Shown here piece after piece: positions 1 to 37,768 of a DNA stretch of 37,768 nt. The notes beneath the pieces are model-generated. The model made no database searches, had not been told where the DNA came from, and worked only from the letters and a program-made list of their open reading frames with translations. The stretch spans positions 1 to 37,768 of the forward strand of contig JAFRLB010000050.1 of the NCBI GenBank assembly GCA_017431405.1, given 5' to 3'. Source of the stretch: Erysipelotrichaceae bacterium (GTDB lineage Bacteria > Bacillota_I > Bacilli_A > Erysipelotrichales > Erysipelotrichaceae). Position numbers and translations under genes: made by a program. How positions within the stretch are numbered: the first letter of the stretch is position 1; every line of letters begins with the position of its first letter.

Positions 1-119
1 ATTTTCAGCGGGGACCGGCGGACGGCTATGCCCCCCTCGATGGGACCGAGTGGTACTACGAGGCGAGATTCTGGTCGGAAATGCCGGATCTGAACCTTGA
101 CAGCGTGGCCGTGAGAGCG
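1..119 (+). pseudogene. GH13 alpha-glucosidase/amylase fragment (foreign sequence)
   Basis: The plus frame starting at base 3 reads an uninterrupted GH13-type peptide up to base 119, including GYAPLDGTEWYYEARFW and MPDLNLD. MPDLN is the conserved region V of GH13 alpha-amylase-family enzymes. The stretch has no start and stops making GH13 sense after the AVRA that follows. It has 74 G/C in 119 bases, far above the A/T-rich remainder, and uses GC-ending codons. It abuts the C-terminal coding region of the surface protein on the other strand. I read it as a piece of another genome joined at the contig edge. A real recombination event is possible but less likely. Confidence 0.75.
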
Positions 120-2164
120 TTTTTCTGCTTCTTGAAGTAAGTTACATACATTGCTAATGTTGCGATTACTGTAGCGATTGCGGCTAACAGATTAGCTAAT
201 GCCCATGAAGCTCTTGCTTCTGTCAATGGTGCTTCAACATCTGCAATCTCTTCTGTTACTGCTGCCATTGGTACTTCAACTTCTTCGATCTCAATTACTG
301 TTTCTTCGATAACTACTTCTTCAACTGCTGCTGGTTCTTCATAAGCTGGCTGAGAAGGTGCTGGTGTGTATTCAACTACTGGTGCAGGAACTACTGCTGG
401 TTCTTCTGCTACTGGAGCTGGTTCTACGATTGTTGGTTCTTCTATTACAGGTTCTTCAACGATTGGTTCTTCAATGACTGGTTCGACTACTACAGGTTCT
501 TCGATTACAGGTTCCTCAATGACTGGTTCCTCGATGACTGGCTCTTCTACTACAGGTTCCTCGATTACAGGTTCTTCAATGATTGGCTCTTCGATGACTG
601 GTTCTTCGATGATTGGTTCAACTACTACAGGTTCCTCAATTACTGGTTCTTCGATTACAGGTGTTGGTTCTTCTTCAACTGGTTCTTCAACGATCTTTGT
701 GTATACCATGTAGATAACCTTATCTGAGTCTGCGATTCCCTTAACTGCATCGCCTCTTGTTTCCTTGAATTCATAACCCTTGATTGGGAATGCGTATGCA
801 TCTGAGAAATCATATTCCTTTTCGCCATTCAAGTCACTGCTTGCTTCATATTCACGGTGTGATGTCATGAAGATGCTGTTGCCTTCTTCGTCAATGTATT
901 CAACTTCTACTGTGATGTACTGCTTAACGAATGTAACGTTGATTCTGATTGTCAGATCCTGGTCTGTAACTGTGATCTCACTGTCAGCTGCGTTACCGTT
1001 TGATTCATGTGAGCCTGCGATGTATACTGTTCCGACTCTGTATAAGTCGTTTCCTAACATGATTGAATGATCTTCTTCATTGTATGTGAATTCTGATGTT
1101 GATAATAATTCTGAATCAAGTCTGAAGCTTTCACCGCTCTTAACTGTGATTTCTTTTCCTTCAACTACCTTATGTGCGTTTTCAGCGAATCCGTCAACCA
1201 TTCTTCCACCTGGAGCTGCGCTGAACTGATGTAAGATTGTTACCTTGTATTCTTTTACTTCAATTTCTTCTTCAACTGCTGGCTCTTCAACGATTGGTTC
1301 TTCGATGATTGGTTCTTCAATAACTGGTTCTTCGATTATAGGTTCTTCAATTACTGGTTCCTCAATGATTGGTTCCTCAATGATTGGTTCCTCAATGACT
1401 GGTTCCTCAATGACTGGTTCCTCAATGACTGGTTCTTCAATTACTGGTTCCTCAATAACTGGTTCCTCAATAACTGGTTCCTCAATAACTGGTTCCTCTA
1501 CTACTGGCTCTTCTACTACTGGTTCTTCAATTCTGACCTGAGTATCTAACAGCCATCCCTCATCATATTCGAAGTCAATTTCATATAAATAACCGTTTAC
1601 TCTGTATGACCATTCATATGACTTGTCTAATTCGATCCATGCAATGCCATTTTCATCAGCTACTGCTGTTGCTGTGATTGTTTCGGCACCTTTCTTTCCG
1701 GTTAATGTTAATTCATATCCTGGAAGTGGATTGCTGTTCTGATTGAAGAAATCAAATCCTACTCTGCCATATTCTGGTTCTGCTTCTAAAGCTTCCTGAG
1801 CCTGACTGTAATACAGATTTAAGATGACTTCCTTACCGTACAGATCACTCCAGTCTGCTGGGAAGATACTTGCATTTTCGCCATCGAAGCAGAAGACTAT
1901 TCCTTTTCTTCCATCGACCATGACGGTTGCTTTTTCATAATTTCCATAAGCATCTCCGTACAGCCATCCGAATGGGAAGCTTCCGTATTCCAGTTCAGGG
2001 AAGTCTGTATCAGTAGCTATGTCTGTAGCTGCCAGACTGTCGTTAACGTAAATGTTGACGTTTACGACTATCCCCTCATCAGCGAATACCTTTGAAGGTA
2101 ATAAATTTAATACTAAACAGAATGCTAATAATGTTCCGAATACTTTCTTTAATACTTTTTTCAT
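56..2164 (-). CDS. Repeat-rich cell-surface protein, C-terminus lost at a chimeric junction
   Basis: The 702-codon frame begins with a classical signal peptide (KK-x-x-KK, hydrophobic core about residues 8-22, likely cut after VFA at 27). A globular region follows (about 30-210), then a first run of five-residue EEPVI/EEPVV repeats (about 212-297). A middle region (about 305-490) includes a MucBP-like stretch (ITVEVEYIDEEG...GYEF), and a second proline/glutamate repeat run covers about 492-582. Near the C-terminus one membrane segment (WALANLLAAIATVIATLAM) precedes KKQK. This is the layout of an extended wall-spanning protein held by a C-terminal anchor. The last ~20 codons and the stop lie in the foreign GC-rich sequence, so the true C-terminus is missing. 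AAGGAG lies upstream of the ATG. Function (adhesin or stalk) is inference. Confidence 0.8.
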   Translation of the reverse strand: MKKVLKKVFGTLLAFCLVLNLLPSKVFADEGIVVNVNIYVNDSLAATDIATDTDFPELEYGSFPFGWLYGDAYGNYEKATVMVDGRKGIVFCFDGENASIFPADWSDLYGKEVILNLYYSQAQEALEAEPEYGRVGFDFFNQNSNPLPGYELTLTGKKGAETITATAVADENGIAWIELDKSYEWSYRVNGYLYEIDFEYDEGWLLDTQVRIEEPVVEEPVVEEPVIEEPVIEEPVIEEPVIEEPVIEEPVIEEPVIEEPIIEEPIIEEPVIEEPIIEEPVIEEPIIEEPIVEEPAVEEEIEVKEYKVTILHQFSAAPGGRMVDGFAENAHKVVEGKEITVKSGESFRLDSELLSTSEFTYNEEDHSIMLGNDLYRVGTVYIAGSHESNGNAADSEITVTDQDLTIRINVTFVKQYITVEVEYIDEEGNSIFMTSHREYEASSDLNGEKEYDFSDAYAFPIKGYEFKETRGDAVKGIADSDKVIYMVYTKIVEEPVEEEPTPVIEEPVIEEPVVVEPIIEEPVIEEPIIEEPVIEEPVVEEPVIEEPVIEEPVIEEPVVVEPVIEEPIVEEPVIEEPTIVEPAPVAEEPAVVPAPVVEYTPAPSQPAYEEPAAVEEVVIEETVIEIEEVEVPMAAVTEEIADVEAPLTEARASWALANLLAAIATVIATLAMYVTYFKKQKNALTATLSRFRSGISDQNLAS
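420..690 (-). repeat. 15-bp tandem repeat array, distal block
   Basis: Degenerate 15-base units (plus strand GGTTCTTCAATGACT and variants) encode the second EEPVI-type run of the surface protein, about 17-18 units. The reading frame is kept throughout. Variation is mostly at third positions, with some V/I and VVVEP changes. Confidence 0.85.
1276..1531 (-). repeat. 15-bp tandem repeat array, proximal block
   Basis: About 17 in-frame 15-base units encode the first EEPVI/EEPVV run. Several neighbouring units are identical at the DNA level (GGTTCCTCAATGACT and GGTTCCTCAATAACT repeated three times each), suggesting recent expansion by slippage or unequal recombination. Confidence 0.85.
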
Positions 2165-2280
2165 GGGGTTTATCTCCTTTTTTAATTACAGTTACATAAT
2201 ACGGGAGCACCCCTATAACCAAAAATCAAAGAAATAGCAAGTTAGCGGTAATATATATCTGTTTTATAGATTTTAGAATC

Positions 2281-2302
2281 AAAAAACCGCTAATGTAGCG
2301 GC
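2281..2302 (-). terminator. Intrinsic terminator after the AlkD/DUF1146 genes
   Basis: On the minus strand CCGCTA-cat-TAGCGG is followed by six T. It lies about 100 bases past the DUF1146 stop and 40 past the small ORF at 2343-2408, and ends the block upstream of the surface-protein gene. Confidence 0.7.
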
Positions 2303-2342
2303 TTTTGTAAAAAATATTCGATTATTCTTAGATTTTTATTGA

Positions 2343-2408
2343 TTATTTATTGTTTTTGTCAAGAATATCCATTTTGGATTCACGAATGACGCTCTTTTGT
2401 TCAAACAT
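2343..2408 (-). CDS. Possible 21-residue peptide downstream of the DUF1146 gene
   Basis: The ATG follows the TAA of the DUF1146 gene with no intervening base (TAAATG), which would allow re-initiation. It reads MFEQKSVIRESKMDILDKNNK and stops. GGGG just upstream could serve as a weak ribosome site. The peptide is charged and has no membrane segment. I recognise no family. It may be chance coding, and conservation in relatives would decide. Confidence 0.25.
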   Translation of the reverse strand: MFEQKSVIRESKMDILDKNNK

Positions 2409-2618
2409 TTACCCCAGACGGTACATGATAGCTAGTATGAACTGAGCAACCAGATACCCTAATGCCATCGACATCATTAACAACAGTACCTGAGCCTTGG
2501 TATTGCGTTGTGGCGTCTTAAGCATTAACTTACTCAGATCAAGACCTGATAAGCAGTAAAAGCTGAATGCAAATGTTCCAAAGTGTAATATGATACGGGC
2601 TATTTCCTTTATGTTCAT
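2409..2618 (-). CDS. DUF1146 family small membrane protein (YwzB-like)
   Basis: A 69-residue protein with two hydrophobic segments (about 8-24 and 43-66) joined by a basic stretch (KLMLKTPQRN). The C-terminal ALGYLVAQFIL resembles the conserved end of DUF1146 proteins such as Bacillus subtilis YwzB, which is also encoded just downstream of the ATP synthase genes. That shared location supports the assignment. Its start overlaps the stop of the AlkD-like gene by four bases, indicating translational coupling. The role of the family is not established; work near the ATP synthase or cell envelope is only suggested by position. Confidence 0.7.
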   Translation of the reverse strand: MNIKEIARIILHFGTFAFSFYCLSGLDLSKLMLKTPQRNTKAQVLLLMMSMALGYLVAQFILAIMYRLG

Positions 2619-3301
2619 TTTCTAAGACTCCTGAGAACTGTTTTCTGTTCTTCCGTTATTCTATATGATTCAATGGCTTTCTGAATGGTCTTGTTATGGA
2701 CAAAGTCATTAAGTTTTCCTTCTTTAAGGATCTCTATGACTGAATTACCGTATTTAATGCAGGCGGTTGCCAGTAACCAGGCCTGAGCCATCTCAACATA
2801 ATAATGATCAGATTTAACACTGACGGTATATCGTAATACATCATCAATATGATCATCATCAAGATATCTGTTAAGCATTGTTACTAATACATATCTTATA
2901 TAATATGGTTTATCAGTTAACATAATATCATTAAGAAACTTCCAGCATTCTTCTCTGTCTTTTTTATTTAGCTTTATCGTTGACACAAAGCTGTCTATGA
3001 GGCTCCAACTGTCACATTTATCAAGGTAGGCAAGAATGTATGGTTTCTTTTCTTCAAAAGGCATTTTACAATAGCCAATGACAAAGCCCTGCAATAACAG
3101 TTCTTCAAAGCTGTCATCAGATAAATCATTTATAGCGCTGATTCCATCTTCCTTTACCAGCTGTCTGGCAATTTCTCTTAAGGCAGGAATCCTTACTCCC
3201 AGAAAACGGTATTTCCCATCAGGAGTCAGAGAAGAAGTGAACTGCTGATAGCCATGTTCACTTTTACTGTACAGTATTTCCTTTATTTCTTTGTTATTCA
3301 T
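2615..3301 (-). CDS. DNA alkylation repair protein (AlkD-like HEAT-repeat family)
   Basis: A 228-residue, mostly helical protein matching the AlkD-type DNA alkylation repair family (PF08713). The N-terminal YRFLGVRIPALREIARQL corresponds to the family's typical G-V-x-x-P-x-L-R motif, and later helices carry WSLIDSF and YVEMAQAWLLA, also typical. Family members excise bulky or positively charged alkylated bases through a HEAT-repeat cradle. I cannot tell from sequence alone whether this copy is catalytic or only DNA-binding. GAGGAA sits before the ATG. It begins after the atpC terminator and overlaps the DUF1146 gene by ATGA, so these two form a small operon. Confidence 0.85.
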   Translation of the reverse strand: MNNKEIKEILYSKSEHGYQQFTSSLTPDGKYRFLGVRIPALREIARQLVKEDGISAINDLSDDSFEELLLQGFVIGYCKMPFEEKKPYILAYLDKCDSWSLIDSFVSTIKLNKKDREECWKFLNDIMLTDKPYYIRYVLVTMLNRYLDDDHIDDVLRYTVSVKSDHYYVEMAQAWLLATACIKYGNSVIEILKEGKLNDFVHNKTIQKAIESYRITEEQKTVLRSLRK

Positions 3302-3329
3302 GCGCTTTTCCTCACCACAATTCTAACAT

Positions 3330-3358
3330 AAAAAAAGGCTTTCAACATTGAAAGCCTT
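3330..3358 (-). terminator. Intrinsic terminator closing the ATP synthase operon
   Basis: On the minus strand an 11-bp perfect stem (AAGGCTTTCAA / TTGAAAGCCTT, 3-nt loop) is followed by a run of T. The TAA of atpC (3357-3359) lies inside the first arm. Confidence 0.9.
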
Positions 3359-3752
3359 AATCCTGTTCCTTTGCGTTTATTCTGTTTATGGCCTTGTTCA
3401 AGGCAATTCTTGCTCTGTTGATGTCATACTCAGTCTGTGAGGTTCTTAATCTTTCCTCAGCTCTTAACTGAGCTGCCCTTGCTCTGGCAATGTCAATGAA
3501 TTCAGCATCTTCAACAGAACCTGTCAGAAGTGTTGCCTCATTGTTCTCAAAATAGAACATGCCGCCATCAACAGTATATTTCTTTCTCTTACCATTTTCA
3601 GTAAGATACATTACTCCTATGTCCACCGGTGTCATGATTGGCATGTGATTCGGCAATATTCCTCTTCTGCCATCAGGAGTAGGAAGATTTATCGAATCAA
3701 GATGCATCAGAGGAAGCACTCCTCTGTAAGTAATTACCTTCAGAGTAAACAT
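3357..3752 (-). CDS. atpC: F1Fo ATP synthase epsilon subunit
   Basis: 131 residues, usual length. The N-terminal beta-sandwich (about 1-85) contains LPTPDGRRGILPNHMPIMTPVDIG, the family's conserved G-x-x-x-x-L-P-N-H-x-P region. The C-terminal two-helix part (about 88-131, ARARAAQLRAEERL...) is complete, so the ATP-dependent inhibitory hairpin is probably present. Epsilon binds gamma in the central stalk and links it to the c-ring. The gene starts six bases after the atpD stop and is the last gene before a strong terminator that overlaps its own stop codon. Confidence 0.95.
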   Translation of the reverse strand: MFTLKVITYRGVLPLMHLDSINLPTPDGRRGILPNHMPIMTPVDIGVMYLTENGKRKKYTVDGGMFYFENNEATLLTGSVEDAEFIDIARARAAQLRAEERLRTSQTEYDINRARIALNKAINRINAKEQD

Positions 3753-3758
3753 TTGGTT

Positions 3759-5165
<1,407 letters not shown>

Positions 5166-6005
5166 CTACAGTGCATCAGCGCCCGCAGTAATTTCATTAA
5201 CTTCCTGCGTAATGGCTGCTTGACGGGCCTGGTTGTAATTTAACTGAATCTGTTCGATTAATTCTCTGGCATTGTTATTGGCTGCATCCATTGCACTTCT
5301 TCTTGCTGCATGTTCACTTGTCTTAGCTTCCAGGAATGTAGCGTATACTACCGAGTTGATGTATCTTGGAACCAGGTAGTTGAACAGAGTTTCCTTATCA
5401 GGAACAAGTTCAATTTCCTTTGGTTCAAGTTCTTCCGGTATGTGCAAAGGCAGTAACTGGAAAGTAGAAGGCTGGAAAGTCAGCGTGTTGACATATTGGG
5501 TATAAACGATGTCAACATGCGAAATTTCTCTTTCCTGATAAAGGGTAATGATGTCATTGATCATTCTATTAATGATTGAAGTATTAGCATTATCCAATTC
5601 AGTATATCTTCTGATGACCAGATAGTCATTTTCATCCAGCCACTTAATACCATATGTTCCTATTGCGAAGATAGGTTCATTCTTGCTTATGTACTTCTGT
5701 ACATATTTCAGCAGATCCATGTTGTATGAGCCGCATAATCCAGAGTTACTGGTTATGACAATGTGTAATGGATTATCAGCACCGTTATCATTAAAGTAAA
5801 TGTTCGACTCATCCCTGGTACCCCTGGCTGAAAGCGCAGTTAAAATCATTTCCTGGTAAGCCTGGGAATACTGGTTGTTATCATTCATTACGCCCTTCTG
5901 CTTCTGCAGTTTGGCAGTTGATACCAGTGCCATCGCATTGGTTATCTTCTGAGTAGAGCGTATTGACCTGAGCTGACGTCTGATACTGCTGATTTGTCCT
6001 GCCAT
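5166..6005 (-). CDS. atpG: F1Fo ATP synthase gamma subunit
   Basis: 279 residues. The N-terminal helix (IRRQLRSIRSTQKITNAMALVSTAKL) and the C-terminal helix (RRSAMDAANNNARELI...NQARQAAITQEVNEI) are the two strongly conserved pieces that form the coiled-coil rotor shaft inside the alpha3beta3 ring. The middle domain, with SNSGLCGSYN, is also typical. The ATG overlaps the stop of the delta-alpha fusion gene by one base, so translation of the two is probably coupled. Confidence 0.95.
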   Translation of the reverse strand: MAGQISSIRRQLRSIRSTQKITNAMALVSTAKLQKQKGVMNDNNQYSQAYQEMILTALSARGTRDESNIYFNDNGADNPLHIVITSNSGLCGSYNMDLLKYVQKYISKNEPIFAIGTYGIKWLDENDYLVIRRYTELDNANTSIINRMINDIITLYQEREISHVDIVYTQYVNTLTFQPSTFQLLPLHIPEELEPKEIELVPDKETLFNYLVPRYINSVVYATFLEAKTSEHAARRSAMDAANNNARELIEQIQLNYNQARQAAITQEVNEITAGADAL

Positions 6006-8083
6006 TAGTTAACTCCGTTACCTGCTCTGCGATATGTGTCTGAGAACTTCATGATGGCATCTTCCAGCTTTGCTGTAAGTTCATCAGTGAAGATCTTCTT
6101 TTCTCTTAATTCATTTACCAGATCAGCATGATTGCTGTGCATTTCTACAAGCAGCTGCTTTTCATAGTCTTCCACTCTGTTAAGTCTGATGTCTTCAACA
6201 TAGCCCTTCTGAGCAGCGAACAGTATGATGATCTGATCTTCGATTGAATATGGTGAGTACTGCGGCTGCTTCAATAAAGCCATCAGTCTCTGACCATGGT
6301 TAATTGTTTTCTTGGTTGCGGTATCCAGATCACTGCCAAACTGAGCAAAATCCAATACTTCCTGATACTGCGCCAGTTCCAGTTTCAGAGAACTTGAAAC
6401 CTTCTTCATGGCCTTGCTCTGAGCGGCACTGCCGACACGGGATACGCTTAAGCCACTGTCAACAGCCGGTCTGTTACCACTGTTAAATAATTCTGTCTGT
6501 AAGAAGATCTGGCCATCTGTAATGGAAATTACATTGGTTGGAATATAGGCACTGATGTCACCGGACAAGGTCTCAACGATAGGTAAAGCTGTCATTGACC
6601 CACCGCCTAATGCATCAGAGAGCTTTGCGCTTCTTTCCAGTAATCTTGAATGCAGATAGAATACATCACCTGGGAAGGCTTCTCTTCCCGGAGGCCTTCT
6701 TAACAGTAATGATAATGTTCTGTATGCGATGGCATGCTTGCTTAAGTCATCGTAAACGATCAGAACATGCTGGCCATGTTCCATCCAGTATTCGCCGATT
6801 GCACAGCCAGCATATGGCGCAATATACTGTAACGATGCCAGTTCAGATGCACTTGAACATACGACAGTGGTATATTCCATGGCACCGTTCTGTTTCAGTT
6901 TTTCAACGATCTGAGCAACTGTTGATGCCTTCTGACCAATGGCAACGTATATGCACTTAACATTCTTGCCCTTCTGGTTAATGATCGCATCAACGGCGAT
7001 GGCCGTCTTGCCTGTCTGTCTATCACCAATGATAAGTTCACGCTGCCCCTTACCGATTGGGATCATTGAGTCGATGACCTTAATGCCTGTTTCCAGTGAT
7101 TCACTTACTGACTGTCTGGAAATAACACCAGGTGCATTTCTTTCGATTGGATAATATGCTGAAGGTCTGATAGGGCCATTGCCGTCAATTGGCTTACCCA
7201 AGGCATTAACTACTCTGCCTAACATTGTATCGCCTACCGGAACTTCAATGATTCTGCCGGTACTAACAGCCTGCTGACCTTCAACTACTTCAACTTCGTT
7301 ACCGAGTAATACGGCACCGATACTGTCTTCTTCAAGGTTCATGACCATGGCTTCGGTATCGCCGACTTCCAGTATTTCGCCAGCCATTGCCTTCGTCAGA
7401 CCCTTTACCTTTACGATTCCATCAGCGACTGTTTCTACGTAACCTACAGTATCTGAAGACTGCAGCGCAACTTTATCGCCAATGTCAAATTTCTTGATTT
7501 TTTCCTTAATGACTCTGCCCATTTCTTCAGTGCTTTCATATTCCTGAATGCCTGAAGTGAGCTTTTCACGCATGTTCTTAAGTCTTGTCTTATAAGAACC
7601 ATCCCATACGTAATCATCAACTACGACCTTAATACCGCCAACCATGTCTGCATCAAGTTTGTTCTCCAGCTTGACAGGGTGTTCAAGGCGGTCTGAAATG
7701 GCCTTTTCAATGTCAGCGACTGATTTGTCGTCTAACTTATGAACAGTATAGACTGTTCCAAACAATATACCTCTGATCTGATAATAGTGTTGAATGAAAT
7801 CATGTATTAACAGAAGTTCAGTATGATTTTTATTTATGGTTTTACTAACCAGGAAAAAGGTATTTAAAACACTAGTGTCCAAAGCATCACCAAAAATCTC
7901 CACAAGCTTATCCTTCTTTTCCTGTGAAGTATATTGGTCACTGTCAATGTATCTTCTCAGTTCATCTGATGAATTAAAGCCATCGTTCAATAAACTGAAC
8001 TGCTGGAAATAAAGGTCCTCCTTATTTTCCTGTCTGGCCATCTCCAAAAGATCCTGAGCATAGCGCTTTGTATCTAAACTCAT
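6005..8083 (-). CDS. atpA: Fused F1Fo ATP synthase delta-alpha subunit (AtpH-AtpA)
   Basis: A single 692-codon frame holds two normally separate subunits. Residues 1 to about 175 match delta (OSCP): [10 protein letters not shown] at the start and [29 protein letters not shown] at the end, the full normal delta length. Residues about 180-692 match alpha from its N-terminal helix ([15 protein letters not shown]) on. The P-loop is GDRQTGKT (353-360), Walker [12 protein letters not shown] (441-451), and the arginine finger lies in [10 protein letters not shown] (R549). A linker of only about ten residues joins them and no stop lies between. Met188 is the only plausible internal start for a free alpha, but no good ribosome site precedes it. 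The gene overlaps atpF (ATGA) and atpG. Fusion would give three deltas per F1 instead of one. Confidence 0.93.
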
Positions 8084-8589
8084 TTCTTTGATACTTCCTT
8101 AATAAAATCATCAACGATCTGACGGTCTGTCTTATTGTTCTGACGTTCGCCTAACATTTTTTCAGTTGCACTTAAAGCAACCTCAACAATGTCATCATGC
8201 ATTTCATCAAGCAGCTTGGCTTTCTGCAATTCTGCATTGTGCTGAGCTTCGTTCACTATCTGCTGAGAACGCTGCTTACCTTCTTCAACCAGCTCATCCT
8301 TAAGTCTCTGGCCTTCCTTCTGAGCCCTTTCAATTGTTTCCTGAGCTGTTTTGTCTGCCTTCTTTAATTCCTCATCAAGCTTTTCCTTCAACTCTTCATT
8401 TTCTTTTCTGAGATTTTCAGCTTCGATGAGTTTGTCCTGTTCAAACTTTGTACGTTCAGCCATGATTTTCTTAACTGGATTCCAGGCCAGCTTCTTAAGC
8501 AAGATGAACATTAACAAAGTTGCACACAGCTGTGTGATAACAGTCAGTGGATTAGGCATCAGATTTTCAATTACTGATATAATATCCAC
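8080..8589 (-). CDS. atpF: F1Fo ATP synthase b subunit (peripheral stalk)
   Basis: 169 residues, usual length. One N-terminal membrane helix (about 14-33, [21 protein letters not shown]) is followed by [12 protein letters not shown] and a long charged helix rich in E, K and Q (about 45-150) that forms the right-handed coiled coil of the stator. The C-terminal part normally binds delta on top of F1; here its partner is the delta part of the fused delta-alpha protein. Stop and start overlap the next gene as ATGA. A single atpF is present, so the stalk is presumably a b homodimer. Confidence 0.94.
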
Positions 8590-8593
8590 AGTA

Positions 8594-8824
8594 TTATGCT
8601 CCTAAAACGAAGATGATAAGGAAGGCAACAAGCATGCCGTAAATGGCACAGGTTTCTGAAATGGCAGCACCTAAGATGGCCATACTTCTGATCTTGTCAG
8701 CAGCATCTGGATTCTTTCCGATTGATTCTACAGCCTGTCTGGCAACACTGGCTTCACCAATACCAGTAACCATACCTGTCATAACAGCTAATGCAGCAGC
8801 GATAGCAATAAGTCCTTTTTCCAT
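8594..8824 (-). CDS. atpE: F1Fo ATP synthase c subunit with a two-carboxylate ion site
   Basis: 76 residues forming a two-helix hairpin around the polar loop (RQAVESIGKNPDAADKIR). The essential carboxylate is E57 in ISETCAIYG. A second glutamate, E24 (GIGEASVARQ), lies 33 residues earlier, at the position of Gln32 in the Ilyobacter tartaricus Na+ c-ring when aligned on AVES. E57 is followed by T58, and Y62 matches the conserved tyrosine of Na+-type rings. This two-carboxylate pattern is known from the Na+-driven c-ring of Fusobacterium nucleatum, so Na+ coupling is plausible here; that is inference. An upstream AGGAGGAT ribosome site is present. Confidence 0.95.
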   Translation of the reverse strand: MEKGLIAIAAALAVMTGMVTGIGEASVARQAVESIGKNPDAADKIRSMAILGAAISETCAIYGMLVAFLIIFVLGA

Positions 8825-8833
8825 AATATCCTC

Positions 8834-9529
8834 CTATTTTCCTTTAGCTTCTTCCGGCAGTTCGTTACTGATGAACGCAACTGTCAGTGTTCCAAATAAA
8901 TATGTCTGCATTGCTCCGGCAAACAAGTCAAAATACATGTGTAATACCGAGCAAACAATAACCCCTACGAAGTTAAACTTACCAATTACCGGAATGAGAG
9001 CTGATACCCTTGCCAGTAATTGATATACTACACTCATTAGAATTGATCCGGCTATGATGTTACCGAATAAACGCAGCGACAGTGACAGTAAGGTACCAAC
9101 CTTACTGATAATGTTAATGACAACAAAAGGTGCCAGTGGTTCAAACAGCTTTTTGACATAACTTTTTACCCCATTGTACTTGATTGAGTAATACTCGATC
9201 ATTATGCAGGTAATGGCTGCCAAGGTCAGTGTAACACTGTAATTTGATGTCGGCGGCGTCAGTCCGAACAGCCCTGATATGTTCGCAATGAAAATGTATA
9301 TGAACAGGAAAGCAAGGTAAGGTCCAAGTTTCTCTGTCATTTCTTTATTAGTGTCCTTCTTCAGCATGTTTTCGATGAAGTTGACACCCATCATTGCCAT
9401 AAGAACCAATCCCTTTGGTTCATCCAACGGATCAAACTTTTTAAGCTTCATGTTCAATATTATTAGGAATACAAGTATTGCCAGACACACAGCAATAATA
9501 TAGAAAACTGTACCCTGTAATTCAAACAC
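8834..9529 (-). CDS. atpB: F1Fo ATP synthase a subunit
   Basis: I choose the GTG at 9527-9529 (VFELQGTVFY, 231 residues). GGAAGGTGAG lies 4-8 bases before it. The ATG ten codons upstream has no ribosome site and lies inside a palindrome. The protein has five to six membrane helices. The essential stator arginine lies in LSLSLRLFGN (R153 from the GTG), followed by the conserved G-N-x-x-A-G. The C-terminal LFAGAMQTYLFGTL is also typical. The a subunit provides the ion half-channels facing the c-ring. It is the second gene of the atp cluster, after atpI. Confidence 0.93.
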   Translation of the reverse strand: MFELQGTVFYIIAVCLAILVFLIILNMKLKKFDPLDEPKGLVLMAMMGVNFIENMLKKDTNKEMTEKLGPYLAFLFIYIFIANISGLFGLTPPTSNYSVTLTLAAITCIMIEYYSIKYNGVKSYVKKLFEPLAPFVVINIISKVGTLLSLSLRLFGNIIAGSILMSVVYQLLARVSALIPVIGKFNFVGVIVCSVLHMYFDLFAGAMQTYLFGTLTVAFISNELPEEAKGK

Positions 9530-9552
9530 TGCTCTCACCTTCCTCTCCATAA

Positions 9553-9569
9553 GTAACATAATATGTTAC
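9553..9569 (-). promoter_or_regulatory. Perfect 17-bp palindrome at the atpB transcript start
   Basis: GTAACATA-a-TATGTTAC is a perfect inverted repeat. It begins at about the +1 expected from the -10 box at 9576-9581 and ends 23 bases before the atpB GTG. It could be an operator or, as RNA, a 5'-terminal stem-loop that stabilises the message. Confidence 0.5.
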
Positions 9570-9575
9570 GTTTCA

Positions 9576-9605
9576 ATATTACTACTAAAAATATTTGTTT
9601 TTCAA
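9576..9605 (-). promoter_or_regulatory. Candidate sigma-A promoter inside the atp cluster, before atpB
   Basis: TTGAAA, 18-base spacer and TAATAT on the minus strand, in the 114-base gap between atpI and atpB. It would let the structural ATP synthase genes be transcribed apart from tsaC-glyA-upp-atpI. Confidence 0.5.
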
Positions 9606-9643
9606 TAATTTTCAGCTGTGAAAAAGACTCAATTAAGCCCCCT

Positions 9644-9982
9644 TCACCTGTTGAAGATACTGTATATGTATACAGTTATCTTGAAAGCCATCAGGCCCGA
9701 AAACACTCCCCAGATATTAAAGACATCCGGAATCACAAAACACACCAGCATCGGAAACGCCAGTAAAAGAAGCCTTAAGGCAACCGCACCGATGTTACGT
9801 GCCCTGACTTCTGAAGGAACATCGATCTGATCTTCAATGCTCATCGTAAGCAGCATATAGTACAAACGATAGAACATAAGTCCCAGAATCATTCCCAGTG
9901 TAATTCTGTAATCCACAACGACCAAAAGAATGGCTATCAGTAAACCACCTTTTGTCGAAGTATTGAGTATTTTCTTATCCAT
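9644..9982 (-). CDS. atpI: ATP synthase accessory protein I (AtpI/UncI family)
   Basis: 112 residues with about four hydrophobic segments (roughly 12-30, 32-48, 66-86, 88-108) and no catalytic motif. Size, topology and position directly upstream of atpB match AtpI, a poorly conserved helper linked to c-ring assembly or Mg2+ supply in other bacteria. Assignment rests on context and topology more than on sequence. The gap to atpB is unusually large for this cluster and contains a promoter candidate and a palindrome. Confidence 0.75.
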   Translation of the reverse strand: MDKKILNTSTKGGLLIAILLVVVDYRITLGMILGLMFYRLYYMLLTMSIEDQIDVPSEVRARNIGAVALRLLLLAFPMLVCFVIPDVFNIWGVFSGLMAFKITVYIYSIFNR

Positions 9983-9994
9983 TAAACTGCTTAA

Positions 9995-10621
9995 TTACTT
10001 AGTTCCGAAAATACGGTCACCGGCATCACCTAAACCTGGAACGATATAGCCGATTTCATTTAACTTTTCATCCTTGGCTGCCAGATAAATGTCAACATCC
10101 GGATGATATTTTTCTACTAAGTCAATTCCTTCCTGAACACCTACCAGGTTAACCAGCTTGATCTGGGTAGCACCGGTCTTCTTAACGAAGTCAATTGCGG
10201 CCTTGGCGCTTCCGCCTGTTGCCAGCATTGGGTCTAAGATAAGAACGATTGAGTCAGCAATGTTCTTAGGGAATTTTGCATAATATTCATGAGGTTCCAG
10301 TGTTTCTTCATCACGGTATAAGCCAACATGACCTACCTTAGCCGTTGGGATCAGCTGCTGAATGCCGTTTACCATGCCTAAGCCGGCTCTTAAAATTGGC
10401 ACTAATACAACTTCTTTATCTAATTCCTGACCAATGCACTTTCCCATTGGTGTTTCGATTTCAACCGGTCTGGTTGGGAAATCCTTAGTGATCTCATAAG
10501 CCATTAATGAAGCAATTTCATCAAGGTTCTGTCTGAAATCCTTTGTTCCGGTCTCAATCTTTCTCATGGTTGTCAGTTTGTGCTTAATCATTGGATGATC
10601 TAAAACATGTAGCATTTTCAT
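9995..10621 (-). CDS. upp: Uracil phosphoribosyltransferase
   Basis: 208 residues, full length. It converts uracil and PRPP to UMP in pyrimidine salvage. The PRPP-binding loop is [12 protein letters not shown] and the uracil-binding C-terminus ends [14 protein letters not shown], both characteristic. [11 protein letters not shown] is also present. AAGGAGGAT precedes the ATG. It lies between glyA and atpI, as in many Bacillota, and is probably co-transcribed with both. Confidence 0.97.
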
Positions 10622-10643
10622 ATCCTCCTTATGCCAAAATATA

Positions 10644-11864
10644 TTAATAAAGCGGCAGGCGTTTAGTTAACTCTAAGACTTCCTTACGCACTCTATTTAA
10701 AACTTCCTTATCCTCAGGGTTTCTTAATACATCTGCGATCCACTGAGCTATTTTCCTGAATTCCTCTTCCTTACACCCTCTGGTTGTCATGGCTGGAGTT
10801 CCAATTCTAATGCCTGAACAATAAGCAGGCTTTTCTTCATCATATGGAATGGAATTCTTATTGCAGGTAATACAGACATCATCAAGCAGTTTTTCAGCCT
10901 GCTTGCCGGTCAAACCGGTTGAAACTTTTACATCTACCAATACCAGGTGATTGTCACTGCCTCCGCTTACCAGTCTGAAGCCATTTTCCTTAAGTACTTC
11001 ACACATTACCTGGCAGTTTTTGATTACCTGCTTCTGATATTCAATAAACTCCGGCTGCATTGCTTCGTAGAAGCATACTGCCTTGCCGGCAATCGTATTT
11101 TCCAGAGGTCCGCCCTGAATGCCAGGGAATACGGTTCTGTCGAGATCCTTGGCATACTGTGCCTTACACAGAATCGCACCGCCTCTAGGGCCTCTTAAGG
11201 TCTTATGCGTCGTGGTAGTTACGAAATCAGCGTATTCACATGGGTTTGGATGCAAGCCTGCAGCTACTAACCCGGCCACATGGGCCATGTCTACCATCAT
11301 GTAGGCATCTACCTTATCACATATTTCTCTTATTCTCTTATAGTCAATGAAACGTGAGTAGGCGCTTGCCCCGGCCACGATCATCTTAGGCTTGAATTCC
11401 AGAGCCTTCTTTTCCAGAGCATCATAATCAATGAGTTCTGTTTCCCTGTCTACACCATAGCTGTCGAACTCAAAAAGCTTTCCTGAGAAGCTTAACGGAT
11501 GGCCATGGGTAAGATGTCCACCGCTTGAAAGATCCATTCCCAGGACCTTATCACCAGGCTTGAGAACACTGAAATAGACAGCCATGTTGGCCTGGGATCC
11601 TGAGTGTGGCTGAACATTGGCATGCTCTGCGCCAAAAATCTGACACATTCTCTTTCTGGCCAGCTCTTCAATGGCATCAACATTTACACAGCCGCCATAA
11701 TATCTTCTGCCTGGATAACCTTCAGCGTATTTATTTGTCAGAATTGAACCGTTGGCTGCACGTACATCCTTTGAAGCATAGTTCTCAGAAGCAATCAGTT
11801 CAATGTTATTCTTCTGTCTGTATAATTCTTTTCTTATTGCTCTTGCGACTTCTCTATCCTTCAT
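10644..11864 (-). CDS. glyA: Serine hydroxymethyltransferase
   Basis: 406 residues. A PLP enzyme that interconverts serine and glycine and loads one-carbon units onto tetrahydrofolate. The N-terminal [11 protein letters not shown], the [11 protein letters not shown] segment and the PLP-lysine motif [14 protein letters not shown] (K221) are intact. The start overlaps the end of tsaC by 11 bases, so the two are translated from one message. Complete, with no anomalies. Confidence 0.97.
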
Positions 11865-12462
11865 GTACTAGCTCCCTGATTTCCTTAAAACTTATGGTTC
11901 CTTCTCTTAAACATTTTAATTCCTTGCCTGTACAGTCAATTATCGTACTGGCAACATGTGACTTGGCTTCGCCCTTTACCACGGCAGCGATCCTGCCGTC
12001 TAACTGACCAAGTACTTCTTCATGAGTATTGGCTGCCGGCTCTCCTGACATGTTTGCACTTGTCACAAACATAGGCCCTGCCTTTTTCAGTAATCTCAAC
12101 GCAAATCTGTCATCAGGTATTCTGATGGCAATGGTCTTAAACCCGTTAACGAAGCTGTCATCAACCGTATCCTTTTTATTCAGTACCAATGTTAAAGCGC
12201 CAGGCATGTATTTCTCTGCTATCTTTCTTTCTCTGTCGCTTAAGTAGGCAACTTCTTCCATCTGCTCTACATCAGCCACCATTAACGGAAACGGCTTACT
12301 GGCATCTCTGCCCTTGGCTATTTTCATTTTATTAACGGCATTGGCACTATTATAAATAACACCGATACCAAAAACTGTATCGGTGGGAAATGCAACTATT
12401 TCTTCCTGATTCAAAAGAGATAATATCTTATTTAAACTTCTTTTATCTAATAGAACTGTCAT
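11854..12462 (-). CDS. tsaC: L-threonylcarbamoyladenylate synthase (Sua5/YrdC/YwlC)
   Basis: 202 residues, the short YrdC-domain form without the extra Sua5 domain. It makes threonylcarbamoyl-AMP for t6A37 modification of ANN-decoding tRNAs. The family signature is visible: PTDTVFGIG (about 26-34), [13 protein letters not shown] (the K-x-R motif that binds nucleotide) and [21 protein letters not shown] precedes the ATG. It is the first gene of the long minus-strand block and has a promoter candidate just upstream. Confidence 0.95.
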
Positions 12463-12488
12463 AATTTCCTCTGTTTTTGACTATCAAC

Positions 12489-12517
12489 ATTTTAACACAT
12501 TAGGGTTTTACTGTACA
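12489..12517 (-). promoter_or_regulatory. Candidate promoter for tsaC-glyA-upp-atp
   Basis: TGTACA, 17-base spacer and TAAAAT on the minus strand, about 27 bases before the tsaC start. The -35 is weak. Confidence 0.45.
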
Positions 12518-12585
12518 TAAAAACTGAAGTCTTCAAAAACACGAAAATATAAATATTAAGTAATAATTAAGTTAGGAATGTGTGA

Positions 12586-12613
12586 TTGATATTTGCCTGC
12601 TTTTTCCTATAAT
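12586..12613 (+). promoter_or_regulatory. Sigma-A promoter for the gene at 12676
   Basis: TTGATA, 16-base spacer and a consensus TATAAT, about 55 bases before an AGGAG ribosome site and ATG. Confidence 0.65.
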
Positions 12614-12675
12614 ATTTTTAGGTACAAAGCCTGAAATCATCCGTGAAGTAAACGCGTTTTTTAGGAGAATATATA

Positions 12676-13128
12676 ATGAAAAGAAACGTAAAAACATTAT
12701 TCCTGCTGTTTATCATTGCACTGATAATTGTTTTTGCCTGCCTGAATACGCTGATGTCACGTCCTAAAACAGATTATTCTCTGCACATGAACAGCCGCTG
12801 GAACATTGAAATAGACAAACAGGACCAAGTCATAGAATACAAGCATTCTGAACTTGGCTTTCAACAGGATGGCGACAGGATATTTGTATTAAGTGGAATA
12901 AGTGACCAGACGCTTAACATGTTCAGGGAGAACAGTGAAGAATCTGTCATGCCGAAAAAGCTTATTACCAGTATTATTTCCAATGTTGATAGCTTCCAAA
13001 AACTAAAAAACACACCAAATCTGGATGACTGCCATTTAATATGTTTTAAGCCGCTAGAATTCAAAACTCTCATAGTAATCTATGACAGTTCTTCTTCCCT
13101 TTACTTTGTCTTAAGCCGAATCATATAA
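12676..13128 (+). CDS. Unknown membrane-anchored or lipoprotein-like protein
   Basis: 150 residues; I do not recognise a family. The N-terminus is KRNVK followed by a hydrophobic stretch (about 8-23, TLFLLFIIALIIVFAC). VFAC could be an imperfect lipobox with Cys23, otherwise this is a membrane anchor. The remaining ~125 residues are soluble and probably extracytoplasmic, with a strand-rich end (LIVIYDSSSSLYFVLSRII). It has its own promoter and an AGGAG site. It runs convergent to the MFS gene, with only five bases between the two stop codons and no visible terminator. Confidence 0.7.
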   Translation: MKRNVKTLFLLFIIALIIVFACLNTLMSRPKTDYSLHMNSRWNIEIDKQDQVIEYKHSELGFQQDGDRIFVLSGISDQTLNMFRENSEESVMPKKLITSIISNVDSFQKLKNTPNLDDCHLICFKPLEFKTLIVIYDSSSSLYFVLSRII

Positions 13129-13133
13129 TTGCC

Positions 13134-14294
13134 TTAATCTTCAGCTTTTTTGACTATCATATAAACACTGAACAGTGTTGGAATAATGGCAAGTACGGCT
13201 ATTACCATCATGGTATTACTGATGCCAATAGAATCTTCCAAAAGGCCATTTAGCATTGGTGAAATCAGGGCACTGCCACCGCCATATACCGATAATGCCA
13301 GCTGTAAACCGCTGGTCTTAACATGCTCAGGTGTATGCTCATTTACAAGTATCTTGGAAGATACGATCAGTAGCGGATAAGTAACGGACTGGAATAGGCC
13401 AACTAAGAACATGTGTCCTACCACACTGGCCAAGCCATATAATACATATTTAATAATATAGAATAATCCGGCAAAGGCTGTTACTTTCATTGCACCAAAA
13501 CGTTCTACCAGCTTACCGCCATAAAGAAATAACGGCAGTTCGATCATGGCAGCCAACGCCCAGTAGTTTCCTACATCCGTTTCACTGCCCCCAAGAAACA
13601 GTATCTTATCCGGTATGGAATAATTCTGCATTGAATCAACAATGAAGAATAACAGTAACATGGTTACGACAATGAAGTATCCCTTATCTGAAATCAGGTT
13701 TCTGATGTCAGCGAATGTTACACTGTTTTTAGCCGTCTTCTTTCTGACATCATCAACTTTAAATGTTATAGCGATCAGTATCAGTGCACTAACGACATAG
13801 GCAACACCAAGATTCTTATAACCGAATAATTCAACTACCTTAGCCGCAAACGGTGCGCCTACAGCCCAGCCTACAGAACCGAATGCTCTGATGATGCCAT
13901 AGTTACTACGGCACTCTTCACTTGTTTCCAGGGTCAGGGAATCTATCAATCCGTTTGTTGTTCTCATTAAGGCTCCAAGATTCATGACCAGTATGGTATG
14001 AAGCCAGAAATTCATCTGAGTTGTTCGATACAAAAAGAAAGCTGCCGCACCATATATGATCATGCCGATGTAATAATACCTTTTGATCGTCAGATATCTG
14101 TCACACAGATAACCGAAGATGACCTGTACGATCATGCCAAAGATGGCATCGCAGACAAAGAAAATGCTTCTTTCAGTTGCACTGTAGCCCAGGCTGGTCA
14201 AAAAGGCGATAAGCAGGCAATATGATAATGCTTCTGTAAAAAACATCATGAAATATACGGCAAAGAATTTGTAGTTTTTAGCGGACAGTTTCAT
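13134..14294 (-). CDS. MFS transporter (MFS_1-like family)
   Basis: 386 residues with about 12 hydrophobic segments. The loop between helices 2 and 3 (FGYLCDRYLTIKR) is the MFS motif A position (G-x-x-x-D-R). FGSVGWAVGAPFAAKV in the fifth segment resembles the sugar:proton symporter-like branch (PF12832). No substrate can be assigned; an oligosaccharide or nucleoside is a guess from family resemblance. AAGGGAACCC lies before the ATG, and a TATAAT on the minus strand at 14318-14323 may be its -10. Divergent from murA. Confidence 0.85.
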   Translation of the reverse strand: MKLSAKNYKFFAVYFMMFFTEALSYCLLIAFLTSLGYSATERSIFFVCDAIFGMIVQVIFGYLCDRYLTIKRYYYIGMIIYGAAAFFLYRTTQMNFWLHTILVMNLGALMRTTNGLIDSLTLETSEECRSNYGIIRAFGSVGWAVGAPFAAKVVELFGYKNLGVAYVVSALILIAITFKVDDVRKKTAKNSVTFADIRNLISDKGYFIVVTMLLLFFIVDSMQNYSIPDKILFLGGSETDVGNYWALAAMIELPLFLYGGKLVERFGAMKVTAFAGLFYIIKYVLYGLASVVGHMFLVGLFQSVTYPLLIVSSKILVNEHTPEHVKTSGLQLALSVYGGGSALISPMLNGLLEDSIGISNTMMVIAVLAIIPTLFSVYMIVKKAED

Positions 14295-14388
14295 AAGGGT
14301 TCCCTTTCACTGCGTCAATTATACTCGTAATTCTTCACATTTCATACACCTAAAATATGATATACTTAATTCACAAGGAGAGATTATT

Positions 14389-15651
14389 ATGGAAGAAGTA
14401 ATCAGAATTGAAGGCGGACATACTCTAAACGGAACCATCAGAGTATCTGGGGCTAAAAACGCAACCGTTGCCCTCATTCCAGCTTCAGTATTGGCCACCA
14501 AGCCGGTAAGACTGGTAGGAATACCGAATATATCTGATGTTAAGAGTCTTAAGAAATGTCTGGAATACCTTGAGATAGATGTCAGCAGTACCTTAAGCGA
14601 TGAAATATACATTGACCCTAGTCACATGGTCAACAAGCCATTGGACATCGAAGCCGTAAGCAAGTTAAGAGCATCATACTATTTCATGGGTGCCTTACTT
14701 GGTAAATACCGCAAGGTCATCATTAAGATGCCTGGCGGCTGTAACTTAGGTCCTAGACCAATTGACCTACACATCAAGGGTTTTGAAGCCTTAGGCGCAA
14801 AGGTCGATTATACAAATGACACATATACAATTACTGCCGACAGACTGAAAGGAACCAGGATCTATCTGGACTTTGCCAGTGTTGGCGCAACAATTAACAT
14901 CATCATGGCTGCCGTATATGCTGAAGGCAGAACGGTAATTGAAAACGCAGCCAGAGAACCTGAAATCATTGACGTAATTACCCTCTTAAACAAGATGGGC
15001 GCATCAATCAAGGGTGCCGGTACAAACGTCATTACTATTGACGGTGTAAAGGAATTGGGTGGCTGTTTCCACGAAATCATTCCGGATAGAATTGAAGCCG
15101 GTACATTCATGATCTTAGCCGCTGCCATGGCAGATCACGTAACTCTGGAAAATGTCATTCCATACCATCTGGATGCCTTAATGAGCAAGCTCAAGGAAGC
15201 AGGAGTTCACATTGACTCAAAGATCGATTACGTTGACATCTACCGCAGCGATAAGCTGAAGGCAGTCGACATCAAGACTTCACCATATCCTGGATTTGCG
15301 ACTGACTTACAAGCCCCGTTATCAAGCTTATTAACTCAGGCAACAGGCATTTCAACTGTTACCGAAACAATTTATCCTGAAAGATTCAAGCATTGTGAAC
15401 AGTTAAGAAAAATGGGTGCCAATACCTCAGTTACATACCCTAAGGCCACCATCATTGGTAAGACCCCGTTAGTAGGAACAGATGTCTGGGCAACTGACTT
15501 AAGATGCGGTGCCGGCATGGTTGTTGCAGGGTTATTAGCCGAAGGAATCACCACCATTCATGACATTTATCATATCGACAGAGGATATGAAAATCTGGAT
15601 GGAAAATTACAGGAAATTGGCGCAAAAATCTGGCGTGAAACTATTGATTAA
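14389..15651 (+). CDS. murA: UDP-N-acetylglucosamine 1-carboxyvinyltransferase
   Basis: 420 residues. First committed step of peptidoglycan synthesis: transfers enolpyruvate from PEP to UDP-GlcNAc in the cytoplasm. K23-N24 (SGAKNAT) and the active-site cysteine C118 in PGGCNLGPRPIDLH are present; this Cys is the one attacked by fosfomycin, so sensitivity of the enzyme is expected. The C-terminal DLRCGAGMVVAGLLAEG is intact. AAGGAGAG precedes the ATG. It is divergent from the MFS gene and followed by rpmE. Confidence 0.96.
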   Translation: MEEVIRIEGGHTLNGTIRVSGAKNATVALIPASVLATKPVRLVGIPNISDVKSLKKCLEYLEIDVSSTLSDEIYIDPSHMVNKPLDIEAVSKLRASYYFMGALLGKYRKVIIKMPGGCNLGPRPIDLHIKGFEALGAKVDYTNDTYTITADRLKGTRIYLDFASVGATINIIMAAVYAEGRTVIENAAREPEIIDVITLLNKMGASIKGAGTNVITIDGVKELGGCFHEIIPDRIEAGTFMILAAAMADHVTLENVIPYHLDALMSKLKEAGVHIDSKIDYVDIYRSDKLKAVDIKTSPYPGFATDLQAPLSSLLTQATGISTVTETIYPERFKHCEQLRKMGANTSVTYPKATIIGKTPLVGTDVWATDLRCGAGMVVAGLLAEGITTIHDIYHIDRGYENLDGKLQEIGAKIWRETID

Positions 15652-15652
15652 T

Positions 15653-15719
15653 CCATTTTTAAATGGTAAGATTATTAAGCACTTACTTTGGATTCGCATG
15701 TAATCCAAGGCGGAAGGAG
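15653..15719 (+). promoter_or_regulatory. Possible structured leader of rpmE
   Basis: Between murA and rpmE are two short inverted repeats, CCATTT-tt-AAATGG (15653-15666) and GGATT-cgcatgt-AATCC just before the ribosome site. L31 leaders with autoregulation are known in Bacillota; whether this is one cannot be shown from sequence alone. Confidence 0.3.
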
Positions 15720-15726
15720 AATGAAT

Positions 15727-15930
15727 ATGAAGAGTAATATCCATCCTAAACTGTTTGAAACAAAGGTCGTTTGTACATCTTGCGGCAATGAGTTCATGAC
15801 TCATTCAACAAGAAAGGAAATCAGAGTAGACACATGTTCTAACTGTCATCCATTCTTTACAGGCAGACAGCGTTTCCAGGCTGCAGCAGGACGTATAGAA
15901 AAATTCAATAAGAAATACGGACTTAAGTAA
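15727..15930 (+). CDS. rpmE: 50S ribosomal protein L31 (zinc-binding form)
   Basis: I choose the ATG at 15727 (MKSNIHPKLF, 67 residues) because AAGGAG lies seven bases before it. The in-frame ATG at 15721 is too close to that site, and longer versions have no L31 homology. CTSC and CSNC supply the four zinc cysteines, so this is the C+ form, which in Bacillota is replaced by a cysteine-free paralogue under zinc limitation. HPFFTGRQRF is diagnostic. A strong terminator follows. Confidence 0.96.
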   Translation: MKSNIHPKLFETKVVCTSCGNEFMTHSTRKEIRVDTCSNCHPFFTGRQRFQAAAGRIEKFNKKYGLK

Positions 15931-15945
15931 GAGAATTGAAAAAAG

Positions 15946-15973
15946 AACCTTAGCCGAATGGTTAAGGTTTTTT
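15946..15973 (+). terminator. Intrinsic terminator after rpmE
   Basis: AACCTTAGCC-gaat-GGTTAAGGTT, a 10-bp stem with one G-U pair, followed by TTTT. Confidence 0.85.
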
Positions 15974-15987
15974 CATGCCATAAAGTA

Positions 15988-16009
15988 AAAACTGCCCTGA
16001 GGCAGTTTT
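15988..16009 (-). terminator. Intrinsic terminator after the CmpB-like gene
   Basis: AAAACTGCC-ctga-GGCAGTTTT hairpin, symmetrical; on the minus strand it ends in five T, 12 bases past the stop at 16022. Confidence 0.8.
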
Positions 16010-16021
16010 GTCTTAATATTA

Positions 16022-16675
16022 TTATTCAGCGGATCTTGTACGGTGATCGATCATGTCAAACACCTTGTATACCGGCTTGCTTAAGGCCATGTCTTCACTT
16101 ATGATCTTGCCGGTAAACTTCTCCATGGAATCATTAAGGTGCTGATAGCTGTGATCAAACTTTCCTGCTTTGCCCTTAAGCTTCATGATGGTCAGTTTAA
16201 AATCCTCAATGAATATTACCAGTAACGCTATGGAAACATAGAATACTTTTATGCGGTTTATTGTTAATAAATACGACAGCAGTATTGGATTGATGAAGTA
16301 AATGATCAGTATTCCTGCCAAGCCAAAGCCGATTGACGCCGGCAGACAGATTCTGCCATTGAGATTGAAAACTGACTTGGAATAATCCCACCATACCTGA
16401 TTGAACAGTTTCTCCAATACATAGTGAACAATATATTCCAGAATGGCACTGACAAACACGCTGATGAAGAAGACCTGCATCATGGTATGACGTGGCATCA
16501 GGTAAGTAAACAAAAGTGTTCCACCTAAGGCTCCTGCCCCATATATTGGAATGATCGGGCCATAGAAAAAGCCACGGTTTTCCCACTTGCCACCCCATAT
16601 GGTCATGGCGATGGTTTCATATACATAACCGATGCAGCTTAGTATGAAAAAGTACAGTACATAAACCCAAATCAT
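16022..16675 (-). CDS. CmpB-like membrane protein (putative ABC transporter permease, PF06541)
   Basis: 217 residues with about five membrane segments in the first 155 and a soluble C-terminal tail. The motifs YETI near residue 20, the WENRGFFYGPIIPIYG loop and the FNLNGRICLPASIGFGLAG segment are typical of this family, annotated as a putative ABC-type permease although no ATPase partner is usually known. Here too there is no ATP-binding gene beside it. The start overlaps the stop of the HD-domain gene as ATGA, so the pair is co-translated. Function unknown. Confidence 0.75.
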   Translation of the reverse strand: MIWVYVLYFFILSCIGYVYETIAMTIWGGKWENRGFFYGPIIPIYGAGALGGTLLFTYLMPRHTMMQVFFISVFVSAILEYIVHYVLEKLFNQVWWDYSKSVFNLNGRICLPASIGFGLAGILIIYFINPILLSYLLTINRIKVFYVSIALLVIFIEDFKLTIMKLKGKAGKFDHSYQHLNDSMEKFTGKIISEDMALSKPVYKVFDMIDHRTRSAE

Positions 16676-17136
16676 CTTCTGAGTGTCTCCCTTGTCGCAA
16701 CCAGTTTATCTGCCAGACAGACAATGGCAGCTTCCTTAGATTTTGGATAACTGCGTAATGTCAGCGGCCACATGTGCGATTTAATCACATTCTGAATATC
16801 CTCGTCAACATTAAATATTCTTTCTGCGTTCTTTCTGGCTGCCTCAGGATGAGTAAAGCCATGCATCTTGAATATGTTCCAGTTAAGCGGATGGTCATGC
16901 CAGTCATATAAGTACAGATCATGTAATAAGGCTCCTACCAGTAAGGTATGTTCATTGGCATTCAGTTTGAACTGTCTGTTGATCTTGTACGCTGTTATGA
17001 CAACTGAAAGACAGTGGCTGTAAAGAGTCTTTCGGCCATGAGCCACATACCCCTTCATCTTCTGGACTTCCGGGTGGTTAAGATATTCATTTAATTCATT
17101 TTTAATGAATCTGTAATCTTCTTCTTTCAGTTTCAT
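16672..17136 (-). CDS. HD-domain phosphohydrolase
   Basis: 154 residues. The metal-binding set is visible: H of LYSHCLSV, HD of ALLHDLYLYDWH, then HGFTHPEAA and KSHMWPL, with ACLADKL-like VCLADKLVATRE near the end. The substrate is unknown; the family cleaves nucleotides or phosphate esters. It overlaps the CmpB-like gene by four bases and probably serves with it. The ATG has no ribosome site, and a TATAAT ends only nine bases upstream, so the mRNA may be almost leaderless. Confidence 0.85.
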   Translation of the reverse strand: MKLKEEDYRFIKNELNEYLNHPEVQKMKGYVAHGRKTLYSHCLSVVITAYKINRQFKLNANEHTLLVGALLHDLYLYDWHDHPLNWNIFKMHGFTHPEAARKNAERIFNVDEDIQNVIKSHMWPLTLRSYPKSKEAAIVCLADKLVATRETLRR

Positions 17137-17145
17137 AGTGCTTTT

Positions 17146-17175
17146 ATTATATTAGAAAAAATAACACTATTTCCA
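17146..17175 (-). promoter_or_regulatory. Promoter directly in front of the HD gene
   Basis: TGGAAA, 18-base spacer, TATAAT (17146-17151), with nine bases between the -10 box and the ATG. The predicted leader is only about 3 nt. Confidence 0.5.
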
Positions 17176-17224
17176 TATGTTAAGACATTATTAAGCACAT
17201 TTGAGACATTTTTAATAATTATCA

Positions 17225-17251
17225 CAAAAAAGAAGGCCTTATAAGCCTTCT
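17225..17251 (-). terminator. Intrinsic terminator after the amidohydrolase gene
   Basis: On the minus strand AGAAGGC-ttataag-GCCTTCT is followed by a T run. The TAG stop (17250-17252) overlaps the first arm. Confidence 0.85.
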
Positions 17252-18536
17252 AAATGAGTTTATCCAGTTCCTTTTCAATGTCTTCAAACTTCTTTACGAC
17301 AGGATGTTCTATGACATTACCGTTCACAAATACCATTCTTACATCCTTAAGAGTTCTTAAGTCATCAAGCGGGTTGCCGTCAGTAACAATCATGTCGGCC
17401 AGTTTTCCTTCTTCAATTGAACCGATCTTATCGTCCATCTTCAACAGTCTGGCATTATTCAATGTAGCACTGTATAAGGCAAAGCGGTTATCAACACCTA
17501 CATTCTGCTTGAAGTAAACAAGTTCTCTCCACATGTTATACTGCATCGCAAACGGACAGGCTGCATCGGTTCCCAAGGCTACAGGAATGTCATTTTCAAC
17601 TCCCTGTCTGGCACTGTCAATGATACCCTGAGCAACGATGTTGCCATTGTATACATGGATGTCAGTCATCTTGGTTAATTCAGGGTCCAGCTTTGAAATA
17701 GGTAAGGCAGGTGAAATCGTACATGTAACAAAGCTGCCCTTTTCCTTATACATCTTAATGATTTCTTCATCCATTGGTGCACCATGTTCAATTGAGTCAA
17801 CACCAGCTTCCAAGGCCTGCTTAACTCCTTCAGTACTCTCGGTATGAGAAGCTACTATTACCCCAGCCTTATGGGCTTCATCAACTATTGCCTTTGTGAT
17901 TTCAATTGGCATTCTTAATATTCCGGCATGACCTTTTTCCGTTGAATCCATTACCCCGCCGGTATTACAGATCTTAATGAAGTCCGTGCCGTTTTTCAGA
18001 TTCTTTCTGACCTGACTTCTGGCTGCTTCCTCACTGTCACAGACAATCGCAAAAGTGCCGTCACCATGACCATGAGTAACCGTTAAGGCCGGTCCTGAAA
18101 CGATCATTCTAGGACCAACTAACTCACCCCTATTGATTCTGTCTCTTAACTTTACATCTGCATATTCAAAGTCGCCGACACATCTTATGGTAGTTGTTCC
18201 GGAATTAAGAGCCAGTAAGGCATCTCTTTCAACAATCTTGTTTAGTACAACATGACCCAAACCGGTCTTAATGAACTTAATGACATATTTCTGGGTCGGT
18301 CCTCCTGAGATGTTCTTACTAGGCTTGCCTGTACCAAACAGATGGACATGCATGTTGATTAAGCCAGGCATCAGATACTTATGGCTGAGGTTATAAACCT
18401 TATAGCCATCCGGTATCTTTAAGTCCTTTCCTATCTTCCTTATGACATTACCTTCAACCAGAACGGTAACATCATTCTGTACTTCCATTTCCCTTGTTCC
18501 ATTTAAAAGATTGGCGTTTATTATTGCGTAATTCAT
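17250..18536 (-). CDS. Metal-dependent amidohydrolase (imidazolonepropionase/prolidase-like)
   Basis: 428 residues with the amidohydrolase TIM-barrel signature: HVH (H63, H65) after PGLINM, a lysine that may be carboxylated (K188, DFIKICNTGG), H231 (VIVASHTES), H251 (SIEHGAP) and D324 (LGTDAACPF). The N- and C-terminal parts form the usual beta-sandwich (EEGKLADMIVTDGNPLDDL). This points to a binuclear enzyme acting on peptides, amidines or amides; the substrate cannot be named. There is no signal peptide, so it is cytoplasmic. AGAGGAA precedes the ATG. Divergent from prfA and probably monocistronic. Confidence 0.88.
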   Translation of the reverse strand: MNYAIINANLLNGTREMEVQNDVTVLVEGNVIRKIGKDLKIPDGYKVYNLSHKYLMPGLINMHVHLFGTGKPSKNISGGPTQKYVIKFIKTGLGHVVLNKIVERDALLALNSGTTTIRCVGDFEYADVKLRDRINRGELVGPRMIVSGPALTVTHGHGDGTFAIVCDSEEAARSQVRKNLKNGTDFIKICNTGGVMDSTEKGHAGILRMPIEITKAIVDEAHKAGVIVASHTESTEGVKQALEAGVDSIEHGAPMDEEIIKMYKEKGSFVTCTISPALPISKLDPELTKMTDIHVYNGNIVAQGIIDSARQGVENDIPVALGTDAACPFAMQYNMWRELVYFKQNVGVDNRFALYSATLNNARLLKMDDKIGSIEEGKLADMIVTDGNPLDDLRTLKDVRMVFVNGNVIEHPVVKKFEDIEKELDKLI

Positions 18537-18643
18537 ATTATGTTCCTCTTACTTATATATCATATATTATAATGTATTTTCTTAATAATCCCGCTTACTT
18601 TGCCATTCTTTTTTCATTTATCTGTATAACTGTTCCGGCATGT

Positions 18644-18672
18644 TTGCGAATATGCCCTTTTCAATGTATAAT
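18644..18672 (+). promoter_or_regulatory. Sigma-A promoter for prfA-prmC
   Basis: TTGCGA, 17-base spacer and TATAAT, 26 bases before the prfA ATG, with CAGGAGGT in between. Confidence 0.7.
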
Positions 18673-18698
18673 TTAAGGGCTTACCAGGAGGTACTAAT

Positions 18699-19760
18699 AT
18701 GGATAAAATGTTAAAACGTCTGCAGGGAATGCTGGACAGATACAACGAAATCAATGACTTACTGATAAACTCTAAGTTTTCTGACAACAGAGAATACGCC
18801 CGTTTAAGCAAGGAACAGTCCAACCTGGAAGCTCCGGTAAAGGCTTACCAGGAATTATTAGATGTAATGCAACACATCAAGGATGATGAAGAACTCTTAT
18901 CAGACCATGACTTAAGAGAAATGGCTGAAATGGAATTAGAGGAATTAAGAGAGCAGGAGCAGAAGCTCATTGACCATCTTGAAGTTCTGTTGATTCCAAA
19001 GGATCCTAACGATGAGTGCAATGCCATCATTGAAATCAGAGGCGCGGCCGGTGGTGATGAAGGTAACATCTTTGCCGGTGACTTATACAGGATGTATACC
19101 CGCTATGCCGAAAATAAAGGTTGGAAAACTGAAATATATGAAGCTGAAGAAAGTGAAGCCGGCGGTTTTACAATCATCAGTTTCCTGGTTAAGGGTAAGG
19201 ATGTTTATAAGGAATTAAAATTTGAATCTGGTGCTCACAGAGTACAGAGAGTACCAAAGACAGAATCAGCCGGCAGAATTCATACTTCAACCGCAACTGT
19301 TCTGTGTCTGCCTGATGTAGAGGAAGCTGATGTGGACATCAATCCGGAAGATCTGGTAATTGAAACTCACAGAGCTTCAGGTGCAGGCGGTCAGCACATC
19401 AACAAGACTGACTCAGCAGTAAGAATTACCCATACACCAACAGGCATTACCGTTAACTGTCAGGATGGCAGAAGCCAGATTCAGAACAGAGAACAGGCCA
19501 TGAGAATCATAACAGCCAGAGTATATGACTACTATCAGAGAAAGGCTGAAGCTGAAAAGGGCGCTGAAAGAAGAAGCAAGATCGGTACCGGTGACCGTTC
19601 TGAAAAGATCAGAACCTATAACTATCCGCAGAACAGAGTTACAGACCACAGAATCAACTTTACATTGCAGCAGCTTGACAGAGTAATGGAAGGCAAGCTT
19701 GATGACATCATCGCTGCCTTACTGGAAGCTGATCAGAAAGCCAAGATTGCCGGTGAATAA
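18699..19760 (+). CDS. prfA: Peptide chain release factor 1
   Basis: 353 residues. It recognises UAA and UAG and triggers peptide release. GGQ is at 230-232 in HRASGAGGQHINKTDSAV, and the codon-recognition tripeptide is PKT (186-188, P-x-T as expected for RF1). The C-terminus YNYPQNRVTDHRI is diagnostic. CAGGAGGT precedes the ATG. It is followed at once by prmC, which methylates the GGQ glutamine, the classical arrangement. Confidence 0.97.
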   Translation: MDKMLKRLQGMLDRYNEINDLLINSKFSDNREYARLSKEQSNLEAPVKAYQELLDVMQHIKDDEELLSDHDLREMAEMELEELREQEQKLIDHLEVLLIPKDPNDECNAIIEIRGAAGGDEGNIFAGDLYRMYTRYAENKGWKTEIYEAEESEAGGFTIISFLVKGKDVYKELKFESGAHRVQRVPKTESAGRIHTSTATVLCLPDVEEADVDINPEDLVIETHRASGAGGQHINKTDSAVRITHTPTGITVNCQDGRSQIQNREQAMRIITARVYDYYQRKAEAEKGAERRSKIGTGDRSEKIRTYNYPQNRVTDHRINFTLQQLDRVMEGKLDDIIAALLEADQKAKIAGE

Positions 19761-19761
19761 G

Positions 19762-20622
19762 ATGGCCAGCTACCATGACGTATTATGGCAGACCTTTAAG
19801 GAAATAAAGGATGCTGACATATCAGATGAAGCCGTCCAGTTATTAATGCTGGAACTGTGCAACATGTCTCACAATGACCTTTACCTTCATTACAATGATG
19901 AAATGCCTGAAGACTTGTACAAGCAGTATCAGGATGGGGTAAAGAGATTATTAAACAATGAACCGCTACAGTACATTGTCGGTCACCAGTGGTTTTACGG
20001 TTATCAGATCAACGTTAACCCGGAAGTATTAATTCCACGTTATGAAACTGAAGAACTGGTTGCCAACGTACTGGCAGACAGTGACTACTATTTCAAGGAT
20101 AAGGAAGAAATAACCATTGCCGATGTTGGTACCGGCAGTGGCGCCATAGCCATTGCTCTAAAAAAGGAAGAACCTAAATTCAGAATGTACGCTACAGACA
20201 TTTCCGATACAGCCCTGAAACAGGCTCAGGAAAATGCCGAGTTCAATGAATGTGAAGTTACCTTCTATCAGGGTGACATGTTACAGCCGTTAATTGACAG
20301 AAACATCAAACTGGACATTCTGGTTTCAAACCCGCCATACATTCCTGTTCATCAGGAAGTACAGAAAAGCGTTGAAGAATATGAACCACATGTAGCCTTA
20401 TTTGGCGGTAATGATGGCTTGTTCTTCTACCGCAAGATATTTGAAAATGCTCATAAGGTCATTAAGGAACACAGTTTCATGGCTTTTGAGATCGGCTATG
20501 ATGAAAAAGACGCAATAGTTGCAGAATTAAAGAAACACTTCCCACTTGACCGTTATGATGTCCTAAAGGATCTCAATGGCAAGGACAGAATGCTATTTGT
20601 ATATCACAACCTGGAGGAATAG
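19762..20622 (+). CDS. prmC: Release factor glutamine methyltransferase
   Basis: I choose the ATG at 19762 (MASYHDVLWQ, 286 residues), one base after the prfA stop; a longer frame inside prfA lacks homology. The SAM site is DVGTGSGAIA (121-130) and the catalytic NPPY is at 190-193. A helical N-terminal RF-binding domain (1-80) is complete. The enzyme N5-methylates the glutamine of GGQ in RF1 and RF2. CGGTGAATAAG before the start is a weak ribosome site, so translation is probably coupled to prfA. Confidence 0.95.
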   Translation: MASYHDVLWQTFKEIKDADISDEAVQLLMLELCNMSHNDLYLHYNDEMPEDLYKQYQDGVKRLLNNEPLQYIVGHQWFYGYQINVNPEVLIPRYETEELVANVLADSDYYFKDKEEITIADVGTGSGAIAIALKKEEPKFRMYATDISDTALKQAQENAEFNECEVTFYQGDMLQPLIDRNIKLDILVSNPPYIPVHQEVQKSVEEYEPHVALFGGNDGLFFYRKIFENAHKVIKEHSFMAFEIGYDEKDAIVAELKKHFPLDRYDVLKDLNGKDRMLFVYHNLEE

Positions 20623-20625
20623 AAC

Positions 20626-21000
20626 ATGCTCTTAGCAGTTACATATGATAATGGAGAAGTATTCCAGCACTTTGGAAAAACACCATTCTTCAAGTTATAT
20701 AACATCGTTGACGGTGAAATTCTCCAGCAGGAAGTAGTCAGCACTGATGGTCAGGGTCATGGTGCCTTAGCGGCCATATTAAATGCCTATGGAGTTGATG
20801 CATTATTCTGTGGCGGCATTGGCCCGGGTGCTGTAAATACCTTAGCCCAGATTGGAATCAAGTGTTTCCCTGGTGTTGAAGGAAACGCTGATGAAGCAGT
20901 TAATTCATTCCTTAAGGGTGAACTGATGTATGATCCTGATGCATCATGTAATCACCACCATGATGACGGTAACTGTTCACACGAACACTGTTGCCATTAA
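20626..21000 (+). CDS. NifX/NifB-type iron-molybdenum cofactor-like protein with His/Cys tail
   Basis: 124 residues. The first ~105 match the dinitrogenase iron-molybdenum cofactor family (PF02579): VTYDNGEVFQHFGKTPFFKLY and the glycine-rich FCGGIGPGAVNTLAQIG. The end (about 106-124) is a metal-binding tail with six His and four Cys (SCNHHHDDGNCSHEHCCH). There are no nitrogenase genes here. Stand-alone members in anaerobes are thought to carry iron-sulfur or metal clusters. GGAGG inside the end of prmC drives its start, so it is the third gene of the prfA-prmC transcript. Confidence 0.85.
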   Translation: MLLAVTYDNGEVFQHFGKTPFFKLYNIVDGEILQQEVVSTDGQGHGALAAILNAYGVDALFCGGIGPGAVNTLAQIGIKCFPGVEGNADEAVNSFLKGELMYDPDASCNHHHDDGNCSHEHCCH

Positions 21001-21004
21001 CAAA

Positions 21005-21029
21005 CAAAAAAACCTCAGCTGAGGTTTTT
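21005..21029. terminator. Bidirectional terminator between NifX-like and esterase genes
   Basis: An 18-bp perfect palindrome (AAACCTCAG/CTGAGGTTT), flanked by A and T runs, serves the two convergent genes. The esterase stop (21028-21030) touches the stem. Confidence 0.85.
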
Positions 21030-21774
21030 ATTTTACTTTATTTAAGAATTCGGTTATTGCATCCAGCACTTCATCAAGATGTCTGTTGTAGCAGTGGTCA
21101 TCACCCTTAATTATGGCCAGCTGGCAATTACGGTATTTTTTCTCTAATTCATAGGCATATTCAACCGGAACGGCTTCATCTTCATCACCATGAACAATGA
21201 ACACCGGTTTTTTATATTTGCCTATGACATAATCAACATCTATCAGTTGTGCGGCCCTGACGTAGTCACCATTCAGGCTGTAGCTGGGAATGGTTACCTT
21301 ATCAGGGACGTCATCAGGATCAAATTGCATACCTAATATTTCTCCCTTTCTTGCCCCATCGCTGTTAACAACGGCTGGAGACAATGGCATTATAGCCTTA
21401 AACTGATTATTTCTCAGGCCGCCTAATATCATTGTCAGTAATCCTCCCTGGGAGTGTCCGGCAATATATAAGTCACTGACAAAATCCAGACTTCTGGCAT
21501 AATCTATTACCTTGAAGCCATTTAAGATCCACTTTAATAAGTTGTGGTCTTCAAAGACTCCTTCACTTTTGCCATGGCCATACATTTCAGCTCTTAAGGT
21601 CGCAAAGCCAAGCTGATTCATTCTTTCAGCTATGGCTACAATGTGGGTTTCTTCCATGTCACCGGTAAGGCCATGAATGACTATTACCAGTGGATACTTA
21701 TCTTTCTTTTCTACAGGCAAATCTAATTTACAATGTAATCTGATGCCTTCATCATTAATATAGAATTCCTTCAT
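21028..21774 (-). CDS. Alpha/beta hydrolase, cinnamoyl/feruloyl esterase-like
   Basis: 248 residues. The nucleophile is S108 in GHSQGG, the acid is D197 or D199 in HGDEDEAVP, and the histidine is H227 in GDDHCYNRH. The HGLTGDMEETHIV oxyanion segment and YGHGKSEGVFEDHNLL resemble the intracellular cinnamoyl esterases of lactobacilli. Such enzymes split esters of plant phenolic acids; that activity is inferred from resemblance and a general esterase is equally possible. No signal peptide. AAGGAGAATC precedes the ATG. Confidence 0.87.
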   Translation of the reverse strand: MKEFYINDEGIRLHCKLDLPVEKKDKYPLVIVIHGLTGDMEETHIVAIAERMNQLGFATLRAEMYGHGKSEGVFEDHNLLKWILNGFKVIDYARSLDFVSDLYIAGHSQGGLLTMILGGLRNNQFKAIMPLSPAVVNSDGARKGEILGMQFDPDDVPDKVTIPSYSLNGDYVRAAQLIDVDYVIGKYKKPVFIVHGDEDEAVPVEYAYELEKKYRNCQLAIIKGDDHCYNRHLDEVLDAITEFLNKVK

Positions 21775-21822
21775 TATGATTCTCCTTGAACTTAATACTA
21801 TTATTGCATAAGGAGGGCAAAT

Positions 21823-21848
21823 TAAAAAACCTCTAACGAGGTTTTTTA
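21823..21848 (-). terminator. Intrinsic terminator after rpoE
   Basis: AAAAAACCTC-taac-GAGGTTTTTT, a 10-bp symmetrical stem. The rpoE stop codon (21846-21848) lies at its edge. Confidence 0.88.
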
Positions 21849-22184
21849 ATATTCATCCTTACTGTCATCAGATACAACATCCAGCTCGTCGCTGTCCTGT
21901 TCAATTTCATCATCCTCTTCGGAATCTTCGTCTACAAGAGTGGTTGTATCAATGTAAACTTCGTCAAATTTGTGGTTGCTCTTGAGATCCCATTCATTAT
22001 TTTCCAAAGAAGTGAATCTACCGTCCAATGTCAGATCAGTATAGAATTGAGAAATCTTTCTTTGCGCCTGTGCATCATTGAAGCCCAACTCAGATTTCAC
22101 TACCTGCCACAGATCTCTGAATGAAACGCTGTGCCTTTGGGCTTTCAAATAATCATAAGCGACATCAATTGTCCTTACACTCAC
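21846..22184 (-). CDS. rpoE: DNA-directed RNA polymerase delta subunit
   Basis: 112 residues with a GTG start (GTG AGT GTA AGG) preceded by GGGAGG. The N-terminal winged-helix HARE-HTH domain (about 1-70) contains VSFRDLWQVVKSELGF and ISQFYTDLTLDGRF. The C-terminus (about 83-112) is almost entirely Asp, Glu and Ser, the disordered tail that displaces nucleic acid from RNA polymerase and speeds recycling. Delta is restricted to Bacillota and relatives, which supports the placement of the organism. The tail is shorter than in Bacillus subtilis. Confidence 0.92.
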   Translation of the reverse strand: MSVRTIDVAYDYLKAQRHSVSFRDLWQVVKSELGFNDAQAQRKISQFYTDLTLDGRFTSLENNEWDLKSNHKFDEVYIDTTTLVDEDSEEDDEIEQDSDELDVVSDDSKDEY

Positions 22185-22249
22185 TATTCTCTCGCCTCCC
22201 GTACAATTATTAAATAGTTTCGAGTTTGATTCCCCTTTTAACTTCTATG

Positions 22250-22277
22250 ATTATAATATAAAAACATATTTATGCAA
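22250..22277 (-). promoter_or_regulatory. Sigma-A promoter for rpoE
   Basis: TTGCAT, 16-base spacer and TATAAT on the minus strand, leaving a leader of about 60 nt before the GTG. Confidence 0.65.
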
Positions 22278-22279
22278 TA

Positions 22280-22499
22280 GCAATTTACATTATTTTTACC
22301 TGTTTTTACATCATAATCTGCAAAGCTGCTTTTTTAGCGAAAAAGTAACTATTTCAGGACAGAACTACCTATAATAGACGTATTCCAAAATCTTTTGATA
22401 CGACTTCTGTTTCAGGCATTTTTGTCCTATTTGCTACACTTATACTAGCATCTGTTATAAACAGCGTAAAGTATTATACTAATTTATTTTTTCACAATA
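22280..22499. other. Non-coding stretch with promoter-like and hairpin elements
   Basis: No credible ORF lies between the rpoE promoter and the SanA-like gene. On the plus strand CTATAAT occurs near 22370, and TTGCTA with an 18-base spacer to TTATAA near 22430-22460, next to the inverted repeat CTGTT-ata-AACAG. On the minus strand TATAAT occurs near 22475. An unannotated small RNA or 3' region is possible; I see no recognised RNA family or clear terminator. Confidence 0.3.
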
Positions 22500-23108
22500 T
22501 TAATAGTACTGTGCTTTGGGCTTTATGATGACCTGGAAGAAGTCCTTGCATCTGGCTACAGTTTCTCTTATCTGATACCAGAACATTGAAGGTCCATAGT
22601 CATCATTATCACTTGCGATGCCACTTGCTTCCAAACCTAAACCCCTGGCGATGTAAATGGCTCTGGATAAGTGGAACTTCTGGGTTACGACAATTACCTT
22701 CCTGGCGCCATAGATGTTCTTCAAGCGCCACAAACTGTCATAGGTACTTAACCCATAGACATCGCCTTCAATGGTCAGTGATGGATCAATCTTATAGGCA
22801 TAGTTCTTCATTACCTTTACTTCATCATGTATTTCTGCATCTTCGGAATCACCGGTAAACATTATCTTGATTCCTGTTTCCTTACTGGCTTTCATGCCGG
22901 TTATTATTCTGTCTCTTAACAGTTTTGTCGGGGTTTCCTCATCCAGATAACCGCAACCGAAAACCACGACATAATCACCGTCCTTATCCAGCTTTTCAAC
23001 ATCGGTAATGTACTTCTGACTGGAAACTATGACGGTTATGTTTATGATTATTACTGCGGCCATTACCAACAGAATGGCCAGTGTAATGTACTTTCCAATT
23101 TTCTTCAT
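22500..23108 (-). CDS. SanA/YdcF-like DUF218 membrane protein
   Basis: 202 residues. A single N-terminal membrane helix (about 8-29) is followed by a DUF218 domain: VVVFGCGYLDEETPTKLLRDRI, the TGDSEDAEIHDEVKVMKNYA segment and VVTQKFHLSRAIYIARGLGL are the conserved family blocks. Members such as SanA and ElyC affect envelope permeability or undecaprenyl-lipid handling in other bacteria; the biochemical activity is uncertain. There is no ribosome site: a TAAAAT box ends exactly six bases before the ATG, suggesting a leaderless transcript. Confidence 0.85.
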   Translation of the reverse strand: MKKIGKYITLAILLVMAAVIIINITVIVSSQKYITDVEKLDKDGDYVVVFGCGYLDEETPTKLLRDRIITGMKASKETGIKIMFTGDSEDAEIHDEVKVMKNYAYKIDPSLTIEGDVYGLSTYDSLWRLKNIYGARKVIVVTQKFHLSRAIYIARGLGLEASGIASDNDDYGPSMFWYQIRETVARCKDFFQVIIKPKAQYY

Positions 23109-23114
23109 GGAGTT

Positions 23115-23143
23115 ATTTTACAATACGAGATAAGCCATATAAA
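23115..23143 (-). promoter_or_regulatory. Promoter giving a predicted leaderless mRNA (SanA-like gene)
   Basis: TTTATA, 17-base spacer, TAAAAT (23115-23120), then AACTCC and ATG. With six bases after the -10 box, +1 would be the A of ATG. Confidence 0.5.
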
Positions 23144-23153
23144 GTCTTGTACT

Positions 23154-23184
23154 TAAAAAAATCTGTGCTTGTGAGCACAGATTT
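23154..23184 (-). terminator. Intrinsic terminator after lplA
   Basis: On the minus strand AAATCTGTGCT-caca-AGCACAGATTT is an 11-bp perfect stem followed by T. The lplA stop (23183-23185) overlaps the stem. Confidence 0.9.
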
Positions 23185-24163
23185 AATATGCAAGGTATTT
23201 CTTTATTGCCAGATACATCTTGGCGATGTCGGCGTGCATGTCCTTGTCAAACAGGGTAAACAGTCTGGTCTTGAAGGTATTGTCATCTACATGCATGCCA
23301 TCAAACATCTTATGCAGCCTGTCTTCAATTTCCAGATCTACCGCATCGGTAAACATGTCGATGTGGGTTATCGTGTTGTTTTCAACATCAACATACATCT
23401 GCAATTCACCGAAGGAATAGTAGTCATGAACGATTACGGTAAACTTGCCGATTGTATTGTAGATGTACTTATATGAATGATAGTGTTCAATTATGTCATC
23501 AAGATTGCCGGCTATGTTAAGTTCATACAGCGGGCCATAGCTGTTGGCTACGGCCTGTAATAAGGCCTGCTGCAGCTGGTTAAGCGATATTGAAGAATCA
23601 AAGTCCGTAATGTTGGCAGTTCTTGAGGAAATTGAATCAAAGCCCTTGGCCTGAATCTTTCTGTCTGAAACATTCAGATACTTTTCCATCTTTTCCTTAT
23701 CTACGTTCCACATTAGGGTACCATGATGCAGACAGTGTTCCTTTTCCGTCAGATAGGCATTGCCTGATACCTTGAAGCCATCAACCTCAATGTCATTACG
23801 TCCGCTGATGTAGGCTGGAATGTTCAGACTTCTCAATGCATTGACAACGGTCTGAGTCTGCTTTTCAATGTCATAGCTGTCAAGATACATCATGAAACTG
23901 AAGTTAAGATTACCGATGTCCTGATAAACTGCCCCACCGCCACTGCTTCTTCTTGCTAAGTAACAGTGATCGATTTCCATAGCCTGTAAGTGACATTCCT
24001 TATAGGCGTTCTGGTTTCTGCCAATCATTACCGTATTCTGGTTCTGACACAGGAAAAATACCAGACTGTTGGCAGGAATGTTGTGGAAAAGGTAATCTTC
24101 CAAAGCCAGGTTGTAATATGGATTAATACTGCCGCTTTTGATGTAATAACACTTTTCTATCAT
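23183..24163 (-). CDS. lplA: Lipoate-protein ligase A
   Basis: 326 residues. It activates lipoate with ATP and attaches it to lysines of 2-oxoacid dehydrogenase or glycine-cleavage carrier proteins. RRSSGGGAVYQD (from 71) is the lipoyl-AMP loop and KVSGNAYL carries the catalytic lysine; HHGTLMWNVD follows. The C-terminal accessory domain (about 245-326) is present, so this is the full-length two-domain form. The ATG overlaps the stop of the HD gene by four bases. It is the last gene of a six-gene operon led by an unknown protein and redox enzymes. No lipoylated substrate is encoded in the window. Confidence 0.93.
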   Translation of the reverse strand: MIEKCYYIKSGSINPYYNLALEDYLFHNIPANSLVFFLCQNQNTVMIGRNQNAYKECHLQAMEIDHCYLARRSSGGGAVYQDIGNLNFSFMMYLDSYDIEKQTQTVVNALRSLNIPAYISGRNDIEVDGFKVSGNAYLTEKEHCLHHGTLMWNVDKEKMEKYLNVSDRKIQAKGFDSISSRTANITDFDSSISLNQLQQALLQAVANSYGPLYELNIAGNLDDIIEHYHSYKYIYNTIGKFTVIVHDYYSFGELQMYVDVENNTITHIDMFTDAVDLEIEDRLHKMFDGMHVDDNTFKTRLFTLFDKDMHADIAKMYLAIKKYLAY

Positions 24164-25368
24164 AGTTCTATTTCCTTTGGGTAAAACACGCGTTCATCCT
24201 GTTCGTTTATCGTGCTCAGTGACTTAACTACCTGTGATACATTTGACAGTTCCTCAATCGTTCCATTATCCATTAAGACATAGATGTTATCGGAACCGTC
24301 CCCGGTATATGGCAGATACGGTATCTGCTTCTGATGATCCTTGACCACGTAGTATCTTGGATCATAGCCTTTTTTCTTACACTCATTGATAAGGTATTCT
24401 TCCCTGTCAGCTGACATGTATTCAAACAGATTACGGTTAAGAACTCTGCCGGCCAGATCACTTAATACTGGATCCTTGGACCTGCGCATTAATGAGAAGC
24501 TGTACATGCAGGTTGAATCATCAAGCAGATACATTTCCTCATTTGACAGACGTTTCTTTGTCAACAGTTCCCTGTACATCGGGTACTGTTCCAGGATATC
24601 TTCATTTTCACTGTACAGATCTCTTAATCTGGTGAATATGGATTTCAATAAGGTATCGTAGCTTCTTGAATTAGGATGATAGTACACCTGCCAGTACATG
24701 TGATATCTGGCCATGATGTAGTTTTCAACCGTGTAGATGCTGCTGCGCTTTACAACGACCTTATTATTCTTAACGCGCATTGTTCTTAATATTCTGTCCA
24801 AGTCGATCTGACCATAGCTTACACCGGTAAAATATGAATCTCTTAACAGATAATCAAGTCTGTCAGCGTCAAGCTGAGAGCTTATCAGCTGACTTAGTAT
24901 CGGATTTGGATGGGTATGATCAATTACCGAAGCCACTTCTTCAGGAAGATTCTCATCAATGTTTCTTAGTACATTGGCTACTTCACTTGGTCCGGTTATG
25001 ATCTGAGCAGTATAGAGTTCATGCTTACAGGAAAGAATGCTCTCAAAGGAATGAGAAAACGGTGCATGTCCAATGTCATGCAGTAAGGCCGCAACCATTA
25101 ATACCATTTTTTCTCTCTCAGTTAAGGTATTTCTGATGTCGTCAACTTCATTTATCATTCTGCGGGCTATTTCATAAGCGCCTAAGGAATGCATCATTCT
25201 TGAATGTTCACCGCTTGGAAAAACCATCAGTGTACTGCCAAGCTGTCTGACTCTTCTTAACCTCTGAAATTCCTTACTGTTGATCAGATCCCAGATGACC
25301 TTGTCTTCAATGTGGATGTAACCGTGGATCGGGTCTCTGATTACTCTCTTTTCCGCAAGCTTCTCCAT
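24160..25368 (-). CDS. HD-domain dNTP triphosphohydrolase-like protein (YwfO type)
   Basis: 402 residues. An SAMHD1/dGTPase-like HD hydrolase: RDPIHGYI at the N-terminus, H of HSRMMHSLGAYEIARRM, HD of LLHDIGHAPFSHSFE, and D of QLDADRLDYLLRDS. These are the family's metal ligands and are intact. Relatives in Bacillus (YwfO) and Enterococcus hydrolyse deoxynucleoside triphosphates. Ends by overlapping lplA; starts nine bases after the DUF1667 stop. A dNTPase in the middle of a redox operon is probably a matter of transcript organisation rather than pathway. Confidence 0.88.
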   Translation of the reverse strand: MEKLAEKRVIRDPIHGYIHIEDKVIWDLINSKEFQRLRRVRQLGSTLMVFPSGEHSRMMHSLGAYEIARRMINEVDDIRNTLTEREKMVLMVAALLHDIGHAPFSHSFESILSCKHELYTAQIITGPSEVANVLRNIDENLPEEVASVIDHTHPNPILSQLISSQLDADRLDYLLRDSYFTGVSYGQIDLDRILRTMRVKNNKVVVKRSSIYTVENYIMARYHMYWQVYYHPNSRSYDTLLKSIFTRLRDLYSENEDILEQYPMYRELLTKKRLSNEEMYLLDDSTCMYSFSLMRRSKDPVLSDLAGRVLNRNLFEYMSADREEYLINECKKKGYDPRYYVVKDHQKQIPYLPYTGDGSDNIYVLMDNGTIEELSNVSQVVKSLSTINEQDERVFYPKEIEL

Positions 25369-25377
25369 TAATGCTCC

Positions 25378-25722
25378 TTACATGTTTCTAGTTGCGATGA
25401 CATCTGCTCCTGTATTAAGCAGATTTTCAACTATTACATCACCTGTCTTTACAGGTGAACTTACTTCAATGTTTCTTAACTGTCCCATGGCTTCAATTAA
25501 CAGTCCCTTTGGAATAGGCTTGTTAGTCTTGACTGGCAGACAGTCATGTAAGCCGCCCTTGATCTTGACTGTGGAAGTCAGAACTCTGGTAGGATTACGT
25601 AACTCATTTGCCCCATATTCTGCACCGATTAGACAGCTGTTTCCGGTTACCTTATAACCGTTTTCTTCATCAACCTTCAGGTGGCAGCCTCTAGGACAAC
25701 CTATGCAAATTAATTCGGTCAT
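25378..25722 (-). CDS. DUF1667 cysteine-motif protein
   Basis: 114 residues. The N-terminus has C-x-x-C-x-x-x-C (ICIGCPRGCHLKV; C6, C9, C13) and a fourth cysteine follows in NSCLIGAEYG, a likely iron-sulfur or metal site. DUF1667 proteins nearly always sit after the two flavoenzyme genes found here and are regarded as the small partner of an anaerobic glycerol-3-phosphate dehydrogenase-like complex. The ATG directly follows the stop of the preceding gene with no gap, so translation is coupled. No membrane segment. Confidence 0.88.
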   Translation of the reverse strand: MTELICIGCPRGCHLKVDEENGYKVTGNSCLIGAEYGANELRNPTRVLTSTVKIKGGLHDCLPVKTNKPIPKGLLIEAMGQLRNIEVSSPVKTGDVIVENLLNTGADVIATRNM

Positions 25723-26979
25723 TTATTCCACCTCTTTCACTGATACGGTAATACTGCCCTTGGCCTTATCCAGCATGACCTTAGGTACGATAATCTTTTC
25801 CATGCTGCCAGGAACAACATACTGACGTTTGAACTGAGATATGATCTGTCCTTCTTCATCAGTAACCAGTATTACACTGTTGCCAAATATCTTATTAACT
25901 CTGAAGAATATGTCTGTACTCTTCTTTACTAACGGGAAGTGAATGTGCTGAGGAACCGTATAGGTTACTCCCGGCAAGGTCTTAACTTCCATTATTGTTT
26001 CACTTTCATTGCTTAAGCCGTTAACGTAGTCTGCGGCGCTTTCGCCAGCCTTCTTGGCTTCTAAAGCTACGTTGTCTGCCAGGTCATGTACATGTACGAC
26101 GTTACCGCAGGCAAAGATGCCCTTCTGACTTGTTTCCATGTTTTCATAGACAACAGGTCCCTTTGTTCTTGGATCTAACTTAATGTCAGCCGCCTTGCTT
26201 AATTCATTCTCTGGGATCAAGCCGACAGATAACAGTACGGTATCGCAATCGAAATACATTTCACTGCCAGGAATTGGCTGGAAATGATCATCTACGGCAC
26301 TTACTGTAACGCCTTCAACTCTGGTCTCGCCTCTGATGTCAGTAATTGTATGACTCAGATAAAGTGGGATGTTGAAGTCTTCCAGACACTGCTTGATGTT
26401 TCTGGCTAAGCCGCCTGAATATGGATTTAATTCAACGCAAGCCAATACCTTGGCACCTTCCAAAGTCATTCTTCTGGCCATGATCAGACCAATGTCACCA
26501 GAACCTAAGATTACTACTCTCTTACCAACCATGTAACCGTCAATGTTCATGTATCTCTGGGCTGTACCGGCGGTAAAGACACCGGCTGCTCTGGTACCAG
26601 GAATGGCAATTGCACCTCTGGTTCTTTCACGGCAGCCCATGGCTAAGATTATGCTCTTGGCCTTTAAGCACTGATAACCGTTGACTGTATTGACAACGTG
26701 AACGGTATGGTCATCTTCAATGCTTAATACCATGGTATCAAGCATTACTTCCAGTTTGGTATCCTTTAACAGATCAATGAACTTGCCCGCAAATTCAGGA
26801 CCTGTCAGTTCTTCCTTAAACAGATGCAAGCCGAACCCGTTATGAATGCACTGGTTCAGAATGCCTCCTAATTCCTTATCTCTTTCTACGATCAGTACCT
26901 TTTCCAGTCCTTTATCGAGACACGCCTTGGCACTGGCTAAACCGGCAGGACCGCCGCCGATGATTATGACATCATACAT
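25723..26979 (-). CDS. NAD(P)/FAD-dependent oxidoreductase (GlpB/nitrite-reductase-like flavoprotein)
   Basis: 418 residues. The N-terminal FAD site is IIIGGGPAGLASA, and GCRERTRG lies before a second Rossmann fold VVILGSGDIGLIMARRM for NAD(P). A third FAD motif, GIFACGNVVHVHDLADNV, is near residue 295. It lacks the CxxC redox disulfide of thioredoxin-reductase relatives. Overlaps the upstream GlpO-like gene by eight bases and abuts DUF1667. The three together form a conserved anaerobe module that probably passes electrons between a hydroxy-acid or glycerol-3-phosphate and NAD(H); the substrate is inferred from family context. Confidence 0.9.
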   Translation of the reverse strand: MYDVIIIGGGPAGLASAKACLDKGLEKVLIVERDKELGGILNQCIHNGFGLHLFKEELTGPEFAGKFIDLLKDTKLEVMLDTMVLSIEDDHTVHVVNTVNGYQCLKAKSIILAMGCRERTRGAIAIPGTRAAGVFTAGTAQRYMNIDGYMVGKRVVILGSGDIGLIMARRMTLEGAKVLACVELNPYSGGLARNIKQCLEDFNIPLYLSHTITDIRGETRVEGVTVSAVDDHFQPIPGSEMYFDCDTVLLSVGLIPENELSKAADIKLDPRTKGPVVYENMETSQKGIFACGNVVHVHDLADNVALEAKKAGESAADYVNGLSNESETIMEVKTLPGVTYTVPQHIHFPLVKKSTDIFFRVNKIFGNSVILVTDEEGQIISQFKRQYVVPGSMEKIIVPKVMLDKAKGSITVSVKEVE

Positions 26980-28414
26980 TTGAATTACCCCCCTTAGAAT
27001 AGTCTAACAATACATTTGATCCTTCCTTGTCCTGTAAGATATTCAAACCATTCAAATGCAGTTCTCTCATTAAGATGTCCGCAACTCTTTCAGAACAGAA
27101 GCCACCCTGGCATCTGCCCATTCCGGCATTGCATCTTCTCTTTACACCGTCAATTGATACCGGTGGAATAGGTCTCTTTAATGCATCAAGGATCTCACCT
27201 TCCGTGATTGTTTCACAGCGGCAGATGACTCTGCCATAGGCAGGTTCCTTTCTGATGAGTTCCTGTTTTTCCTCACCACTTAATTCCTTGAATCTTACTC
27301 TCTTACGTTCGTCAATGAAGTGTTCCTTTTCAGTTAAGACAACACCCTTGCCCTTTAACCATTCAACTGCTTCCAAAGCCAGGGATGGTGCAGCACTTAA
27401 GCCAGGAGACTTGATGCCGGCAATGTTGAATAAGTTCTTAACGCTTCTGCTTTCTTCAAGGATGAAATCACTTCTGTCACTTCTGGCTCTGACACCGGCA
27501 AAGTTTCTGATGTTCTCTCTGAAATCAACGTTTGGAACACTCTTTCTGCTGGCAGCCTTAACAAAGGCCAGACCGCCCATTGTGGTTGATGTATCGTCAT
27601 TTTCACTTTCTTCGGCATTAGGACCGACGATCAGGTTACCGTGAACGGTAGGTGATACCAAGACGCCCTTACCAACCTTGCTTGGGCACTGGAAAATGGT
27701 ATGAGTGCATCTCTTACCTTCAGCCTTATCCAGTAAGTAATACTGGCCTCTTGAAGGTCTGATCTCAAATTCCTTTTCACCGGCCATTTCCTGAATCCTG
27801 TCAGCGTAAAGCCCGGCACAGTTAATGATGTACTTGCCTTCATATATGCCCTTATCGGTTGTTACTAAGAAGGTTTCATCAGTCTTCTTAATTGCCTTTA
27901 CTTCATTGTTGAGCTTTAACTCCACACCGTTTCTTACAGCTGTTTCAGCTAGGGCTAAAGCATATTCCCATGGTGAAACGATGGCGCTTGTCTTAGCCAG
28001 TAAGGCTATTCTTACTTCAGAAGATATCTGCGGTTCCTTTTCAAGGATCTGTTCCTTATTCAGAATCTCAAGGCCTTCTACACCATTGTTAAGGCCTCTC
28101 TGATATAACATTCTGACTGTCTTTTCGTCTTCTTCGTCAAAGCCTAAAACCATGGCACCGCACTGTTTGTAAGGAACATCAAGTTTCTCACATAACTGCT
28201 TGGCCAGTCTTGAACCTCTGACATTATGCTTTGCCATTAACGTTCCTTCTTCAGGATCGTAACCGGCATGAATTATGGCTGAATTAGCCTTGGTCGTACC
28301 GTTGGAAACATCATTGTCCTTTTCCAGTAATACGACTTTGAGATCGTAGCGTGACAGGTAGTAGGCAACACTTGAACCTACTATGCCAGCGCCGATGATA
28401 ATCACATCATACAT
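26972..28414 (-). CDS. GlpA/GlpO-like FAD-dependent dehydrogenase with BFD-type 2Fe-2S domain
   Basis: 480 residues. The DAO-type FAD domain starts IIIGAGIVGSSVAYYLSRY and fills about 1-365; GIKSPGLSAAPSLA is the typical second flavin contact. The C-terminus (about 395-455) is a bacterioferritin-ferredoxin-like domain with C-x-C (ICRCETITEGEI) and C...C (CNAGMGRCQGGFC), four ligands for a 2Fe-2S cluster, as in GlpA. This points to anaerobic glycerol-3-phosphate or 2-hydroxy-acid dehydrogenase activity. No glpF, glpK or membrane anchor subunit is nearby, so the electron acceptor is open. Confidence 0.9.
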   Translation of the reverse strand: MYDVIIIGAGIVGSSVAYYLSRYDLKVVLLEKDNDVSNGTTKANSAIIHAGYDPEEGTLMAKHNVRGSRLAKQLCEKLDVPYKQCGAMVLGFDEEDEKTVRMLYQRGLNNGVEGLEILNKEQILEKEPQISSEVRIALLAKTSAIVSPWEYALALAETAVRNGVELKLNNEVKAIKKTDETFLVTTDKGIYEGKYIINCAGLYADRIQEMAGEKEFEIRPSRGQYYLLDKAEGKRCTHTIFQCPSKVGKGVLVSPTVHGNLIVGPNAEESENDDTSTTMGGLAFVKAASRKSVPNVDFRENIRNFAGVRARSDRSDFILEESRSVKNLFNIAGIKSPGLSAAPSLALEAVEWLKGKGVVLTEKEHFIDERKRVRFKELSGEEKQELIRKEPAYGRVICRCETITEGEILDALKRPIPPVSIDGVKRRCNAGMGRCQGGFCSERVADILMRELHLNGLNILQDKEGSNVLLDYSKGGNSNV

Positions 28415-28435
28415 ACTATACTTTCTACTCCCTTG

Positions 28436-28756
28436 TTACTTCTGATACAGAACGAACTGTTTATCGCCCTTATTCTGCATTGCTTCTATGACCAGATGAT
28501 TATCTACTTCACAGAATCTGGCAAGATCATGTAAAAGGATCTGGTCAAAATCAGGATGGGTTAACCCAATCAGATAAATGTCATCCACCACATCAAAAAC
28601 CAGAAATACCGTTTCATTGACCAGTCGCTGAGCGGTGGTCAAGATGGCAATTCTGTTGATTTCTTCCGGGCGGTACAGAAACAGTTCATCATATATGTCG
28701 ATAATTATTTTGTTTTCTCTGACAATGATTGAATTCTTATGATTTAATACCTGCAT
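28436..28756 (-). CDS. Unknown protein, first gene of the GlpO-like/lplA operon
   Basis: 106 residues, soluble, no recognised family. It appears to alternate strands and helices (IIVRENKIIIDIYDELFLY; VFLVFDVVDDIYLIGLTHPDFDQILLHDLARF), with no signal peptide, cysteines or obvious catalytic motif except a few Asp/His. AGGAT lies before the ATG. It is 21 bases upstream of the GlpO-like gene. A TATAAT on the minus strand at 28781-28786 could be the -10 for the whole six-gene operon. A regulatory or assembly role for the operon is conceivable but not shown. Confidence 0.7.
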   Translation of the reverse strand: MQVLNHKNSIIVRENKIIIDIYDELFLYRPEEINRIAILTTAQRLVNETVFLVFDVVDDIYLIGLTHPDFDQILLHDLARFCEVDNHLVIEAMQNKGDKQFVLYQK

Positions 28757-28772
28757 CAGAATATCCTACCTG

Positions 28773-28802
28773 TTGCTTTTATTATATCATATTTGATATA
28801 TT
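28773..28802 (+). promoter_or_regulatory. Candidate promoter for the small export protein gene
   Basis: TTGCTT, 18-base spacer and TATATT, overlapping the minus-strand TATAAT of the divergent operon. The two promoters would compete for polymerase. Confidence 0.4.
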
Positions 28803-28834
28803 TAAAACGCATTGATATCGTTGGAGTGTACTTT

Positions 28835-29329
28835 ATGATTCAGAATATATTTAACTTTTTCTCAGCCATGGGTGATGAATTTGCACTGTTCATGATTTCC
28901 TTAATTCCATTGATCGAGGAAAGAGGAGCCATCATCTTTGGGGCAGCCAGAGGCATGGCCTGGTACAAGGTATTGCCGATATGCATTACCGCAAACATGT
29001 TGCCGGTACCTTTCCTGCTCATTTTCGGCATGAAGATCATTGCCTGGTTAAAAACGACCAGGACCTTCGGCCCGTTTTTCACCAAATATGAAAAGAAGCT
29101 TCAGTCAAAGTCTGAAGCAGTAAAGAAATACGGCTTCTTTGCCCTGACCATGTTTGTCGGTATTCCAGTGCCTGGTACAGGTGCCTGGTCGGGTTCCTTA
29201 GTAGCCACGATCCTGGGCTTTGACTTCAAGAGAGGCTTATTAAGCATCTTCTTAGGTGTTGTTCTGGCAGGAGTTATACTGACATTAGCCAGTTATGGCG
29301 TGCTGGGCTTTTTAAAGGTATTTCTGTAA
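28835..29329 (+). CDS. Small multidrug export protein family (PF06695) membrane protein
   Basis: I choose the ATG at 28835 (MIQNIFNFFS, 164 residues): TTGGAG stands eight bases before it, while the upstream ATG has none. About four membrane segments. LIPLIEERGAIIFGAARGM and GIPVPGTGAWSGSLVATILGF are the two conserved blocks of this family, whose inverted-topology halves each carry a P-x-E/P-G-T motif. Transport of drugs was proposed by name only; the substrate is unknown. A strong terminator follows at once. Confidence 0.87.
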   Translation: MIQNIFNFFSAMGDEFALFMISLIPLIEERGAIIFGAARGMAWYKVLPICITANMLPVPFLLIFGMKIIAWLKTTRTFGPFFTKYEKKLQSKSEAVKKYGFFALTMFVGIPVPGTGAWSGSLVATILGFDFKRGLLSIFLGVVLAGVILTLASYGVLGFLKVFL

Positions 29330-29353
29330 AAACGATGGTAACATCGTTTTTTT
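29328..29353 (+). terminator. Intrinsic terminator after the small export gene
   Basis: AAAACGATG-gtaa-CATCGTTTT then TTT. The stop TAA (29327-29329) is partly inside the stem. Confidence 0.88.
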
Positions 29354-29401
29354 ATTATTTTAAAAATGATATTATATCTTTAAGAAATAAGGTGTTTAAA
29401 T

Positions 29402-29704
29402 ATGATGATAAGAAAGAGTTTGGAAAATGATGTACTGACAGTTTTCCTGTCTGGAAGACTTGATACATCAAACAGTGCTGAATTCGACAGCGCAGTCAGA
29501 GAATCTGTTGATTCTGTTAACGAAGTCGTTCTGGACATGCGTGGACTGGAATATACATCTTCAAGCGGTCTCAGAGTCATTCTGGCTTTACACAAGCTGA
29601 TGGACGGCAAAGGCGGCAAGCTGGTATTGCGCAATGTTAACAGCTACATAATGGAAATTTTCGATGTTACTGGATTCAGTGATATCCTGACGATCGAGAA
29701 ATAG
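29402..29704 (+). CDS. STAS-domain anti-sigma factor antagonist
   Basis: 100 residues, a complete SpoIIAA/RsbV-like fold and nothing else. LSGRLDTSNSAEFD is the first conserved block and LEYTSSSGLRVILALHKL the second; serines 53-55 occupy the loop that is phosphorylated in this family. AAGGTG is seven bases before the ATG. It ends two bases before the phosphatase gene, so the two are one operon. It would be the free switch protein, unphosphorylated when the phosphatase is active, that captures an anti-sigma kinase or other target. Confidence 0.92.
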   Translation: MMIRKSLENDVLTVFLSGRLDTSNSAEFDSAVRESVDSVNEVVLDMRGLEYTSSSGLRVILALHKLMDGKGGKLVLRNVNSYIMEIFDVTGFSDILTIEK

Positions 29705-29706
29705 TT

Positions 29707-31563
29707 ATGGCAAAGGAAGGATTCTTTAAAAAACTAAGAAACAGTGTAAGGGAAAATGATGTTTTCTGGCATAACGAGGTCGAGGCTAACAAGTTAGTTA
29801 CCACGATCATGGTTTTATGCGCCTTTTTATTAGTTGTCGGCTGGATATTAATGATACTCGACGTTTTCCCAATCAATCCTAATGACATGAACCTGGTGGT
29901 CTGGCAGGGCCTTATTGAGCTGGCTATACCACTGTATTTGAGTTTCCACTATAAGCAGAAGAAATGGTGGTTGAAGTATGTGTTACTGTTTGGCTTAACC
30001 ATCGCCTTTGCCAGAGTGGACATGTTACTTACCTACAAGGTTTCATTATTAATGACTGTTCCGGTCATAATGAGCAGCCGTTATTTTTCCAAGAATCTGA
30101 CCATAACAACAGCTGTAGTTACCATTGTTCTTTTTCTGATATCAACGATATTGGGAACAACTGTTGGCCTGGTAGACATTAACATCGTATCCTTCCCAAA
30201 GGGTACCCTGATTGAAGTAATCAGCCGTTTCCTGGGTCCAAGCATAAGAGCTACGGGGCTCTATACCTCAGAAATGCTGATAAGGAATACGCTGCTGTAT
30301 TCTTTCCTGCCTAAATTACTGATATACATACTTGTTGCCGTCATCAGCGTAAACATTGCTGAAAGAGGCCGTGAAATGGTACAGGAACAGGACGAATCAA
30401 CCAAGAAGTCTGCCCGTCTTGATTCTGAACTGACTCTGGCAAATGACATTCAGAACAGCATGTTGCCAACAACATTTCCTGCTTTCCCTGATCATGAAGA
30501 ATTTGATCTCTATGCCATGAACATTCCTGCCAAGCAGGTCGGTGGCGATTTCTATGACTTCTTCATGATCGACAGAAATCATCTTGCATTCATAATTGCT
30601 GATGTTTCAGGCAAGAGCATTCCTGCGGCCTTGTTCATGGTCATTGCCAAGACACTTCTTAAGAACCATACCATGAACTACCGAAAGCCATCTGAAGTAT
30701 TCAAGGACGTTAATAATCTCTTATGTGAGAGTAATGATACAGGATTATTCGTAACTGCCTGGATGGGCATACTAAACTGTCGTACCGGTAAGGTAAAATA
30801 CGTCAATGCCGGCCATAATCCACCAGTACTTGTTCATAATGGCATTCCGGAAACGATCAAATGCAAGTCTAACTTCATTTTAGGCGGCATGCCTGATGTT
30901 CAATACCCTGATGAAGAATTTACCTTACAGAAAGGTGACTTCCTCTATCTGTACACTGATGGTGTAACAGAAGCAGAAGATGAATGCAGAAATCTGTATG
31001 GCATGGAGAGAACACTGGAATTAATAAAACAGAATGCTGAATATTCGATGAAAGACCTCTGTATCCATATCAAGGAAGCCCTGGATATCTATCAGCGTAA
31101 TACCGAACAGTTTGATGACATAACAATGCTTGGCTTAAGATTCACAGGCATGAAACCACAGACAAGTGAAATAGTTGTTGACTCATCAATAGACAACATC
31201 AGTAAGATTACCGCATTTGTCAATGAAAAACTGGAGAGTTATAATACCTTAGCCAGAACCAGAATGCAGTTTGATGTGGCCATAGATGAGATCTGCAGCA
31301 ACATCATCAAGCACGGTTACCGGAACGGCGAAGGAAAGATAAGTGTTACGGTAATCAACGACGGCACAAGTACCTCGCTTGTATTTAAGGACAGTGCAAT
31401 TCCGTTTAACCCTGTTGAAGCCATTGATCCTGATGTAACATTAAGTGCTGAGGAAAGAAACATTGGCGGTTTGGGCATTTACATGGTAAAGAAGAGCATG
31501 GATGACATGCGTTACGAGTATAAGGATGGCCAGAACATTCTGACCATTACCAAGAATAACTGA
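29707..31563 (+). CDS. Membrane SpoIIE-type phosphatase fused to an RsbW-like ATPase domain
   Basis: 618 residues. Residues about 30-220 have five to six membrane helices. A helical linker (225-250, ...ARLDSELTLANDIQNSML) leads into the PP2C/SpoIIE domain (about 255-475): GGDFYDFF (279-286), ADVSGKS (298-304), NAGHNPPVL, YTDGVTEA (416-423) and DDIT (470-473) give the metal-binding aspartates. Residues about 485-618 are a GHKL ATPase like RsbW/SpoIIAB: DEICSNIIKHGY (527-538), DSAIPFNP and GGLGIYMVKK (587-596). The second box has Ala where the usual D-x-G-x-P has Gly. One protein thus carries both the phosphatase and the kinase/anti-sigma activity, probably under control of a membrane-sensed signal. 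Confidence 0.93.
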   Translation: MAKEGFFKKLRNSVRENDVFWHNEVEANKLVTTIMVLCAFLLVVGWILMILDVFPINPNDMNLVVWQGLIELAIPLYLSFHYKQKKWWLKYVLLFGLTIAFARVDMLLTYKVSLLMTVPVIMSSRYFSKNLTITTAVVTIVLFLISTILGTTVGLVDINIVSFPKGTLIEVISRFLGPSIRATGLYTSEMLIRNTLLYSFLPKLLIYILVAVISVNIAERGREMVQEQDESTKKSARLDSELTLANDIQNSMLPTTFPAFPDHEEFDLYAMNIPAKQVGGDFYDFFMIDRNHLAFIIADVSGKSIPAALFMVIAKTLLKNHTMNYRKPSEVFKDVNNLLCESNDTGLFVTAWMGILNCRTGKVKYVNAGHNPPVLVHNGIPETIKCKSNFILGGMPDVQYPDEEFTLQKGDFLYLYTDGVTEAEDECRNLYGMERTLELIKQNAEYSMKDLCIHIKEALDIYQRNTEQFDDITMLGLRFTGMKPQTSEIVVDSSIDNISKITAFVNEKLESYNTLARTRMQFDVAIDEICSNIIKHGYRNGEGKISVTVINDGTSTSLVFKDSAIPFNPVEAIDPDVTLSAEERNIGGLGIYMVKKSMDDMRYEYKDGQNILTITKNN

Positions 31564-31574
31564 GGAGAATGGCT

Positions 31575-32765
31575 ATGAACTACATAGATTTTACAAACAA
31601 GGATAATATCACAACCGTTTTTCTGAAGGGACACATTGATTCATCAAATGCTCCTGACATTGAAAAGGAAATCGGCGAAGCGCTGAGCAACGAAAAGTTT
31701 GAACACCTTGTTGTTGATGCTGAAGAATTGAAATACATTTCAAGTGCCGGCTTGAGAATCATTCTGCGTTTGAAGAAGGAACACCCAGATTTCAAGATCG
31801 TCAATGTTCCAAGTGAAATATACGAAATATTCGACATGACCGGTTTTGCGGAAATGATGACAATTGAAAAGGCCTACCGTAAGTTCTCAGTAGATGGTTG
31901 CGAACTAATTGGCAAGGGCGCAAACGGCAGCGTTTACCGTTATGATGAAGATACGATCGTAAAGGTATATAACGAGTTCAGTTCTCTGGATGACATTAAG
32001 AGAGAAAGAGAAATGGCCAGAAAGGCTCTCATTCTCGGTATTCCTACCGCAATACCTTATGATGTTGTAAAAGTCGGTGACAAGTACGGTTCCGTATTTG
32101 AATTGTTAAACGCTGACTCTTTCGCTGAATTACTGACATCAGGTCAGAAGACCATGGATGAAATAGTAGACATGGCCGTAGAACTGGCCAAGCAGATCCA
32201 CAATACCCCGGTAAAGGACGGGGAAATGCCTTACATCAAGGATACAGCCCTGGGTTGGGTAGACTTCTTAAAGGACCACTTACCAAAGGAAGAATACGAA
32301 AAGCTCAATAAGATGGTCAATGACATTCCTAGAGAACACCACATGCTGCATGGTGACTATCACATTAAGAACGTCATGATGCAGAACGGCGAAGTCTTAC
32401 TCATTGACATGGATACATTGTGTGTAGGCCATCCGATCTTCGAACTTGCCAGCGTATACAATGCCTACATTGGCTTCAACTCAGCCGACCATTCCATTGC
32501 CAAGGACTTCTTAGGTCTTGACTGGGACGACAGTGTACTGTTCTTTAACAAGTTCATGCACAAGTATCTGGAAGGACGCAGTGAAGAGGAAATTGAAGAA
32601 ATCGGCAAGAAGGCTGCCGTACTTGGCTTTACCCGTATCTTAAGAAGAACGATCAAGAGATTCGGTTATGAAGACGGCAAGCCATTAATCGATAAGGCCA
32701 GAGAATGTCTGGACAAATACATATTTGAATTAGACAGTCTGTATTTCGATACAGGAATTAAATAA
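31575..32765 (+). CDS. STAS domain fused to an APH/choline-kinase-like phosphotransferase
   Basis: I choose the ATG at 31575 (MNYIDFTNK, 396 residues) because GAGGAG stands seven bases before it. Residues about 3-98 are a STAS domain (LKGHIDSSNAPDIE; YISSAGLRIIL). Here the switch loop is SSAG, with Ala where the sister protein has a third Ser. Residues about 105-390 are a kinase of the aminoglycoside-phosphotransferase fold: glycine loop GKGANG (113-118), K130 (IVKVY), catalytic HGDYHIKN (D261) and DMD (278-280). The substrate is unknown; resistance is unlikely given the fusion. It starts 11 bases after the phosphatase gene and would be controlled by that protein. Confidence 0.9.
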   Translation: MNYIDFTNKDNITTVFLKGHIDSSNAPDIEKEIGEALSNEKFEHLVVDAEELKYISSAGLRIILRLKKEHPDFKIVNVPSEIYEIFDMTGFAEMMTIEKAYRKFSVDGCELIGKGANGSVYRYDEDTIVKVYNEFSSLDDIKREREMARKALILGIPTAIPYDVVKVGDKYGSVFELLNADSFAELLTSGQKTMDEIVDMAVELAKQIHNTPVKDGEMPYIKDTALGWVDFLKDHLPKEEYEKLNKMVNDIPREHHMLHGDYHIKNVMMQNGEVLLIDMDTLCVGHPIFELASVYNAYIGFNSADHSIAKDFLGLDWDDSVLFFNKFMHKYLEGRSEEEIEEIGKKAAVLGFTRILRRTIKRFGYEDGKPLIDKARECLDKYIFELDSLYFDTGIK

Positions 32766-32769
32766 AAGA

Positions 32770-32806
32770 AAACATGCGGTAATCTAACCGCATGTTATTT
32801 TTTTAA
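32770..32806. terminator. Bidirectional terminator after the partner-switching operon
   Basis: AACATGCGGT-aatcta-ACCGCATGTT, a 10-bp perfect stem with T runs on both strands. The stop of the convergent MmcQ-EVE gene (32795-32797) lies in one arm. Confidence 0.9.
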
Positions 32807-33814
32807 ATCTTCTGAAAGCTTTTCCGGTACGCCTCTTGGCCCTCTTATGGCCTTTATGCCATACTCATTAAGCTTCTTAAAGGTGAACTCATCTTCATCA
32901 TACTTCCTTATCAGCCTGATCCTCATTACGTGAGTCATGGAAACTTCCTTACTCATGTATTCATATGGTATGTCTGTTTCAGTTGCCTCACACTTGAACA
33001 TTATGCAGGAATACGGTTCAGCTACGTAGAGATAGACGGTATCTCCCACCTTTACCTTACTGGACTGTTTCCAGATTATCACATCAGTATCATTAAAGGC
33101 ATTAACGATGTCATAGTACTTTGGATTGGCAGGTACCAGCCATTCACCGTGGACATTTGAAGAAGCCATGCTCTTTTCTACCATGTTCATGATCTCTTCA
33201 TCACTCAAGGTGTCATCCAGAATGATGCTGACCCAGTTTTTCTTATTCATGTGGAAAGCGGGATAATAGCCTTCTTCATGCAGATATCTTTCCGTTTCAC
33301 TTCCGGTTCTGACATTGAATACTTCAACTTTTCCCTTATTCTTCCTTACCAGTTTTTCCTTATCAACTGTACCAATCAGTCCAAACCATTTTGGACTGTT
33401 CAGATTACGGAATACCCCGTAACCAGGGAACTTTTCCCATAAGAATTCAGGTGAGATCCCATATCTTTTCTTTATCTCTGCAGCCAGCCTGTTTGCCTGG
33501 GCACTTTTAAAAGGATTTCTCACAAAACAGTTATCCCTGATATCCTCAAGAACCGCCGTATATTCTTCCTTAACTCTTGCCCCATATTCACCAATTGAGG
33601 AAGGCAGTCTGAAGTTAATGTATTCTTCATCCAGCTCGCAATCCATCACCCTGCCTATGACCTTGCCATCCGGCTTAACCATGACAAAAGCTTCCAGGGA
33701 AGTTTCAAACTTCTTCTGGAATACATAGTTTTCCTTATCTTTCTTAAAACCGTATTCAAGCATCCTTTTAAAATCAGGACTGTATTTTTCAAATGTCTTT
33801 TCTTCTAAATTCAT
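32795..33814 (-). CDS. MmcQ/YjbR-like protein fused to an EVE-like domain
   Basis: 339 residues, two or three domains. The middle (about 110-225) matches MmcQ/YjbR: YGISPEFLWEKFPGYGVFRN, KWFGLIG and YYPAFHMNKKNWVSIILDD. The C-terminus (about 230-320) resembles an EVE/PUA-like fold (WLVPANPKYYDIVNAF, IIWKQSSKVKVGDTVYLYVAEPYSCIMFKCEA), which in other proteins binds modified bases in DNA or RNA. The first 100 residues resemble another YjbR-related segment. A nucleic-acid role is inferred. It begins inside the murI stop (ATGA overlap). Confidence 0.8.
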   Translation of the reverse strand: MNLEEKTFEKYSPDFKRMLEYGFKKDKENYVFQKKFETSLEAFVMVKPDGKVIGRVMDCELDEEYINFRLPSSIGEYGARVKEEYTAVLEDIRDNCFVRNPFKSAQANRLAAEIKKRYGISPEFLWEKFPGYGVFRNLNSPKWFGLIGTVDKEKLVRKNKGKVEVFNVRTGSETERYLHEEGYYPAFHMNKKNWVSIILDDTLSDEEIMNMVEKSMASSNVHGEWLVPANPKYYDIVNAFNDTDVIIWKQSSKVKVGDTVYLYVAEPYSCIMFKCEATETDIPYEYMSKEVSMTHVMRIRLIRKYDEDEFTFKKLNEYGIKAIRGPRGVPEKLSEDLKK

Positions 33815-34518
33815 TTTTTCGTAAATACTACTTCCAGGGTTCCTTTTTCATTATCCTCAGGCATGAGGTCATTAAGAGTAAGCTGGTGTCTGGTTTCCCT
33901 AGCGACACCTTTTGAGCCATCCAGTAAGACAGCTTCAGGCATGTATCTGGCAATTCTGTCCTTAATGAAAGGATAGTGCGTACAGCCCAGGACAATGGAA
34001 TCAATCTCCTTATTCGCATACTCTTCAGCTATTTCTGAGAGTATTCTTTCTATCTTATCAACATCGTTCTGCTCAATGGCATCTGCCAGCCCGTAACAAG
34101 GCACCAGATAAATGTTCTGGTCCTCCCTTATATTCTCGTCTACGATCTGATGAAGTCTCTCAGATTCAATTGTAGCGGGTGTAGCGAGCACAAGGGTATT
34201 TTTAAAGTTGTTATCGCAGGCCACCTTAACGGCAGGAACAGTACCGATGAAAACATTGTCAGGGTATTTTTCAATTAATCTGTTACGGCATCTGGTGGTT
34301 GCGGTATTACAGGCAATGACGATGATCTTACAGTCTTTTTCATTCAGGTAATCCACTATCTCGGAAGTGATCTTCAATAATTCCTCATCACTTTTTTCAC
34401 CGTAAGGGTTATTTTTCTGATCGCCATAGAAAATGAAATTACACTGCGGTAATTCCTTTACTAATTCTTCCAATACTGTCAGGCCACCTATGCCTGAATC
34501 AAATACACCTATGTTCAT
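33811..34518 (-). CDS. murI: Glutamate racemase
   Basis: 235 residues, about 30 fewer than usual, but with both halves complete. It makes D-glutamate for peptidoglycan. The N-terminal FDSGIGGLTVLEEL, the first catalytic cysteine C70 in IACNTAT and the second C179 in LGCTHYP (with H181) are all present. No ribosome site: a consensus TATAAT ends six bases before the ATG (TATAAT-GGTGGT-ATG), so the message may be leaderless unless a farther promoter exists. Overlaps the MmcQ-EVE gene. Confidence 0.94.
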   Translation of the reverse strand: MNIGVFDSGIGGLTVLEELVKELPQCNFIFYGDQKNNPYGEKSDEELLKITSEIVDYLNEKDCKIIVIACNTATTRCRNRLIEKYPDNVFIGTVPAVKVACDNNFKNTLVLATPATIESERLHQIVDENIREDQNIYLVPCYGLADAIEQNDVDKIERILSEIAEEYANKEIDSIVLGCTHYPFIKDRIARYMPEAVLLDGSKGVARETRHQLTLNDLMPEDNEKGTLEVVFTKK

Positions 34519-34524
34519 ACCACC

Positions 34525-34552
34525 ATTATAGTCTAGAAAACAAAAATGAGAA
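34525..34552 (-). promoter_or_regulatory. Promoter giving a predicted leaderless murI mRNA
   Basis: TTCTCA, 16-base spacer, TATAAT (34525-34530), six bases, ATG. It overlaps the opposing promoter of the radical SAM gene. Confidence 0.5.
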
Positions 34553-34562
34553 ACAATATAAT
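34534..34562 (+). promoter_or_regulatory. Promoter giving a predicted leaderless radical SAM mRNA
   Basis: TAGAAA, 17-base spacer, TATAAT (34557-34562), TGAATT, ATG. +1 would coincide with the start codon; no Shine-Dalgarno sequence is present. Confidence 0.5.
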
Positions 34563-34568
34563 TGAATT

Positions 34569-35555
34569 ATGAAGATACACTCAATCGCAATTGAAAATCT
34601 GATGGTACCATGCAGTAACTATTGCCGTTACTGTCTTTTGTCATGCAATAATGATGTAAATACTGAGGGTTACCATAAAACTGAAGAATTCATCAGAAGG
34701 ATCCAGACCGAGATGAATGAGCTTAACATCAACTTCAATTATTACATCGGCTATTGCATGGACACGCCATACTTAAATGACTATCTTAAGTTATGCCGTG
34801 AATTCAACTATTCATCAGCTGACTTCCTGCAGCTGAATGGATTAAGGTTCCGTAATCTGGCTTCCTTAGGAGAATTCATCTATAACCTTAAGGACAATGG
34901 CATTAAGCTTGTTGATCTGACATTCTATGGTACCAGGGAATTCCATGACAGATTTGCCGGACGCAAAGGCGACTTTGACTACCTTGTGGACATAATAAGA
35001 ACCTGTAACAGACTGTTTGTCCCGGTAGAAATAAGCATGCCATTATTCAAGGATAACCTTGATCAGGCTGAGGAATTATATAACTTCCTTAATACCCTGG
35101 ACATTCAAAGATTCTTCATTTTCCTGCCGCACAGTAAGGGCAGAGGTTTCAGACTGGAAAATAAGAGAATTGATCTGAATGACTATCTTTCATTACCTGA
35201 GGTCATCAAAAACAACTTTACTAAGGTGCCGGTCAAAACCGAAGCAATGTGGCTTGAGGAAAATGACTTCCCTCAGGAAGAAAACCGCATCCTTACAATG
35301 GTATTAAAAAACAACACTGACTATCTGGATTTAACAGCCCAGGAAATCCTTGATAACCTGAAGGAAAAGGATGACTATTTCTACAGTAAGTTACCGGATA
35401 ATAAAACTTTGGCTAAGATGTATGGTAACTCAGACAGTCAACTAATGTACCGTAAGAGAGATTTAATCATAAAGTACCGCCAGTTATGGGCAAGGGAACA
35501 CCCTGATATACCGGCCACAATTGAAGAATACAATGATTTCTCAATAAGATTTTAA
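34569..35555 (+). CDS. Orphan radical SAM protein of unknown function
   Basis: 328 residues. The cluster motif C-x-x-x-C-x-x-C is C15-SNY-C19-RY-C22 near the N-terminus, with an extra C26. The rest is compatible with a partial TIM barrel (LVDLTFYGTREFHDRFAGRKGDFDYLVDIIRTC; VPVEISMPLFKDN), including the G-T-x-x-x-H-D-x-x-x-G pattern seen in SPASM-like enzymes, but there is no C-terminal cysteine cluster. The C-terminal ~80 residues are helical and charged. No peptide substrate gene or maturase partner lies beside it. The substrate is unknown. Confidence 0.82.
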   Translation: MKIHSIAIENLMVPCSNYCRYCLLSCNNDVNTEGYHKTEEFIRRIQTEMNELNINFNYYIGYCMDTPYLNDYLKLCREFNYSSADFLQLNGLRFRNLASLGEFIYNLKDNGIKLVDLTFYGTREFHDRFAGRKGDFDYLVDIIRTCNRLFVPVEISMPLFKDNLDQAEELYNFLNTLDIQRFFIFLPHSKGRGFRLENKRIDLNDYLSLPEVIKNNFTKVPVKTEAMWLEENDFPQEENRILTMVLKNNTDYLDLTAQEILDNLKEKDDYFYSKLPDNKTLAKMYGNSDSQLMYRKRDLIIKYRQLWAREHPDIPATIEEYNDFSIRF

Positions 35556-35577
35556 AACCACCCGCAGGTGGTTTTAT
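35552..35577. terminator. Bidirectional terminator shared by radical SAM and aldo/keto reductase genes
   Basis: AAAACCACC-cgca-GGTGGTTTT; both convergent stop codons (35553-35555 and 35574-35576) overlap its arms. Confidence 0.85.
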
Positions 35578-36761
35578 TTCATGTTGAGATCTTTTCTGAT
35601 TGATTCCTGACGCCCCTTGGCCATGTCTGCCCACTTAGGCCCATTGGCATACATTTCAGTTAACTCACTTAAAACCGTTGGGACATCTATGCCCTGCGGG
35701 CAGGCGTGAGCACACTGACCGCACTGAATACAGTTAGCAGGCTTCTTATCTTCATCCAACCCGTCAATTCTGACTGAAGCTGAAACACTTTCTGCGAACT
35801 TGTAATCGTTGTAACATTCCAACAGATATGGGATGTTCAAGCCCATCGGACAGCCTGCGCAACAGTATCTGCAGGCAGTACAAGGTACACCTTTTTTCAT
35901 TCCTTCAGCCATTTCCAAGAGAACTTCTCTTTCCTTTTCAGTTAAAGGTTTATAGCTTTCAAATGTATTCAGATTATCTTCTACCTGGAATACTTCATTC
36001 ATGCCTGATAAGATCATCTTTACATTTTCAAGTCCCTGAACAAAACGGAAAGCGAATGATGCAGCTGATGCCTTTTCATCAAGCTCCTTTAATCTGGCAG
36101 TATTTTTCTCATTTAAAACAGCCAGCTTACCGCCACGGCAAGGTTCCATTACCCAGACTCCTAAGCCATGTTCGGTAATGATCTCATATTTTCTTCTGGC
36201 ATTCTGTAAGCTCCAGTCCAGATAGTTACACTGAATCTGAACAAATTCAAAGACTCCTTCATGTCTGTTGAGGAATTCTTCCAAAAGTTCAGGCCCGCCA
36301 TGGAATGAAAAACCAAGATGTCTGATCTTACCTTCATTCTTCATTTTTACAATGTCATCTATGATATGGTATTCTTCACTTTCATAGATCTTTACTGACC
36401 ATTCCGTTATGTTATGGAGCAGATAGTAATCAAAATAATCCGTATTACATTTCTGCAGGGAAATGTTAAACAAGGCAATGTTATCAACAGGGCCTGGCAG
36501 GGAATGTCCCGGGAACTTATCAGCCAGATAATAGCTGTCACGCGGATACTTCCTTAATGCCTCAGCCATGGCCAGTTCACTCTTGCCGCCTAAGTAAGGA
36601 TAGGCAGTATCAAAGTAATTAACCCCTCTGCTGATGGCCAGATCAAACATGTCGTTTACTTTCTTCTGATCTATTTCGCCGGTATGCGGATCATTAACAA
36701 ATCTCATGCAGCCGAAACCCAGTCTGGATAGTCTGTCACCTCTGAAATCGTTGTAAATCAT
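35574..36761 (-). CDS. Aldo/keto reductase with two C-terminal 4Fe-4S motifs
   Basis: I choose the ATG at 36759-36761 (MIYNDFRGDR, 395 residues); GGAGG lies seven bases before it, and the longer frame runs back into the hsp20 terminator. The N-terminal AKR barrel has the tetrad D and Y (FDTAYPYLGGKSE), K (LADKFP) and H (YYLLHN). The C-terminal ~110 residues hold CTACRYCCAGCP and CIQCGQCAHACP, two ferredoxin-type cluster motifs. Such AKR-ferredoxin hybrids are common in anaerobes and probably exchange electrons with ferredoxin. Substrate unknown. Confidence 0.9.
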   Translation of the reverse strand: MIYNDFRGDRLSRLGFGCMRFVNDPHTGEIDQKKVNDMFDLAISRGVNYFDTAYPYLGGKSELAMAEALRKYPRDSYYLADKFPGHSLPGPVDNIALFNISLQKCNTDYFDYYLLHNITEWSVKIYESEEYHIIDDIVKMKNEGKIRHLGFSFHGGPELLEEFLNRHEGVFEFVQIQCNYLDWSLQNARRKYEIITEHGLGVWVMEPCRGGKLAVLNEKNTARLKELDEKASAASFAFRFVQGLENVKMILSGMNEVFQVEDNLNTFESYKPLTEKEREVLLEMAEGMKKGVPCTACRYCCAGCPMGLNIPYLLECYNDYKFAESVSASVRIDGLDEDKKPANCIQCGQCAHACPQGIDVPTVLSELTEMYANGPKWADMAKGRQESIRKDLNMK

Positions 36762-36795
36762 ATTATGGCCTCCGTTCTTTATATTATAAGTATAA

Positions 36796-36819
36796 CAAAA
36801 AATCCCCCGCAGGGGATTT
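36796..36819 (-). terminator. Intrinsic terminator after hsp20
   Basis: On the minus strand AAATCCCC-tgcg-GGGGATTT is followed by T; it lies three bases past the hsp20 stop. Confidence 0.88.
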
Positions 36820-36822
36820 CTG

Positions 36823-37272
36823 TTAACCTTCAATCATGATGGTATGTTTTTCAGGCAATTTCTTTTCTTCCTTCTTTGGGATTTCCAACTTCAGAACACC
36901 ATCCTCATATTTAGCCTTGATGTCCTCGGTTGTCATCTGTTCACCTACATAGTAGGATCTCTGCATTACGCCGGCATATCTTTCCTGACGGACGATCTTG
37001 CCCTTCTTGTTCTTTTCATCTTCATCCAATCCCTTGGAAGCAGTTATTGTCAGATAACCTTCATTAAGTTCAATAGTAATTTCTTCCTTCTTGAAACCTG
37101 GCAAATCTATTTCTACTTCGTAGTGATCTTCATGTTCCTTTACATCTGTCAGCATTTCTTTTCCGGCATGCTTACCGTATAACTTTCTGTCTACATTTTC
37201 CAGACTTCTGAATGGGTAGTCATCAAATAAATCATCAAATAAGCTTTCTGTAAAAATTCTAGGTGTTAACAT
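36823..37272 (-). CDS. Hsp20-family small heat-shock protein
   Basis: 149 residues. The alpha-crystallin domain covers about 38-140: DVKEHEDHYEVEIDLPGFKKEEITIELNEGYLTI, the RSYYVGEQMTTEDIKAKYEDGVLKLEIPK core with its G-V-L motif, then a short tail ending HTIMIEG. The N-terminal arm (MLTPRIFTESLFDDLFDDYPF) is typical. It forms ATP-independent oligomers that hold unfolding proteins. AAGGAGGT precedes the ATG. Upstream lies a sigma-A promoter overlapping a CIRCE operator, so HrcA is the probable repressor; hrcA itself is not in the window. Confidence 0.95.
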   Translation of the reverse strand: MLTPRIFTESLFDDLFDDYPFRSLENVDRKLYGKHAGKEMLTDVKEHEDHYEVEIDLPGFKKEEITIELNEGYLTITASKGLDEDEKNKKGKIVRQERYAGVMQRSYYVGEQMTTEDIKAKYEDGVLKLEIPKKEEKKLPEKHTIMIEG

Positions 37273-37397
37273 AGTACATTTACCTCCTTTACTTTCTAAT
37301 CATTGTTCATATAATGAACTATGTTTTCAGTAAGGGAATGGAGGGTTTGGATTCTATATTTACCTTTTGAATCTTCTCTAATTCTCTTTACAATTAT

Positions 37398-37426
37398 GTT
37401 ATAGTCCTATTTTTTAGCACTGTCAA
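37398..37426 (-). promoter_or_regulatory. Sigma-A promoter of hsp20
   Basis: Consensus -35 TTGACA (37421-37426), 17-base spacer, TATAAC (37398-37403) on the minus strand. The -35 lies inside the CIRCE element. The leader is about 120 nt. Confidence 0.8.
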
Positions 37427-37440
37427 TACTTGAGTGCTAA
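37414..37440. promoter_or_regulatory. CIRCE operator (HrcA binding site)
   Basis: TTAGCACTG-N9-GAGTGCTAA; consensus is TTAGCACTC-N9-GAGTGCTAA, so 17 of 18 arm bases match. It covers the -35 box of hsp20, fitting repression by HrcA. Confidence 0.93.
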
Positions 37441-37513
37441 TTTTTTTTTCATTAAGCCTGAAATAACAAAAGGATATAATTGCTTATGAATTATCTCCCT
37501 TATTTTAAAGCTC

Positions 37514-37634
37514 TTACTTACTGACTACCTCTCTTAATCTGATTGCCATGTATGCGTCATACAGAGCATCCCTTAATGAATAAGGTTCCTTCCCTGATTC
37601 AATGAAGTCTCTCATCTGCTTTAACATCTGATAA
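37514..37634 (-). pseudogene. C-terminal end of a Gfo/Idh/MocA-like oxidoreductase, interrupted
   Basis: Too short for an ordinary ORF list. On the minus strand about 40 codons read YQMLKQMRDFIESGKEP...YSLRDALYDAYMAIRLREVVSK and stop at 37514. Q-M-x-x-F-I-x-S-G-x-x-P-x-x-x-x-D-A-x-x-A-Y-x-A-I is the usual C-terminal end of sugar- or inositol-type NAD-dependent dehydrogenases. Going upstream, the frame hits a TGA formed by the TGTCA at 37635, where the insertion-like sequence starts. Everything N-terminal is outside the window or disrupted. Confidence 0.65.
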
Positions 37635-37768
37635 TGTCAATGAGAAATTCACCAAAAATGTTACTGAAATTTTTACCAGTTTTGTTAATCAGATTTGTCC
37701 TGTGACTCCATCAACACATCCTTCATGCGATATGATTTACCCGTGATATTTATAATATGGGAATGATG
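37635..37768. mobile_element. Probable terminus of an insertion sequence (IS21-like?)
   Basis: From 37635 (TGTCAATGAGAAATTCACC) the oxidoreductase coding sequence stops abruptly. The new sequence begins with TGT, as IS21-family ends do, and contains two adjacent 23-base direct repeats (37641-37663 and 37665-37687) that agree at 15 of 23 positions (TGA...ACCA...TGTTA), like the multiple subterminal repeats of IS21 elements. No transposase is inside the window. An assembly chimera or another IS family is possible. Confidence 0.45.

What the first reader, a model, noticed from the sequence alone, without database searches (positions are those of the whole stretch)
6005..8083. ATP synthase delta and alpha subunits fused into one polypeptide
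One unbroken 692-codon frame holds a full-length delta (about 1-175) and a full-length alpha (about 180-692, P-loop 353-360, arginine finger R549) with a linker of only about ten residues. Bacterial F1 has three alpha and one delta; delta binds the N-termini of all three alphas on top of F1. A fusion would place three deltas there unless the protein is cleaved, two deltas remain idle, or free alpha is also made (Met188 is the only evident internal start, without a ribosome site). The known bacterial fusion of this kind is b-delta in mycobacteria, not delta-alpha. The geometry is at least favourable, since delta sits beside the alpha N-termini.
Basis: partly seen in the sequence, partly recalled or inferred. 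Interest (0 to 1): 0.78.

Follow-up and report, generated by a model that had tools for sequence, protein, structure and literature searches.

The report
Fused delta-alpha ATP synthase subunit
In one lineage of gut bacteria the clamp (delta) and a motor block (alpha) of ATP synthase are encoded as one protein, so each motor should carry three clamps instead of one, which might change how many ions it spends per ATP.

Summary
In detail: window 6005-8083, minus strand, is one 692-codon frame holding a whole delta subunit (both domains) joined to a whole alpha subunit. It is not an assembly error: in 9 of 9 genomes of the genus one frame spans the junction, and the fusion recurs in two further genera; 14 complete fusions form one clade. 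No second alpha was found in 16 fused genomes, nor a second delta in the 13 tested. No conserved internal start was found at the junction.

Ueno et al. [quoted passage not shown] The window's linker aligns without a gap to that junction (PDB 9jc1). Here, however, the N-terminal domain is kept.

Most likely F1 carries three tethered deltas. Whether one or several stalks form is open; I give more than one stalk about 0.4. The alpha helix that docks delta has lost constraint. Na+-type c subunits and an oxaloacetate decarboxylase operon suggest Na+ energetics.

The parts
6005..8083 (-). delta-alpha fusion gene, 692 codons plus stop
   Evidence: conserved open frame in relatives
7769..8083 (-). delta N-terminal domain, residues 1-105
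   Evidence: OSCP profile match 3-172 of 172 over residues 6-175; domain border placed from the alignment and from the 105-178 C-terminal piece used by Ueno et al.
7550..7768 (-). delta C-terminal (stalk-binding) domain, residues 106-178, with W160, D161, G162 and Y164 in 14 of 14 fusions
7448..7549 (-). linker and degenerate alpha N-terminal helix, residues 179-212
   Evidence: the linker aligns without a gap to the GGSGGS linker of engineered chain 9jc1_I, and about five extra residues follow the helix
6005..7447 (-). alpha body, residues 213-692, and stop; TIGR00962 atpA matches 185-684
7004..7027 (-). P-loop GDRQTGKT, residues 353-360
6437..6439 (-).
8080..8589 (-). atpF, b subunit, 169 aa; stop overlaps the fusion's start
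   Evidence: PF00430; only b match in this 83%-complete genome
8594..8824 (-). atpE, c subunit, 76 aa, Glu24/Glu57/Thr58/Tyr62 (two-carboxylate Na+ type)
   Evidence: PF00137; alignment; F. nucleatum residues
8834..9559 (-). atpB, a subunit, 241 aa
   Evidence: PF00119; only a match in this 83%-complete genome
9644..9982 (-). atpI-like protein, 112 aa
   Evidence: PF03899, 26.2 bits, cut-off 25.1; no NCBIfam match
5166..6005 (-). atpG, gamma subunit, 279 aa
   Evidence: PF00231
3759..5153 (-). atpD, beta subunit, 464 aa
3357..3752 (-). atpC, epsilon subunit, 131 aa

Best explanation
This is the only F-type ATP synthase found in the genome. In an ancestor of this clade the atpH stop and the atpA ribosome site were lost, joining delta to alpha. 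Shown: an intact, conserved fused gene with no second alpha or delta found. Inferred (about 0.75-0.8): it is made and kept as one chain of about 76 kDa, so each F1 has three alphas and three tethered deltas. Inferred: each delta C-terminal domain sits beside its own alpha, in the register of the engineered fusion, so the alpha N-terminal helix is no longer needed to hold delta. Inferred (about 0.4): more than one of these domains captures a b2 stalk with its a subunit, raising the number of ions (probably Na+) per ATP. Otherwise (about 0.35, listed as the first rival but also a three-delta enzyme) one N-terminal domain takes the central site, one stalk forms, and two deltas are spare. The confidence given is for the three-tethered-delta statement.
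For: Whole-length profile matches to both subunits in one frame. 9 of 9 genus genomes fused across the junction; 14 complete fusions in one clade, 100/99 and 100/100 support. One OSCP match in each of 13 fused genomes, one alpha in each of 16 (two pieces of one gene in G002), one a gene and one b gene over the cut-off in each of 9. No conserved start with a ribosome site at the junction: best in-frame anti-SD energy there is -1.5 in the window, against a median of -10.8 (best start in the first 25 codons; -6.4 at the first start) for atpA of 15 unfused relatives. The linker aligns without a gap to engineered chain 9jc1_I, whose enzyme formed up to three stalks. The alpha N-helix has seven positions conserved in 26-30 of 31 unfused rows; it is degenerate in fusions and largely deleted in G004 and G008; its median distance relative to beta is 9.35 in fusions and 2.38 in unfused. 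The alpha barrel is remodelled, with a one-residue deletion in 12 of 12 fusions and 0 of 15 unfused rows aligned there. In the family sample a decarboxylase Na+-pump gene is enriched with fusions.
Against: Ueno et al. argue that the delta N-terminal domain sits on the symmetry axis and limits the enzyme to one stalk; here it is kept and evolves at the ordinary rate relative to beta (5.49 fused, 5.18 unfused). Predicted b ribosome sites are weaker in fusions (median -6.5 against -10.2), which does not suggest extra b, though delta and beta sites are also weaker. Neither a nor b is duplicated. Processing of the chain cannot be excluded from sequence. The AlphaFold model was useless (mean pLDDT 32.8). 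The Na+ c-subunit glutamate is not peculiar to fusions: 6 of 14 unfused c subunits printed have it too.
Confidence: 0.75

Rival explanations
1. Single-stalk enzyme with spare deltas: the chain stays fused, one N-terminal domain takes the central crown site, one b2 and one a bind, and two deltas are idle or structural. The fusion is a fixed, near-neutral loss of a stop codon. (A branch of the best explanation: three tethered deltas, but one stalk.)
For: N-terminal domain kept under ordinary constraint; its presence is said to enforce one stalk; b ribosome sites not strengthened. All 32 unfused rows extracted have a delta frame ending within 200 bases of alpha, and in many relatives the two are in the same frame with one stop between, so fusion is a short step.
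Against: The fusion persists over alpha cores that differ down to about 64% identity with no re-split gene among 16 fused genomes, the alpha docking helix has lost constraint, the alpha barrel is remodelled, and there is probably at least one separate lineage of delta-alpha fusions (single origin only marginally rejected).
Confidence: 0.35
2. The chain is cut, or free alpha is also made, so the assembled enzyme is conventional with one delta and three free alphas.
For: Linker sequence and length vary among the 14 fusions, as an exposed segment would. G008 alone has a strong predicted ribosome site before an in-frame GTG at codon 195 (-12.3), with weaker ones at codon 208 in G008 (-8.1) and at codons 175-176 in G033 (-7.5, -7.2).
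Against: No start with a ribosome site at the junction is shared across the fusions; Met188 is Ile in G007; the strong G008 site has no counterpart of like strength in its sister G004. No cleavage motif is evident by eye in the alignment; none was searched for. A conventional enzyme would be expected to keep the alpha N-helix, which is lost in G004 and G008.
Confidence: 0.15
3. Assembly or annotation artefact: a missed stop or frameshift in a metagenome assembly.
For: The window is from an assembly of 105 contigs, 83% complete; reads were not available.
Against: 14 whole fusions with an open frame in separate genomes, with alpha cores about 64-97% identical (bin means), including G033, 99% complete.
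Confidence: 0.01

Closest known systems
Engineered Bacillus PS3 delta(dN)-alpha FoF1 (Ueno et al. 2025, PMC12229609; PDB 9jc1)
   Same: C-terminal end of delta joined to the N-terminal end of alpha; window residues 105-678 align to chain residues 2-570, and the linker aligns without a gap.
   Different: The engineered chain lacks delta residues 2-104; the window keeps the whole N-terminal domain and has about five extra residues between the alpha helix and the barrel. Stalk number is known only for the engineered enzyme.
Natural delta(dN)-alpha genes: Acidaminococcus fermentans, G4Q3K6, A0A1I2C5T3 (Ueno et al. discussion), and those found here in G009, G019, G029, G121, G162, G199, G269, G247
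   Same: Natural delta-alpha fusion.
   Different: They lack most or all of the N-terminal domain. Those in the window's family, and G199 and G269, lie beside an ordinary delta elsewhere in the genome; G247 (75% complete) shows no other OSCP match. On the alpha tree 8 of 9 such rows (with G143) form one clade and G247 groups with G176/G187, all away from the window's clade. I did not see the A. fermentans or UniProt sequences.
G176 and G187 second-operon fusions, 676 aa (L100, L101)
   Same: Delta with its N-terminal domain (OSCP 19-172 in both) fused to alpha.
   Different: Other family, beside an ordinary delta in the same genome, and on the alpha tree next to G247 and unfused G240, not with the window's clade.
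Mycobacterial b-delta fusion (NF009961 / PRK13428; mycobacterial origin recalled)
   Same: Delta fused to another stator subunit.
   Different: The partner is b; here b is a separate ordinary gene.
Fusobacterium nucleatum Na+ ATP synthase c-ring (PMC3692424, passages read)
   Same: Two glutamates per c-subunit site with Tyr.
   Different: Ser66 and Thr67 positions are Thr and Cys here; ring size unknown.

Membership tests
Bacterial F1Fo ATP synthase | Complete a, b, c, alpha, beta, gamma, delta, epsilon set | tested here: met
   Pfam matches for all eight parts
Bacterial F1Fo ATP synthase | Delta and alpha as separate chains, one delta per F1 | tested here: not met
   One frame, no second copy of either found; protein stoichiometry itself not testable
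Delta(dN)-alpha multi-stalk class (Ueno et al. 2025) | Delta C-terminal domain covalently joined to the alpha N-terminus | tested here: met
   (gene level)
Delta(dN)-alpha multi-stalk class (Ueno et al. 2025) | Delta N-terminal domain absent | tested here: not met
   OSCP profile matched from position 3 to 172; residues 1-105 align with ordinary delta
Delta(dN)-alpha multi-stalk class (Ueno et al. 2025) | More than one peripheral stalk and a subunit | not testable with these tools
   Needs protein work; indirect evidence points both ways
Mycobacterial b-delta fusion | Delta fused to b | tested here: not met
   b is a separate 169-aa gene
Two-carboxylate Na+ c-ring | Glu in both helices of the c subunit at the ion site, plus Tyr | tested here: met
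   Glu24, Glu57, Tyr62; both Glu and the Tyr in 12 of 12 fusion operons aligned
Two-carboxylate Na+ c-ring | Na+ is the transported ion | not testable with these tools
   none

The most novel reading that the evidence does not exclude
[quoted passage not shown] With a ring of 11 c subunits (the F. nucleatum number, assumed here), three a subunits would mean about 11 Na+ per ATP.
Probability: 0.35. Interest if true: 0.88.

Novelty: new variant of a known kind. Interest (0 to 1): 0.63.

Why it matters
Ueno et al. [quoted passage not shown] A lineage that ties a whole delta to each alpha is a natural test of the rule, and of whether the delta N-terminal domain really forbids a second stalk. It also gives an engineered design a natural counterpart in what looks like the only ATP synthase of the cell. 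The statistical link with Na+ decarboxylase genes offers a physiological reason that can be checked.

Tried and rejected
First junction script read some loci on the wrong strand; redone. A first comparison of delta conservation at matched alpha-core identity suggested that delta is more constrained in fusions. Normalising to beta showed that the alpha core itself is faster in fusions (1.76 against 1.30), so that reading was dropped for the N-terminal domain (5.49 against 5.18); the C-terminal domain, b, a and c are somewhat slower in fusions (3.95/4.76, 3.74/4.91, 2.52/3.90, 1.80/2.64) and gamma is alike (3.19/3.29). Pairs in these medians (63 and 105) are not independent. Internal initiation was tested and not supported. 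RnfC as a source of ion gradient: no match over the cut-off in 9 genomes. One origin for all 25 fusions in the 71-row tree: p-AU 0.0386, a borderline rejection, and the set was tested after an earlier tree had been seen. The node that places the window's clade among the family's ordinary operons has support 86/98, below the tool's star.

The decarboxylase association was thought of after seeing the window's genus. Counts by genome: 9 of 13 full-length fusions (G151, cut by a contig end, counted as full), 5 of 6 delta(dN), 17 of 126 others. By genus 5 of 6 against 7 of 53, p 0.00085; without the window's genus 4 of 5 against 7 of 53, p 0.0035, and for full-length fusions by genome p 0.012. Genus g3 counts as fused though G010 and G090 in it are unfused and have the gene too; relatedness is not corrected for.

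Rows dropped or chosen: G023 (truncated delta) left out of the unfused set (31 of 32 used); G016 left out of the first tree because my motif search missed its alpha; pairs with beta at or above 93% identity left out of the medians; G003 and G006 had no full-operon fetch, so searches use 12 of 14 fusions, and 15 unfused genomes that I picked of 32; one search added 19 rows that I picked from the further loci fetched.

Literature searches. PMC12229609: abstract, introduction, and the sections on design, SDS-PAGE, stalk interaction and discussion read; its supplement was not available. PMC5709465 and PMC3692424: passages only. The other papers listed were seen as listings only. The only paper in these listings that I saw to describe a delta-alpha fusion is PMC12229609, and there without the N-terminal domain; most subscription papers are not in the library.

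Full report
What is there. Window 6005-8083, minus strand, is a 692-codon frame with no internal stop. Residues 6-175 match the delta/OSCP family over nearly its whole length, and 185-684 match bacterial AtpA at 774.7 bits. It lies in the operon atpI-a-c-b-(delta-alpha)-gamma-beta-epsilon; the start codon overlaps the b stop, and the gamma start overlaps the fusion's stop by one base.

It is real. All 9 genomes of the genus that are held carry the fusion: 8 whole, and in G002, which is cut by contig ends, residues 1-371 lie in one frame. In 145 sampled genomes of the family, 133 have an OSCP match; 12 of these have a near-complete match inside a frame of 686-697 aa, a thirteenth (G151) is cut by a contig end, and nearly all others have a separate delta in a frame of about 173-194 aa. 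The nearest named relative is the MAG Erysipelotrichaceae bacterium RGIG4363 from roe deer jejunum. The 14 whole fusions are one clade on alpha-core trees of 52 rows (100/99) and 71 rows (100/100); in the larger tree the clade lies among the family's ordinary atp operons (86/98). The 13 fused genomes have one OSCP match each; the 9 of the genus and the 7 others have one alpha each (two pieces of one gene in G002); the 9 of the genus have one a gene and one b gene over the cut-off (G004 and G008 have a further match below it).

How it arose. In many unfused relatives delta ends with a stop just before an AGGTG-type ribosome site and the alpha start, often in the same frame. In the fusions the stop, the ribosome site and the start are gone. 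Met188 is isoleucine in the 97%-identical G007. The best in-frame anti-SD energy at the junction is -1.5 in the window; for 15 unfused atpA genes the median is -10.8 for the best start in the first 25 codons and -6.4 at the first start. Among 12 fusions, G008 (-12.3 and -8.1) and G033 (-7.5) have stronger sites, none shared by all.

What changed in the protein. Relative to beta, the delta N-terminal domain diverges about as fast in fusions as in unfused genes (5.49, 5.18), so it is not decaying. The alpha N-terminal helix, with seven positions conserved in 26-30 of 31 unfused rows, diverges about four times faster in fusions (9.35 against 2.38) and is mostly deleted in G004 and G008. The other parts of alpha also diverge faster, the barrel 2.55 against 1.58, and 12 of 12 fusions aligned share a one-residue deletion in the barrel. 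W160, D161, G162 and Y164 in the delta C-terminal domain are invariant in 14 of 14 fusions. I read this as loss of the helix's job, which in ordinary F1 is to hold delta: per Ueno et al. one alpha N-terminal region contacts the delta C-terminal part and two contact the N-terminal part.

Closest known thing. Ueno et al. fused delta residues 105-178 of Bacillus PS3 to alpha and obtained up to three stalks and a subunits, two on average, and an H+/ATP ratio of 5.8. Window residues 105-678 align along that chain (9jc1_I); the engineered GGSGGS lies where the natural linker lies, without a gap, and about five extra residues follow the helix in the window. They also reported that A. fermentans has such a fusion with the N-terminal domain missing and that two UniProt entries show similar features. 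I find more of that kind in the window's family and class, mostly as second operons; on the tree 8 of 9 such rows are one clade and the ninth, G247, lies next to G176/G187, all away from the window's clade. A single origin of all fusions is marginally rejected (p-AU 0.0386). G176 and G187 have a second-operon fusion that keeps the N-terminal domain.

How it probably works. Three alphas per F1 imply three tethered deltas. The match to the engineered junction makes it plausible that each C-terminal domain can sit at the b-binding place of its own alpha. The N-terminal domain is the obstacle: Ueno et al. hold that it occupies the symmetry axis and permits one stalk. With three present, at most one can take the ordinary place. 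Either the other two are displaced and their C-terminal domains still bind b2 and a (several stalks, about 0.4), or they are idle (about 0.35), or the chain is processed (about 0.15). Sequence cannot decide.

Physiology. The c subunit has Glu24 and Glu57 with Tyr62, the two-carboxylate Na+ pattern of F. nucleatum; so do the other 11 fusion operons aligned, but the first Glu is also present in 6 of 14 unfused ones. The genome has PEP carboxykinase, a carboxyltransferase, a biotin carrier, a biotin ligase and the Na+-pumping oxaloacetate decarboxylase beta subunit in one row on contig C70. That beta subunit is found over the cut-off in 7 of 9 genus genomes, and in the family sample in 9 of 13 full-length fusions, 5 of 6 delta(dN) fusions and 17 of 126 others. 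This is exploratory and not corrected for descent; without the window's genus it remains at p 0.0035 by genus. A high ion/ATP ratio would suit a small Na+ gradient; that is inference.

Verdict. A real, lineage-fixed delta-alpha fusion that keeps the whole delta: a new variant of a kind that I know in print only from a 2025 paper, with a sharp, testable stoichiometry question.

Noticed in passing
L032 98-2365 (-), genome G143: A second-operon alpha of 755 aa begins with three tandem, diverged delta C-terminal modules (three by eye; one search lists two OSCP matches in the frame, one best stretch), so three alphas would offer nine stalk-binding modules.
   Followed up: partly
L045 4434-4802 (+), genome G023: A separate delta of only 122 aa with most of the N-terminal domain missing, next to an ordinary alpha; this genome also has the decarboxylase beta subunit.
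   Followed up: partly
L038 5724-6770 (+), genome G112: A 348-aa protein between c and alpha of a second operon, with an N-terminal hydrophobic stretch by eye and OSCP at 194-334: a b-delta-like fusion.
   Followed up: no
G163 and G144 (L039, L040): These two share genus code g3 with unfused G010, G090 and G122, but their alpha groups with fused g26 genomes; transfer of the operon or a genus that needs splitting.
   Followed up: partly
window 7769-8083: Synonymous divergence is low in the N-terminal-domain part of the gene in close pairs: dS 0.110 against 0.319 in the alpha core for G000-G007, 0.017 against 0.169 for G005-G006, 0.622 against 1.114 for G033-G103; not so for G000-G005 (1.583 against 1.413). 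Recombination or an RNA-level constraint.
   Followed up: no
window 7230-7453: The Pfam barrel domain PF02874 is not reported for the window's alpha although TIGR00962 covers it; the region carries a shared one-residue deletion and VADG in place of VGDG in 13 of 14 fusions.
   Followed up: partly
window 56-2164 (-): A 702-aa protein with long EEPVIEEP-type repeats, a signal-like start and a C-terminal hydrophobic stretch (by eye), probably surface-attached.
   Followed up: no
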